Shown here one piece after another: positions 1-50,402 of a DNA stretch of 50,402 bases. Every line of letters starts with the position of its first letter. Position 1 is the first letter of the stretch. The translations under genes were made by a program, and so were the position numbers. The stretch covers positions 1 to 50,402 of the forward strand of contig DATCRI010000065.1 of the NCBI GenBank assembly GCA_036569045.1, given 5' to 3'. The stretch comes from Chthoniobacterales bacterium (GTDB lineage: Bacteria; Verrucomicrobiota; Verrucomicrobiia; Chthoniobacterales; JAATET01). Below the pieces are notes generated by a model. The model searched no databases. It saw only the letters and a program-made list of their open reading frames with translations, and was not told the origin of the DNA.

Positions 1-97
1 GGCCGGCGCCGATCTCCGCGAAGGTGCCGTAGATCCGGCCGTCCATGTTGATCTGGAAGGCCTTCTTGTTCGTTTGCAGATCGAGTTTTCCGTCCAT
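1..97 (-). CDS. Conserved protein of unclear function, N-terminus only (partial)
   Basis: Only the first 32 codons are inside the window; the rest runs off the left edge. The start is the ATG at 97, and the reading stays open to base 1. The visible protein ends with the run IYGTFAEIGAG. From memory this resembles the beginning of a widespread bacterial family that databases label inconsistently (nicotinate-nucleotide adenylyltransferase or TonB-dependent receptor), and I would trust neither label. No Shine-Dalgarno sequence stands out upstream. The gene is divergent from the autotransporter at 291, with about 190 bases between them. The reading frame is well supported by the conserved run, but the function is unknown. 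Confidence 0.6.
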   Translation of the reverse strand, partial: MDGKLDLQTNKKAFQINMDGRIYGTFAEIGAG

Positions 98-290
98 CGT
101 GTCGCAGAATGGCCGAGGATTTCGAACGGATGAAGACCCAAATGCGCGTCGACTGGCTTATCCGGGCTTGCCGTCGTCGAGAGGCGGCTCATGAGGAGGT
201 GAGGGGCGGAAGATCGAGGGCAAATGGAAACGGAGTGCAGGAATTTTATCCTGCTTGCCAGTGAGAAAGTGGGCTTCTAATGCATCGGGC

Positions 291-2504
291 ATGCGAAGAG
301 TTGCGAGAGTTGCGGCGTGGGTGGGATTGGTGATTGGAGCGGGTAATCCGCTTCCGGCCGTCACGATCTCGGGTGAAGGAAGTTTTTCCAGTAATGGCGG
401 TCTGACGATCTCCGGCACAAATGACCAATACGGCATTCTTGCGGTGAACGGACCGCAGGTGAACATCACGGGAGCCGTCATTTCGGTCCGCAATCCCGGC
501 GGCCCAGGCCCCATCGGTCTTGTCGCGAGAGACGAGGGAACGGTCGTTCACTGGAACGATTCGCGTATCTTTACGCCGGGTGCGACGAGCGGCGGCGCCT
601 TCGCCGACACGGGAAGCGTGATCGCGCTGCGCGGAGGGTCGATCCGGACGGATGGCTATGGGTTGAAAGTGCGCGATGCTACCCTGTCCGCGACGAATGC
701 CGATATTCGCGCGGCGACGGGAGTCGGGGCGACGATTTTCGACACGCCGGCCAGTCGACCAGCGAGTCTGCGCATCTCTGGGGGAAGTCTCTCGGCCGGT
801 GACGATGCCTTTCGCGTGGTGAACGCGGCGGCCACTATCATCGTCGAGAACGGGGCTCGAATTTCCCCCGGAGCGGGAAGCGACCTGCTCGACGTGCGAT
901 CCACGGACACGAAAAGTGCCGTCCGATTCGTGGCGAGAGCCGTGAACCTTTCCGGAGATGTGGTCTCGGACACCAAGAGCGCGACCGCCGTGAGCCTGGC
1001 AGATCGATCGGTGCTGACCGGGCGCGTCCAGGAGGCCTCGCTCCAGATCGACGGGACGAGTGCATGGACGATGACGGGGGCGTCGGTGCTCCGCTCTCTC
1101 GCGGTGGCGCCGGGCGGGTCGGTGCAGTTTGCACGGCCGACGGGAGGCGGGTTTTCACGTGTCGTGGTGAAGGATTCGCTTTCCGGGCAGGGACATTTCG
1201 GAATGAATGTCGACCTCGGCCGCGGTCGCGGAGATGAGCTGGTCGTGGAGGGTAAGAGCTCGGGGACGCACACCCTGGCGGTGACGAATCGCGGTTCGGC
1301 GGCTGCGGCCGGTAGCGCTCTTCGGGTGGTCGACACCGTGGATGGCGGGGCGCGGTTCAAGCTGGCGGGGGAAAAGATCGAGTCCGGCATGTTTACGTAT
1401 CGGCTGGTGCAGGGGAATGGCGGGACGTCCACGGAAAGCCCGGCCGACTGGTATCTGGCCAGCCTGGCGAAGGGCGCAGGTTCCGGCGAGGCGACCGCGC
1501 CAGAGTTGAGCGCAAGTGGCCGGGCAATCGTGAATACCGCCGGAGCTCAGGCGCTGACCTGGCTGAGCGAGCTGGACACGCTGAATCAGCGAATGGGAGA
1601 GCTGCGTCTGGATCTGGCAATCCCGCGGGAGATGTCGGCGGAGGTCTCTGCGAAAGGGGCTGCCGAAGGGAAGGCCAAGGCGCCTGTCGAAGCCGAGGCG
1701 AAGCGAACCGGCGACGTGTGGGTGCGGGGTTTTGGTCGACGGATGAATGCGGACACTGGCCTCACCGGCGAGGGCTTCTCCCAGTATGTTTACGGAGTCG
1801 ATCTGGGCTTCGATCGAGGCTTCCGTCTCGACGGCTCCTGGCTGGTGACGGGTCTCTACGGCGGCTGGGGCGGGGCCAGCCGGTTTTTCGACGCGGGCGG
1901 CACGGGATTGACGGAGAGCATCCACGGCGGCGTGTATGCGACATGGGTGACCGATTCCGGCTGGTATCTCGATGGCGTGGGCAAGCTCAACTATTTCGAT
2001 AACCGCTTCGACGCGGTTTCGAGCTTCGGCGAGCATTCGAGAGGGCATTACGGGAACTGGGGCTTTGGTTTTTCCCTCGAAGGTGGCAGGCAATTCGAGC
2101 TTGGAAGAGGGTGGTTCCTCGAGCCGCAGGTGCAGGCAGCCTACACGCATCTCTCCGCGGCAAACTATGACACGAGCGACGATGTGTCGGTGGGATTGGG
2201 CGCGACCGAGGTCTTTCAAATGCGGGCCGGTTTGTCGGCGGGGCGCCGGTTTATGACCGCCTGGGGAGTCGTGCAACCCTATGTGAAAACGTCCTTCGTC
2301 GAAACCCTCAGCGACGGGGGAAAACTCGACGCCCAGGGGTATTCCGAGCGACCGAACCTCGACGGGGCCGGAGTCGAGGCCGGGGCGGGCGTGATGATGC
2401 AAGTGAGCGCGCGGGCCCAGATCTACGGGGAGTATCAATTCGCGGCGACCGAGAAATACACGCAGCCGTGGAGTGTCAACGGAGGCTTCCGCTGGCAGTG
2501 GTAG
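291..2504 (+). CDS. Pertactin-like autotransporter (type V secretion, outer membrane beta-barrel)
   Basis: A 737-residue protein probably exported to the cell surface. The ATG at 291 opens a signal peptide (MRRVARVAAWVGL, then a small-residue stretch ending near PLPA); an in-frame TTG at 255 is less likely. The middle is a Gly/Ser/Thr-rich passenger full of short beta-strand repeats (about residues 25-450) of the pertactin type. An Ala/Lys/Glu-rich linker follows, then a barrel of about 265 residues starting near GDVWVRGF (residue ~472). The last residues are FRWQW, ending in an aromatic residue as outer-membrane barrels do. No catalytic motif is visible in the passenger, so an adhesin-like role is more likely than an enzyme. 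The downstream methyltransferase follows after 46 bases. Confidence 0.85.
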   Translation: MRRVARVAAWVGLVIGAGNPLPAVTISGEGSFSSNGGLTISGTNDQYGILAVNGPQVNITGAVISVRNPGGPGPIGLVARDEGTVVHWNDSRIFTPGATSGGAFADTGSVIALRGGSIRTDGYGLKVRDATLSATNADIRAATGVGATIFDTPASRPASLRISGGSLSAGDDAFRVVNAAATIIVENGARISPGAGSDLLDVRSTDTKSAVRFVARAVNLSGDVVSDTKSATAVSLADRSVLTGRVQEASLQIDGTSAWTMTGASVLRSLAVAPGGSVQFARPTGGGFSRVVVKDSLSGQGHFGMNVDLGRGRGDELVVEGKSSGTHTLAVTNRGSAAAAGSALRVVDTVDGGARFKLAGEKIESGMFTYRLVQGNGGTSTESPADWYLASLAKGAGSGEATAPELSASGRAIVNTAGAQALTWLSELDTLNQRMGELRLDLAIPREMSAEVSAKGAAEGKAKAPVEAEAKRTGDVWVRGFGRRMNADTGLTGEGFSQYVYGVDLGFDRGFRLDGSWLVTGLYGGWGGASRFFDAGGTGLTESIHGGVYATWVTDSGWYLDGVGKLNYFDNRFDAVSSFGEHSRGHYGNWGFGFSLEGGRQFELGRGWFLEPQVQAAYTHLSAANYDTSDDVSVGLGATEVFQMRAGLSAGRRFMTAWGVVQPYVKTSFVETLSDGGKLDAQGYSERPNLDGAGVEAGAGVMMQVSARAQIYGEYQFAATEKYTQPWSVNGGFRWQW

Positions 2505-2550
2505 TGGCGCAAATGAGTTGCGAGGCCGAAGGGGTGGGCGAACGTTGGCG

Positions 2551-3408
2551 ATGCCTCGAGCCTCCTCCATGCCCCAAGCGGAAATTGCCTCGTTCCAATC
2601 CCTGTGGCCGGGAGGGTATTACGAAGGCGACCCGCTCGATCCGCATCGCGCCGGATCGACCTATCGCGGCACGGGATTTGTAAGCGCGCTTTACGCGACG
2701 TATCTGGCGTGCATCCGGCCCTACATCACGCCGGAGACCGTGGCGTTGGAGATCGGTCCCGGCCGCGGGGCGTGGACGCGCACGATGCTCGACGCGAAGG
2801 AGGTGTGGGCGCTCGACGCGCTGTCGGCCGAACACAACGGCATCCGCGAGTATCTCGGCGATCCGGCGAATCTCCGTTACCATCAGGTGGAGGATTTTTC
2901 CGCCTCCATGCTGCCGGACAACCATTTCGACTACATGTTTTCCTTCGGCTGCCTATGCCATGTGTCGTTCGAGGGCATCACTGCCTACGCGAGGAATCTC
3001 CGGCCGAAGCTGAAGCCGGGTGCGCAGTGTTTCTGGATGGTCGGCGACGAGGAGAAGTTCAACGCCGCCAATCGGGACACGAGTCCGGAGGGATGGTGGG
3101 ACAATGTGATTCCCAATCGCCCGCGTTATGCCCTGTTCAAACGGCTGTTCCTGGAACTGGCGAGCCGGCACCGGCGGGGGCCGGTCAAGCTGAGCGCGAG
3201 CAGGAAGCCGAGCCCCGGTCGCTGGTATCACGCGGGCGCTCAACGCACGGCGGAGATGCTGACGGAGCTGGGCTACCGCGTGCACGCCGTGGATGTGGGC
3301 TCGTGCCTGCGCGACCCGATCGTGCATTTCCAGCGGCTGGTGATCGCGCTGGCCGTGTGGGGAATGGGCCTGGCGGACTGGGGAGCGTTCGGCGCCGGTG
3401 TGGCCTGA
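2551..3408 (+). CDS. Class I SAM-dependent methyltransferase
   Basis: A 285-residue soluble protein. The SAM-binding motif I is EIGPGRG (residues 67-73), followed by an acidic strand (WALDAL) and, further on, the strand and loop FDYMFSFGCLCHV, which fits motif IV of Rossmann-fold methyltransferases. The C-terminal third (GRWYHAGAQRTAEMLTELGY) is not diagnostic. The substrate cannot be read from the sequence; the general look is that of putative sugar or small-molecule O-methyltransferases. The start is the ATG at 2551; ATG 2569 and a GTG at 2473 inside the autotransporter gene are alternatives. It lies 46 bases after the autotransporter in the same direction and converges on thiH with 11 bases between stops. 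Confidence 0.75.
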   Translation: MPRASSMPQAEIASFQSLWPGGYYEGDPLDPHRAGSTYRGTGFVSALYATYLACIRPYITPETVALEIGPGRGAWTRTMLDAKEVWALDALSAEHNGIREYLGDPANLRYHQVEDFSASMLPDNHFDYMFSFGCLCHVSFEGITAYARNLRPKLKPGAQCFWMVGDEEKFNAANRDTSPEGWWDNVIPNRPRYALFKRLFLELASRHRRGPVKLSASRKPSPGRWYHAGAQRTAEMLTELGYRVHAVDVGSCLRDPIVHFQRLVIALAVWGMGLADWGAFGAGVA

Positions 3409-3419
3409 CCGGTTGCCGA

Positions 3420-4544
3420 TCAACCCGGCTGGCCGGTAATCGCGGGGTCCCAGTCCTTCCAGACGGGATCGAGCCCCAGGCGAGCAAGGCGATGGGCGAC
3501 TTCGGCGGGAGAGCGATCGTCGGAGATGGAGAATTGCTCCGTGGCAGCGGTGGCGGGGCCGTCGCAGGCGACCTGCCGGCCCTTGACCGTGAGGTGCAGG
3601 CTTTCCGTGCCCTGGCCGGTGTAGCCGCCAGGTTCCGTGTGGCTGCCGGCGCTCATCATGGTGATGCCGATTCGCGCGGCGGCGTCGCGCAGCGGGGCGG
3701 GCTCGCGGGTGCTCATCACGATGCCGATGTGCGGGAACGTGAGTCGCAGCGCGCAGATGAGCTGGAGAAACTCGCGGTCGGGCAGCGGCTGGCGGGGCTC
3801 GAAATCTCCCGCGGCGGGTTTCAGGCGCGGCAGGCTGACGGTGATCTGGGCCTTCCAGCAGCGCTTCATCAGGTAGTCGATGTGCGTGGCGAGGGCGACG
3901 GCTTCATCGCGCCAGTCCCAGAGCCCGAACAAGGCGCCGACGCCGAGACGGCGGAAGCCCGCGTCGTAAGCGCGCTCGGGGCAGTCGAGTCGCCAGTCGA
4001 AATTCTTCTTTGGCCCGTGGACATGCATCTCCGCGTAGGTCGCGCGATGGTAGCTTTCCTGATAAACGACGAGCCCCTCGGCGCCCGCGGCGACAAGCGG
4101 GAGATAATCGGCAGTTTCCATCGGGGCGACCTCGAGCGAGATGCCCGGGACGATCGGGGCGAGGGCGCGAATGCAGCGCTCGAGGTAGCCGTTCGAGACG
4201 AACTTCGGATGCTCGCCGGCGACCAGCAGGATGTTGCGAAAGCCCTCGGCCGCGAGGTGGCGCGCCTCGGTGAGCATCTCGTCGATCTCGAGCGTCACGC
4301 GCAGGATGGCGTTCTCGCGCGAGAAGCCGCAGTAGCTGCAGGAGTTAATGCACTCGTTCGAGAGATAGAGCGGCGCGAAGAGGCGCATCGTGCGCCCGAA
4401 AAACTTGCGCGTGGTCGCGGCGGACTCGGCGGCGAGCCGGTCGAGCTGCGCATCGCTGACGGGGTCGAGCTGGCGGCGGAAACGCGCGGCGAAGGGCGAT
4501 TCCAGGCTGGCTTCGAATTGGGACGAGAACGACATCGCAGTCAT
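3420..4544 (-). CDS. thiH: 2-iminoacetate synthase ThiH (tyrosine lyase, thiamine biosynthesis)
   Basis: A radical SAM enzyme that cleaves tyrosine to dehydroglycine and p-cresol, supplying the glycine imine for the thiazole ring of thiamine. The protein has 374 residues, close to E. coli ThiH. The cluster motif is Cys65-x3-Cys69-x2-Cys72 in LSNECINSCSYCGF, the form typical of ThiH and its relatives. Its end (GLDPVWKDWDPAI) matches the Trp-Lys-Asp-Trp-Asp tail seen in ThiH. HydG, ThiH's close relative, is longer and carries extra C-terminal cysteines, which are absent here. The start may be ATG 4544 or ATG 4535. It lies 67 bases downstream of the dehydrogenase gene on the same strand. No thiG or other thi gene and no TPP riboswitch is seen nearby. 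Confidence 0.9.
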   Translation of the reverse strand: MTAMSFSSQFEASLESPFAARFRRQLDPVSDAQLDRLAAESAATTRKFFGRTMRLFAPLYLSNECINSCSYCGFSRENAILRVTLEIDEMLTEARHLAAEGFRNILLVAGEHPKFVSNGYLERCIRALAPIVPGISLEVAPMETADYLPLVAAGAEGLVVYQESYHRATYAEMHVHGPKKNFDWRLDCPERAYDAGFRRLGVGALFGLWDWRDEAVALATHIDYLMKRCWKAQITVSLPRLKPAAGDFEPRQPLPDREFLQLICALRLTFPHIGIVMSTREPAPLRDAAARIGITMMSAGSHTEPGGYTGQGTESLHLTVKGRQVACDGPATAATEQFSISDDRSPAEVAHRLARLGLDPVWKDWDPAITGQPG

Positions 4545-4572
4545 TTTAACGGCGATTTTTCGAATGAACAGG

Positions 4573-4589
4573 GGGAGAAATTTTCTCCC
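4573..4589 (-). other. Short inverted repeat between dehydrogenase gene and thiH
   Basis: GGGAGAA and TTCTCCC arms separated by three bases sit just past the stop of the upstream dehydrogenase gene. On the minus strand no run of T follows directly, so it is a weak terminator or attenuator candidate at best. It may separate expression of the dehydrogenase gene from thiH. Confidence 0.3.
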
Positions 4590-4611
4590 GATGAGGGGCT
4601 CGATTCCGGAG

Positions 4612-6363
4612 CTATTTGCCCAGCGGGAGAGGCTGGCCGGGTTGGAAATGCGAGAACGGGCTGTCCTTCAACGCGAGGACGGTCTCGCCGGTGGCGTTTT
4701 GCGCGCGAATCTCCACCTGCCCGGGCTTCACGCCGTCGGGCAGCGTGGCGCTCCAGCGGTAGTCCTCGACGCGGGCGTCGATCGGTTTGCCGCCGCTCAC
4801 GATCGTGACCTTCGAGCCGGGGGTGACTTCGCCGGAAATGAGCTGCCCGTCCTGACCGACCCAGGCGATGAATGGCTTCAGGTCGTAGAGGCTCTGGTGG
4901 TAGGCGACCTGAGCGGCGAGAGCCTTTTCGGAGAGCGGGGCATCGCTTGGGCCTTCGGCCATCTGTTTGATGTCGGCCGCGAGGACGGGATAGGGATGGT
5001 AGGACCGCTTGCCGTAGAATGATCCGAAGGGGCCGTGGCAGCGGGCGCAGTTGGCGTTGAAATAGCTGATCGCGGCGAGTTCGGGGAGTTCCGGAGCCTT
5101 CGATGTCGGGGCGGACAATGTGGCGGCGGCGCGCCGCGGCGTCGAGGCCGGCACGGGAGTCCCGGGATTGGCCGGAGCGCCCGTCCAGGTGATCCGATAG
5201 ATCCGCTTGCCGGAGTCACTGCTGAAAAGCACGGAGCCGTCGGGCGCTTCGACGCAATCCACGGGGCGATCGAGGACATTGGTGCCGTCCGGGGCAAGCG
5301 TGCTGACGATGCACTGCGCGCCGCAGGGATCGCCGGTGAAGGGGTCGAACATCACGCGCTCCACGCGGTAGCCCACCTTCACGCTGCTGTTCCACGAGCC
5401 GTGAAGGGCGACGAATGCGTCTCCTCGTTGAGCGGGAAAGGTGTCCTTCGTGAGAAACGTGAAGCCATTGGGCGCCCAGTGCGCGCCGAAGGACCAGGCC
5501 GGCGGGATGGTCTTTGCGGCGAGTTCGAGGATGTCCGGACGTTTCTGGAATTCGATCCGGGGAACCCGGTTGCCGACGATGAACGGATGCCCGTAAAAGC
5601 CGCCCAGAACGTAATGATTGAACTCGCAGGGCGGGTTGAAATCGGTGACGGGTTGAAACTTCTGGCCCTTTCCGACTTTCTCGCCCAGCGGGCCGCCGAA
5701 ATTGTCGGAGCCGTGATCCACTCCCCACACCTCGTTCGTGCCCGGGCGCAGGCGGAGTTTCTCGGTGTTGCGAATGCCGGAGGCGAAGAGCGCCTTGCTG
5801 CCGCCTTTCAAATCGTAGTGCCAGATCTTCTGGCGGTCGGTCGCGGATTCGTCGTTCGTGTTGCCGGAATCGCCGATCGATGTGTAAAAGCCGTCGTCGG
5901 TGACAAGCAGCGAGCGCCACCAATGGCCGCCGCCGCTGGGAAGATTGGCGAGCACCGTGACGACTTCGTCTGCCTTGCCGTCGCCATTCGTGTCGCGAGC
6001 CTTGAGGATGGCGCCCGTTTGCGCGAACCACAGCCAGCCGTCGTGGAAGGACATCGCGTGCACCTTGGGCAGGTTCGTCACGAAGGGAGTGACGGTCTCG
6101 TAAACGCCGTCGCCATCCGTGTCGCGCAGGGCCTGGATCGCGCCGGCAGCCGGTTGCGAGAGATAGAGCGTTCCCTTGTCGTCGAATTCCATCGCGCGAG
6201 CCTCGCCGAGCTTTTCTGCGGCCAGAGTCACGCGATAGCCGGGACGCACCGAGAACGGAGGAACGCCGGGGCCGACCTCGCCGCCGCTGGGGAGATTCTC
6301 CGCGCCGAGATTGCAAGAGGTGAGGGCGAGGATCGCGGCGACCAGAGTCTTCCGGGGGGACAT
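4612..6363 (-). CDS. PQQ-type sugar dehydrogenase-like lipoprotein fused to a c-type heme domain
   Basis: A 583-residue exported protein. The N-terminus is a short signal ending in a lipobox-like LTSC, so it may be lipid-anchored. Residues ~35-400 read as a six-bladed propeller of the glucose/sorbosone dehydrogenase family, with repeated blade motifs such as RDTDGDGVYE and RDTNGDGKADE and the strands FVALHGSWN and YRITW. After a Pro/Ala-rich linker comes CARCH (Cys439, Cys442, His443), a single c-type heme site. This architecture fits a periplasmic oxidoreductase that passes electrons to its own cytochrome domain; substrate and cofactor are inferred only. The ATG at 6363 is preferred because upstream codons in frame run antisense through avtA. 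It is divergent from avtA. Confidence 0.8.
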   Translation of the reverse strand: MSPRKTLVAAILALTSCNLGAENLPSGGEVGPGVPPFSVRPGYRVTLAAEKLGEARAMEFDDKGTLYLSQPAAGAIQALRDTDGDGVYETVTPFVTNLPKVHAMSFHDGWLWFAQTGAILKARDTNGDGKADEVVTVLANLPSGGGHWWRSLLVTDDGFYTSIGDSGNTNDESATDRQKIWHYDLKGGSKALFASGIRNTEKLRLRPGTNEVWGVDHGSDNFGGPLGEKVGKGQKFQPVTDFNPPCEFNHYVLGGFYGHPFIVGNRVPRIEFQKRPDILELAAKTIPPAWSFGAHWAPNGFTFLTKDTFPAQRGDAFVALHGSWNSSVKVGYRVERVMFDPFTGDPCGAQCIVSTLAPDGTNVLDRPVDCVEAPDGSVLFSSDSGKRIYRITWTGAPANPGTPVPASTPRRAAATLSAPTSKAPELPELAAISYFNANCARCHGPFGSFYGKRSYHPYPVLAADIKQMAEGPSDAPLSEKALAAQVAYHQSLYDLKPFIAWVGQDGQLISGEVTPGSKVTIVSGGKPIDARVEDYRWSATLPDGVKPGQVEIRAQNATGETVLALKDSPFSHFQPGQPLPLGK

Positions 6364-6492
6364 GACGGAAAACAGAGCCGGGGAGGATCGAGTTGTCCAT
6401 TCGGATTTCGCGGAACATCCGCCTCTGGCTCTCGTCGGGGGCATGTGCTTTGATGGCGGAAGGTTGTCATCGTCGTTTCGCTCTCCTCTTCC

Positions 6493-7764
6493 ATGCCTTT
6501 TGAAAAATCCCTCTTCGCGGAGCGCCTCACCGGCGGCAGCGGCATCGAAACCCTCATGGACGATCTGGGCCACGCCCTGGCCGAGGGCGGCGCGGGGATT
6601 CGGATGCTCGGTGGTGGAAATCCGGCGCTGATCCCCGACGTCTGCGAGATCTGGCGGACGCGGATGGCCGAGCTGCTGGCCGAGGGCGCGCGGTTCGATC
6701 GCATGCTCGCGGTCTACGATCCGCCGAAGGGCAATCATCGCTTTGCCCTCGCGCTCGCCGGCTTTCTCCAGCGTGAATACGGCTGGAACGTCGGCGCGGA
6801 GCACATCGGCATCACGTGCGGCGGGCAGTCGGCATTCTTCTACCTGTTCAACCTGCTCGCGGGAGAGTTTGGCGGCGGTCGGCGCAAGCGGGTGCTGCTG
6901 CCGGTTGTGCCGGAATACATCGGTTACGCAAACCAGGGCCTCGGTCCGGATTTTTTCCGCGGGGCGATGCCCGAGATCGAGCACCTCGGTGGGCACGCCT
7001 TCAAATACCGCGTCGATTTTCGCCATCTCGAGATGACGCCGGACATCGGGGCAATCTGCGCGTCGCGGCCGACGAATCCCTCGGGCAACGTCCTCACCGA
7101 TGCCGAGGTCGCGCATCTCGATGCGCTCGCGCGGGACGCCGACGTGCCGCTCATCCTCGACAATGCCTACGGCGAGCCATTTCCCGGCATCGTGTTCACC
7201 AGGATCCGGCCCGTCTGGAACGAAAACATCATTCTCACGCTCAGCCTCTCGAAGCTCGGCCTGCCGGGCACGCGCACGGGAATCGTCGTGGCGCATCCGG
7301 ACATCATCCGCGCGATCACGTCGATGAACACGATCGCCGGGCTGGCGAATGGCACCGTCGGCCAGGCGCTGGTCACGCCGTTGCTCGAGTCGGGCGGCAT
7401 TCGCGATCTCGTCGCCGCGCACGTGCGGCCGTATTACGAGCGCAAGGCCGCGAATGCCCGCCGGTGGATTGCGCAGTATTTCGACGACGCGCTCGATTAC
7501 CACGTCCACGCGAGCGAGGGCGCGCTGTTTCTCTGGCTGTGGTTTCGCGGCCTGCCGATCTCCGCGCAGGCCCTTTACGAACGGTTGAAACATCGCGGCG
7601 TGCTCGTGGTGCCGGGTCACCATTTTGCGATTGGCTCGGCCGAGGCGGAACGCCACGCGCGCGAGTGCATTCGCGTGAGCTTCGCGATGGAGGACGCCGT
7701 CGTGGAGGAAGGCATTTCCTTGATCGCGGACGAAGTGGCGCGCGTTTACGAGGGGAATGGATAA
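6493..7764 (+). CDS. avtA: Valine-pyruvate aminotransferase (PLP fold type I)
   Basis: A 423-residue aminotransferase matching AvtA (417 residues in E. coli), which moves amino groups between valine, alanine and the matching keto acids. Family signs are the opening GIETLMDDLGHAL, the substrate-side run MLGGGNPA, the PTNPSGN loop, and the PLP lysine Lys254 in LSLSKLGLPGTRTG. The late motif GVLVVPGHHFA also matches AvtA. It is cytoplasmic. It overlaps the OpgC-like gene by 8 bases, which suggests co-transcription and translational coupling. It is divergent from the dehydrogenase gene, with about 130 bases between the starts. The start is the ATG at 6493. Confidence 0.9.
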   Translation: MPFEKSLFAERLTGGSGIETLMDDLGHALAEGGAGIRMLGGGNPALIPDVCEIWRTRMAELLAEGARFDRMLAVYDPPKGNHRFALALAGFLQREYGWNVGAEHIGITCGGQSAFFYLFNLLAGEFGGGRRKRVLLPVVPEYIGYANQGLGPDFFRGAMPEIEHLGGHAFKYRVDFRHLEMTPDIGAICASRPTNPSGNVLTDAEVAHLDALARDADVPLILDNAYGEPFPGIVFTRIRPVWNENIILTLSLSKLGLPGTRTGIVVAHPDIIRAITSMNTIAGLANGTVGQALVTPLLESGGIRDLVAAHVRPYYERKAANARRWIAQYFDDALDYHVHASEGALFLWLWFRGLPISAQALYERLKHRGVLVVPGHHFAIGSAEAERHARECIRVSFAMEDAVVEEGISLIADEVARVYEGNG

Positions 7765-8830
7765 ATCGCCGCGCGGCGCTCGCGACACGCGCATCGACAC
7801 GCTTCGAGGGCTCTTCCTCGCCGTGATGGCGGTGAACCATATTCCGAGCGAGCTGCATCCGTGGACGGACCATTCGCTCGGCTTCTTCAGCTCGGCCGAG
7901 GGCTTTTTCTTTTTGTCGGGATTGCTTGCGGGGCGCGTTTACACCCGCCGTCGCGACCGCGATGGCGCTCCTGAGGCGCGCGTTGCCTCGTGGAAACGCG
8001 CCGCGGTGATTTACGGTGCGCACCTGGTGACGTTCTTCGTGGTCTTTGCGGGAATTCTCACGTTTGCCCGGCTTACGGGCACCGCGCCGGGCCACGCGCC
8101 CGCGCTGCTGCTCGAGCATCCCTGGCAGGCGGCCGGTGCGGCGCTGCTGCTCGCGCTGCAACCGCCGCTCTTCGATATCCTGCCGCTTTACGCCGGCTTC
8201 ATGCTGCTTCTGCCGGGGCTGCTTGCTCTCTACGCCCGGGGTTGGCAGTTCGTGGTCTTCGCGGCGAGCGTGGCGATCTGGTTCGTCGGGTATGCGTGGG
8301 TGCCTCCGGTGCCGGCGGATGCCTTCGCCACACACGCCTTCCCGTGGACGGCCTGGCAGCTCCCGCTGGTCGTGGGAAGCGTGTGCGGAAATTTCTGGGC
8401 GACCGGCCGCACCGGACTGTTTGTGATCCGGCCGGGGCTGCTGGTCACGGCTGGCCTCGTCTGCGCGGGGTGTTTCATCGTGCGGCATGCCTATGTTCCG
8501 CCGCCGGTGCCGATCCCGATCCTCGAAGCGATCTCGAGCAAGAATTTCCTCGGGCCGCTGCGCGTGCTGAACGTGGCGGCAGCGTTTTATCTGCTCCTTG
8601 CCGCGGCGCGTTGGCTGCCGCGCTTGCTGGAAATTCGTCCGCTCGCCTTCCTTGGCAAGCATACGCTGCCGGTCTTCTGCGCGCATATCGTGGCGGCCTA
8701 TGTGATTTACGCGTTTCCCGGGACATTCGATGAATCCGCGGGCGGCCGCTGGCTGGGCACCGGGGTGATCCTTGCGGTGATGTTCGTTGCCGCATGGGCG
8801 CACGAAAGTTGGAAGAAACGCGGCGCTTAG
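7757..8830 (+). CDS. OpgC-like membrane acyltransferase
   Basis: A 357-residue multi-pass membrane protein with about ten hydrophobic segments. The N-terminal RIDTLRGLFLAVMAVNHIP and the next motif FFSSAEGFFFLSGLLAGRVY match OpgC, the enzyme that adds succinyl groups to osmoregulated periplasmic glucans in proteobacteria. The conserved Asp, Arg and His of the first motif are present. No opgG or opgH is nearby, so the acceptor polymer is unknown and the name should stay at family level. Its start lies inside the last codons of avtA (ATGGATAA). Its stop overlaps the stop of the convergent GT9 gene by four bases. Confidence 0.75.
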   Translation: MDKSPRGARDTRIDTLRGLFLAVMAVNHIPSELHPWTDHSLGFFSSAEGFFFLSGLLAGRVYTRRRDRDGAPEARVASWKRAAVIYGAHLVTFFVVFAGILTFARLTGTAPGHAPALLLEHPWQAAGAALLLALQPPLFDILPLYAGFMLLLPGLLALYARGWQFVVFAASVAIWFVGYAWVPPVPADAFATHAFPWTAWQLPLVVGSVCGNFWATGRTGLFVIRPGLLVTAGLVCAGCFIVRHAYVPPPVPIPILEAISSKNFLGPLRVLNVAAAFYLLLAAARWLPRLLEIRPLAFLGKHTLPVFCAHIVAAYVIYAFPGTFDESAGGRWLGTGVILAVMFVAAWAHESWKKRGA

Positions 8831-9774
8831 GTCGCCCAGGCGGCGATGGCGTCAAGGTCGCGAGCCGCGAGCGGGCGCTCGGGGAGCGCGGAGGCGGAGA
8901 GGTTCTGAGGGCGGAGTTCGCCGCCCTGCCAGATCCAGGCATTTTCGGAATACGGGCCGACCTTTTGGGGATCGCTCCATGTGTGAATCGAGAGAAGGCG
9001 GGCGCCCACGGCGGCGGCGAGGTGCATGGGGCCGCTATCCACGCTTACGACCGCGCGGGTCCGCCGCAGCAGATGGATGAGCTGAGGAAGCGTGGTGCGA
9101 TTCGTGAAATCGACGACGTTGGCCGGGAGATTCGCGGGGGCGGTCCCCACGCCGGCGAGCACGACGGTGGCGGGCGCGAGGCGCTCGGCAAGGGCGACGA
9201 TTTGCTCCCCGGTGAGGGATTTGCCGGCGCCGCGGGCGTAGGGGTGGAGCAGGAGAAAATGGTCCGGGGCGTCGATCGGCTCGCCCGGGCCGAGGGGAAA
9301 CCCGGGAGCGGCGGGAATGTCGAGGCCGAGCAACGGGAGGACGGCGAGGTAGCGGTCGACGGCGTGCTGGCGGGCGTGGACGGGAGCGGCGGCTTCGTAA
9401 AAAGCGGTCGCGCCCTCGCGGGCGTCGGAAAGACCAACGATGCGGCCCGGTCGCGTGGCCCGGGCGATGAGCGCGCTGCGGAGGAGGCCCTGGAGATCGA
9501 TGGCGAGGTCGGGCCGGCGATTGCGCAGACCCAGGAGCCAGCGGCCGGCGCGAAGCAGGCCGGCGGGGCCGCGGTAGTTCTGCCGGTCGAACGGGAGGAG
9601 CGCGGCGACGGCGGGATTGTCAGCGAGGACGGACGCCCAGCGAGGATCGATCACCCACGTGAGCGTGGCTGCCGGCCACGCGCGATGCAGGGCGGCGGCG
9701 ACGGGCAGGGCGTGAACGACGTCGCCGAGGGAACCGGGCTTGATGAGCAGGATGCTCGCCGGGGACGGCTCCAT
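8827..9774 (-). CDS. Glycosyltransferase family 9 (heptosyltransferase-like)
   Basis: A 315-residue cytoplasmic or membrane-associated enzyme. The N-terminus ILLIKPGSLGDVVHALPVAAALH is the hallmark of ADP-heptose:LPS heptosyltransferases (WaaC/WaaF, GT9). The second half has the nucleotide-sugar binding half-site, with VVLAGVGTAP and VSVDSGPMHLAAAVG. It supports a lipopolysaccharide-type outer membrane, although GT9 also includes enzymes for other sugars. It is the last gene of a run starting at tmk, 10 bases after the phosphoesterase gene. Its stop overlaps that of the OpgC-like gene. The specific sugar and acceptor are not readable. Confidence 0.82.
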   Translation of the reverse strand: MEPSPASILLIKPGSLGDVVHALPVAAALHRAWPAATLTWVIDPRWASVLADNPAVAALLPFDRQNYRGPAGLLRAGRWLLGLRNRRPDLAIDLQGLLRSALIARATRPGRIVGLSDAREGATAFYEAAAPVHARQHAVDRYLAVLPLLGLDIPAAPGFPLGPGEPIDAPDHFLLLHPYARGAGKSLTGEQIVALAERLAPATVVLAGVGTAPANLPANVVDFTNRTTLPQLIHLLRRTRAVVSVDSGPMHLAAAVGARLLSIHTWSDPQKVGPYSENAWIWQGGELRPQNLSASALPERPLAARDLDAIAAWAT

Positions 9775-9784
9775 GGCTGGGCGG

Positions 9785-10507
9785 CTAGCGGCCGACGTTC
9801 AGGCGCTCGGCGAGTTTTTCGGGCAGGCCGGCGGCGCGAATGGCGGCCTGGGTGCCGGCGATGTCGTATTCCACGCGGCGGAGTTCGACCTCGTTGCTGA
9901 CGGTGTCGTAGATGCAGTAAGAGGCGCGAGGATCCCCGTCGCGCGGCTGGCCGACGCTGCCGACATTGATGAGATATTTTTTGCCGGTCTGGAGCGGAAG
10001 AATGTCGAGGGGAAGGGAGCGCACGCTGCCGTCGCGGACGTAAGCCTTCGGCGAGTGGGTGTGGCCGATGAAGCAGAGTGTCGTGTGCTGGTAGCTAAAG
10101 CTGGTGGCGGCATCGAGCTGGTTGAAGACGTAGCCCCACTTGTGCGGCGTATCGAGGGTGGCGTGGACGATCGTGAAGTCCCGCACCTGGCGCTGGAGGC
10201 GCAGCTCGCGCAGCCAGCTGCGTTCGTCGTCGTTGAGCTGGGCGCGGGTCCATTGGATGGCCTCTTCGGCGAGGGCATTGAAGCCTTCCTGCTCGGTGAT
10301 CATCGACGCCTGCTCGTCGTGGTTGCCCTTCACTGTCGGGCATTCCAGCTCGCGGACGATGGCGAGGCATTCACGGGGATTGGCGTTGTAGCCGACGATA
10401 TCGCCCATGCAGACGTAGTGCGTGCAGAGCTGGGTGCGGGCGTCGGAGAGGACGGCCTCGAGGGCCTGGAGATTGGCGTGAATGTCGCCGAAGATCGCGA
10501 ATCGCAT
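9785..10507 (-). CDS. Metallophosphoesterase (YfcE/MJ0936-like)
   Basis: A 240-residue cytoplasmic calcineurin-like phosphoesterase. The metal ligands appear in order: FGDIHANL at the N-terminus, MGDIVGYNANP, KGNHDEQ, a histidine in IVHATL, and GHTHSP near residue 155. The GYNANP spacing is typical of a widespread bacterial subfamily whose substrate is not settled. It lies between a TPR protein gene (9 bases upstream) and the GT9 gene (10 bases downstream), so it is probably co-transcribed. It could act on a nucleotide or a phospholipid-linked intermediate; the sequence does not say which. Confidence 0.82.
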   Translation of the reverse strand: MRFAIFGDIHANLQALEAVLSDARTQLCTHYVCMGDIVGYNANPRECLAIVRELECPTVKGNHDEQASMITEQEGFNALAEEAIQWTRAQLNDDERSWLRELRLQRQVRDFTIVHATLDTPHKWGYVFNQLDAATSFSYQHTTLCFIGHTHSPKAYVRDGSVRSLPLDILPLQTGKKYLINVGSVGQPRDGDPRASYCIYDTVSNEVELRRVEYDIAGTQAAIRAAGLPEKLAERLNVGR

Positions 10508-10516
10508 CGAATGGTA

Positions 10517-11290
10517 TTACGGAGCAGGTTGCCGGGCTGCCGTATCTTTTATGCGCTGATCGGCAGGGATACCAAGCTTCTCTTCGAGCTTCTTGAGATC
10601 GGAGATCACGCGGGGAACGCGCTGGGCTGGACCTTCGTCGTAGATGGCACGCAGTTCGTCGTAGGCCTTGCGTTCCTCACCAGGAATCTGGGCGAGCTCG
10701 TAGGCCCCCATGCGTCGGACATAGGCCCGGGCGCCGGGTTTGCTGGCGGCGGTGGCGAAGGCCTCTGCGGCGGCGGCGTGGTCTTCGTATTTGTCGCGCT
10801 CGAGGATGGCGAGCTTCTCCCAAAGGTCGGCGCTGTCGGGGTTCGAGCGCAGGCCGTCTTCGTAGAATTTTTTGCCGCGGTCCCAGTATTGCCGCTCGGC
10901 GCGTTCGCGGAGGACCTTGCTGGGCTGGGATTTATCCTCGAGGGCGGCGATGGAGGCGTTCCATGCCATGTGCCAGGCGGAGATATCCCAATAAAGGATC
11001 GATTTCGGCTGCAGGGTGGTGACGGTCTGGAACAGGCCGGCCATGCGGCCCCATTCGACTTTCTGCCAGGCGCTGTGGGCCTCGATCCAGAGCACGGCGG
11101 CGACGAGCGAGCGGAAGCCGCTGAGGGCGGCGACGAACCCCATCTGCCCGACCTGCTCGCGGAGGCTGAGGTTGAGATTCGTGGTGCGGAAGCCGGCGGC
11201 CTGCTGGAGTCGCGAGAGGTGAATCTCGAAGGGCAGGCGGGCTGCGCCGAAGAACAGCAGGACCGCGATGCCGATGGCCGCCCGTTTCAT
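10517..11290 (-). CDS. Membrane-anchored TPR-like protein of unknown function
   Basis: A 257-residue protein. An N-terminal hydrophobic segment (AAIGIAVLLFFGAARL) acts as signal or anchor, so most of the protein should be outside the cytoplasm. The rest is helical, with TPR-like units (YWDRGKKFYEDGLRSNPDSADLWEKLA and the region around residues 165-220). The start is the ATG at 11290, which forms an ATGA overlap with the permease stop; longer in-frame readings upstream are antisense or overlap. The tight link suggests it works with the ABC permease, for example as a partner on the outer face. I do not recognise a named family. Confidence 0.7.
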   Translation of the reverse strand: MKRAAIGIAVLLFFGAARLPFEIHLSRLQQAAGFRTTNLNLSLREQVGQMGFVAALSGFRSLVAAVLWIEAHSAWQKVEWGRMAGLFQTVTTLQPKSILYWDISAWHMAWNASIAALEDKSQPSKVLRERAERQYWDRGKKFYEDGLRSNPDSADLWEKLAILERDKYEDHAAAAEAFATAASKPGARAYVRRMGAYELAQIPGEERKAYDELRAIYDEGPAQRVPRVISDLKKLEEKLGIPADQRIKDTAARQPAP

Positions 11291-12183
11291 AGCTCGCGGT
11301 TCGAGAAGAAGAAGCAGGCGAGCAGGTAATACACGCCGATGTAGAGGAGGCCGAGCGTGGCGGTCTGGGTGAAGAGGGCGGCGGTGATGGGGTTTCCCGC
11401 GACGATGTCGTCGGTGAGGCTGAAGGCCTGGAGATCGGGGAAAATGAGGGCGACGAGGGCGAGAATCGGCTTCGTCCACCAGCGAATGTCAACGCCTTCG
11501 AGCCAATACTCGCGGGCGGTGGCCTGGAGGTGGCTGATGAAGTAGATCGCGATCGTGATCATCATCGTGAAGATCGCCGAGGTCGCGAAAGCGCTGATCA
11601 TGAGCGTGAGCGCGGCCAGGAGCGCGGCTTTCACGAAGATGATGAGGATGCCGGGAACGAGATTCGCATTGAAGGTGACGGCCTGGATCGAGGCGACGGC
11701 GCGGGTGAGGTCCTCGCCGGTGAGTTGGGCGCGGGCGTCGGCCAGGGCGCCCTGCTCGCGAAGCCAGAGGACGGTGAGAAACAGCGCGGTCATCATCGTG
11801 ATCGACAGGGCGAGCAGGAGGAAGATGCCGAGGAGCTTGCCGGCGAGGTATTCCCAGCGCGGAACGGGCTTTGCGAGGATCGTGAAGGTCGTGCGGTCCT
11901 CGAGATCCTTCGGCAGGAGCATGGCGGTCGCGAGGATCGCGAGGAGCGAGGTGAAGATCGACATCGCGCCGAGCGAGATGTCCTTGAGCATCTGGAACTC
12001 CTCCTCGGGCGTGAGGCGCGCCATGAAGAACGAATTCCCGATGACGAGGAGCGCGAAGATGAGAAGGAAGTAGAAGATCTTGAGCCGCGTGAGCTCGGTG
12101 AGGGTGTTCCAGGCCAGAGCCCAGATCCGCGCTGGTGAGAAGATCGGGGCCTGGGAAAATGCGCGCGGGGTCGCGTCGGTCAT
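11287..12183 (-). CDS. ABC-2 type permease
   Basis: A 298-residue integral membrane protein with about six hydrophobic segments. The first segment follows WALAWNTLTELTRLKIFYFLL, a common start of ABC-2 permeases. Next come LLPKDLEDRTTFTILAKPVPRWEYLAGKL, the coupling-helix region typical of NosY-like exporters, and a large extracytoplasmic loop near residues 150-170. No ATPase gene is in this operon, so its ATP-binding partner must be encoded elsewhere. It shares ATGA overlaps with proB (upstream) and the TPR gene (downstream). The substrate is unknown. Confidence 0.82.
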   Translation of the reverse strand: MTDATPRAFSQAPIFSPARIWALAWNTLTELTRLKIFYFLLIFALLVIGNSFFMARLTPEEEFQMLKDISLGAMSIFTSLLAILATAMLLPKDLEDRTTFTILAKPVPRWEYLAGKLLGIFLLLALSITMMTALFLTVLWLREQGALADARAQLTGEDLTRAVASIQAVTFNANLVPGILIIFVKAALLAALTLMISAFATSAIFTMMITIAIYFISHLQATAREYWLEGVDIRWWTKPILALVALIFPDLQAFSLTDDIVAGNPITAALFTQTATLGLLYIGVYYLLACFFFSNREL

Positions 12184-12965
12184 GGGACGGGGACGGGTTT
12201 GCGGGAACGTCTGGGGGGAGCGGGAAAACGGGTGCCGACGTCTTCGCCGCGGGCGGCGCCGGTGACGCCGCCAGGGAGGCGTCCATCGATGATCGTGGTG
12301 TTCACGCCACCGGTCACGGCGATCTTCACGGCCGTGAGCTTGGCGGCCATGCCGCCGACGGAGTTCGCGCCTTTTTCCGGCAGAACGAGGGCGAAGGCGG
12401 CGTCGATGTCCTTGATGACGGGCACGCGGCGGCGCTCGGCGTCGAGCACGCCGTCGGCGCTGGTGCAGATGATGAGCTGGTCGGCTTCGACGAGCAGGGC
12501 GACTTCGGCGGAAAGACGGTCGTTGTCGCCAAAGTTGAGTTCTTCGACGGCGACGGTGTCGTTTTCGTTGAAGATCGGGACGACGCTCTTCGCAGCGAGG
12601 ATGCGCTCGAGGGTGTTGCGGACGTTCGTGCGGCGCTTGCGGCTGTCGATGTCGTCGTGGGTGACAAGCATCTGGGCGGGCTGAAGGTCGCTCCGGCCGA
12701 GATGGCGGGCGAACTCCCGAATGAGCAGCGGCTGGCCGATCGCGGCGCAGGCCTGCTTGCCGGGGAGGTCGGTGGGGCGCTCGGGCAGGCCGAGAGCCCC
12801 GACGCCGGCGGTGATGGCGGCGCTGCTGACGACAATGACGGAATGGCCTTCGGCAACGAGTTCGGCGAACTCGGCGGTAAGGCGGCGGAATTGATCGACG
12901 TCGAGGGAGCGACCACCGGGCTTGGCGAGGACGCCGGTGCCGAGTTTTACAACGATGCGCTTCAT
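12180..12965 (-). CDS. proB: Glutamate 5-kinase, short form without PUA domain
   Basis: It phosphorylates glutamate in the first step of proline synthesis. The 261-residue protein covers only the amino-acid kinase domain: IVVKLGTGVL at the N-terminus, VIVVSSAAITAG, PIFNENDTVAVEEL, FGDNDRLSAEVALLVEAD, and GGMAAKLTA near the end. E. coli ProB has about 367 residues with a C-terminal PUA domain, which is absent here. The protein ends in a basic Pro/Arg tail. No proA is adjacent; instead the gene lies between holB and the ABC permease gene, joined to both by ATGA overlaps. Loss of the PUA domain may alter proline feedback, which is inference. Confidence 0.9.
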   Translation of the reverse strand: MKRIVVKLGTGVLAKPGGRSLDVDQFRRLTAEFAELVAEGHSVIVVSSAAITAGVGALGLPERPTDLPGKQACAAIGQPLLIREFARHLGRSDLQPAQMLVTHDDIDSRKRRTNVRNTLERILAAKSVVPIFNENDTVAVEELNFGDNDRLSAEVALLVEADQLIICTSADGVLDAERRRVPVIKDIDAAFALVLPEKGANSVGGMAAKLTAVKIAVTGGVNTTIIDGRLPGGVTGAARGEDVGTRFPAPPRRSRKPVPVP

Positions 12966-13918
12966 GCGGGGATGGTGAAAAGGTTGAGGAAACCGGCCTC
13001 GATCGCAAGGGCTTCCTGGACGTTGCGATCGAGCGCGGAAATGGTGTCGTCGAGCGCCTGGAGGCGGCGCAGGGTGGACTTCGGATCGGTGGATGCGGCC
13101 TGGGCGCGAAGGATGGGGCGATCGAACGCGGCGGCGCCGCCGTGCTGCACGCGAAGGAGATCGGCGAACCAGCCGGCGAGCGTTTGCATGAGTTCCGCGC
13201 GGGTGCGGATGGCGGCGGCCTCGGCGAGGGCCTTCAACTGTTCCTCGCGCTCCTCGAGCCAGGCGCCGTCGGTGGCCTGCTTGTAGTGCGTCTGTTCGGC
13301 CTTGAGGGCGGCGGCGGATTCCTCGCGGATGCGCTCGCGCTCGCGTCCGAGCACGTCGAGAAAGGTGCGGGCAAGGGAGAACGCGGCGCGGGTGGGGGAT
13401 GCGGGTCTTTCGACAAGGCGCTCGAGAGCGGCGAGCAATTCCTCGCCGGCCTCGGTGGGCGGTTGCGGGGCTCCAGCCTGGATCTGCACGACGATGCAGC
13501 GAGAGAGGATGGTCTCGAGCAGGGCGTCTGGCGACGACGAGGTGAGAAAGAGATGCGAGCCGGCGGGCGGTTCCTCGAGCGTCTTGAGGAAGGCGTTCGC
13601 GGCCTGGGGCTGCAGGCGATCGGCCTCGTGAATGATGGCGACCTTGCGGAGTCCGGCGGAGGGCTTTGTCCGCAGCGCCTGCTCGAGGTGGCGGATCTGC
13701 TCGATGAGGATGCGGCGGGATTTCGACTCCGGCTCGGCCTGGTGGAAGTCGGGATGCCGGAGCGCGTCGTCGGTCTCGAGGATGCGCGCGGCGATCTGCT
13801 CGATCACGGCGCGCTTGCCGCTGCCGCGAGGGCCGCAGAGCAGGTAGGCGTGGGCGAGTCGACCGGAGGACTGCGCCTCGAGCAGACGCTCAAGCGCGTG
13901 CTGCGGCGGAAACGCCAT
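12962..13918 (-). CDS. holB: DNA polymerase III delta' subunit (clamp loader)
   Basis: A 318-residue AAA+ protein of the clamp loader that places the sliding clamp on DNA. Motifs are HAYLLCGPRGSGKRA (P-loop with Lys35 followed by Arg rather than Ser/Thr), VAIIHEADRLQPQAANAFLKTLEEPP (Walker B and conserved helix) and TILSRC (sensor/SRC motif). The altered P-loop fits delta', which often does not bind ATP. Unlike most clamp-loader subunits there is no four-cysteine zinc module between the P-loop and HPDFH. The ATG at 13918 is chosen because upstream codons run through tmk. It overlaps tmk by 29 bases and proB by 4. Confidence 0.85.
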   Translation of the reverse strand: MAFPPQHALERLLEAQSSGRLAHAYLLCGPRGSGKRAVIEQIAARILETDDALRHPDFHQAEPESKSRRILIEQIRHLEQALRTKPSAGLRKVAIIHEADRLQPQAANAFLKTLEEPPAGSHLFLTSSSPDALLETILSRCIVVQIQAGAPQPPTEAGEELLAALERLVERPASPTRAAFSLARTFLDVLGRERERIREESAAALKAEQTHYKQATDGAWLEEREEQLKALAEAAAIRTRAELMQTLAGWFADLLRVQHGGAAAFDRPILRAQAASTDPKSTLRRLQALDDTISALDRNVQEALAIEAGFLNLFTIPA

Positions 13919-14552
13919 CGATGACCTCCTGGACGGTTTGGAAAATCTGCGCGGCGAGGGCGTCGCGGGACCGGGCGGCGTCGAGCACGCGGAAGCGGGC
14001 CGGTTCGCGGCGGGCAAGGTCGAGATAGCCGGCGCGCACGCGCTCGTAGAAGGCGAGGGGCTCGCGTTCGATGCGGTCGGGCGCGATGGCGCCGGGGCGA
14101 TTGAAGACGCGACCGCGGGCCTCGGAGGCCTCGAGATCGAGGACGAACGTGAGGTCGGGCCGGCAGGAGCCGACGGCAAAGGCATTGATGCGGGTCACGT
14201 CTTCGTCGGCGAGGCGACGGGCGACGCCCTGGTAAACGGTGGTCGAATCGAGGAAGCGGTCGGAAATGACGTCCGTGCCGGCAGCGAGGGCGGGCGCGAT
14301 GAGTTCGCGGACGAGCTGAGCGCGGCTGGCGGCGAAGAGGAGCAACTCGGCCTCGGAGGTCATGCCCTCACTCTCGCGGGAATGCTGAAGAACATGGCGG
14401 ATCTGTTCGCCGACGGGGGTGCCGCCGGGTTCCCGAGTGACCACGACCTGTCGCCCGGCCGCCTGGAGGGCGCGGGTGAGGCGTTCGATCTGCGTGGTTT
14501 TGCCGCAGCCTTCGGAGCCCTCGAAGGTGATGAAGATGCCGGGGCGCGTCAT
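13890..14552 (-). CDS. tmk: Thymidylate kinase
   Basis: It phosphorylates dTMP to dTDP. The 220-residue protein opens MTRPGIFITFEGSEGCGKTT, with the P-loop at residues 12-19, then VTREPGGTPVGEQIR (DRX/EPGG motif), SDRFLDSTTVYQG and a LID region ending RIEREPLAFYERVRAGY. The ATG at 14552 has a weak Shine-Dalgarno (GGAAG) a few bases upstream; a TTG at 14573 would add seven residues. It is the first gene of a seven-gene minus-strand operon. It is divergent from the D-2-hydroxyacid dehydrogenase gene, with 60 bases between starts that must hold both promoters. No strong -35/-10 pair stood out there. Confidence 0.92.
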   Translation of the reverse strand: MTRPGIFITFEGSEGCGKTTQIERLTRALQAAGRQVVVTREPGGTPVGEQIRHVLQHSRESEGMTSEAELLLFAASRAQLVRELIAPALAAGTDVISDRFLDSTTVYQGVARRLADEDVTRINAFAVGSCRPDLTFVLDLEASEARGRVFNRPGAIAPDRIEREPLAFYERVRAGYLDLARREPARFRVLDAARSRDALAAQIFQTVQEVIDGVSAAARA

Positions 14553-14612
14553 GGGAATCTTCCAGAGTTTCAAATTGCGCTGGCATATTCCAAGCTAGAT
14601 TTGAATGCGTCC

Positions 14613-15638
14613 ATGAAAGTCTGCTTTGTCTCAGTCGAGCCCGAGGAAAAGGCGTATTTCGCCCGCCGGCTGGCGCGGTGGAATCCCCGCTTCGAGTGGA
14701 ATCTCGACGCGGTGCCCGATGACGTCGAGGTGCTCTCGATCTTCATCTATTACGGAATCGACGAAGCCTTTCTGTCGGCGCATCCGGGCCTGAGGTTCAT
14801 CGCATCGCGCTCGTCCAGTCTGGACCACGTGGATCTCGAGGCCTGCCGCAGACACGGCGTGAAGGTCGCGAGCGTCGGCGGCTCGGATGGAAACAGCGTC
14901 GCGGAGCACACGTTTGCCCTGCTGCTGGCGGTGGCGCGACGTTTCCGGACGTCGGCGGCCCTGCGCGTGCAGGGCGATTTTTCGCATAACGAGCTGCGCG
15001 GATTTGAACTGCGAGGCAAGACTCTCGGGTTGATCGGCGTGGGACGAATCGGCGCGCGGGTGGCGAAGATCGCGGCGGCATTCGAGATGAAGGTCGTCGC
15101 CTACGATCCGAAGCCCGATCCCGCGCTGGCGGCGGAGGGATTGCGCTACGAGTCGCTCGATACCGTGCTCGCGGAAGGCGAGATTCTCAGCCTGCACGCG
15201 GCGTTGACCGAGGCGACGCGCCATCTGATCAACGCGGAGACGCTCGCGAAATGCCAGGAGGGCGTCGTGATCATCAACACCGCGCGGGGCGACCTGATCG
15301 ACACTTCGGCCCTGATCGCGGCGCTGGATTCCGGTCAGGTCGGCGGCGTCGGACTGGATGTGCTCGAGGATGAGCGGGTGCTGCGGGCGGACGCCAAGAA
15401 TGTGCTGGCGAGCGAGATCTCGCGACGCGTGCACGACAGCGGCGGTCGGGCGGAGCCGTCCGGCGACCGGCGGCAGCAGATCGAGAGACTGTATTCCAAC
15501 AATGCGCTGCTGGCGCGGCCGGAGGTCGTCTTCACGCCGCACATTGCCTTCAACACCACGGAGTCGACGGAGGCCGTTGCCGGCGAGGCCGCGAGGGTGA
15601 TCGAGGATTTTCTCGAAGGCCGCGAGGTGCCATGCTGA
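14613..15638 (+). CDS. D-isomer specific 2-hydroxyacid dehydrogenase (D-lactate dehydrogenase-like)
   Basis: A 341-residue NAD-dependent enzyme. The Rossmann motif is GLIGVGRIGARVAKIAAAF. Catalytic residues of the family are Arg225 (NTARGDLID), Glu252 (LDVLEDER) and His310 (TPHIAFN). The ~55-residue stretch between Glu252 and His310 is longer than in phosphoglycerate dehydrogenase and resembles D-lactate dehydrogenases. The N-terminus VCFVSVEPEEKAYF also fits that branch. It probably interconverts a D-2-hydroxyacid and the keto acid; the exact substrate is not certain. The ATG at 14613 is chosen since upstream in-frame codons are antisense to tmk. The EVE gene follows after 4 bases, so the two are probably co-transcribed. 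Confidence 0.85.
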   Translation: MKVCFVSVEPEEKAYFARRLARWNPRFEWNLDAVPDDVEVLSIFIYYGIDEAFLSAHPGLRFIASRSSSLDHVDLEACRRHGVKVASVGGSDGNSVAEHTFALLLAVARRFRTSAALRVQGDFSHNELRGFELRGKTLGLIGVGRIGARVAKIAAAFEMKVVAYDPKPDPALAAEGLRYESLDTVLAEGEILSLHAALTEATRHLINAETLAKCQEGVVIINTARGDLIDTSALIAALDSGQVGGVGLDVLEDERVLRADAKNVLASEISRRVHDSGGRAEPSGDRRQQIERLYSNNALLARPEVVFTPHIAFNTTESTEAVAGEAARVIEDFLEGREVPC

Positions 15639-15642
15639 GGCG

Positions 15643-16062
15643 ATGAGTGACAAGAAGTGCTGGCTCGTGAAGTCCGAGCCCGAGGTTTATTCGTGGGATG
15701 AATTTGTGCACGAGGGCGGCACGGCGTGGACCGGGGTGCGCAATTTTCAGGCGCGGATCAACCTGCGCGAGATGACGGTCGGCGACCATGTGCTGTATTA
15801 CCACAGCGGCGGGGAAAAGGCCGTGGTGGGCGTCGCGAAGGTGCGGCGGGAAGCCTACGCCGATCCCACGGCGGAGGAGGGCGAATGGGTATGCGTGGAC
15901 CTCGCTCCGGTGAAGAAATTTTCGACGCCGGTGACGCTGGCTGCCGTGAAGGCGCAAAAGTCGCTGCAGGAAATCGCGCTCGTGCGGCAGTCTCGACTGA
16001 GCGTGATGCCGCTGGATGCGAAGGCGTATCGCGAGTTGCTCGCGATGGGCGGCCTGAAGTGA
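15643..16062 (+). CDS. EVE domain protein
   Basis: A 139-residue single-domain protein. Family signs are the start WLVKSEPEVYSWDEF, then TAWTGVRNFQARINLREMTVGDHVLYYHS, VVGVAKVRREAYADPTA, and the end LVRQSRLSVMPL. EVE domains have a PUA-like fold and bind modified bases in DNA or RNA; the human relative is THYN1. Bacterial single-domain EVE proteins are common and their role is unsettled. It starts 4 bases after the dehydrogenase gene. Its stop is only 4 bases from the stop of the convergent pseudoprotease gene. Confidence 0.9.
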   Translation: MSDKKCWLVKSEPEVYSWDEFVHEGGTAWTGVRNFQARINLREMTVGDHVLYYHSGGEKAVVGVAKVRREAYADPTAEEGEWVCVDLAPVKKFSTPVTLAAVKAQKSLQEIALVRQSRLSVMPLDAKAYRELLAMGGLK

Positions 16063-16066
16063 GCCG

Positions 16067-17110
16067 CTATGGGGTCGGGGCGACCGAGGTCTCGAGCGTA
16101 AGCGTGGTAAGGCTCGGGGTCGGCTCGCTGTTGTAGGGGCTCGCGGCGACGCGGACGTTCAGCTGTTCCTCCTTGCCATTGCGCCAGACGGTGACGGGGG
16201 TTTCCGCCCCGGCGGTGAGGAAGAACGAGGCGTCGAAGATGTCGACGGGATTGTGGACGGGCACTTCGCCCACCTTGAGCAGCAGGTCGCCTTCGCGGAT
16301 GCCGGCCTGGGCGGCGGGGGAGTCGGGCTGGAGGTTTGCGACGCGGGCGGTGGAAGGCTGGGAGCCGTCGGGCGCGGACTCGACGGAAATGCCGACGTAG
16401 CCGGGCTTCAGCTTGCCGAAATTCGCGTAGTCCATGCGGGTCTTTTCCGCGGCATTGATCGGAAGGACATAGCAGGAGGCGTTGCCATCGACGCCGGCGA
16501 CGACGATGCCGACGACTTCCCCGCTGAGATTGAGGGCGGGAGCGCCGCCGAGGCCGGGCTGCACGGGAAGGTTCGCGCGGATGTGTGTCGTTCGGAAAAA
16601 TTTGTTGAGATATTCTTTATCGAAGCCCGCGACGAGCCCGAAGCTCGGGCTGACGTTGTGGTCCGTCGGGTAGCCGATCGCGATGAGCGGCGAGGAAATT
16701 TCGAGTTTCGAGGAATCGCCGATGGGAATGAAGGGCGTCGGGGCGCCGGCAACCTTGATGAGGGCGATGCCGGTGCGCGGGTCGGCGATGAGCAGACTGG
16801 CGGGCATTTTGCGCATGCCCTGGCAGACGGTGATGTTCTTTGCGTCGCCGAGCACTTCGACGACGGTGTAGATCGTGCCGGAGGAGTCGGCGTAGAAGCC
16901 GGTGCCTTCGATCTGGCCGTGCTGATCCGAGGACTGGATCTTGACGACGGCGTTGCGGTTGAAGGTGAAGAGCTCCTTGACCCGGGCGGCAATGCTTTGC
17001 CCGAGATCTTCTTCGGCGAATGCTGAAAATGTTCCGAGCAGAACGGCCAGTCCGGCGACGGGCAGATGCCGATGGCGTGCGCGGAAGCTAGAAACTGAAC
17101 GGCGCGTCAT
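16067..17110 (-). CDS. HtrA-like trypsin/PDZ protein lacking all catalytic residues (pseudoprotease)
   Basis: A 347-residue exported protein. The signal peptide ends near AFA (residue ~32). Residues ~50-210 align by eye with the DegS/HtrA protease domain, and residues ~225-330 are a PDZ domain (ARVANLQPDSPAAQAGIREGDLLLKV). At the three catalytic places I read Glu85 for His (TVVEVLGDA against TNKHVINDA), Gly114 for Asp (RTGIAL against LTDLAV) and Gly188 for Ser (PGLGGAP against HGNSGGA). It should therefore not be a serine protease, and a binding or sensing role is inferred. It overlaps the upstream membrane protein gene by 23 bases and belongs to the ECF sigma operon. Confidence 0.82.
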   Translation of the reverse strand: MTRRSVSSFRARHRHLPVAGLAVLLGTFSAFAEEDLGQSIAARVKELFTFNRNAVVKIQSSDQHGQIEGTGFYADSSGTIYTVVEVLGDAKNITVCQGMRKMPASLLIADPRTGIALIKVAGAPTPFIPIGDSSKLEISSPLIAIGYPTDHNVSPSFGLVAGFDKEYLNKFFRTTHIRANLPVQPGLGGAPALNLSGEVVGIVVAGVDGNASCYVLPINAAEKTRMDYANFGKLKPGYVGISVESAPDGSQPSTARVANLQPDSPAAQAGIREGDLLLKVGEVPVHNPVDIFDASFFLTAGAETPVTVWRNGKEEQLNVRVAASPYNSEPTPSLTTLTLETSVAPTP

Positions 17111-17510
17111 AGCTTACTGGCCGCTTCTCGAGAATGTAACTGGGAGGGAGCTTGGCGGAGGAGGAAACCTGCGCGACGGGCAGGTTCGGAGACGCGGGCG
17201 CGATTTGCGGGGCGGTCGTGGCGCCGGCCGTGAGTGCGGAGCTGGCGGCGGGGCCCTGGGAATTGACGATCACGCCGGTGACGCCGAGAGCGGCCACAAG
17301 GATGCTGGCGTAGGCGATGGCGGGAACGCGGAAACTTTCGAGCCAGAGATTGGCGCGGTCCCAGGCGATCTGCCATACCGGGCGGCGGAGCATCTCGGCC
17401 CGCTGCCGGCGCTGAAACTCGAGGAGAAAATCGTCGAAGTAATCCTCGGGCGGCTGCTCGTAACGCTTCAGCCGGATCAGCTTCTGGATGTCGGTCAATT
17501 CTTCACTCAT
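17088..17510 (-). CDS. Small single-pass membrane protein, putative anti-sigma factor
   Basis: A 140-residue protein with a charged cytoplasmic N-terminus (EELTDIQKLIRLKRYEQPP, residues ~3-22), one membrane segment near residues 63-83 (VPAIAYASILVAALGVTGVIV), and a Ser/Ala/Pro-rich outer tail. I see no zinc-binding anti-sigma motif. The topology and position, 9 bases after an ECF sigma gene and overlapping a periplasmic PDZ protein gene, make an anti-sigma role likely but unproven. It could instead be a scaffold for the PDZ protein. Confidence 0.6.
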   Translation of the reverse strand: MSEELTDIQKLIRLKRYEQPPEDYFDDFLLEFQRRQRAEMLRRPVWQIAWDRANLWLESFRVPAIAYASILVAALGVTGVIVNSQGPAASSALTAGATTAPQIAPASPNLPVAQVSSSAKLPPSYILEKRPVSYDAPFSF

Positions 17511-17519
17511 GGCTGAATT

Positions 17520-18107
17520 TCAGGGTGCTCTAAACTCTTCGAGATAATTTTGCAACTGGCGATGCGCGTAGAACAGCCGGGAACGCACCGTGCCCTCGGA
17601 GATTCCAAGAATCCTGGCGATCTCGGCGTGGGGCATTCCCTGGATGTCGAACATGGTCACCACCGCTCTATGGTCATGAGACAGCTTCTGCATGACGTCG
17701 TTCAATTTTTTTTGAAGTTCGGACAGCGTGGCTTCCCGGCGCGGATCGGAGCCGGCAGTGGCCTCGATATAATCAGGGTCGTTCTCGATGTGGGCGTCGA
17801 CGTCGTCGAGGCTGGGACCGCGGCGGCGGTTGCGCTTCTTGAGGAAGTTGATCGTCATGTTCGCGGCGATCGTGTGGATCCAGGTGTAGAAGCTGGAGTC
17901 GCCGCGGAAGCCCTTGATCGAGCGGTAGGCCTTCAGGAAAATGTCCTGGAGAAGGTCGTTCGTCTCCTCGTGGTTCGAGGTCATGTTGTAGACGAGACCG
18001 TAGACGCGCGGACTGTAGCGGCGCACGAGCACGTCGAAGGCGGTGGCGTCGCCGTCTTTCGTGCGCGCGACCAGCTCGTCGTCCTTGGGCTCCAGTGGCT
18101 CGTCCAT
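17520..18107 (-). CDS. ECF-family RNA polymerase sigma factor
   Basis: A 195-residue sigma-70 family protein of the RpoE type. Region 2 is seen in AFDVLVRRYSPRVYGLVYNMT and EETNDLLQDIFLKAYRSIKGFRGDSSFYTWIHTIAANMTINFLKK. After a short acidic linker, region 4 has VVTMFDIQGMPHAEIARILGISEGTVRSRLFYAHRQL, a helix-turn-helix. It directs polymerase to its own regulon, probably including this operon, although I could not identify a clear ECF promoter upstream. The ATG at 18107 is preferred over a TTG six bases earlier. The downstream membrane protein and pseudoprotease suggest control by an envelope signal. Confidence 0.92.
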   Translation of the reverse strand: MDEPLEPKDDELVARTKDGDATAFDVLVRRYSPRVYGLVYNMTSNHEETNDLLQDIFLKAYRSIKGFRGDSSFYTWIHTIAANMTINFLKKRNRRRGPSLDDVDAHIENDPDYIEATAGSDPRREATLSELQKKLNDVMQKLSHDHRAVVTMFDIQGMPHAEIARILGISEGTVRSRLFYAHRQLQNYLEEFRAP

Positions 18108-18182
18108 GTGCAAAGGGAAAGACCGCCGATCCTAGCAGGCGAGGCGGCGCGTTGATAGCCGAGAGTTGGAATAACGGGAATC

Positions 18183-18974
18183 TCAGCCCACCATGCGGGG
18201 CAGCGCCCGGTGGAAAATCTCGATGAGCGCGCCGGCGGCGCCGCGGCCCGTATCGGTGACTTCGTCGTGGCTGAGGGTTTCTCCGGAGATGCCGGCCGCC
18301 CAGTTCGTGAGGCAGGAGAAGGCGGCGACCTCGATGCCGAGAGCCCGGGCCTGGATGGTCTCGGGCACGGTGGACATGCCGACGGCGTCGGTCCCGAGGG
18401 TGCGGAGCATGCGGACCTCGGCGGGCGTCTCGTATTGGGGGCCAAGGAGGCTCGCGTAGACGCCTTCGTGGAGGGGCACGCCGGCCTCGGTCGCGCTCTG
18501 GCGGAAAATTTCGCGGAGGCGCGGGCTGTAGGCGGCGGTGAGGTCGATGAAGTTCGGTCCGCCGAGGAGCGGCGTGGTGCCGGTGAGGTTGAGATGGTCG
18601 GAGAGCATCATCCACTGGCCGGGCGCGAACGCGGGATTCAGCGTGCCGGCGGCATTCGTGAGGATGAGGCGGTGAACGCCGAGGCGGTGGAGGAGGCGCA
18701 CGCCGGCAGTGACCTCGCGAGCGGTCCAGCCTTCGTAAAGATGGACGCGGCCGCGGCACAGGAGCAGCGGCTGGCCGTTTACGCGGGCGAGGGCAAAGGC
18801 GCCGGCATGACCGGGCACCTTCGAGGCGGGCAGGCCGGGAATGGAGTCGTAGGGAATGGTTGCCTCGATCTCGAGCGCGTCGGCAAAGGAGTTCAGGCCC
18901 GAGCCGAGAACGATGGCGACTTGCGCGCCGCAGCCCTCGAGGGCCTCGGGCAGAAGGGGGAACTCGGAACTCAT
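18183..18974 (-). CDS. Purine nucleoside phosphorylase (trimeric type)
   Basis: A 263-residue enzyme that splits purine nucleosides with phosphate, in purine salvage. Family motifs in order are VLGSGLNSFAD (phosphate loop), VPGHAG, RVHLYEGW, LTNAAGTLNP, and GPQYETPAEVRMLRTLGTDAVGMSTVPE, with the purine-site Asn in SCLTNWAAG. That Asn favours 6-oxopurines (inosine, guanosine) over adenosine in this family. It is in the same direction as eutBC (48 bases after eutC) and 75 bases before the sigma gene. It may be the last gene of a eut-pnp unit, but the spacing also allows its own promoter. Confidence 0.92.
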   Translation of the reverse strand: MSSEFPLLPEALEGCGAQVAIVLGSGLNSFADALEIEATIPYDSIPGLPASKVPGHAGAFALARVNGQPLLLCRGRVHLYEGWTAREVTAGVRLLHRLGVHRLILTNAAGTLNPAFAPGQWMMLSDHLNLTGTTPLLGGPNFIDLTAAYSPRLREIFRQSATEAGVPLHEGVYASLLGPQYETPAEVRMLRTLGTDAVGMSTVPETIQARALGIEVAAFSCLTNWAAGISGETLSHDEVTDTGRGAAGALIEIFHRALPRMVG

Positions 18975-19022
18975 GAAAGCGTGGTCCCAGAAACGGCGGC
19001 CGGCTGCAAGACGGGACGTGCG

Positions 19023-19829
19023 CTATTCGGCCAGGGGGATGGCTTTGGGAATGACGCCGCCGAGCAGCAGGTCGTCGCTGTTGTCCTTCAAATCCACGCC
19101 GGTGAGCTGCCGGCGGCGGGCGTTTTCCATGAGGTAGTGGAGCTTGAAGGCGGCGGTCTCGAAGTCGAGGCCGCCGGGGCGAACGTTCGAGATGCAGTTG
19201 CGCTCGGCGTCCGACCGGCCGACGCGCGGTCGATACGTGAGGTAGATGCCGAGGCTGTCGGGTGAGCTGAGGCCGGGGCGCTCGCCGATGAGCATGACGA
19301 CCATCTCGGCGTCGAAGATCTCGCCGATCTCGTCGCCGAGGGCCACGCGGGACTGGAGGGCGACGACGACGGGAGCCAGTCGCCACCCCGCGAGGCGCTC
19401 GTGCAGGACTTTCAGAAACGGGACGGCGTGACGGGACGGCGCGAAGGCGGAGAGGCCGTCGGCGACGACGATGACGGCGTCGATGGGGCCGGCAGGCCTG
19501 GCGGCAAGGAGGGCCTCGCGGCTGGCGTCATCCAGCCTGCGGCCGTAGTCGGGGCGGACGAGGTATTCGCGGCGTTCCTTCGCGGCGCTGTGGGCGCGGA
19601 GCGTGGGGAAACCGGCGTCGCCGAGTTGCGTGGCGATGGCGTCGGCGTCCATCGGGACGTGCACGGCGTCGCGGGCCTGGGCATGGGCGAGGCCGAAGTC
19701 GAGCACGGCGTCCGTCGGCAGACTTTCGCCGGTGCGACCGAGGGCGATGCGGGCGTCGGTGAATTTGCGCAGGCCCTGCCAGGGATTCGTTTCGACAGGA
19801 TCGCGGCGGGCGAGGGGATCGAAACTCAT
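19023..19829 (-). CDS. eutC: Ethanolamine ammonia-lyase small subunit
   Basis: The 268-residue small subunit of the adenosylcobalamin-dependent enzyme that turns ethanolamine into acetaldehyde and ammonia. It shows the EutC pattern: an opening helix with LRKFTDARIALGRTGESLP, then REYLVRPDYGRRL, VVADGLSA, MLIGERPGLSSPDSLGIYLTYRPRVG and RNCISNVRPGGL. Its start forms an ATGA overlap with the eutB stop, so the two subunits are translationally coupled. The eutA reactivase and microcompartment genes are not in the window. Confidence 0.95.
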   Translation of the reverse strand: MSFDPLARRDPVETNPWQGLRKFTDARIALGRTGESLPTDAVLDFGLAHAQARDAVHVPMDADAIATQLGDAGFPTLRAHSAAKERREYLVRPDYGRRLDDASREALLAARPAGPIDAVIVVADGLSAFAPSRHAVPFLKVLHERLAGWRLAPVVVALQSRVALGDEIGEIFDAEMVVMLIGERPGLSSPDSLGIYLTYRPRVGRSDAERNCISNVRPGGLDFETAAFKLHYLMENARRRQLTGVDLKDNSDDLLLGGVIPKAIPLAE

Positions 19830-21220
19830 GCGGCGGCGGAAAGGTTACTGGCGTGGCGGAGCAGGGGCTGGCCGGCTGACAGGCGGCTGAGGCGACCGGC
19901 GGCGTCGGTCATTTGCATGCGCTCGAGCCATTCCTCGAACTCCGGCGCGCGGCGCAGGGAGAGGGCGCGGCGGACGTAGAGCGAATCGTGGAAGGACGTG
20001 CTCTGGTAGTTGAGCATGATGTCGTCGGCGCCGGGAATGCCCATGATGAAGGTGAGGCCGGCGACGCCGAGGAGCGTGAGCAGGCTGTCCATGTCGTCCT
20101 GGTCGGCCTCGGCATGGTTCGTGTAGCAGACGTCGCAGCCCATCGGGACGCCGAGGAGCTTCGCGCAGAAGTGGTCCTCGAGGCCGGCGCGGATGATCTG
20201 CTTGCCGTCGTAAAGGTATTCCGGGCCGATGAAGCCGACGACCGTGTTCACGAGGAACGGGTTGAATTTTCGCGCGACGGCGTAGGCGCGGGCCTCGCAG
20301 GTTTGCTGGTCCACGCCGTGGTGGGCGTTGGCGGAAAGCGCGCTGCCCTGGCCGGTCTCGAAATACATGCAGTTGTCGCCGACGGTGCCGCGCTTGAGCG
20401 CGAGCGTGGCTTCGTGGGCCTCCTGCAGGAGCGAGAGACTGATGCCGAAACTGCGGTTGGCTTTCTCGGTGCCGGCGATGGATTGGAACGTGAGGTCGAC
20501 GGGCGCGCCGAGTTCCGCGGCCTTGATGGTATTCGTGACGTGGGTGAGGACGCATGACTGCGTCGGCACGTCGTATTCGAGGCGGAAGTCGTCGATCATC
20601 CGCAGCAACGTCACGATGGCGGGAAGGCTGTCGGTGGCGGGATTGATGCCGATCATGGCGTCGCCGCAGCCATAGAGCAGGCCGTCGAGCATGGAGGCGG
20701 CAATGCCTTTCGCGTCGTCGGTGGGATGGTTCGGCTGGAGGCGCACGGAGATGCGGCCGGGCAGGCCCATCGTGTTACGGAAGCGCGTGACGACGCGGCA
20801 TTTCTGCGCGACGAGGATGAGATCCTGGTTGCGCATGATCTTGCTCACGGCGGCGGCCATCTCCGGGATGATTCCCGGGGCGACGCGGACGAGCGTGGCG
20901 CTGTCGGCGAGGTCGCTGAGCAGCCAGTTTCGGAAATCGCCGACGGTGAGGTGGGAGATTTCCGCGAAGGCGATCGCGTCGTGCTCGTCGAAAATGAGGC
21001 GGGTGACTTCGTCGTGCTCGTAGGGGATGAGCGGCTCTTCGAGAAAGCGCTTGAGCGGCACCTCGGCGAGAGCGCGCCTGGCGGCCATGCGTTCCTCCTC
21101 GGTGGCGGCGGCGATTCCCGCGAGGTAGTCGCCCGACCGCGCGGGACTGGCCTTGGCCATCAGCTCCTTGAGGTCGGCGAAGCGATGGGTGCGGATGCCG
21201 ATGGTGTGCTGATACGACAT
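19826..21220 (-). CDS. eutB: Ethanolamine ammonia-lyase large subunit
   Basis: The 464-residue catalytic subunit of ethanolamine ammonia-lyase, a TIM barrel that binds the substrate and adenosylcobalamin with EutC. Long EutB-type runs are visible, such as YGCGDAMIGINPATDS, SIAGTEKANRSFGISL, MYFETGQGSALSANAHHG and CDVCYTNHAEADQDDM. The ATG at 21220 (MSYQHT) is chosen over a start 13 codons earlier, because family members begin close to this point. The upstream 138 bases hold no cobalamin riboswitch that I can recognise. With only eutBC present, the acetaldehyde formed would have to be handled by enzymes encoded elsewhere. Confidence 0.95.
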   Translation of the reverse strand: MSYQHTIGIRTHRFADLKELMAKASPARSGDYLAGIAAATEEERMAARRALAEVPLKRFLEEPLIPYEHDEVTRLIFDEHDAIAFAEISHLTVGDFRNWLLSDLADSATLVRVAPGIIPEMAAAVSKIMRNQDLILVAQKCRVVTRFRNTMGLPGRISVRLQPNHPTDDAKGIAASMLDGLLYGCGDAMIGINPATDSLPAIVTLLRMIDDFRLEYDVPTQSCVLTHVTNTIKAAELGAPVDLTFQSIAGTEKANRSFGISLSLLQEAHEATLALKRGTVGDNCMYFETGQGSALSANAHHGVDQQTCEARAYAVARKFNPFLVNTVVGFIGPEYLYDGKQIIRAGLEDHFCAKLLGVPMGCDVCYTNHAEADQDDMDSLLTLLGVAGLTFIMGIPGADDIMLNYQSTSFHDSLYVRRALSLRRAPEFEEWLERMQMTDAAGRLSRLSAGQPLLRHASNLSAAA

Positions 21221-21351
21221 TTCGGGATTTGCCTGTTGGGTTGGTCCCGGGCGCTGCAAATCGGGCGACAGCCCCGGTCATCCGGCGGCTCGGGATGTTG
21301 GGAGACTGGCAGCACGAAGCATGCCGGAGGTTTTGTGGCGAGCGTTGCGGA

Positions 21352-21366
21352 TTTCCTGTCAGGAAA
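21352..21366. other. 15-base palindrome around the AlkD-like gene stop
   Basis: TTTCCTG and CAGGAAA flank a single central base, and the repeat spans the stop codon of the AlkD-like gene. It lies 132 bases upstream of eutB. It could be an operator for eutB or simply chance; there is no T tract to make it a terminator. Confidence 0.3.
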
Positions 21367-22093
21367 CTGGCTTCCCGATCCGCGGCCGCGCGAGATAGGC
21401 CGATCGCGTGGTGGCGGGAAGCCTCTCGATCGCGTAGCGGAGCAGGGTGCGCGGAGCCGAGGCGGCGTGTTGATCGAGAAATGTCCTCAATACGGCTTCG
21501 TCCCGGTTGCCGACTTCGCGAAGCATCCAGCCGACGGCCTTGTGCATGAGGTCGTGCTCGTCGGGCAGGAGGGTTTTCGCGAGGGCGAGGGTGGTCGAGA
21601 AATCGCCGGCGCGGATGAAGGCGAACGTCGCGAGGATGGCGATGCGGCGGTCCCAGAGACTCGGGGAGGCGGCGAGCCGGTCGAGGATGGAACGGTCGCG
21701 ATCGAGCAGCCAGGGGCCGAGGAGCAACGGCGCCGAGGAGTCGACGAGATCCCAGTTGTTCACGAATTTCTTCTCGCGGAGGAAGGTCTCGACGAGGCGT
21801 TCCCGCTCGCTTGCGCGGCGTTGGTAGCGGCGGACAAGGACAAGCAGGGCGAGCAGCCGCTCTTCGTGAATCGGCGAGCGGAGCAGGGTGACAATGTCGC
21901 GCTCCGCGAGGCGGTCGCTGTCACGCGCGATCCGTCGGGTGTCGGGCACTTTCACGCCGAGGAAAATGTCTCCCTCGGCGTAGTCGCCCGGTCCGGTTTT
22001 GAAGAATCGGCGCGCCTGGATGGCGCGCTCCGGGCTGGCGGCGGCGTGGAGCGCGCCCCGGATGGCCCGCAATTCCGACGACTCAGCGGCCAC
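21359..22093 (-). CDS. DNA alkylation repair protein, AlkD-like
   Basis: A HEAT-like repeat glycosylase family protein of about 244 residues. The diagnostic run is ARRFFKTGPGDYAEGDIFLGVKVPDTRR near the N-terminus, then helical repeats with EERLLALLVLVRRY, NNWDLVDSSAP, LWDRRIAILATFAFIRAGDF, and HDLMHKAVGWMLREVGNRD. The family includes 3-methyladenine and 7-methylguanine glycosylases. The start is uncertain: GTG at 22093 overlaps panE by 11 bases and TTG at 22072 is equally possible; there is no ATG. It is the third gene of the unit with the deacetylase-like gene and panE. Confidence 0.85.
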   Translation of the reverse strand: MAAESSELRAIRGALHAAASPERAIQARRFFKTGPGDYAEGDIFLGVKVPDTRRIARDSDRLAERDIVTLLRSPIHEERLLALLVLVRRYQRRASERERLVETFLREKKFVNNWDLVDSSAPLLLGPWLLDRDRSILDRLAASPSLWDRRIAILATFAFIRAGDFSTTLALAKTLLPDEHDLMHKAVGWMLREVGNRDEAVLRTFLDQHAASAPRTLLRYAIERLPATTRSAYLARPRIGKPVS

Positions 22094-22994
22094 GGGATTT
22101 TTCGACCGCGACGAGGCGAGCGAGAAGATTCTCGAGATGCGGCACGGGCACGTCGGCGGTCCCGGCGCGGCGAAGCGGCTCTCCCCAGATGGCCTCGATC
22201 TCGAGTTCGCGGCCGGCGAGATAGTCGACGAGCGTCGATGGCTGGTAGGCGCCCATGGCGCGGGTCCGCGCGATCTGTTCGTCGATGAATGCTTCGGGAA
22301 TCGGGTAGCCGAGGGCGCCGGCGGCGGCAATCGTCTCTCGCATGAGGGCGATGACCTCGTCGAGGTGGCTGGCGAGGAGAATGTCGACGGCAACGCCGCC
22401 TTCGGCGACGGCGAGGCCGTTGAACGGGATGTTCCAGACGAGCTTCTTCCAGCGTTCCGCGGCGAGATTCTCCACGACGCGGGTTTCGATGCCGGCGCGG
22501 CGGAAGGCATCTGCGACGTGCTCCGTGCGCGGCTGCGGAGTTTGTCCGAACTCCCCGATGGAGATCGTGCCGTGGCCAAAATGGTCGACCTGCGCGGGCG
22601 AGCGCCGGGTGAGGCAGACGAAGCACAGCGCGCCGAGCACGCGGCCGGCGCCGAACTGCGCGGCGAGGGTGTCGTCGCTGCCGAGGCCATTCTGGAGCGT
22701 GAGAAGTCGCGTCTCCGGGCCGAGCAGCGGAGGGATGAGTTTCCCGAGGATGGCGTTCTGCGTGGTCTTGAGCGCCACGATGACGAGGTCGCACGGGCCG
22801 ATGGTTTCCGTGTCGCGATGGGCGGCGACGGGGTGAAGGTGATAGTCGCCTGCGGGGCTGAAGACACGGATGCCATTGCGAGTCGCCTCTTCGTAGCCCG
22901 ACCGCAGAAGGAAATGAACGTCTTCGCCCGCCGCGGCGAGCACTGTCCCGTAGTAGAGGCCGATCGAGCCGGCGCCGAGGATGGCAATCTTCAT
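22083..22994 (-). CDS. panE: 2-dehydropantoate 2-reductase (ketopantoate reductase)
   Basis: A 303-residue NADPH-dependent reductase that makes pantoate for coenzyme A synthesis. It shows the N-terminal IAILGAGSIGLYYGTVLA, then DLVIVALKTTQ, LLTLQNGLG and the catalytic Lys in ERWKKLVWNIPFN, followed by GYPIPEAFID and the substrate-side helix. All are standard for the family, though some relatives act on other 2-keto acids. It is tied to the upstream deacetylase-like gene by an ATGA overlap. A CoaB-like gene, a later step of the same pathway, lies at 37.1 kb. Confidence 0.88.
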   Translation of the reverse strand: MKIAILGAGSIGLYYGTVLAAAGEDVHFLLRSGYEEATRNGIRVFSPAGDYHLHPVAAHRDTETIGPCDLVIVALKTTQNAILGKLIPPLLGPETRLLTLQNGLGSDDTLAAQFGAGRVLGALCFVCLTRRSPAQVDHFGHGTISIGEFGQTPQPRTEHVADAFRRAGIETRVVENLAAERWKKLVWNIPFNGLAVAEGGVAVDILLASHLDEVIALMRETIAAAGALGYPIPEAFIDEQIARTRAMGAYQPSTLVDYLAGRELEIEAIWGEPLRRAGTADVPVPHLENLLARLVAVEKSRGR

Positions 22995-23899
22995 GAACGC
23001 GGGATGAGGGATTGGGCGGCGATGCGAATGGTCTGCGCGTGGAGGCGGGCGGTGTGATCGGTCTCGCGGTTGTAGCCTCCACCGTAGAGGACGACGAGCG
23101 GGATTCGGCGATCGGTGAAGAGGGCGGTTACAAACCGGTCACGGGTGGCGAGCTCCTGGGCGGAGAGCTGGAGCTGGCCAAAGCGGTCGTTGCGGTGCGG
23201 ATCAGCTCCGGAGATCCAGAAGCAGAGGTCCGGCGCGAAGGTTTCGACCGCGTCGGGCAGGGAGCGGGCGAGGGCGTCGAGAAAGGCGGCGCCGGCGGCG
23301 AAGCGATCGAGCGGGACGTCGAGCGAGCCGGGGATCTTGCGGGACGGGTAGTTCGCGCCGACATGGATCGAGTAGGTGAAGACGCGATCGTCGTGCGGAA
23401 AAATGGCGTGCGTCCCGTTGCCCTGGTGGGCGTCGGTATCGCAGACGAAAATGCGGAGCCCGGGGTGGCTCGCATGCAGGTCGCGGATGGTGATGGCGAC
23501 ATCGTTGAGAACGCAGAAGCCTTCGCCGTGGTCGGGGAAGGCGTGGTGGGTGCCGCCGGCGAGGTTTGCGGCGATGCCGTGAGCGAGCGCGTGCCATGCG
23601 GCGCGGCGGGTGCCCTCGACTTCGAGCGCGCTGCGGCGATAGAGCGCTTCGCCGGGCGGCAGGCCGAGCTGGGTGGTCTCGCGCGAGGTGAGCGAGCCGG
23701 CGCGTAGTCTCTGCAGGTAGCCCGCCTCATGGACGCGGGCGATGATGGCGTCGTCGCACGGTTCGACCTCCTCGATGTCCGCGGCATCGAGATGGCCCGA
23801 GTCGAGCAGAAGGCGATGCGCTTCCGGAAATTTCCGCATGGGGAACGGATGGCCGTCCGGCAGCGGGAAATGGTAATCCGGGGAATAGAAGCAGCGCAT
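22991..23899 (-). CDS. Histone deacetylase family protein (AcuC/HDAC-like)
   Basis: A 302-residue zinc-dependent amidohydrolase fold. Zinc and catalytic residues are visible: GGTHHAFPDHGEGFCVLND (His pair), CDTDAHQGNGT (Asp and His ligands), GADPHRND (Asp ligand) and YGGGYN (Tyr). The N-terminus FYSPDYHFPLPDGHPFPM is typical of a bacterial branch that also deacetylates small amides or protein lysines. The substrate is unknown. The ATG at 23899 is preferred for its match to family starts; ATG 23911 would add four residues. It heads the unit with panE and the AlkD-like gene. Confidence 0.88.
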   Translation of the reverse strand: MRCFYSPDYHFPLPDGHPFPMRKFPEAHRLLLDSGHLDAADIEEVEPCDDAIIARVHEAGYLQRLRAGSLTSRETTQLGLPPGEALYRRSALEVEGTRRAAWHALAHGIAANLAGGTHHAFPDHGEGFCVLNDVAITIRDLHASHPGLRIFVCDTDAHQGNGTHAIFPHDDRVFTYSIHVGANYPSRKIPGSLDVPLDRFAAGAAFLDALARSLPDAVETFAPDLCFWISGADPHRNDRFGQLQLSAQELATRDRFVTALFTDRRIPLVVLYGGGYNRETDHTARLHAQTIRIAAQSLIPRS

Positions 23900-23940
23900 C
23901 GTTGCCAGCATACGCGGGAGTGAAAGCCCGGAAAACGCCG

Positions 23941-23962
23941 AAGGCCGGCTTGCGCCGGCCTT
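23941..23962 (-). terminator. Hairpin terminator candidate after ndh
   Basis: A perfect 9-bp stem (AAGGCCGGC / GCCGGCCTT) with a 4-base loop lies between the stop of ndh and the start of the deacetylase-like gene. On the minus strand the stem is followed shortly by a short GTTTT run. The T tract is weak, but position and stem strength fit a terminator for ndh. Confidence 0.5.
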
Positions 23963-24015
23963 GAAACTCGCTCCCGCCGGAAATCCGACGGGCTCGATGG
24001 CGTGAACCTCGAGGG

Positions 24016-25317
24016 TTAGCTCTTTCCCTGCAGATCCTGGATCGGCTCGGTGATGACGCGAGCTCCGCGCGAGAAGGTCAGGAAGGCCCAGCCCCATTGC
24101 AGGAAGACGATCACGCGATTACGGAAACCGATGAGGAAGAAAAGGTGAATGAAGGCCCAAGTGAGCCATGCGAAGGTGCCGCTGAAGCGGATGCCCTTGA
24201 TGTCGGCGACGCCGGCGTGCCGTCCGATCGTGGCGAGGCTGCCCTTGTCGAGATACCAGAAAGGCTCGGTCGCCTTGCCGGCGATCTGACGCGCGACGTT
24301 CTTGCCGGCGTGCTTGCCCATCTGCATCGCGGCGGGCGCGACGCCGGGAACGGGCTTGCCCTTCTTGTCCTTCACGAAGGCCATGTCGCCAATCGCGTAG
24401 ATTTCCGGGCGACCTGGGATGGTGAGGTCCTGATTGACGACGGCGCGGCCGGGGCGGTCCGTCTCGCAGCCGAGCTGCTTGACGAGCGGCGAGGCGGTGT
24501 TGCCGGCGGCCCAGATGACGGTGTGGGCGGCGAGGCGTTCACCCTTGAGCTCGACCCAGCGGTAACCCATGTCGGTGACCGGCGTGTTGACGAGCACTTC
24601 GACGCGCAGGCCTTCGAGCTGCTTCTTTGCGCTGGCGGAGAGGCTCTCGTGGAAGGGCGGAAGGACGCGCGGACCGGCCTCGACGAGGATGATGCGGGCG
24701 CTGGTAGGGTCGATGCGGCGGAAATCCCGCTTCAGCGTGGTGTGGGCGAGCTCGGCGATGGCGCCGGCAAGCTCCAGACCGGTGGGGCCGGCGCCGACGA
24801 CGACGAAGGTGAGCGCGCTGCGGCGTTTTTCCTCGTCTTCGTATTTCTCGGCCTGTTCGAAGGCGGTGAGGACGCGGTGCTTGATGTCGATCGCGTCGTG
24901 CAGGCTCTTCAGACCGGGAGCAAATTCCTCCCACTGGTCCTTGCCGAAATACGAGTGGCGAGCGCCGGCGGCGACGATGAGATAGTCGTATTTGATCGTG
25001 CGGCCCGTGGTGATGACCTCCTTCGTGTCGGGACGAATCTCCCGGACCGAGGACATGGCTACCGTCGTGTTCTGCTGATCGCGAAGAATGGAACGAATCG
25101 GCTTCGCGATATCCGCCGGCGAGAGTTCCGACGTGGCCACCTGATACAGCAGCGGCTGGAAGAGGTGGTGGTTCGTGCGATCAAGCAGGATGACCTTCGC
25201 GGGCGCATCGCGCAACGCGACGGCGGCGCTCAGGCCACCAAATCCTCCTCCGATGATGACGACGACGGGTTGGCTTGCATTTTGGGGGCCGGCTGTGGAT
25301 GTTGGCGATTGATTCAC
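24016..25317 (-). CDS. ndh: Type II NADH dehydrogenase (NDH-2)
   Basis: A ~433-residue FAD enzyme at the inner face of the membrane that passes electrons from NADH to quinone without pumping protons. The FAD motif is VVVIIGGGFGGLSAAVAL near the start, the NADH motif is VVVGAGPTGLELAGAIAEL, and the second FAD site is EIYAIGDMAFV. The quinone-side motif is APAAMQMGKHAGKNVA. The C-terminus has a hydrophobic hairpin (FAWLTWAFIHLFFLIGFRNRVIVFLQWGWAF) for membrane binding. The start is not fixed: GTG 25317 (used) or TTG 25356. It is divergent from nuoD, another route for NADH oxidation. Confidence 0.9.
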   Translation of the reverse strand: MNQSPTSTAGPQNASQPVVVIIGGGFGGLSAAVALRDAPAKVILLDRTNHHLFQPLLYQVATSELSPADIAKPIRSILRDQQNTTVAMSSVREIRPDTKEVITTGRTIKYDYLIVAAGARHSYFGKDQWEEFAPGLKSLHDAIDIKHRVLTAFEQAEKYEDEEKRRSALTFVVVGAGPTGLELAGAIAELAHTTLKRDFRRIDPTSARIILVEAGPRVLPPFHESLSASAKKQLEGLRVEVLVNTPVTDMGYRWVELKGERLAAHTVIWAAGNTASPLVKQLGCETDRPGRAVVNQDLTIPGRPEIYAIGDMAFVKDKKGKPVPGVAPAAMQMGKHAGKNVARQIAGKATEPFWYLDKGSLATIGRHAGVADIKGIRFSGTFAWLTWAFIHLFFLIGFRNRVIVFLQWGWAFLTFSRGARVITEPIQDLQGKS

Positions 25318-25397
25318 GGGCGCCGTGAAATTTTCATAAAGCGCGCTTCGGATCAAAGCTGAAATCGAAATCTTCGTTCAATCCCCACCCGGAATCC

Positions 25398-26645
25398 ATG
25401 GCTACGACGTTCGAGCAACCCGACACCCTGGCGCGAAGTTTGAATGGCCTCCACTCCGCTCAGGAGGGCGGCGAGCTTCTGGGGGAAACGCTTACGTTGA
25501 ACATGGGGCCGTCGCACCCGTCCACGCACGGGGTGCTGCGGATCATTCTCGAACTCGACGGCGAGCTCATCACCAAGGCGGATGCGGACATCGGTTATCT
25601 GCACCGCGGCGACGAAAAGATCGCGGAAAACATGCAATACAACCAGTTCGTGCCCTACACGGACCGGCTGGATTACCTCGCGCCTCTGGCGAACAACGTC
25701 GCCTACGCCCTGGCCGTGGAGAAGCTCATGGGCTGGGAGCTGCCCGCGCGCGGCAAGGCGATCCGCGTGATCTGCTGCGAACTCGCCCGCATTTCCGCGC
25801 ACCTGCTTGGCCTGGGAGCCTTCGCAATGGATGTCGGCGCCGTGACGATGTTTCTGTGGACCTTCACGGAGCGTGAGAAGATCTACAACTTGATCGAGTT
25901 GCTCACCGGGGCGCGCTTCACGACGAGTTACACCCGCGTGGGCGGGCAGACGCGCGACCTGCCGCCGACCTTCATCCCGGCGTTGAAGGATTTCATCACG
26001 AGCTTCCGCAAAGTGCACAAGGACCTCGACGCGATGCTCACCCGCAATCGGATCTTCATCGATCGCACGAAGGACATCGGCGTGATCTCGAAGGAAGACG
26101 CCATCGCCTACGGAATTTCGGGCCCGAATCTTCGCGGCAGCGGCGTCGAGCACGATCTGCGGCGCAAGCAGCCGTATCTCGATTACGAGAAATACGATTT
26201 CGAGATTCCCGTTGGCACGGTGGGCGATTGCTTCGACCGCTACCTCGTCCGCATGGAGGAGATGAAGCAGAGCTGCCGAATTCTCGAACAGGTCATCGAT
26301 TCTCTCCCGGGCGGTCCGATCAATATTCACGATCCGAAGAGCACGCTTCCGCAGAAGGAAGCCGTGCTGACGAAAATGGAGGAACTCATCCACCATTTCA
26401 TCGTCGCGACCGAGGGAATCGAGGCCCCGGCGGGCGAAATTTACTTCGGCGCGGAAAACCCGAAGGGCGAACTCGGCTTTTACATCTACAGTCTCGGCGG
26501 CGGCGTGCCGTATCGGCTGAAAATCCGCGCCCCGTCCTTCGTGAATCTGAGCATTTGCGCGAAGCTGATGCCCGGCCACTTCGTCAGCGACGTGGTGAGC
26601 ATCCTCGGCAGCATCGATTTCGTCATGGGCGAGTGTGACCGGTAG
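25398..26645 (+). CDS. nuoD: NADH-quinone oxidoreductase subunit D
   Basis: The 49-kDa-type subunit of respiratory complex I that helps form the quinone site on the cytoplasmic arm. The 415-residue protein shows LTLNMGPSHPSTHGVLRI, DIGYLHRGDEKIAENM, the Tyr in QYNQFVPYTDRLDYLAP, ICCELARISAHLLG and the C-terminal SVVSILGSIDFVMGECDR-like end (here DVVSILGSIDFVMGECDR). There is no fusion to NuoC. nuoA-C are not upstream (a divergent ndh is there instead) and nuoE follows only after a 639-base interval containing two minus-strand genes. It is therefore part of a broken-up nuo cluster. Confidence 0.95.
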   Translation: MATTFEQPDTLARSLNGLHSAQEGGELLGETLTLNMGPSHPSTHGVLRIILELDGELITKADADIGYLHRGDEKIAENMQYNQFVPYTDRLDYLAPLANNVAYALAVEKLMGWELPARGKAIRVICCELARISAHLLGLGAFAMDVGAVTMFLWTFTEREKIYNLIELLTGARFTTSYTRVGGQTRDLPPTFIPALKDFITSFRKVHKDLDAMLTRNRIFIDRTKDIGVISKEDAIAYGISGPNLRGSGVEHDLRRKQPYLDYEKYDFEIPVGTVGDCFDRYLVRMEEMKQSCRILEQVIDSLPGGPINIHDPKSTLPQKEAVLTKMEELIHHFIVATEGIEAPAGEIYFGAENPKGELGFYIYSLGGGVPYRLKIRAPSFVNLSICAKLMPGHFVSDVVSILGSIDFVMGECDR

Positions 26646-26657
26646 CGCGGCCCCGAC

Positions 26658-26858
26658 TCATCGCCCAACCTGCAAAAAATACGCGCCGACGGTGGCGGCG
26701 ACGGCCCCAAGGCCGACCGTGATGGCGCGGCTGATGCGCTGGAGGGCGATTTCCCGGCGGTGCGGGGCGACGTGGGCCATCGAGCATTCGTAGCGATCCA
26801 TGAAGAGCTCGATCGAAGGATCCAGCGCGGCGCGGCGGTTGGCGGAAGAAGCGTTCAT
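26658..26858 (-). CDS. Small membrane protein of unknown function
   Basis: A 66-residue protein with a charged N-terminal half and one hydrophobic segment close to the end (ITVGLGAVAATVGAYFLQV), which would make it tail-anchored or single-pass. It lies between nuoD and nuoE on the opposite strand, its stop 12 bases from the nuoD stop. I do not recognise the family. Coding is supported mainly by the well-shaped C-terminal membrane segment and by its position in an otherwise empty interval. Confidence 0.5.
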   Translation of the reverse strand: MNASSANRRAALDPSIELFMDRYECSMAHVAPHRREIALQRISRAITVGLGAVAATVGAYFLQVGR

Positions 26859-26888
26859 CGGATGGAAAAGGTGATGGATTGTCTGATT

Positions 26889-27041
26889 CTAGTAGGTGGT
26901 CGTCTGGGAAACCGTGGCGCTGGCCGCGGGAGTCACTGTGGTCGAAGAATGCGTCGTCGTCTCCGGTTCATCGCGATGCACAGTGACGCACCCGGTGAGA
27001 GTGAGAAGAGCGGCGGCGAACAGGGAGGACAGCAGTTTCAT
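26889..27041 (-). CDS. Small lipoprotein
   Basis: A 50-residue secreted lipoprotein. The signal MKLLSSLFAAALLTLTGC ends in a clear lipobox (LTGC, Cys18). The mature part is only ~33 residues, rich in Thr, Ser and Ala, with no recognisable domain. A good ribosome-binding sequence (AGGGA) sits just upstream of the ATG. It is upstream of, and in the same direction as, the small membrane protein gene (30 bases), so the two may form a tiny unit. The function is unknown; similar short lipoproteins are often envelope spacers. Confidence 0.65.
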   Translation of the reverse strand: MKLLSSLFAAALLTLTGCVTVHRDEPETTTHSSTTVTPAASATVSQTTTY

Positions 27042-27157
27042 GGTTCCCTGAATCCGCAGTCCCTGTGCCAGAGGGGCATTGCCGAGACGGAAGTGCTTGT
27101 CGGGAAGAGGGATGCGGGATTTGGTCGACGACGGGGAGAGATCCCCAATGGGAGCGA

Positions 27158-27188
27158 ATTGCATGATCATCGCGATCAGTGATTGCAT
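27158..27188. promoter_or_regulatory. Repeat-rich site upstream of nuoE
   Basis: Two direct copies of ATTGCAT flank an inverted repeat (TGATC, five bases, GATCA). The site is about 97 bases upstream of nuoE and on the 5' side of the divergent lipoprotein gene. It looks like a possible regulator-binding site for the nuoEF unit. No regulator can be named from it. Confidence 0.3.
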
Positions 27189-27284
27189 TTTGCCCGGGTG
27201 GAGAAGGACGCAGGGCACGTTCGGCGGCGCGGAGGAATTTGAGCATCGACGCGCGCGAGAATTTCTGGCCACTCTTCGGGCCGG

Positions 27285-27824
27285 ATGATGACGAGCGACG
27301 TGACCCCTCCGCAAGCCGACGCCATTCCCGCCGAACTGCTGGCGGAAATCGAAGAAAGCATCACGCATTACCCGGTCTCCAAGCGCAGCGCCTCGCTGCC
27401 GCTGCTGCACCTTTGGCAGAATCATTTTGGCTACATCGACGACTCCGGTATCGAATGGATCGCCGCAAAACTCGAGCTCACGCCGGTCAACATCTACGAG
27501 CTCGTCACGTTCTACCCGTGGTTCCGCCGCGAGGCCGCCGGGAAAACGGTCATCCGCGTCTGCCGCACGCTGGCCTGCGCGATGGCGGGCGCCTACGGCA
27601 TCCGCGAAAAATTCTGCCAGGCGACCGGAGTGGACGTCGACCACGAGTCGCATGGCTTCGGGCATGCTCCGCCGACGAGTTCGGACGGAAAATTCAGCGT
27701 CGAATTCGTCGAGTGCCTTGCGAGTTGCGGCACGGCGCCGGTGGCGTTGATCAATGACGACCTCGTCGAGAACATCACCCCCGAGGACGTGCCCAACATC
27801 GTCAAGGAATACGACGTCAACTGA
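27285..27824 (+). CDS. nuoE: NADH-quinone oxidoreductase subunit E
   Basis: The 24-kDa-type subunit of complex I, carrying the N1a [2Fe-2S] cluster in the NADH-oxidising module. The 179-residue protein has the four cluster cysteines Cys93, Cys98 (CRTLAC), Cys144 and Cys148 (CLASC), after the family runs LPLLHLWQNHFGYI and PVNIYELVTFYPWF. The start is the first of two tandem ATG codons; 27288 is equally possible. nuoF follows after 6 bases, as usual for this pair. Confidence 0.95.
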   Translation: MMTSDVTPPQADAIPAELLAEIEESITHYPVSKRSASLPLLHLWQNHFGYIDDSGIEWIAAKLELTPVNIYELVTFYPWFRREAAGKTVIRVCRTLACAMAGAYGIREKFCQATGVDVDHESHGFGHAPPTSSDGKFSVEFVECLASCGTAPVALINDDLVENITPEDVPNIVKEYDVN

Positions 27825-27830
27825 CCTGTC

Positions 27831-29177
27831 ATGGTTTCGCTCATCCCCCAGCCTCATCCCCGCGAACGGCGCATCATTTTCGAGAACATCAGCCGGCCCG
27901 GCTGGTCGAACGACATCGATACCTACGTGGCCCACGGCGGCTACGAGCAGCTCAGGAAGGCGCTCGGCATGCAGCCGTCGGAGATCGTCGACGCGGTGAA
28001 GGCGGCGAACCTGCGCGGACGCGGCGGTGCGGGATTTCCCTGTGGCGTGAAGTGGAGCTTCATCAAGCGCGACGACGGCAAGCCGCATTACATCACGGTC
28101 AACGGCGACGAATCCGAGCCCGGCACGTTCAAGGATCGCTACATCCTTCACAACGATCCGCACCAGCTCATCGAAGGTGTGCTGATCGCGGCGTGGGCGC
28201 TCAACGTCAATCTCGCCTACATCTACATCCGCTGCGAATTCCCGCATGCGGCGAAGATCGTCTGGAATGCGATCAAGGAGGCGAAGGCGAGGGGGCTCGT
28301 CGGAAAAAACATCTGCGGCAGCGGGTTCGACTGCGACATCTATGTCCACCAGGGCGCGGCGGCCTACATCTGCGGCGAGGAGACCAGCCTCATCGAATCG
28401 CTCGAGGGCAAGCGCCCGTATCCGCGCATCAAGCCCCCGTATTTCCCCGCGGTGCTCGGCCTCTACATGTCGCCGACCATCGTGAACAACGTCGAGACGC
28501 TCTGCCACGTCGTCCACATCCTCCGTCTCGGGGCCGAGGAATACGCGAAGATGGGCACGCCGGGCGACGGTGGCACGCGCACGATGTGCGTGAGCGGCGA
28601 CGTGATGCGGCCCGGCTATTACGAGCTGCCCGCCGGCGCGGTGACGCTTGGCGAACTCATTCACGACATCTGCGGCGGCCTGAAGCCCGGCCGGAAGTTG
28701 AAGGCCGTCATTCCCGGCGGCAGTTCGGCGAAGGTCATGCGCGCGGGCGAGGTCTACAAGATCAAGGTGAAGGCCCAGGACGGCACCATGATCGACAAGG
28801 AAGTCGCCATGGAGGACGTCGTGATGGATGCCGCCAGTCTTGCGGCCGTTGGCACGATGGTGGGCAGCGGCGGCGTGATGGTGATGGACGACAGCCGCGA
28901 CATGGTCTGGGCGCTCAATAATCTCAACCAATTCTACGCCCACGAGAGCTGCGGCCAATGCACGCCCTGCCGGGAGGGCAGCCTGTGGATGTCGAAGATG
29001 ACCACGCGCATGATGGCTGGCGGCGGCAGCGCGAACGATCCCGCCACGCTCAAGAATGTCGCCGACAACATCGCGGGCCGCACGGTTTGCGCCTTTGGCG
29101 AAGCGTGCTCCTGGCCGACGCAGAGTTTCCTCGCCAAGTTTCCCGAGGAATTCGCCGCGCGAAGCGCGAATGGATAG
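27831..29177 (+). CDS. nuoF: NADH-quinone oxidoreductase subunit F
   Basis: The NADH-binding, FMN-containing 51-kDa-type subunit of complex I. The 448-residue protein shows LRGRGGAGFPCGVKWSFI (NADH site), NGDESEPGTFKDRYI (FMN site), YICGEETSLIESLEGKR, and the [4Fe-4S] N3 ligands Cys374, Cys377 and Cys380 (SCGQCTPC) with Cys420 (VCAFGEAC). It accepts electrons from NADH and passes them to the cluster chain. nuoG does not follow; the next gene is gpmI after about 200 bases, so the rest of the complex is encoded elsewhere. Confidence 0.96.
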   Translation: MVSLIPQPHPRERRIIFENISRPGWSNDIDTYVAHGGYEQLRKALGMQPSEIVDAVKAANLRGRGGAGFPCGVKWSFIKRDDGKPHYITVNGDESEPGTFKDRYILHNDPHQLIEGVLIAAWALNVNLAYIYIRCEFPHAAKIVWNAIKEAKARGLVGKNICGSGFDCDIYVHQGAAAYICGEETSLIESLEGKRPYPRIKPPYFPAVLGLYMSPTIVNNVETLCHVVHILRLGAEEYAKMGTPGDGGTRTMCVSGDVMRPGYYELPAGAVTLGELIHDICGGLKPGRKLKAVIPGGSSAKVMRAGEVYKIKVKAQDGTMIDKEVAMEDVVMDAASLAAVGTMVGSGGVMVMDDSRDMVWALNNLNQFYAHESCGQCTPCREGSLWMSKMTTRMMAGGGSANDPATLKNVADNIAGRTVCAFGEACSWPTQSFLAKFPEEFAARSANG

Positions 29178-29219
29178 AAGATAGAAGGGACCCACCCTTG
29201 AGCGGGGCGGAAGGCCAGC

Positions 29220-29262
29220 TTGCCGCCGTTGCCGGTGGCAAATGAGGCACGACTGTTTTTTT
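29220..29262 (+). terminator. Terminator-like hairpin and T-run after nuoF
   Basis: TTGCCGCC and GGTGGCAA arms (one G-T pair) with a 6-base loop are followed 14 bases later by seven T residues (29256-29262). A second hairpin (GGTCGC / GCGACC, 29265-29280) follows at once. The distance between stem and T-run is longer than in a classic terminator, so this is tentative. Confidence 0.35.
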
Positions 29263-29376
29263 GAGGTCGCGGTGGCGACCAATTTGTGCCGGTCGCTCGA
29301 GAAATTTTGCGGAAAACGCGTCCGGGGCAGTTCCCGGGTTTGACCCGCGTCGCGCGCTCGGGAATGATGCCGAGCC

Positions 29377-30954
<1,578 letters not shown>

Positions 30955-30976
30955 AGGCGGTAGCCGGTTGCGCCTC

Positions 30977-30999
30977 GTGTCACCGGTTCGCGGTGACAC
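30977..30999 (+). terminator. Strong hairpin after gpmI
   Basis: A perfect 9-bp stem (GTGTCACCG / CGGTGACAC) with a 5-base loop begins 22 bases after the gpmI stop. No T tract follows, so it is either a poor intrinsic terminator or an mRNA-stabilising structure. Confidence 0.4.
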
Positions 31000-31144
31000 G
31001 TTGGGCGCGAACGTGGGGGTTTCTGGCTATCAACGGATGACGAATCTCGGGTCGGCACGGTGAGTGCTGGGTGCTGGCCCACCTTTTCAAGACGTTGAAA
31101 CCCCCTTGCCATTTCGCTGCGGCTGCCGGACGGCCTTTCTCCCG

Positions 31145-34100
31145 ATGAAATCCCGACCCTGGAAATATGGGGTCGCGCTCGTCGTAGCCGGTCTCGTCGC
31201 CCTTGTCGTTTTGTTGTGGGGTCGCGCCGAAACGGGGGCATCTTCCCCGAAAGATCCGACTTCCGTTGCCGTCGCTCGGGCGTCCGCGGCGCCGGCTCCC
31301 GTCCCAGCCAGGGCGGTTGCGGGCGCGACACCGCCACCCGGTGCGCCTGCGGCTCCGGCGGCGCCTGCCGTCACGCCGGAGGGGCGCCTCGTTCTGGAGG
31401 ATGGCGGACAGGAGCGTTCGTTCACGATTGCGCGGGATGAATTCGTGCGGCGCAGTCCCGAGGGGATCGAGCAGAGTGTTTCCGTGCCGCCGGTCGCGGA
31501 TTTGCGGGGTTTGCACGATCAATGGACGCAGCTTTCCGCGAAGCAGGACGGCGAACTTTTTCTCGTCGCCTACGAAGATGGCGTCGCGCGCAGCCTGACG
31601 ACGCGGCGACTGATCCTGCCGCAGATCCGAGTGGAACTCGAGGAGGGCGTGGGCCTTGCGGCGGCGATCCCGAATGCCGTGCAGGTGGAATTCCCCGAAT
31701 ACGCACCCGGCTTCGCCGTCGTGAAGCTGCGGGATTCCTTTGCGGCCCTTGATGCGTTGAGCACGGTGCGTGCGACGAATGGCGTGCGCCGGGCGGATGT
31801 CCTTCTCGCGAAGCAGCAGACGCGCCGCGCGCTGCCGAACGACCCGCTCATCGGCAGCCAGTGGCACTTGAAAAATACCGGCCAGAGCGGCGGCGCCGCG
31901 GGCATCGATGTGAATGTCGAGCCGGTCTGGAACTACGGCGGCACGGGATACCGCGGGGCCGGTGTCGTGGTGGGCGTCGTGGACGGTGGCCTGCAAACGG
32001 CCCATCCCGATCTTGCGGCCAACGTCCTTACGGATATCGACCATGATTGGAACGACTCGACGCCCGACGACCCGAATCCCCCGACCGGGGACGGGGTGGA
32101 CGGAGACAATCACGGCACTTGCTGCGCGGGCAACGTGGCCTCCGTGGGCAATAATTCCCTCGGCGTGTCGGGAACGGCACCCGAGGCGAAGGTGGTCGGG
32201 TTGCGCCTGATTGCGGGCTCCTCGAGCGACTCCGACGAGGCCGAGGCCATGGCCTGGCGCAACGACGTCATCGCCATCAAGTCGAACAGCTGGGGACCCG
32301 ACGACGACGGCGCAACGCTCGAGGCCCCAGGCTCGCTCATGAAGGCGGCGTTGAAAACAGCCACGACAAGCGGCCGGGGCGGCCTTGGGAGCATCTTCCT
32401 GTGGGCCGGCGGAAACGGCCTCGATGTCGGCGATAATTCCAACTACGACGGCTACGCCAACTCCATTTACACGATCGCGATCGGCGCTTTCTCGAACCGG
32501 TCGACCCAGGCTTACTACAGCGAATCCGGGGCGAATCTCGTCGTCGTGTCACCGTCCGGCGGAGATTCCAGCGCCGGCGAGTTGGACATCACGACGGTCG
32601 ATCGCACCGGGTCGGATGGCTACAACAACTCGTCCATCACGAGCGACTTGTCGGACCGAAACTACACGAAGACTTTCAACGGCACGTCCTCGGCGACGCC
32701 GACCGCCGCGGGCGTGGTCGCCCTGCTCCTGCAACGCAATCCAAATCTCGGCTGGCGCGACGTGCAGGAGATCCTCATGAAGTCCGCGCGGAAGGTGAAT
32801 CCCTCCGACACGGACTGGACAACGAACTCCGCCGGTTTCCATTTCAATCACAAGTTCGGCGCGGGGCTCATCGATGCGAATGCCGCCGTCGCGCTGGCCG
32901 CGACGTGGACAAATCTCGCGGCGCAGATTTCCGCCGTTTCCACGCAGTCCGGCCTCAGTGTCGCGATTCCGAACAACAACTCCACCGGCATCACCCGCAA
33001 CTTCGATCTCAATGCGAGCAACCTGCGTGTCGAGCACGTCACTGTGCGCGTGACGATCAACCACACCGCGCGCGGCAACCTCGCGATCACGCTCACGTCG
33101 CCATCCGGCGTGGCCAGTCGCCTCGCCGAGGTGCACAGCGACACGGGCGACAATTATTCCGACTGGACGTTCATGACCGTTCACGATTGGGGCGAGAATT
33201 CGGCGGGCACGTGGACGCTGAAAATCGCCGACCTCAGCAGCATCGGAAATTCCACGGGCGGCACGCTCACGGCCGCGGAGCTCACCGTCTTCGGCACGGC
33301 GGCCGCGGCCGCGAACAAGGCGCCGGTCGTTCAGCTGACTTCGCCGCAGGACCAGAGTTCGTTCAGCATCGGTGCGCCGATCGCGCTCGCCGCGACCGCG
33401 ACCGACCTCACGGCCGAGGGCTCCACCGGCGTGGTGACCAAGGTCGAATTTCTCTCCGGCAGCACGGTCATTGGGACCGACACGACTGCGCCCTATACCT
33501 CCTCGTGGACGCCGTCCGCGGCTGGCAGTTACACGCTCAGCGCCCGCGCCGTGGACAGCGAAGGCGCGACCGGCACTTCGGCGACCGTTGCGATCACGGT
33601 CGCGAATCTGCCGCCGAGCGTCACCGCGGGATCGATCTCGCCCGCTTCCCAGGCATTCAGCGACCAGACGCTCGAGCTGACCGGCGTCACTGCGAGCGAT
33701 CCCGAGGGCGCCTCCGTTTCGCTGACCTGCCAGTGGCAGTCGAGCACCGACGGCGTGACCTTCACCGACGCCTCTGGCTCCACGGCGGCTACGCTGCCCG
33801 CCGCCGCGGCAAATGCCGGCAAGGTCTGGCGTTGCGTCATCACGCCAGGCGACGGCGTGAACACCGGCGCCGCGTTTCTCACCGGCGCCGTGATGGTGCT
33901 CACGCGGCCGGAGACGAATGCGTCGATCGGCGATGCGTATACCTACGAGAGCGATCTTGTCCTGCGCGGCACCGCGACCACTTTCACGCGCGCGGCCATC
34001 ATCAACGAATTCAGCCAGGGCCCCAGTGGCGGCACCGCGGAGTGGGTGGAGATCCTCGTGCTGCGGGCGGGCAGTCTGCGTAACTGGAAGTTCGACGACG

Positions 34101-35143
34101 CCACCGCGAACGCGTCGGTCGTGACCTTTGCCAACAGTGCCGTGTGGGACAACATTCCGGCCGGCACGCGCATTGTGATCTACAACGGCGCGTCGAAAGA
34201 TCCGTTGTTGCCTGCCGACGATGCCGACGTCGCCGACGGACGGCTCGTGCTGGCGTCGAACAACACGACTTACTTCACCGGCAGCTGGCCATCGCTCTCC
34301 AACAACGGGGACGCCCTCGTGCTGAAGGACGCGACGACTGCCGTGATGCACCAGATCGGCTACGGCAGCAACGCGACGGTCACGCCGAATATCGGCTCCG
34401 TCGGCGGCGGCTCGGCGGCATCTTTCACGGGCGATACCGAGGACGCCGCGGCCACCACGGCGGGATGGCGCGTGAATTCCGCGACGACTGCCGGCAGCAC
34501 CACGGTGGTCGGTGTGACCCCCGGAGCCGGCAACACCACCGCCAATGCCACTTTCGCTGCGAATCTCGCATCGGGCTATTTCAGTCAGCCCGCGCTCTTC
34601 CGCCTCGGCGCCGCCAGCCAGACTCCGGCCGGGCTTTCGATCGATGCAAACACCGGTGTCCTCGGCGGCACGATTCCGAATGCTCCCGGTAACTACGCCA
34701 TCGTCGTCGAGCGCTACAATGGGCTGAACGAAGTCGTCTCGCTGAGTTACACGCTCACGATTCTCGAGCCCGGCGTCACGCCGACCCCGACCCCGTCGCC
34801 CACGCCCGATCCTTCGGCGACGCCAACTCCCTCGCCGACGCCCGAGCCGACAGCGACTCCGTCGAAGGATGAGCCGCCGGCCATCCGAGTTTTCAGGAAG
34901 AAAGTCGTGTCGGAGGGGACGGCCATCGTGATCCGCGGTCGCGCGGAGGGCTCCGGGACGGTGAAACTCACCGCGAAAAACGGCCGCGTGAAGCAAACCC
35001 TCAGCGTGGAGACCGGCAGGACGTGGTCCCTCCGGATCAGGCTCCATGTCGGACGAAACACGATCATCCTCCGCAGCATCGACTCGCAGGGAGTTTCCGC
35101 GAAGCCGGTGCGCGTGCGGGTGAGCGTTCCGCCGGCCGGCTGA
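31145..35143 (+). CDS. Large secreted kexin-like subtilase with P domain, Ig-like domains and lamin-tail domain
   Basis: A 1332-residue exported protease. An N-terminal hydrophobic segment (YGVALVVAGLVALVVLLW) is signal or anchor, followed by an Ala/Pro-rich region and a propeptide-like part (~60-230). The S8 domain has Asp280 (GVVDGGLQTAHPDL), His323 (GDNHGTCCAG), oxyanion Asn424 (AGGNG) and Ser515 (FNGTSSATP), in the kexin style. A proprotein-convertase P domain follows (~596-719). Then come Ig-like domains (~722-930), a lamin-tail-like domain (~949-1079), another putative Ig unit, a Thr/Pro linker (1212-1239) and a C-terminal module of ~90 residues. The ATG at 31145 is chosen because upstream codons lack a signal. 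It stands alone. Confidence 0.9.
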   Translation: MKSRPWKYGVALVVAGLVALVVLLWGRAETGASSPKDPTSVAVARASAAPAPVPARAVAGATPPPGAPAAPAAPAVTPEGRLVLEDGGQERSFTIARDEFVRRSPEGIEQSVSVPPVADLRGLHDQWTQLSAKQDGELFLVAYEDGVARSLTTRRLILPQIRVELEEGVGLAAAIPNAVQVEFPEYAPGFAVVKLRDSFAALDALSTVRATNGVRRADVLLAKQQTRRALPNDPLIGSQWHLKNTGQSGGAAGIDVNVEPVWNYGGTGYRGAGVVVGVVDGGLQTAHPDLAANVLTDIDHDWNDSTPDDPNPPTGDGVDGDNHGTCCAGNVASVGNNSLGVSGTAPEAKVVGLRLIAGSSSDSDEAEAMAWRNDVIAIKSNSWGPDDDGATLEAPGSLMKAALKTATTSGRGGLGSIFLWAGGNGLDVGDNSNYDGYANSIYTIAIGAFSNRSTQAYYSESGANLVVVSPSGGDSSAGELDITTVDRTGSDGYNNSSITSDLSDRNYTKTFNGTSSATPTAAGVVALLLQRNPNLGWRDVQEILMKSARKVNPSDTDWTTNSAGFHFNHKFGAGLIDANAAVALAATWTNLAAQISAVSTQSGLSVAIPNNNSTGITRNFDLNASNLRVEHVTVRVTINHTARGNLAITLTSPSGVASRLAEVHSDTGDNYSDWTFMTVHDWGENSAGTWTLKIADLSSIGNSTGGTLTAAELTVFGTAAAAANKAPVVQLTSPQDQSSFSIGAPIALAATATDLTAEGSTGVVTKVEFLSGSTVIGTDTTAPYTSSWTPSAAGSYTLSARAVDSEGATGTSATVAITVANLPPSVTAGSISPASQAFSDQTLELTGVTASDPEGASVSLTCQWQSSTDGVTFTDASGSTAATLPAAAANAGKVWRCVITPGDGVNTGAAFLTGAVMVLTRPETNASIGDAYTYESDLVLRGTATTFTRAAIINEFSQGPSGGTAEWVEILVLRAGSLRNWKFDDATANASVVTFANSAVWDNIPAGTRIVIYNGASKDPLLPADDADVADGRLVLASNNTTYFTGSWPSLSNNGDALVLKDATTAVMHQIGYGSNATVTPNIGSVGGGSAASFTGDTEDAAATTAGWRVNSATTAGSTTVVGVTPGAGNTTANATFAANLASGYFSQPALFRLGAASQTPAGLSIDANTGVLGGTIPNAPGNYAIVVERYNGLNEVVSLSYTLTILEPGVTPTPTPSPTPDPSATPTPSPTPEPTATPSKDEPPAIRVFRKKVVSEGTAIVIRGRAEGSGTVKLTAKNGRVKQTLSVETGRTWSLRIRLHVGRNTIILRSIDSQGVSAKPVRVRVSVPPAG
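34778..34861 (+). repeat. Thr/Pro/Ser linker repeat within the subtilase gene
   Basis: Twenty-eight codons encode a TPTPSPTP-type low-complexity linker just before the C-terminal module of the protease. The same kind of linker precedes the C-terminal module of the metzincin-type protease encoded at 41.0-42.8 kb. Such linkers act as flexible spacers in secreted proteins. Confidence 0.85.
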
Positions 35144-35227
35144 GGCGCGTCGCGACAAGGGGCGCACCGAATCGACTTTTCCATTGAGGAAGGCCCGGCT
35201 CGCGGCGCATGGTATCTCTCTTTGACT

Positions 35228-36679
35228 GTGGAACCGACCTCACTTTCCGAACTGCTCGCCATTCGCCGCCAGAAACTCGACGCCCTGCACGCCGCGGGCG
35301 TCGCTCCCTATGGTCGCGGCTATGAAACCGATGGCGATATCGCCGGCGTGCGCGCGAAGTTCGCCGAAGGCGCTCCGCTGCGGGCGGCGGGCCGCATCAC
35401 CGCCCACCGCGACATGGGCAAGAGCCAGTTCCTCGATCTGTCGGACGCCACGGGCCGCATCCAGATTTTCCTCCACGCGAAAGAGATCGGCGAAGAGGCC
35501 TTCGCGATCTTCAAGCACCTCGACCTCGGCGATTTCGTGGGAATTGCCGGCGAGGGCTTCATCACGCGCACCGGCGAACCGACGATCCGCGTGACGAATT
35601 TCGAGGTCCTCAGTAAATCGCTGCGCCCGCTCCCCGACAAGTGGCACGGCGTGCAGGACACCGAGATCAAATACCGCCAGCGCTACCTCGATCTCATCGC
35701 AAATCCCGAGTCGCGCGACGTTTTTCAAAAGCGCATCGCCATCGTGCGGGCGATCCGTCGTTTTCTCGAGGATCGCGGTTTCCTCGAGGTCGAGACACCG
35801 ATGATGCAGGCCGTCGCCGGCGGCGCCGCGGCGGCCCCCTTCCAGACGCACCACAACGCGCTCGGACTCGATCTTTTCCTGCGCATCGCGCCGGAGCTTT
35901 ACCTCAAGCGCCTGCTCGTGGGCGGCTTCCCGAAGATTTTCGAGCTCAATCGCAACTTCCGCAACGAGGGCATCTCTCGCCGGCATAATCCCGAGTTCAC
36001 CATGCTCGAGGCCTACTGGGCCTACGGGGATTTCGAGAAGATGGCCGACCTCGTCGAGGAACTCGTCTGCCATCTCGCCGAGACGATTTGCGGAGGTCTG
36101 CAGATCGAGCATAGGGATGCCGAGGGCAACGTCACGAAGACGATCAATCTTGCGCGCCCGTGGCGCCGGGCCCGCTACGCCGACCTCGTCGAGGCCGCCG
36201 TGCCGGGCTGGTATGCGCTCTCGCCCGAGGCGCGTCGCGAACGCTGCGCCGAGTTGCGGCTGGATATCACGCATTGCGTCGCGGACTTCGAAGTCACCCA
36301 GCATGTCTTTGAAAAGCTCGTCGAGGAAAAGACGATGGACCCGCTTTACGTCACGCATTGCCCGAAGGAGCTCGTTCCGCTCGCGAAGCAGAATCCGGAC
36401 GACCCGTCCGTCGTCGACGTTTACGAACTCGTGATCAACGGCCAAGAGATCTCGCCCGGCTACTCGGAGCTGAACGACCCGATCGTCCAGCGCCAGCGGC
36501 TCGAGGAGCAAAGCGGCGGCGAGACGCAGAAGATCGACCACGATTTCATCGAGGCGCTGGAATACGGGATGCCGCCGGCGGGTGGCATCGGCATCGGCAT
36601 CGACCGGCTGGTGATGATGCTCACCGGCGCGGAATCGATCCGCGACGTGCTGTTCTTCCCGCACATGAAGCCGCGCTAG
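35228..36679 (+). CDS. lysS: Lysyl-tRNA synthetase, class II
   Basis: It charges tRNA-Lys with lysine. The ~483-residue protein has the N-terminal OB-fold anticodon domain (GRITAHRDMGKSQFLDLSD...) and the class II core: motif 1 around RGFLEVETPMM, motif 2 FRNEGISRRHNPEFTMLEAYWAY, and motif 3 GGIGIGIDRLVMMLTG, ending in the usual SIRDVLFFPHMKPR. There is no ATG start: GTG 35228 (used) or TTG 35222 are the choices. A small exported-protein gene follows after 8 bases and a CoaB-like gene after that, probably co-transcribed. Confidence 0.96.
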   Translation: MEPTSLSELLAIRRQKLDALHAAGVAPYGRGYETDGDIAGVRAKFAEGAPLRAAGRITAHRDMGKSQFLDLSDATGRIQIFLHAKEIGEEAFAIFKHLDLGDFVGIAGEGFITRTGEPTIRVTNFEVLSKSLRPLPDKWHGVQDTEIKYRQRYLDLIANPESRDVFQKRIAIVRAIRRFLEDRGFLEVETPMMQAVAGGAAAAPFQTHHNALGLDLFLRIAPELYLKRLLVGGFPKIFELNRNFRNEGISRRHNPEFTMLEAYWAYGDFEKMADLVEELVCHLAETICGGLQIEHRDAEGNVTKTINLARPWRRARYADLVEAAVPGWYALSPEARRERCAELRLDITHCVADFEVTQHVFEKLVEEKTMDPLYVTHCPKELVPLAKQNPDDPSVVDVYELVINGQEISPGYSELNDPIVQRQRLEEQSGGETQKIDHDFIEALEYGMPPAGGIGIGIDRLVMMLTGAESIRDVLFFPHMKPR

Positions 36680-36687
36680 GGCTCCCG

Positions 36688-37110
36688 ATGAAGACTCGCG
36701 TCCTGCTAGCCGCGCTTCTGGTGGTGCTTGGCGCGGCGCCGCTGCACGCCGCGAAATCCCGGGACGAGCTGCTTTTCCAGATCAATGCCGCGCTCCTTGC
36801 CGGCGATCGCGCCGCCTTCACGCGATGCATCAATTTTGCCGGCTCGGACAAGGCGACGCGCGCTTCGTTCACGAAGATTGTGGAGCAGATCTTCCGCTGG
36901 CCGACGCATTACGTCTTTGCGACCGACCGCAAGGATCACGACAACCCGCGTATCGAGCAGGGAGGGAAATTCTATCGCCTGAATGGTGACTGGAGATTCC
37001 AGGTGCACATTTTTCTGTCCAAGAAAACGAGCGCCGGCTTTGTCTTTCCGGCCGGATCGGTGGAAGGTAAATATTTCGTCCTCGTGGCCGTGCCGGAGAA
37101 GACCCCATGA
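36688..37110 (+). CDS. Small exported protein of unknown function
   Basis: A 140-residue protein with a clear signal peptide (VLLAALLVVLGAAPLHA, cleavage near residue 21). The mature part starts with a helix (RDELLFQINAALLAGDRAAF) and then carries a beta-rich half ending VEGKYFVLVAV. I do not recognise a family. It begins 8 bases after lysS and its stop forms an ATGA overlap with the CoaB-like gene, so it is co-transcribed with both. Its role is not evident from these neighbours. Confidence 0.7.
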   Translation: MKTRVLLAALLVVLGAAPLHAAKSRDELLFQINAALLAGDRAAFTRCINFAGSDKATRASFTKIVEQIFRWPTHYVFATDRKDHDNPRIEQGGKFYRLNGDWRFQVHIFLSKKTSAGFVFPAGSVEGKYFVLVAVPEKTP

Positions 37111-37736
37111 ATCGCGTGCTCATCACCTGCGGCCCGGCGTATGCGCCGATCGACAACGTCCGCCGCATCACGAATTTTTCGACCGGGGAACTCGGGGTGA
37201 TGCTCGCGAATGCCTTCGCGGCGGCCGGGAGGGATGTCGTGTGCTTCAAGGGTGAGGCGGCCACCACGCCGCTCGCCGCGGCGACGGGAGTGGACCTGCG
37301 CGCGTTTTCAACGAACGAAGATCTGCTTCGCCAGCTCGAGGAGGTCGACTTCGTGAGGGACGTTTTCCACACCGCGGCTCTCAACGACTACGAGGTCGAG
37401 AGCGTGCGCGATGAATACGGCACGATCCTTTCCGCGGCGAAGATTCCGAGTCGGGCGGGCGAGCTGAACGTCATGCTGCGGCCGGCGCGCAAGCTGTTGC
37501 CTGAACTGCGGAATCTTTTTCCCGGTGCGCAAATCGTCGGCTGGAAATACGAGCTGAACGGCGAGCTGGCCGATGCGCTGCATGCCGGCGCGCACCAGCT
37601 CGAGGATTGCGGCACGGACTTCTGCGTCGTGAATGGCGCGGCCTACGGCGACGGCTTTGGCCTGCTCGATCGGCAGGGGCGCGTGCGGCATTTTGCCGGC
37701 AAGGCGGAACTCTGCGCCGGCCTCGTGAGCCGGTGA
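37107..37736 (+). CDS. Stand-alone CoaB-like (DFP family) protein
   Basis: A 209-residue protein resembling only the CoaB half of CoaBC, phosphopantothenate-cysteine ligase, in coenzyme A synthesis. Visible are VLITCGPAYAPIDNVRRITNFSTGELG (nucleotide-binding loop) and HTAALNDYEVESV, which holds the conserved Asn of the AAxxDY region. At the place of the usual catalytic Lys (Lys289 of E. coli CoaBC) I read AHQLEDCGTDFCVVN, without an obvious Lys, so activity is uncertain. No CoaC partner is nearby. It converges on the carbonic anhydrase gene with 9 bases between stops. Confidence 0.72.
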   Translation: MNRVLITCGPAYAPIDNVRRITNFSTGELGVMLANAFAAAGRDVVCFKGEAATTPLAAATGVDLRAFSTNEDLLRQLEEVDFVRDVFHTAALNDYEVESVRDEYGTILSAAKIPSRAGELNVMLRPARKLLPELRNLFPGAQIVGWKYELNGELADALHAGAHQLEDCGTDFCVVNGAAYGDGFGLLDRQGRVRHFAGKAELCAGLVSR

Positions 37737-37745
37737 GTCGCGCGG

Positions 37746-38405
37746 TTAGCTGAAGCGAGCCACGACGGCGCGCAGCGCGCTTTCGACATTCGTTTCGACC
37801 TCTTCGAGGCTAGAGATCGTGACGCCGAGATCGTGCACGAGGCCGTCACGGAGGCCGTAGATGCAACCGTGCACGTTGAGTTTCTGCCCCCGCTTCCAGG
37901 CGTGGCGGATGAGCGAATTCTCGCAGAGCACACGGACCTGCTCGATGACGTTGAGTTCACAAAGCCGGTCGAGCTGGTCGGCCTTGTTTGGCGCGGCTTC
38001 GAGGAAGGCGCGGTGTTTTTTTGCAAGCACGCTCACGGAGTGCAGCCAGTTCTCGACCAGCCCGAATCCCAGATCGTCTTCGGCGAGCGCAGCCTGCACG
38101 CCGCCGCAGCCGTAGTGGCCGGTGATGAGGATGTCCTCCACCTTGAGCGCTTCCACCGCGTATTGGACGACGGAGAGGCAGTTGAAGTCCGTGTGCATGA
38201 CGAGGTTCGCCACGTTGCGATGGACGAAAACCTCGCCGGGGCGCAGACCGATGATCTCATTGGCCGGCACGCGGCTGTCGGCGCAACCGATCCAGAGATA
38301 TTTCGGCGTCTGCTGGTGGACGAGCGATTGAAAGAAGGTCGGATCCTCCGCCTGAACTTCCGCGGCCCATTTACGATTGTTCTCGAAGAGTTGTTTCAGC
38401 CCCAT
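37746..38405 (-). CDS. Beta-class carbonic anhydrase
   Basis: A 219-residue zinc enzyme that interconverts CO2 and bicarbonate. Zinc ligands are Cys41, His97 and Cys100 (IGCADSRVPANEI and ITGHYGCGGV), with the Asp43-Arg45 dyad of the active site. The runs FVHRNVANLV, VEALKVEDILITGHYGCGGVQAAL and the tail VHGCIYGLRDGLV match the Can type of E. coli. It is cytoplasmic and is a single gene, divergent from a small lipoprotein gene. It probably supplies bicarbonate for carboxylation reactions. Confidence 0.95.
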   Translation of the reverse strand: MGLKQLFENNRKWAAEVQAEDPTFFQSLVHQQTPKYLWIGCADSRVPANEIIGLRPGEVFVHRNVANLVMHTDFNCLSVVQYAVEALKVEDILITGHYGCGGVQAALAEDDLGFGLVENWLHSVSVLAKKHRAFLEAAPNKADQLDRLCELNVIEQVRVLCENSLIRHAWKRGQKLNVHGCIYGLRDGLVHDLGVTISSLEEVETNVESALRAVVARFS

Positions 38406-38487
38406 GCGCGCACGCGTTTAACGGGAATCCGGGCGCGTGTCGATGCGCGGACTTCCGGCCCGCGCGGCTTTCTGCTCTGCTGACGCC

Positions 38488-38646
38488 ATGAACGTTCGCC
38501 TGTTCCTTCTCGGCCTGCTCCTCGTCACCCTTGCCGGCTGCGCCTTCGACGAGCCCGCCCCCGCGCCGACGCCGGCCCAGTCGGGGCACGCGCATGTCGA
38601 CCAGGCTGCCCCGGTGACGGGCGGCGTGCTCTTCAACGGCAATTGA
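38488..38646 (+). CDS. Small lipoprotein
   Basis: A 52-residue protein with the signal MNVRLFLLGLLLVTLAGC and a clear lipobox (LAGC, Cys18). The mature part is Ala/Pro-rich (DEPAPAPTPAQSGH) and ends NGN, with no domain. The ATG at 38488 is preferred to an upstream in-frame start at 38437, since the signal begins here. It lies 75 bases before ilvB and is probably transcribed separately or read through into it. The function is unknown. Confidence 0.65.
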   Translation: MNVRLFLLGLLLVTLAGCAFDEPAPAPTPAQSGHAHVDQAAPVTGGVLFNGN

Positions 38647-38721
38647 TCCGTTCCGGTTCTCGGGCGGACCAATCGCGGCTTGCTTCGGGGTCGGAGTTCT
38701 GGCATTTTTCCCAGTTCTCTT

Positions 38722-40500
38722 ATGGCCACGAAATCGTCCCGTCGCACTCCCGCTAAAGCTGCCGCTCCCGACCGCGGCAAGAAAATGAACGGCGCGGACA
38801 TTCTCGTCAGCTGCCTCGAGCGCGAGGGCGTCGACACGATTTTCGCCTATCCCGGCGGTTGCTCGATGCCGATCCATCAGGCGCTCACCCGTTCGAAGAA
38901 GATCCGCACGATCCTGCCTCGCCACGAGCAGGGCGGCGTGTTTGCCGCGGAAGGCTATGCCCGCGCGACCGGCAAGGCCGGCGTTTGCATGGGGACCTCG
39001 GGACCCGGCGCGACGAATCTTGTGACCGGCATCGCCGACGCGTTCATGGACTCCACTCCGCTGGTGGCGATCACCGGCCAGGTGCCGCAGTCGATGATCG
39101 GCCGCGGCGCGTTCCAGGAGACGGACATGTTTGGCATCACCCTGCCGGTGGTGAAGCACAGCTACCTCGTGTGGGACATCAACGACATCCCGCGCATCGT
39201 GAAGGAAGCCTTCCACATCGCGACGACCGGCCGGCCGGGCCCGGTGCTCATCGATATCCCGAAGAACATCCAGCAGGAGGAGACGCAGCCGATCTATCCG
39301 ACGAGCGTGAACCTCCGCGGCTACCGGATCGACTACAAGGCCGACGACGTGGCCTTGAACGAGATGATCGGCCTCATCAACAATGCGAAGCAGCCGATGA
39401 TCTATTGCGGCGGCGGCATCATCACCGGTGAGGCGCATCGTGAGCTGCTCGAGTTCGTCGAGCGCACGCAGATTCCCGTGGCAACAACGCTGATGGGTAT
39501 CGGCTGTTTCCCGGAGACGCACCCGCTCTCGCTCAAGTGGCTCGGCATGCATGGCACCGTTTACGCGAACAACGCGGTGAACGAGGCGGACCTCCTGCTC
39601 GCAATCGGCGTGCGCTTCGACGACCGCGTGACCGGCAAGGTCGAGAAATTCTGCGAGCACGGCACGATCGTCCACATCGACATCGACAACTCCGAGCTGA
39701 ACAAGAACAAGCTCGTGAAGCTGCCGATTCACAGCGACGTGAAATACGCGCTGCGTCGGACAAATCAGATCCTCGAAAAGGGCGGGTTCAAGCGCGTGAA
39801 GTCCGCGTTCAACCGTTTCCCGGCCTGGTATAAGCAGATCGAGGGCTGGAAGAAAAGTTTCCCGCTTACGTTCAAGGACACGCCCGACGTGATCCAGCCG
39901 CAATACGTCATTCGCATGCTCAACGACATGACGAAGGGGCAGGCCATCATTGCGACCGGCGTGGGCCAGCACCAGATGTGGGCCGCGCAGTATTACAATT
40001 TCACGGAGCCGCGCACGCTCATCACCTCGGCCGGGCTCGGCTCGATGGGCTACGGCTATCCGGCGGCGATGGGCGCCAAGATGGGCCGCCCCGACAAGCA
40101 GGTGATCGACATCGACGGCGACGGATCTTTCCTCATGAACGTCCAGGAGCTCGCCACCACGCACGTGGAAGGCATTGCGGCCAAGGTGATCATCCTGAAC
40201 AACCAGCATCTCGGCATGGTGGTGCAATGGGAGGACCGCTTCTACGGCAGCAATCGCGGGCACACCTTCCTCGGCGATCCCAAGGATCTCGGCCGCATCT
40301 ACCCCGACTATGTGGAGATCTGCAAGGGCTTCGGGGTCACCTGCGAACGCGTGACCCACAAGAAGGATCTGCCGGGGGCCATTCAGCGCCTGCTCGATTC
40401 GAAGGAGACTTACGTCCTCGACGTGATGACCCCTTACACCGAGCACGTGCTGCCGATGATTCCCACGCAGATGACTTACAAGGACGTCATCACGGAGTAG
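38722..40500 (+). CDS. ilvB: Acetolactate synthase, large (catalytic) subunit
   Basis: A thiamine-diphosphate enzyme, first common step of valine, leucine and isoleucine synthesis. The 592-residue protein has a basic Lys/Ala/Arg N-terminal extension of ~20 residues before MNGADILVSCLEREGVDTIF. Then come FAYPGGCSMPIHQAL, the catalytic Glu in LPRHEQGGVFAAEGYARATGK, GTSGPGATNLVTGIADA, TGQVPQ, and the ThDP-binding DIDGDGSFLMNVQELAT...NNQHLGMV. The regulatory subunit gene ilvN does not follow; a terminator does. The 75-base leader shows no obvious attenuator peptide. The start is the ATG at 38722. Confidence 0.95.
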   Translation: MATKSSRRTPAKAAAPDRGKKMNGADILVSCLEREGVDTIFAYPGGCSMPIHQALTRSKKIRTILPRHEQGGVFAAEGYARATGKAGVCMGTSGPGATNLVTGIADAFMDSTPLVAITGQVPQSMIGRGAFQETDMFGITLPVVKHSYLVWDINDIPRIVKEAFHIATTGRPGPVLIDIPKNIQQEETQPIYPTSVNLRGYRIDYKADDVALNEMIGLINNAKQPMIYCGGGIITGEAHRELLEFVERTQIPVATTLMGIGCFPETHPLSLKWLGMHGTVYANNAVNEADLLLAIGVRFDDRVTGKVEKFCEHGTIVHIDIDNSELNKNKLVKLPIHSDVKYALRRTNQILEKGGFKRVKSAFNRFPAWYKQIEGWKKSFPLTFKDTPDVIQPQYVIRMLNDMTKGQAIIATGVGQHQMWAAQYYNFTEPRTLITSAGLGSMGYGYPAAMGAKMGRPDKQVIDIDGDGSFLMNVQELATTHVEGIAAKVIILNNQHLGMVVQWEDRFYGSNRGHTFLGDPKDLGRIYPDYVEICKGFGVTCERVTHKKDLPGAIQRLLDSKETYVLDVMTPYTEHVLPMIPTQMTYKDVITE

Positions 40501-40508
40501 AAGTTTCC

Positions 40509-40540
40509 AAGCCGCGAGGGGGAAGCTCTCGCGGCTTTTT
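40509..40540 (+). terminator. Rho-independent terminator after ilvB
   Basis: A 10-bp GC-rich stem (AAGCCGCGAG / CTCGCGGCTT) with a 9-base loop is followed at once by a run of T residues. It begins 9 bases after the ilvB stop and is the clearest intrinsic terminator in the window. It also separates ilvB from the convergent gene at 40543. Confidence 0.9.
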
Positions 40541-40542
40541 GT

Positions 40543-41043
40543 TCAAAAGTCTTGCTCGAGCTTCGCGGGCAGGTCGGCTTGCGGCTGGGTCACTTCGACG
40601 AGAGCCCAGTCCCATGGCATCCAGCTTTCTTTGCGCCACTTGAAGGAGAAGGGCGCGGTGAGATTCTCGGATTCCTGCATCACAAATTGTGCGATCGGGC
40701 CACCCGAGCCCACGATGCGAATTCTTTCCTGAACGACGAGATTTCGGTCATCCCGGAAGAGAATTTCCTCCTCCGGGATCACACCGAGCGCGAGAAAATC
40801 CGCAAAGATTTGCGGGAGGTGTTTCAGAATCTTCGGCTTCGTTTGGCCCCACGGGTCTTTGTAGTTCGCGGAAATGAACCCGCCAACCGTGACCCATTTT
40901 CGATCCTCGACGGCGCGGAGAAGATTTTTTTGATGCAGGCGCACCTGCCGACCGGGCAACCAATGAAGGGTCGCGAGAAGCAAGGCGACCGCGGCGGAGC
41001 CGAGGATGATGCGATCTGCGGAAAGTCGAGGCAACGTGATCAC
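40543..41043 (-). CDS. Membrane-anchored protein of unknown function
   Basis: A 166-residue protein with a hydrophobic N-terminal segment (IILGSAAVALLLATLHWL) followed by a soluble alpha/beta part, with runs such as VGGFISANYKDPWGQTK and FSFKWRKESWMPWDWALVEV. The middle to end looks like the NTF2-like or small sensor-type folds that have this kind of WxxWDW end, but I cannot name it. It starts with GTG one base after the stop of the metzincin-type protease gene, so the two are co-transcribed. It may assist that protease or be unrelated. Confidence 0.65.
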   Translation of the reverse strand: MITLPRLSADRIILGSAAVALLLATLHWLPGRQVRLHQKNLLRAVEDRKWVTVGGFISANYKDPWGQTKPKILKHLPQIFADFLALGVIPEEEILFRDDRNLVVQERIRIVGSGGPIAQFVMQESENLTAPFSFKWRKESWMPWDWALVEVTQPQADLPAKLEQDF

Positions 41044-41044
41044 C

Positions 41045-42796
41045 TTAAGGCGTGCGAAGGATGATCACCTTCACGGGAGAAGACTCCAGATTGGAAAGAT
41101 CCACCGCGATGATTTTCACGACAGTGCGGCCAATTCGCGGCCGCAGGGTGAGCTTCCATTGTTTGGTTCCCTTGGCGATGGCGAATTTCTCCTGGCCGGT
41201 CACCTTGTAGATAACGCGATCGAGGCCCGAGTCGTCACTGGCGGTTCCGCGGAGGATGATACGAGCGCTGTGGGTCTGGAGCTGCGCGCGGCCTCTCAGA
41301 GTGAGCTTGGGAGGAGTGATGTCAGCTTTGGGGAGCGATTCGTCGGGGAGGGGGCTGGGGCTGGCGCTGGGAGTGGGCGTCGGGGATGGAGTTTCGGGAG
41401 CGACTCGGAAGTCCGCGATGAGGATGGACGTATCCCGGATGGTGGCGGCGTTGTTCGCGGTGCCTTCCTGGCCGGTGGGGGTGCCGAGGTAGTCGAGATT
41501 GGGATCGGAGAACCGCAGAATGCGGGTCGCGCTCTTGCGGGAGGCGTCGCCGGTGGAGGCGACAACGGTTACGAAGGCGGCGCCGCTGCTGAGGAAATAG
41601 TGGGCGAAAGAGTCGGCGTAGTAGGATGTGGGCGTCGAAGAATAGCTGTCGCGCAGATGGCGGCATCCGTGATTGTGGCCGACTTCGTGGACGAAGGTGC
41701 TGGTGGGATTTTTCGCGCGAACGACGTTGAATGCGTTCCTGAGGCCAATGGTGGACTGGTAGTTGACGTTGGAAAGGCCGCCATCGACGTTGCTGTCGAT
41801 CCACAAGGAAACGATGTCGGCCCCCACCTGGTCGCGGTAGGCGTGCACCTCGTCGATCTTCCCGTCGGCGGTGCTGCGGAGTTCTGCGAGGGCGCGATCC
41901 ATTCCTTCGCTTGCGGGGTAGTCATAGTCGATCGGGTTGACGGCCACGGCCCGAAGGGTGACCGCGATGTTGGAATCGGAGAGCGCGGTGTTCCCGTCTG
42001 TGATGGAGGTCTGGATCTTTGCGCGAATATCAGCGTCGTCGGAGGGAACTCCGACGGCGCCACCTACCGAGACTCGTGCCTGGTCGTTGAAATAGATGGC
42101 GATGTCTTCGACGACATTTGCGGGAGCGGCGCGCGCAGTGCGAGAGGTGCTCGGCGGGGTCGTAGACGATGAGACGGTGGTGTCGGAGTCGGTGTCGGAA
42201 CCACTCGCGCGATCGGCAGCGCATGGAAGGTCGCTGGCGGCGGTGAGTTTCTCGACCCGGATGTTGCCTCCCGGACCGCGGCGGATCTCGAAGTTTCCCA
42301 GCTGCGCACCGTGGATCGACGCGTAAATCGCGTCGCCGTGCACGCTGATGGCGACGCGTCCCAGCGGAACTCCATCGATTCGGCCGGCGAGGGCGTGCGC
42401 CTTCGTGGCGCGGTCGAGCGATTGTGAGGAGGTGATGGTGACGGGCACAGCGAGATCTGGGGAAAGTTGCAGGGTGATCCGGTCGCCCCGGCGGTAATTC
42501 GGAATCGGCCTGGTTCCAAAGACGAGTTCGCGAGTGACTCCCTGATAAGTTGGTGCGGTGGGGGGAATCGGAGAAAGGATCGGGGTGAGATTTGCGGATG
42601 CAACCGGGATTGGAGCCGGCGCTGCGGAGGGAGCGGCGGGCAATGGCAGGGCGCGCGCCGAAATGGGGGAGGGAGCTGCGGGGGAGAGAGCCGGCGGGAG
42701 CTTTGCGACGGGTGTCGGCGATTCGAGGAGATGAAAGGCTCCGAGGGCAATGGCTGCACCTCCAACCAGCCCGCCAAGAATTTGACCGCCCTTCAT
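41045..42796 (-). CDS. Secreted zinc metalloprotease (metzincin, reprolysin/M12-like)
   Basis: A 583-residue exported protein. The N-terminus is a hydrophobic segment (ILGGLVGGAAIALGAFHLL) followed by a Pro/Ala-rich stretch. The zinc site is FVHEVGHNHGCRH: His370, Glu371, His374 and His380, the HExxHxxGxxH of metzincins. A later run, RILRFSDPNLDYLGTPTG, is common in bacterial M12-like proteases, which usually have a Met-turn (MAY) just before it; here I read VVAS, with no Met. A Thr/Pro/Ser linker (~473-490) leads to a C-terminal module of ~90 residues, similar to the one ending the subtilase at 31.1 kb. Confidence 0.85.
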   Translation of the reverse strand: MKGGQILGGLVGGAAIALGAFHLLESPTPVAKLPPALSPAAPSPISARALPLPAAPSAAPAPIPVASANLTPILSPIPPTAPTYQGVTRELVFGTRPIPNYRRGDRITLQLSPDLAVPVTITSSQSLDRATKAHALAGRIDGVPLGRVAISVHGDAIYASIHGAQLGNFEIRRGPGGNIRVEKLTAASDLPCAADRASGSDTDSDTTVSSSTTPPSTSRTARAAPANVVEDIAIYFNDQARVSVGGAVGVPSDDADIRAKIQTSITDGNTALSDSNIAVTLRAVAVNPIDYDYPASEGMDRALAELRSTADGKIDEVHAYRDQVGADIVSLWIDSNVDGGLSNVNYQSTIGLRNAFNVVRAKNPTSTFVHEVGHNHGCRHLRDSYSSTPTSYYADSFAHYFLSSGAAFVTVVASTGDASRKSATRILRFSDPNLDYLGTPTGQEGTANNAATIRDTSILIADFRVAPETPSPTPTPSASPSPLPDESLPKADITPPKLTLRGRAQLQTHSARIILRGTASDDSGLDRVIYKVTGQEKFAIAKGTKQWKLTLRPRIGRTVVKIIAVDLSNLESSPVKVIILRTP

Positions 42797-42899
42797 CCGG
42801 TGGGAGACTTACGTTGCCGGATGCCCCAGGGCAAGGCGCCGAACGATGATGGGATAATTTTCTCGGCGGTCGATAGCCCGTGCGAGCTTGGTCGGCGCG

Positions 42900-44195
42900 T
42901 CACGCGGCCGCTGTGCGCGGAGATGTTTCCTCGCTGGCTTTTCTCGATTTCCGGGGGTGGGCGGCCGGTTTCTTTTTGGAGCCGGCGGCGGCGTGCAGGC
43001 CGGCCTTGACCTTCGGATGGGCGGTGCCCGGGCCGAGGAAAACGTGGCCGGAGAAGATCAGGAAGCCGAGGCAGACGGCGTTGATCGTGGCGAAGCGGGC
43101 GACACCTTTGCCGAGCCAACCGTCGCCGAGCAGACGGTGTTTCTGGTTCCACGGCTTGAAGAGGTCGTAACCGATGAGCAGGGCGGCGTGGTAGAAGCCG
43201 TAGATCAGGAAATTCGGGGCGAAGCCGTGCCAGAGGCCCATCAATCCGAAGCTGAGGCCGTAGCCCAGGTGGGAGGCGTGCTGCGGGCGGGCGAGCCACT
43301 TGCGCTTCGTCGCGGTGAGAACGAACCGCATGTAGACGTGATCGCGAAACCACGTGGACAGGCTGACGTGCCAGCGATTCCAGAAATCCTTGATGTTGAT
43401 CGCGGCAAACGGGCGATTGAAATTTTCCGGCGTGCGGATGCCAAAGAGCAGGCTCGCGCCGACGGCGAAGGCGCTGTAACCGGCGAAGTCGAAGAACAGG
43501 AAGGCGCTGTAGGCATACATGTAGGAGGCGATGCCAGGCAGTCCGGCCTGCTCCGTGGCGGGGTCGAGCCAGTATTTCTTGATGAGATACGCGAGGATGA
43601 ATTTGTAGAGCAGGCCGCGAAAGAGATGGCGCACGGCTTCATCGAGGTCGGCGAGCACCGGCGTGCGGGCGGCGTTGGCGACCCAGTCCTTCTGAAAGCG
43701 GCGGTAGCGATCGATCGGGCCGGAGGAGAGCGGCGGGAAGAAAAAGAGGAAGGTGAAGAGCTGCGCGGCATCGAGGGTGGCGATGAGGCCGTCGTCCAGA
43801 CCGAAGACGACGTCGAGGCTGCGAAAGGTGACGTAGGAAATTCCGAGGAAGCCAAAGGTGCTGTTGCCGGCGAGCCAGGGGAGCATGCGGCAGAGCACAA
43901 GCGGCGCGAGGGCGAGCGCGATGGCGGCGTAGAATCCCCAGCGTCGTCGAGCGGAGGAAACGGGCGCGGCGGCGCGGAAGCGAAGGAAACCGTAGGCCAC
44001 GGCGCCCTGCCAGGCCGCAAAGCCGAGGAAGGAAAGCACGAGATGCGACGATGTGCAGAATTGCAGGACGATCATCACCGCGGAGCAGGCGAGCAGCCAG
44101 TAGCGGATGTCGCGCCCGAGGCTGCGAAGAAGCAGGACGGGAAGGGCGAGCGCGGCGAGGGCGCCGAAATAGCCGAGATCGGTGTAGGGAATCAC
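42900..44195 (-). CDS. dltB: DltB-like MBOAT acyltransferase (D-alanyl transfer across the membrane)
   Basis: A 431-residue membrane protein with about ten hydrophobic segments. In Gram-positive bacteria DltB passes D-alanine from the carrier DltC across the membrane. The MBOAT hallmarks are here: FDFAGYSAFAVGASLLFGI, PENFNRPFAAINIKDFWNRWHVSLSTWFRDHVY, and the putative catalytic His323 in GLMGLWHGFAPNF. The GTG start forms a GTGA overlap with the dltA stop. After the last membrane segment it ends in an unusual basic Lys/Ala/Pro-rich tail of ~40 residues. The operon context (dltC, dltD, dltX, dltA) makes the DltB name firmer than the AlgI alternative. Confidence 0.88.
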   Translation of the reverse strand: MIPYTDLGYFGALAALALPVLLLRSLGRDIRYWLLACSAVMIVLQFCTSSHLVLSFLGFAAWQGAVAYGFLRFRAAAPVSSARRRWGFYAAIALALAPLVLCRMLPWLAGNSTFGFLGISYVTFRSLDVVFGLDDGLIATLDAAQLFTFLFFFPPLSSGPIDRYRRFQKDWVANAARTPVLADLDEAVRHLFRGLLYKFILAYLIKKYWLDPATEQAGLPGIASYMYAYSAFLFFDFAGYSAFAVGASLLFGIRTPENFNRPFAAINIKDFWNRWHVSLSTWFRDHVYMRFVLTATKRKWLARPQHASHLGYGLSFGLMGLWHGFAPNFLIYGFYHAALLIGYDLFKPWNQKHRLLGDGWLGKGVARFATINAVCLGFLIFSGHVFLGPGTAHPKVKAGLHAAAGSKKKPAAHPRKSRKASEETSPRTAAA

Positions 44196-45658
44196 AGGAG
44201 TTGGGCGAGCTGGCGGCGGTCGGCCTTGCCGTTGGCGGTCATGGGAAAGCTTTCGAGAAAGCGGAACTTCTTCGGGATCATGTAGGAGGGCAGCCGTTCG
44301 CCGAGAGCGCTTCGCAGGGCGAGGAGCAGATCGAGATCGGTGCGGCCATCGCGCGAACGGGGAATCACGAAGGCGGCGAGCAGATCGGGCGTTCCCTGCC
44401 CGGTGACGGGGAGGACGACGGCGTCGCAAACGTCGGGCAATTCGCGCAGGTTTGCCTCGATGTCGCCGAGTTCGATGCGGTAGCCGTTGAGCTTGATCTG
44501 GCCGTCCATGCGGCCGGTAACGAAGAGCAGGCCGCGCTCGTCCAGCGAGCCCCAGTCGCCCGTGCGATAGGTGCGCAGGCCGTTCGCGAGGCCGAAAACC
44601 CGGTCGCTGAGGTCGGGGCGACCGAGGTAGCCGACGCTGACATTGTCGCCGTGGATAACGATTTCGCCCGCCTCGCCGGGAGGAAGGGCTGCGCCGGATT
44701 CATCCCGGATCTCGACGCGACCGCCGGGCATGCAAAAACCGACGGGCAGGGCGGGATGGTGCGCGAGGACTTCGCGATCGATGGCGATGGAGGTCATGGC
44801 CACGGTGGCCTCGGTGGGACCGTAGGTATTCCACACGGCGGCGGTCGGGAAGCGGGCGAGAAGTTCCGCCGCGACAAACGGGGGCAGCGTTTCGCCGCAG
44901 AAGAGGAAGCGACGGACGTCGGGGAGTAGCTCCGCGGAAAAGCGGGGATCGGCCAGGCACATCTGGGCGAACGATGGCGTCGAAACCCAGATCGTGATGC
45001 GGGAGCGGGCGAGCGTGTCGGCCAGACGGCGGAGATTCGCGATGTCGTCCTTCGAGATGCTGAAGAGGGTGCCGCCGGTGGTGAGGCTGAGGTAGAGGTC
45101 CATCACCGAGAGGTCGAAGGAGAACGGCGCCTGATTCAGGAAGACCTCGCCGGCGGGGGAGAAGCGTTGTTCGGTCGTCATCCACTCGAGGAAAGTGGCG
45201 AGGTTTCGCGACGTGATCACGACGCCCTTGGGTTCGCCGGTGCTGCCCGAGGTGAAAATGATGTAGTGCGGATCGTCCGGGCGGCGGACGGGAAATGGGA
45301 TGGCGGCCGGAGCCGGCTGGGCGAGGATCTCGCGGATGCCTGCTGGTGTGAGGACGAGCGCGCAGGCGGAGGTTTTTTCGACCTGGGCCACGCGGGCCTC
45401 GGGCCAGGAAACGTCGATCGGGATGTAGGCGCGCCCGGCTTTCAGCACGGCGAGGAAGGCGACGAGCATCTCGGGCTCCTTGTGCCCCCGGACGACAACG
45501 GGAGCTTCTCCCTCGGGGAGGGAGTGGAGGAGGTGCCGGGCGAGATGATCGGAGGCGGTTCCCAGCGCCCCGTAGGTCAACGTTGCGTCTCCACTGAGGT
45601 GAGCGGGCCGGTCTGGAGTGCTCCGCACCCAATGGGCGATCTCGGCGAGGATGTCCAT
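44192..45658 (-). CDS. dltA: D-alanine--carrier protein ligase DltA
   Basis: A 488-residue adenylating enzyme that activates D-alanine with ATP and loads it on the DltC carrier. ANL-family motifs are IIFTSGSTGEPKGV (residues ~133-146), WNTYGPTEATVAM, TGRMDGQIKLNGYRIELGDIE and the C-terminal catalytic Lys478 in TANGKADRR. The overall length and the run APFSFDLSVMDLYLSLTTGGTLF match DltA. The D-alanine pocket was not checked residue by residue, so another amino acid is possible. It starts 4 bases after the dltX stop; GTGA overlap with dltB. Confidence 0.92.
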   Translation of the reverse strand: MDILAEIAHWVRSTPDRPAHLSGDATLTYGALGTASDHLARHLLHSLPEGEAPVVVRGHKEPEMLVAFLAVLKAGRAYIPIDVSWPEARVAQVEKTSACALVLTPAGIREILAQPAPAAIPFPVRRPDDPHYIIFTSGSTGEPKGVVITSRNLATFLEWMTTEQRFSPAGEVFLNQAPFSFDLSVMDLYLSLTTGGTLFSISKDDIANLRRLADTLARSRITIWVSTPSFAQMCLADPRFSAELLPDVRRFLFCGETLPPFVAAELLARFPTAAVWNTYGPTEATVAMTSIAIDREVLAHHPALPVGFCMPGGRVEIRDESGAALPPGEAGEIVIHGDNVSVGYLGRPDLSDRVFGLANGLRTYRTGDWGSLDERGLLFVTGRMDGQIKLNGYRIELGDIEANLRELPDVCDAVVLPVTGQGTPDLLAAFVIPRSRDGRTDLDLLLALRSALGERLPSYMIPKKFRFLESFPMTANGKADRRQLAQLL

Positions 45659-45662
45659 GGCC

Positions 45663-45797
45663 TCAGAACCCCTGATAAATAAAGGCAGGCGTCTTGAAGG
45701 AGCCGGAGGAGTAGATGAGGAACACTCCCAGCAGGATGAGGAGGTAGTAAAGCGCGAGCAGGGCGACCCTAGTCCAGCGTGGCGGGAAGTTTGTCAT
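45663..45797 (-). CDS. dltX: DltX-like microprotein (44 residues)
   Basis: A 44-residue protein between dltD and dltA. It starts MTNFPPRWTRVALLALYY, continues as one membrane segment (LLILLGVFLIY) and ends SSGSFKTPAFIYQGF. Gram-positive DltX proteins are about 50 residues, with a Trp/Arg start, a Leu/Tyr-rich membrane segment, a Gly/Ser turn and a C-terminal FIYNEF that contacts DltB and DltD. The match of FIYQGF at the very end, the size and the place right before dltA are together strong evidence. The ATG lies inside the end of dltD (29-base overlap) in another frame, and the stop is 4 bases before dltA. There is no Shine-Dalgarno, so translation is probably coupled to dltD. Confidence 0.88.
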   Translation of the reverse strand: MTNFPPRWTRVALLALYYLLILLGVFLIYSSGSFKTPAFIYQGF

Positions 45798-47001
45798 GGT
45801 AAAACTGATCGATCAGGCGATTGAAATACATCCAACCCTTCGCGCTCGGGTGGCCCATCTCGTCGTTGAAGAAGGACGGGTCGGTTTCGTGGGTCTCGAA
45901 GGTCTCGAAGGGAAAGTGGTAGGGGCGCAGTTTGTCGCGCAGCATCGCGTAGTAGAGTTCCCGATCCACGGGCTTCACGCCGGCCGTCGCGAAAGAGGTC
46001 GCGTTGATGGGAATGCTGATGATGAGCGGCTTCACGCCAAGCTCGCGCATCGTGCGCAGGAGGAGGTCGAGGTGATACCACTCGTCCGATCTCTCGAGCA
46101 TGACCTGAAAGGGCTCGGCTTTCTTGCCGCCGAGTTTGAGGGCGAGTTTCTCGGCCGAGGGACCATTTCCGTCGGGATATTCTTCGGCGAGATCCGCGCT
46201 GGAATGCCGCTCGCTGGCGGATTTCGTGAGGTCGTCCCACGCCGGTTTTTGCTTCGGCGTTTTTGCGGGAAGCGAAAGTCCGGTCGGGTGTTGAACGATC
46301 TTCGGAGAAAGCGCCAGCGTGGTGGAGCATTCGTCGATCGCATTGAGAAAATCCCCGACGTAGCCGCCCAGGCCGAGGGCGATCCTGTCCTCGAGCGATG
46401 GAGTCCTGTCCGTGAGGCGTTTGAGTTCGAAGCGGAGGAATTCGTGTCCGGCGAGAGCCTTGGGATACTTCAGGAACTCCGTTGCGAAGGCGCGCTTCAA
46501 ATCCGGCGAGAGCGAGCTTTTGAAGATGAGCTCCTCGGCCTGGAGGGCGGAGAAATTTCCCTCGTAGAAGCCAACGCCTTCCTTTTCGGAAAGAAACCAG
46601 GTGGGCGAGAGAATGATGACGACTTTGCGACCGCGAATCGCGTCGCCAAGGGCGCCCAGACGATGGGCGATGATGAGCGTCTTCGAGCCGGCCTTTCCGA
46701 CGATGAACAGACCGAAACCCGTGGGATGCGTCGCGAAAAACATGCGACCGGCGTAGGGGGAATCATTTCGGAATTCGGAGCTGCCGTAGATGGGGAGGAG
46801 GTCCTTGTCGGCGAAAGCCTCGCGTTGCAACGCGAGGCCCTGATCCTTGACCTCGAGCATGTCCGAGGCCGTGAGATGGGCCAGCCGTCGGTCGAAGTGA
46901 AGGGCGGAGAGCAGCCAGAAGAGTCCGCCGGCGAGCGCCACGGCGAGGGCGCCCGCCGAAAGATGCGGGGCGCGAATCCAGAACGGTGCCGTGGTCGACA
47001 T
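45769..47001 (-). CDS. dltD: DltD-like D-alanine transferase/esterase
   Basis: A 410-residue protein with one N-terminal membrane segment (LSAGALAVALAGGLFWLLSAL) and a large extracytoplasmic domain. In Gram-positives DltD moves D-alanine onto teichoic acid. The SGNH-like catalytic pieces are visible: PIYGSSEF with Ser74/Ser75, and SFFNDEMGHPSAKGW with Asp380 and His384 near the end, the place and spacing expected for DltD. It lies between dltC (8 bases upstream) and dltX, whose start is inside its last codons. In this diderm the acceptor must be a different envelope polymer or lipid. Confidence 0.9.
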   Translation of the reverse strand: MSTTAPFWIRAPHLSAGALAVALAGGLFWLLSALHFDRRLAHLTASDMLEVKDQGLALQREAFADKDLLPIYGSSEFRNDSPYAGRMFFATHPTGFGLFIVGKAGSKTLIIAHRLGALGDAIRGRKVVIILSPTWFLSEKEGVGFYEGNFSALQAEELIFKSSLSPDLKRAFATEFLKYPKALAGHEFLRFELKRLTDRTPSLEDRIALGLGGYVGDFLNAIDECSTTLALSPKIVQHPTGLSLPAKTPKQKPAWDDLTKSASERHSSADLAEEYPDGNGPSAEKLALKLGGKKAEPFQVMLERSDEWYHLDLLLRTMRELGVKPLIISIPINATSFATAGVKPVDRELYYAMLRDKLRPYHFPFETFETHETDPSFFNDEMGHPSAKGWMYFNRLIDQFYHDKLPATLD

Positions 47002-47009
47002 GCCGGAAA

Positions 47010-47285
47010 TCAGGGCGTGGGGGAGGCGAGCTTGCGGCGGACGAATTCCTCGATCGCGCGAGGCGTGGCGACATTTTCCTCCTCGATCTCGGTGGGGGCG
47101 ACCTCGACCGAGAAGCGCTCGCTCAACCCGAGGATCAGGCTGACGATTCCAAGGGAGTCGAGAATGCCCGTCTCCCGGATTTTGAGGTCGGGCGCGGTGC
47201 GGAGCTCGTCGACACCGGTGATGGAAATGAGAAGGTCGAGAACTGCGGCGTGCAGTTCCTCGTCAGACAGCGGTCCGTGGATCAT
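47010..47285 (-). CDS. dltC: D-alanyl carrier protein DltC
   Basis: A 91-residue acyl-carrier-type protein that holds D-alanine on a phosphopantetheine arm. The attachment site is Ser44 in TGILDSLGIVSLIL. The helix before it and EEENVATPRAIEEFVRR fit DltC and related carriers. It is the first gene of the minus-strand dlt operon and is divergent from priA. Context makes it the likely partner of DltA and DltB. The start is the ATG at 47285. Confidence 0.88.
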   Translation of the reverse strand: MIHGPLSDEELHAAVLDLLISITGVDELRTAPDLKIRETGILDSLGIVSLILGLSERFSVEVAPTEIEEENVATPRAIEEFVRRKLASPTP

Positions 47286-47327
47286 GCAAGGATGAGAATG
47301 CCACCCGGCTGACCGAATGGTGGCGGC

Positions 47328-47355
47328 AATGTAGACGCGACTTTTTCGGTCACAA
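47328..47355 (-). promoter_or_regulatory. Putative sigma-70-type promoter for the dlt operon
   Basis: On the minus strand, TTGTGA (47355-47350) and TACATT (47333-47328) are separated by 16 bases, matching the -35 and -10 consensus at four of six positions each. Start of transcription would be near 47321, leaving a leader of ~36 bases before dltC. It is a reading by eye only. Confidence 0.35.
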
Positions 47356-47452
47356 CCGGAATTTTTCAGCGACGGAAACTTTCTTTCGAAGCGGTCGCGG
47401 CGGTGATTTCTGCGCTGTTCATCCCCGGCAAATCATCTGTTAGTTCTGGACG

Positions 47453-49654
47453 ATGTCTCGATTTGCGCGCGTCCTGCTGGACCAATCCGCCGGCAAGCCG
47501 CTGGATTACGGCATCCCGGCGCATCTGGCGGGCCGGGTGCACGCGGGCTCGCGGGTCCGGGTGCCGCTGCGCACGCGGGTCGTCCTCGCGACGGTGCTGA
47601 CGGTGCTTGAAGAAAGCGATGCCCGGGGAGTGCGCGACGTTGCCGAATTGGTGAACGACGAGGCGCTGGTGCGGCCGGTGCTGATGCGGCTGGCACGCTG
47701 GATGGCGGACTACTATTGCTGCGCGGAGGAGGTCGCCATGCGGGCGGTGTTGCCGGTCGTGATTCGCAAGGCGGAACTCGCGCACAAGGAGCAGCTCTTC
47801 GTGACACTGGTGCGGCCTCCGGACGAGACGGAGCGGGCAGCCATGGCACGCAAATCGCCTCGACAGCTCGAAGTGATCGCGCGGCTGGAGGAGGCCGGAG
47901 AGCCGGTCGAACTGGCGGAACTCGCCGGCCCCGCGGCGCGCGCCCTCGAGAAACGTGGCCTGGTGAGCATCGGGAAGCAGCGCATCGCTCGCGACCCCGA
48001 GGGCGAATACCTCCCCTCGAGCGATTTGGCCTTGAATTCCGAGCAGGCCACGGCGTTGCAGGCCGTCTGCGAAGCGATCGACGCCGCGGGCAAGGCGAAG
48101 CCGGTGCTCCTTCACGGCGTCACCGGCAGTGGAAAGACGGAGGTCTATTTGCAGGGGCTGCGCCACGCCCTCGATGGCGGGAAAACGGCGCTCGTGCTCG
48201 TGCCGGAGATCTCGCTCACGCCACAGGCGGTCGAGCGGTTCAAGTCGCGCTTTGCGTCGATTCAGGCGCACATTGCGGTGCTGCACAGCCACCTCTCGGA
48301 GGGAGAGCGGCACGACGAGTGGCACAAGATCCATTCCGGAGGCGCGCGTATCGTGATCGGCGCCCGCAGCGCGATCTTCGCGCCGCTCGAGAACCTCGGG
48401 CTGATCGTCGTCGATGAGGAGCACGAGAATTCCTACAAGCAGGACGAGGCGCCGCGTTATCACGCCCGCGACGTGGCGGTGTATCGCGCGTCGCTCGAGA
48501 AATGCGCGGTCGTGCTCGGCAGCGCGACGCCGTCGCTCGAGAGCTACCACAATGCGAAGTCCGGCAAATACCGCCTCGTCGAGATGCCATCGCGGATCGA
48601 CGATCGCAGCATGCCGCTGATCCGCGTGGTCGATCTGCGCCTGCAAAATCGCCAGAAGGGCCAGCAGCAGGTGCTCTCCGCGATGCTTTGCGTCGCCATC
48701 GAGCGCCGGCTGGCCGCGGGCCAGCAGACCATCCTTTTCCTCAACCGTCGCGGCTATTCCTCCGCGCTGCAATGCCAGGCCTGCGGCCATGTCGCTCAAT
48801 GCCCGAACTGCAGCGTGGCGCTCACGTATCACCGCAACGACGAGCGCATTCGCTGCCATCTTTGCGGGCATGCCGAGCGTTCGCCGAGATCGTGCCCGTC
48901 ATGCCGCGACCCGGGAATTCGGCATTCCGGCTTCGGCACGCAGAAGGTCGAGGAGGCCGTGCGAAAGGTTTTTCCCGCGGCGCGGGTGGAGCGGATGGAC
49001 GCGGATTCCATGACGCGCAAGGGCGCCTATCGTGAGGCGCTGGATCGTTTTCAGGCCCGCAAGATCGACATCCTCGTCGGCACGCAAATGATCGCGAAGG
49101 GTCTGCATTTTCCGAACGTCACGCTGGTCGGCATCGTGAACGCGGACATCGGTCTGCACATGGCGGATTTCCGCGCCGGTGAGCGCACGTTCCAGCTGCT
49201 CACGCAGGTCGCCGGTCGCGCGGGACGCGGCGAGGCCGAGGGCGAAGTGCTGGTGCAGACCTTCACACCCGGACATCCGGCGATTCAGCATGCCCGGCAC
49301 CACGACTTTCTGGGATTCTGGGAGCACGAATCCGATTTTCGTCGGGTGTTCGGTCACCCGCCGTTTCAGCGCTTCGTCCTCGTGACCGTCCGTGGGCCGC
49401 ACGCCGAGCGCACCGAGTTCACCGCGCAGACGCTCGTGCGGAGGTTGCGCGAAAGTGCCGGGCCGGAGGTTGCGATTGGGGATCCCGCCCCGGCCCCGCT
49501 CGCGCGAGTGAAGAACGAGCACCGCTTTCATCTCGCCCTGCGCGGTCCCAGCGCCGTGCGGATGAGCCGGATGGTGCGGGCGGCATTGCCCAAGCTCTCG
49601 GCGCCGCGCGAGATCCGCATCTCGGTCGATGTCGACGCGCTGCACTTGCTCTGA
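47453..49654 (+). CDS. priA: Primosomal replication protein N', helicase PriA
   Basis: A 733-residue superfamily 2 helicase that restarts stalled replication forks. The N-terminal DNA-binding domain begins FARVLLDQSAGKPLDYGIP. The Walker A Lys228 is in LLHGVTGSGKTEVYLQ, followed by VLVPEISLTPQ, VVDEEHENSYKQDEAPRYHARDVA (Walker B and family run), and the zinc cysteines CQACGHVAQCPNCSVALTYH ... CHLCGH ... CPSC. Then LVGTQMIAKGLHFPNVTLVGI and QVAGRAGRGEAEGEV complete the helicase core. Length and order are normal for PriA. The start is the ATG at 47453. An AsmA-like gene follows after 30 bases. Confidence 0.97.
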   Translation: MSRFARVLLDQSAGKPLDYGIPAHLAGRVHAGSRVRVPLRTRVVLATVLTVLEESDARGVRDVAELVNDEALVRPVLMRLARWMADYYCCAEEVAMRAVLPVVIRKAELAHKEQLFVTLVRPPDETERAAMARKSPRQLEVIARLEEAGEPVELAELAGPAARALEKRGLVSIGKQRIARDPEGEYLPSSDLALNSEQATALQAVCEAIDAAGKAKPVLLHGVTGSGKTEVYLQGLRHALDGGKTALVLVPEISLTPQAVERFKSRFASIQAHIAVLHSHLSEGERHDEWHKIHSGGARIVIGARSAIFAPLENLGLIVVDEEHENSYKQDEAPRYHARDVAVYRASLEKCAVVLGSATPSLESYHNAKSGKYRLVEMPSRIDDRSMPLIRVVDLRLQNRQKGQQQVLSAMLCVAIERRLAAGQQTILFLNRRGYSSALQCQACGHVAQCPNCSVALTYHRNDERIRCHLCGHAERSPRSCPSCRDPGIRHSGFGTQKVEEAVRKVFPAARVERMDADSMTRKGAYREALDRFQARKIDILVGTQMIAKGLHFPNVTLVGIVNADIGLHMADFRAGERTFQLLTQVAGRAGRGEAEGEVLVQTFTPGHPAIQHARHHDFLGFWEHESDFRRVFGHPPFQRFVLVTVRGPHAERTEFTAQTLVRRLRESAGPEVAIGDPAPAPLARVKNEHRFHLALRGPSAVRMSRMVRAALPKLSAPREIRISVDVDALHLL

Positions 49655-49684
49655 GTTCGTGGTTGAGGGTTGATAGCAGACAAC

Positions 49685-50402
49685 ATGCAGCGCGTTTTTC
49701 GATTTTTCGGCAAAGCCCTCGGCGCGCTCGTGATTCTGGGGATCCCCGCGCTGCTCGTTTATCTCCAGTTCGTGGGGTTCGGCGAGGAGTGGCGCGCCAG
49801 GGTTGCCGCTGCGCTGGGCGGCACGAATTTCCAGGTCGAGATCGGCCGGCTGACCTTCCATCCCTTCGAGGGAATCGTCGCGGAGGGCATCACACTGCAT
49901 CGGAAGGTCGAGCCCGATCGGCAGCTTGCGGAGATCGATCGCCTCATCATTTCGCCGAACCTCGCCGACCTTCTGCGAGGCCGGGTGACCATTGACCGAC
50001 TCTCGCTCGACAATGCCTCGGCCAACATTCCGTTTGCTGACGACGGTATCCGCCCGGACGTGATTCAGCTTCGCGACATCGGTGCGGATATCTGGAACAC
50101 GAATGGCCAGATCACGATCAGCCGGGCCGAATGCCGGGTGGAGAATATTCACGTCACCCTTCACGGCCATCTGCTGATGCCGACCGGCGGTGGCCCCTCC
50201 AACCCGAGCACGCCGGAGCACCGCGCCTCGCGGGCGGCCTCCCTGCGCGGCGTCCTCGAGATCCTGCGCAAGTTCGAGTTTGCCGAACCGCGGCCCGAGC
50301 TCGACATCGCGGTGAGCGGCGATCTGTCGCGCCCGGATTCTCTCGGTGGCGACGCGATCACTTTGCGCACCGGCGGCGTCCGCTACGGCAATCTGAGTTT
50401 CG
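49685..50402 (+). CDS. AsmA/DUF3971-like exported protein, N-terminal part
   Basis: The first 239 codons of a gene that runs off the right edge. It opens with a membrane anchor (ALGALVILGIPALLVYLQFV), then beta-rich segments typical of AsmA-like proteins: NFQVEIGRLTFHPFEGIVAEGITLH, LADLLRGRVTIDRLSLDNASANIPF and ISRAECRVENIHVTLHGHLL. Proteins of this class are long inner-membrane-anchored rods that help move lipids to, or maintain, the outer membrane. The length and end cannot be seen. It begins 30 bases after priA in the same direction. Confidence 0.7.
   Translation, partial: MQRVFRFFGKALGALVILGIPALLVYLQFVGFGEEWRARVAAALGGTNFQVEIGRLTFHPFEGIVAEGITLHRKVEPDRQLAEIDRLIISPNLADLLRGRVTIDRLSLDNASANIPFADDGIRPDVIQLRDIGADIWNTNGQITISRAECRVENIHVTLHGHLLMPTGGGPSNPSTPEHRASRAASLRGVLEILRKFEFAEPRPELDIAVSGDLSRPDSLGGDAITLRTGGVRYGNLSF

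Follow-up and report, generated by a model that had tools for sequence, protein, structure and literature searches.

In the Dlt pathway, as set out in PMC12148441 on the basis of its reference 25, the D-alanyl group travels from DltC via DltB to the tyrosine within the FxYxxF hexapeptide of DltX and from there to the serine of DltD. In other MBOAT systems, the hexapeptide is borne by the MBOAT protein itself (PMC12148441). According to PMC5541007, DltX stems almost exclusively from Firmicutes (805 of 809 species), and its topology is that of a single helix preceded by a short N-terminus in the cytoplasm and followed by an exposed C-terminus. With regard to Gram-negative bacteria, a dltB mutant of Dickeya has been found to survive polymyxin more poorly (PMC3544676). 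Our literature search, which covered mainly openly available papers, returned no study on verrucomicrobial dlt genes.

The window, i.e. the whole stretch of 50,402 nucleotides from a member of the Chthoniobacterales that was analysed here, carries an operon of five minus-strand genes in the order dltC-dltD-dltX-dltA-dltB. Its features are the following:

47010-47285, minus strand: dltC, D-alanyl carrier protein with a DSL phosphopantetheine site (TIGR01688, 52.9 bits; cut-off 52.35)
45769-47001, minus strand: dltD, SGNH-type D-alanyl transferase (Pfam DltD, E 4e-48; TIGR04092, 157 bits; cut-off 150)
45769-45797, minus strand: overlap of the dltD 3' end with the dltX 5' end, 29 nt, with constraint acting on the dltD frame
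45663-45797, minus strand: dltX, encoding a membrane protein of 44 residues with one transmembrane pass that is predicted to act as an acyl-tyrosine shuttle
45675-45677, minus strand: Tyr41 codon; this tyrosine is predicted to carry the D-alanyl group and does not vary among 56 aligned DltX sequences
45666-45683, minus strand: FIYQGF, C-terminal acyl-shuttle hexapeptide (family motif FxYxxF; PMC12148441)
44192-45658, minus strand: dltA, D-alanine:carrier protein ligase (NF003417, 541 bits; cut-off 476)
42900-44195, minus strand: dltB, MBOAT D-alanyl transferase (TIGR04091, 419.5 bits; cut-off 375)

DltA, DltB, DltC and DltD each score above at least one curated cut-off (Pfam and/or NCBIfam). 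The dltX gene starts 29 nt inside the 3' end of dltD in a different frame, only four bases (45659-45662) lie between its stop codon and the ATG of dltA at 45658, and the GTG start codon of dltB overlaps the stop codon of dltA (GTGA), so that the reading frames are tightly packed. Past dltB, a minus-strand ORF (41045-42796) contains the zinc-protease-like motif HEVGHNHGCRH and might encode a secreted metalloprotease.

The minus strand from the ATG at 45797 to the TGA at 45663-45665 encodes the protein MTNFPPRWTRVALLALYYLLILLGVFLIYSSGSFKTPAFIYQGF. A sequence-only reading of the window had proposed a 44-codon gene between dltD and dltA, and its coordinates, its overlap with dltD and the gap of four bases are all as claimed. 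Nevertheless, an ORF that is very short, overlaps dltD, scores under the Pfam cut-off and shows no clear Shine-Dalgarno sequence upstream of its ATG might have arisen at the dltD-dltA junction by chance and only resemble DltX. Against this stands a leave-one-out profile, made from the sequences of relatives minus the window DltX and its nearest sister, which gave the dltX ORF 59.2 bits (E 1e-17) and none of the other ORFs of the window (813 in total) more than 6 bits. With the same profile, dinucleotide shuffles totalling 208 kb reached a top score of 7.0, and none of their ORFs ended in F[IVL]Y..F. Since the gene is moreover kept in related loci and its substitutions are concentrated on third codon positions, the probability of a chance ORF is negligible, and this reading was rejected on the basis of the conserved frame and motif.

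The sequence-only reading had suggested looking for a conserved small gene in other verrucomicrobial dlt loci. Ten related loci from the same genus and order each contain exactly one ORF ending in F[IV]YQ.F, with the frame kept, and in nine of them this ORF lies directly before dltA. At the tenth locus (L023, genome G017), dltX stands with dltD and dltC but no dltA or dltB follows; DltB is encoded on another contig, so the operon is split there. Four further genomes (G455, G458, G462 and G467) also have dltX and dltB on different contigs.

The two proteins are closely associated at the level of the order. Among 213 genomes, DltX occurs in 53, true DltB in 53 and both in 51 (Fisher p 4e-44), where a contig-edge fragment in G438 was counted as present and a weak DltX match in G489 (E 4e-4) was left out. 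Contig edges apparently account for the four exceptions, judged from coordinates alone: DltB without DltX is located at a contig start in G561 and G572, and DltX without DltB near a contig end in G451 and G559. Within the genus of the window, one genome (G003, 99% complete) has neither DltX nor DltB, and the operon is therefore patchy at this level. In the 80 named loci, dltX directly precedes dltA-dltB wherever those genes share a contig. Chloroflexota bins as well as Desulfosporosinus and its relatives have the order C-D-X-A-B too, and Bacilli have X-A-B-C-D. At three loci (L069, L076 and L144), dltB, or dltA together with dltB, was seen without any DltX in the stretch viewed. Dlt sets with DltX are also found in bins labelled by their submitters as Chloroflexi, Anaerolineae and Proteobacteria (L079, L080, L075 and L078).

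Selection on the frame was compared for a single pair, the window and its nearest sister (G002, L022). In the part of dltX that does not overlap dltD, 22 of 35 third positions differ, against 7 differences at the 68 first and second positions (p 5e-8). For the whole gene, the NG86 method gave a dN of 0.13 and a dS of 1.59 for this one pair of sequences. The codon pattern indicates that purifying selection on the dltX frame is strong in the unique part. Within the 29-nt overlap, four of the five differences, a small count from one pair, fall on position 2 of dltX codons, which are third positions of dltD, and dltD is the constrained frame there. The sequence-only reading had named selection on the dltD frame alone in the overlap as a refutation of the gene. 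However, the constraint on dltD seen there does not refute dltX, because the unique part is under purifying selection and the start codon is kept. The sister retains the ATG and the residues MTN, and several of residues 4-9 vary.

A comparison with DltX profiles had also been proposed. With the Pfam DltX model (PF12459), the window protein scores 22.9 bits (E 6e-5), about 2 bits short of the gathering score of 25 bits; residues 12-44 align to profile positions 11-43 of 43, so that the last position of the profile is reached. This near-miss is probably due to the dominance of Bacillota in the profile. Four relatives from the same order pass the cut-off, and 55 of 56 aligned DltX sequences match the model at E ≤ 0.01. 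When the Pfam model was run against the whole phylum, no match exceeded the cut-off, and only weak matches were obtained besides the window's own genome; the NCBIfam models did not match the window DltX, and a PDB sequence search with it gave no direct match. The profile-profile comparison of verrucomicrobial DltX with an alignment of Bacillota DltX only resulted in an E-value of 3.8e-18 over 45 columns. A C-terminal [FY][IV]Y..F is present in all 117 DltX sequences collected, and three positions are invariant among the 56 aligned ones, namely Tyr18 in the helix and Tyr41 and Phe44 in the tail.

The AlphaFold model of the single chain contains a helix at residues 7-30 and a short C-terminal helix at residues 40-43 (mean pLDDT 84), which agrees with the single helix published for the family. 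The maximum 19-residue hydropathy is 2.63, from residue 11; the only charged residues flanking the hydrophobic core are Arg7 and Arg10 on its N-terminal side and Lys35 on its C-terminal side. By analogy to the DltX family, the N-terminus would be cytoplasmic and the C-terminus would lie outside. The layout ascribed to the protein in the sequence-only reading, with one hydrophobic helix and a C-terminal FIYQGF, thus holds, and homology is backed by profile, motif and gene order. Taken together with the predicted helix, the co-occurrence with DltB and the purifying selection, these results support the classification of the ORF as a genuine DltX homologue.

We consider it very probable that this ORF is dltX and that, within a complete dltC-dltD-dltX-dltA-dltB operon, it provides the acyl-tyrosine shuttle, the chemistry and the membrane orientation being modelled on those of Gram-positive bacteria. 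In the cytoplasm, DltA would load D-alanine onto DltC. Via DltB, the D-alanyl group would then cross the membrane and reach Tyr41 of DltX, which would have its N-terminus in the cytoplasm, a single helix spanning roughly residues 7-30 and its FIYQGF tail in the periplasm. This tail would swing toward DltD and hand the D-alanyl group to the catalytic serine, and DltD would set it on an envelope polymer. Against the proposed shuttle operon stand the Pfam score under the cut-off, the lack of an NCBIfam match and the departure of DltD from the Bacillota pattern at its catalytic His block. It is a reasonable inference that the whole D-alanylation machine works in the verrucomicrobial host.

It is conceivable that the protein is indeed homologous to DltX while the cargo of the operon is not D-alanine but, for example, another amino acid or a small acyl group. 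The DltA of the window indeed reaches only 529 bits with the equivalog model TIGR01734 (cut-off 559.85). However, it exceeds the cut-off of NF003417, its nearest relative in the PDB is DltA from B. cereus (3fcc, E 7e-136) and the FLFCGE block is kept, and we therefore regard a different cargo as improbable. The nearest PDB relative of the window DltB is DltB from S. thermophilus (8jem, E 2e-66), and the FWNRWH and WHG blocks, which hold the active-site residues His289 and His336 in S. thermophilus, are intact. The translation of this DltB does not end in an FxYxxF hexapeptide, and the mechanism therefore calls for DltX as a separate protein. The absence of this hexapeptide also bears on the reading in which DltX serves DltB as a structural or regulatory subunit and does not carry an acyl group covalently. 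The role of DltX is not settled in PMC11035591, where it is suggested that DltX may regulate DltB, but the tyrosine is invariant in the 56 aligned DltX sequences and, according to PMC12148441, it accepts the acyl group in the Dlt pathway and an equivalent acetyl-tyrosine has been shown in PatA. We therefore judge a purely structural or regulatory role to be unlikely and prefer the acyl-tyrosine shuttle.

The nearest solved relatives of the window DltD are structures of Gram-positive DltD proteins. Its catalytic blocks are GSSE and DEMGH, the latter replacing the DxxH of Bacillota, with Asp at H-4 and Glu at H-3. The DltD proteins of the clade (window, L022-L029 and L070-L080) are without the Asp that Bacillota have at H-3 (KDTIH), and most of them have an Asp at H-4 (e.g. 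NDEMGH or GDSLGH), which possibly represents a shifted catalytic triad. There is also a second dlt type in the genus of the window, at L028 (positions 4239-5459, genome G001) and L151 (contig 140 of G002). In its DltD, GSCE replaces GSSE and the block preceding KGW (FGFADPNPKGW) is devoid of His; a normal DltX (FIYQGF or FIYQAF) lies next to it. G002 possesses both types.

In the DltB tree, the window falls into a set of 25 rows, made up of Verrucomicrobiota and Chloroflexota together with one 'Proteobacteria' bin and three Bacillota bins, which is split from 26 Bacillota rows with an SH-aLRT value of 99. The composition of this set has to be read with care, since the tree is a quick, unrooted one with long branches (L028 and L029) and bins as named by their submitters. 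A recent transfer of the dlt genes from Bacilli was considered and is not supported by this split; the tree leaves room for an ancient transfer.

The host genome encodes LpxC and two Omp85 proteins. We did not find a CDP-glycerol glycerophosphotransferase (PF04464) in the 98% complete assembly, whose degree of completeness makes this absence strong but not absolute evidence, and none of the three PF00884 proteins of the host is LtaS-like; they resemble aryl or choline sulfatases or a phosphatase. The polymerase genes expected for a polyol-phosphate teichoic acid are thus absent from the host genes searched, and therefore a classical teichoic acid is probably not the acceptor. In this LPS-bearing host, the acceptor is more likely to be LPS or a different surface glycan or lipid. 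From the gene content, a complete D-alanylation gene set is present in outer-membrane bacteria that appear to be free of teichoic acids. The substrate of the Dickeya dlt system is likewise an open question (PMC3544676). We lean slightly toward a diderm/Chloroflexota clade of five-part dlt machines, with a DltX signature of its own (YGxGxFxTPxF[IV]YQ[GE]F) and an altered DltD block, that D-alanylates a non-teichoic acceptor (LPS or glycan) in Verrucomicrobiota.

The strict accompaniment of DltB by DltX across an LPS-bearing order suggests that the microprotein is part of the core machine and not a feature of the Gram-positive wall. The DltX sequence of L072 (Chthoniobacter) matches that of G450, and L070 (Udaeobacter) matches G569. 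The question of the dlt target in diderms becomes directly testable in groups such as these two genera, and diderm dlt systems may bear on the resistance to cationic antimicrobials in soil.

In comparison with known systems, the locus resembles the dltBAC genes and dltD homologues of Dickeya, Pectobacterium and Photorhabdus by its occurrence in a diderm (PMC3544676). In contrast, dltX is not mentioned in PMC3544676 (0 occurrences), and dltD (pbpG) is listed there apart from the dltBAC operon. With PatA, the MBOAT protein of peptidoglycan O-acetylation, the system shares a hexapeptide acyl-tyrosine shuttle (e.g. FIYANF; PMC12148441). However, in PatA the motif forms part of the MBOAT protein itself and the acetyl group is derived from acetyl-CoA, whereas the motif of the window resides on a separate microprotein beside a carrier protein. 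Features in common with DltX from Bacillus thuringiensis and other Bacillota (PF12459) are a length of about 45-50 residues, one helix, a short N-terminus, a C-terminal FxYxxF with an invariant Tyr and a gene immediately upstream of dltA (PMC5541007). Differences concern the residue following the Tyr, which is almost always Gln here (QGF or QEF) and Asn, Thr, Ser or Ala in most Bacillota DltX, as well as the gene order (CDXAB versus XABCD in Bacilli), the overlap of the dltX start with dltD and the diderm host. The novelty of the verrucomicrobial DltX is taxonomic, since a familiar type of protein occurs in a new envelope setting.
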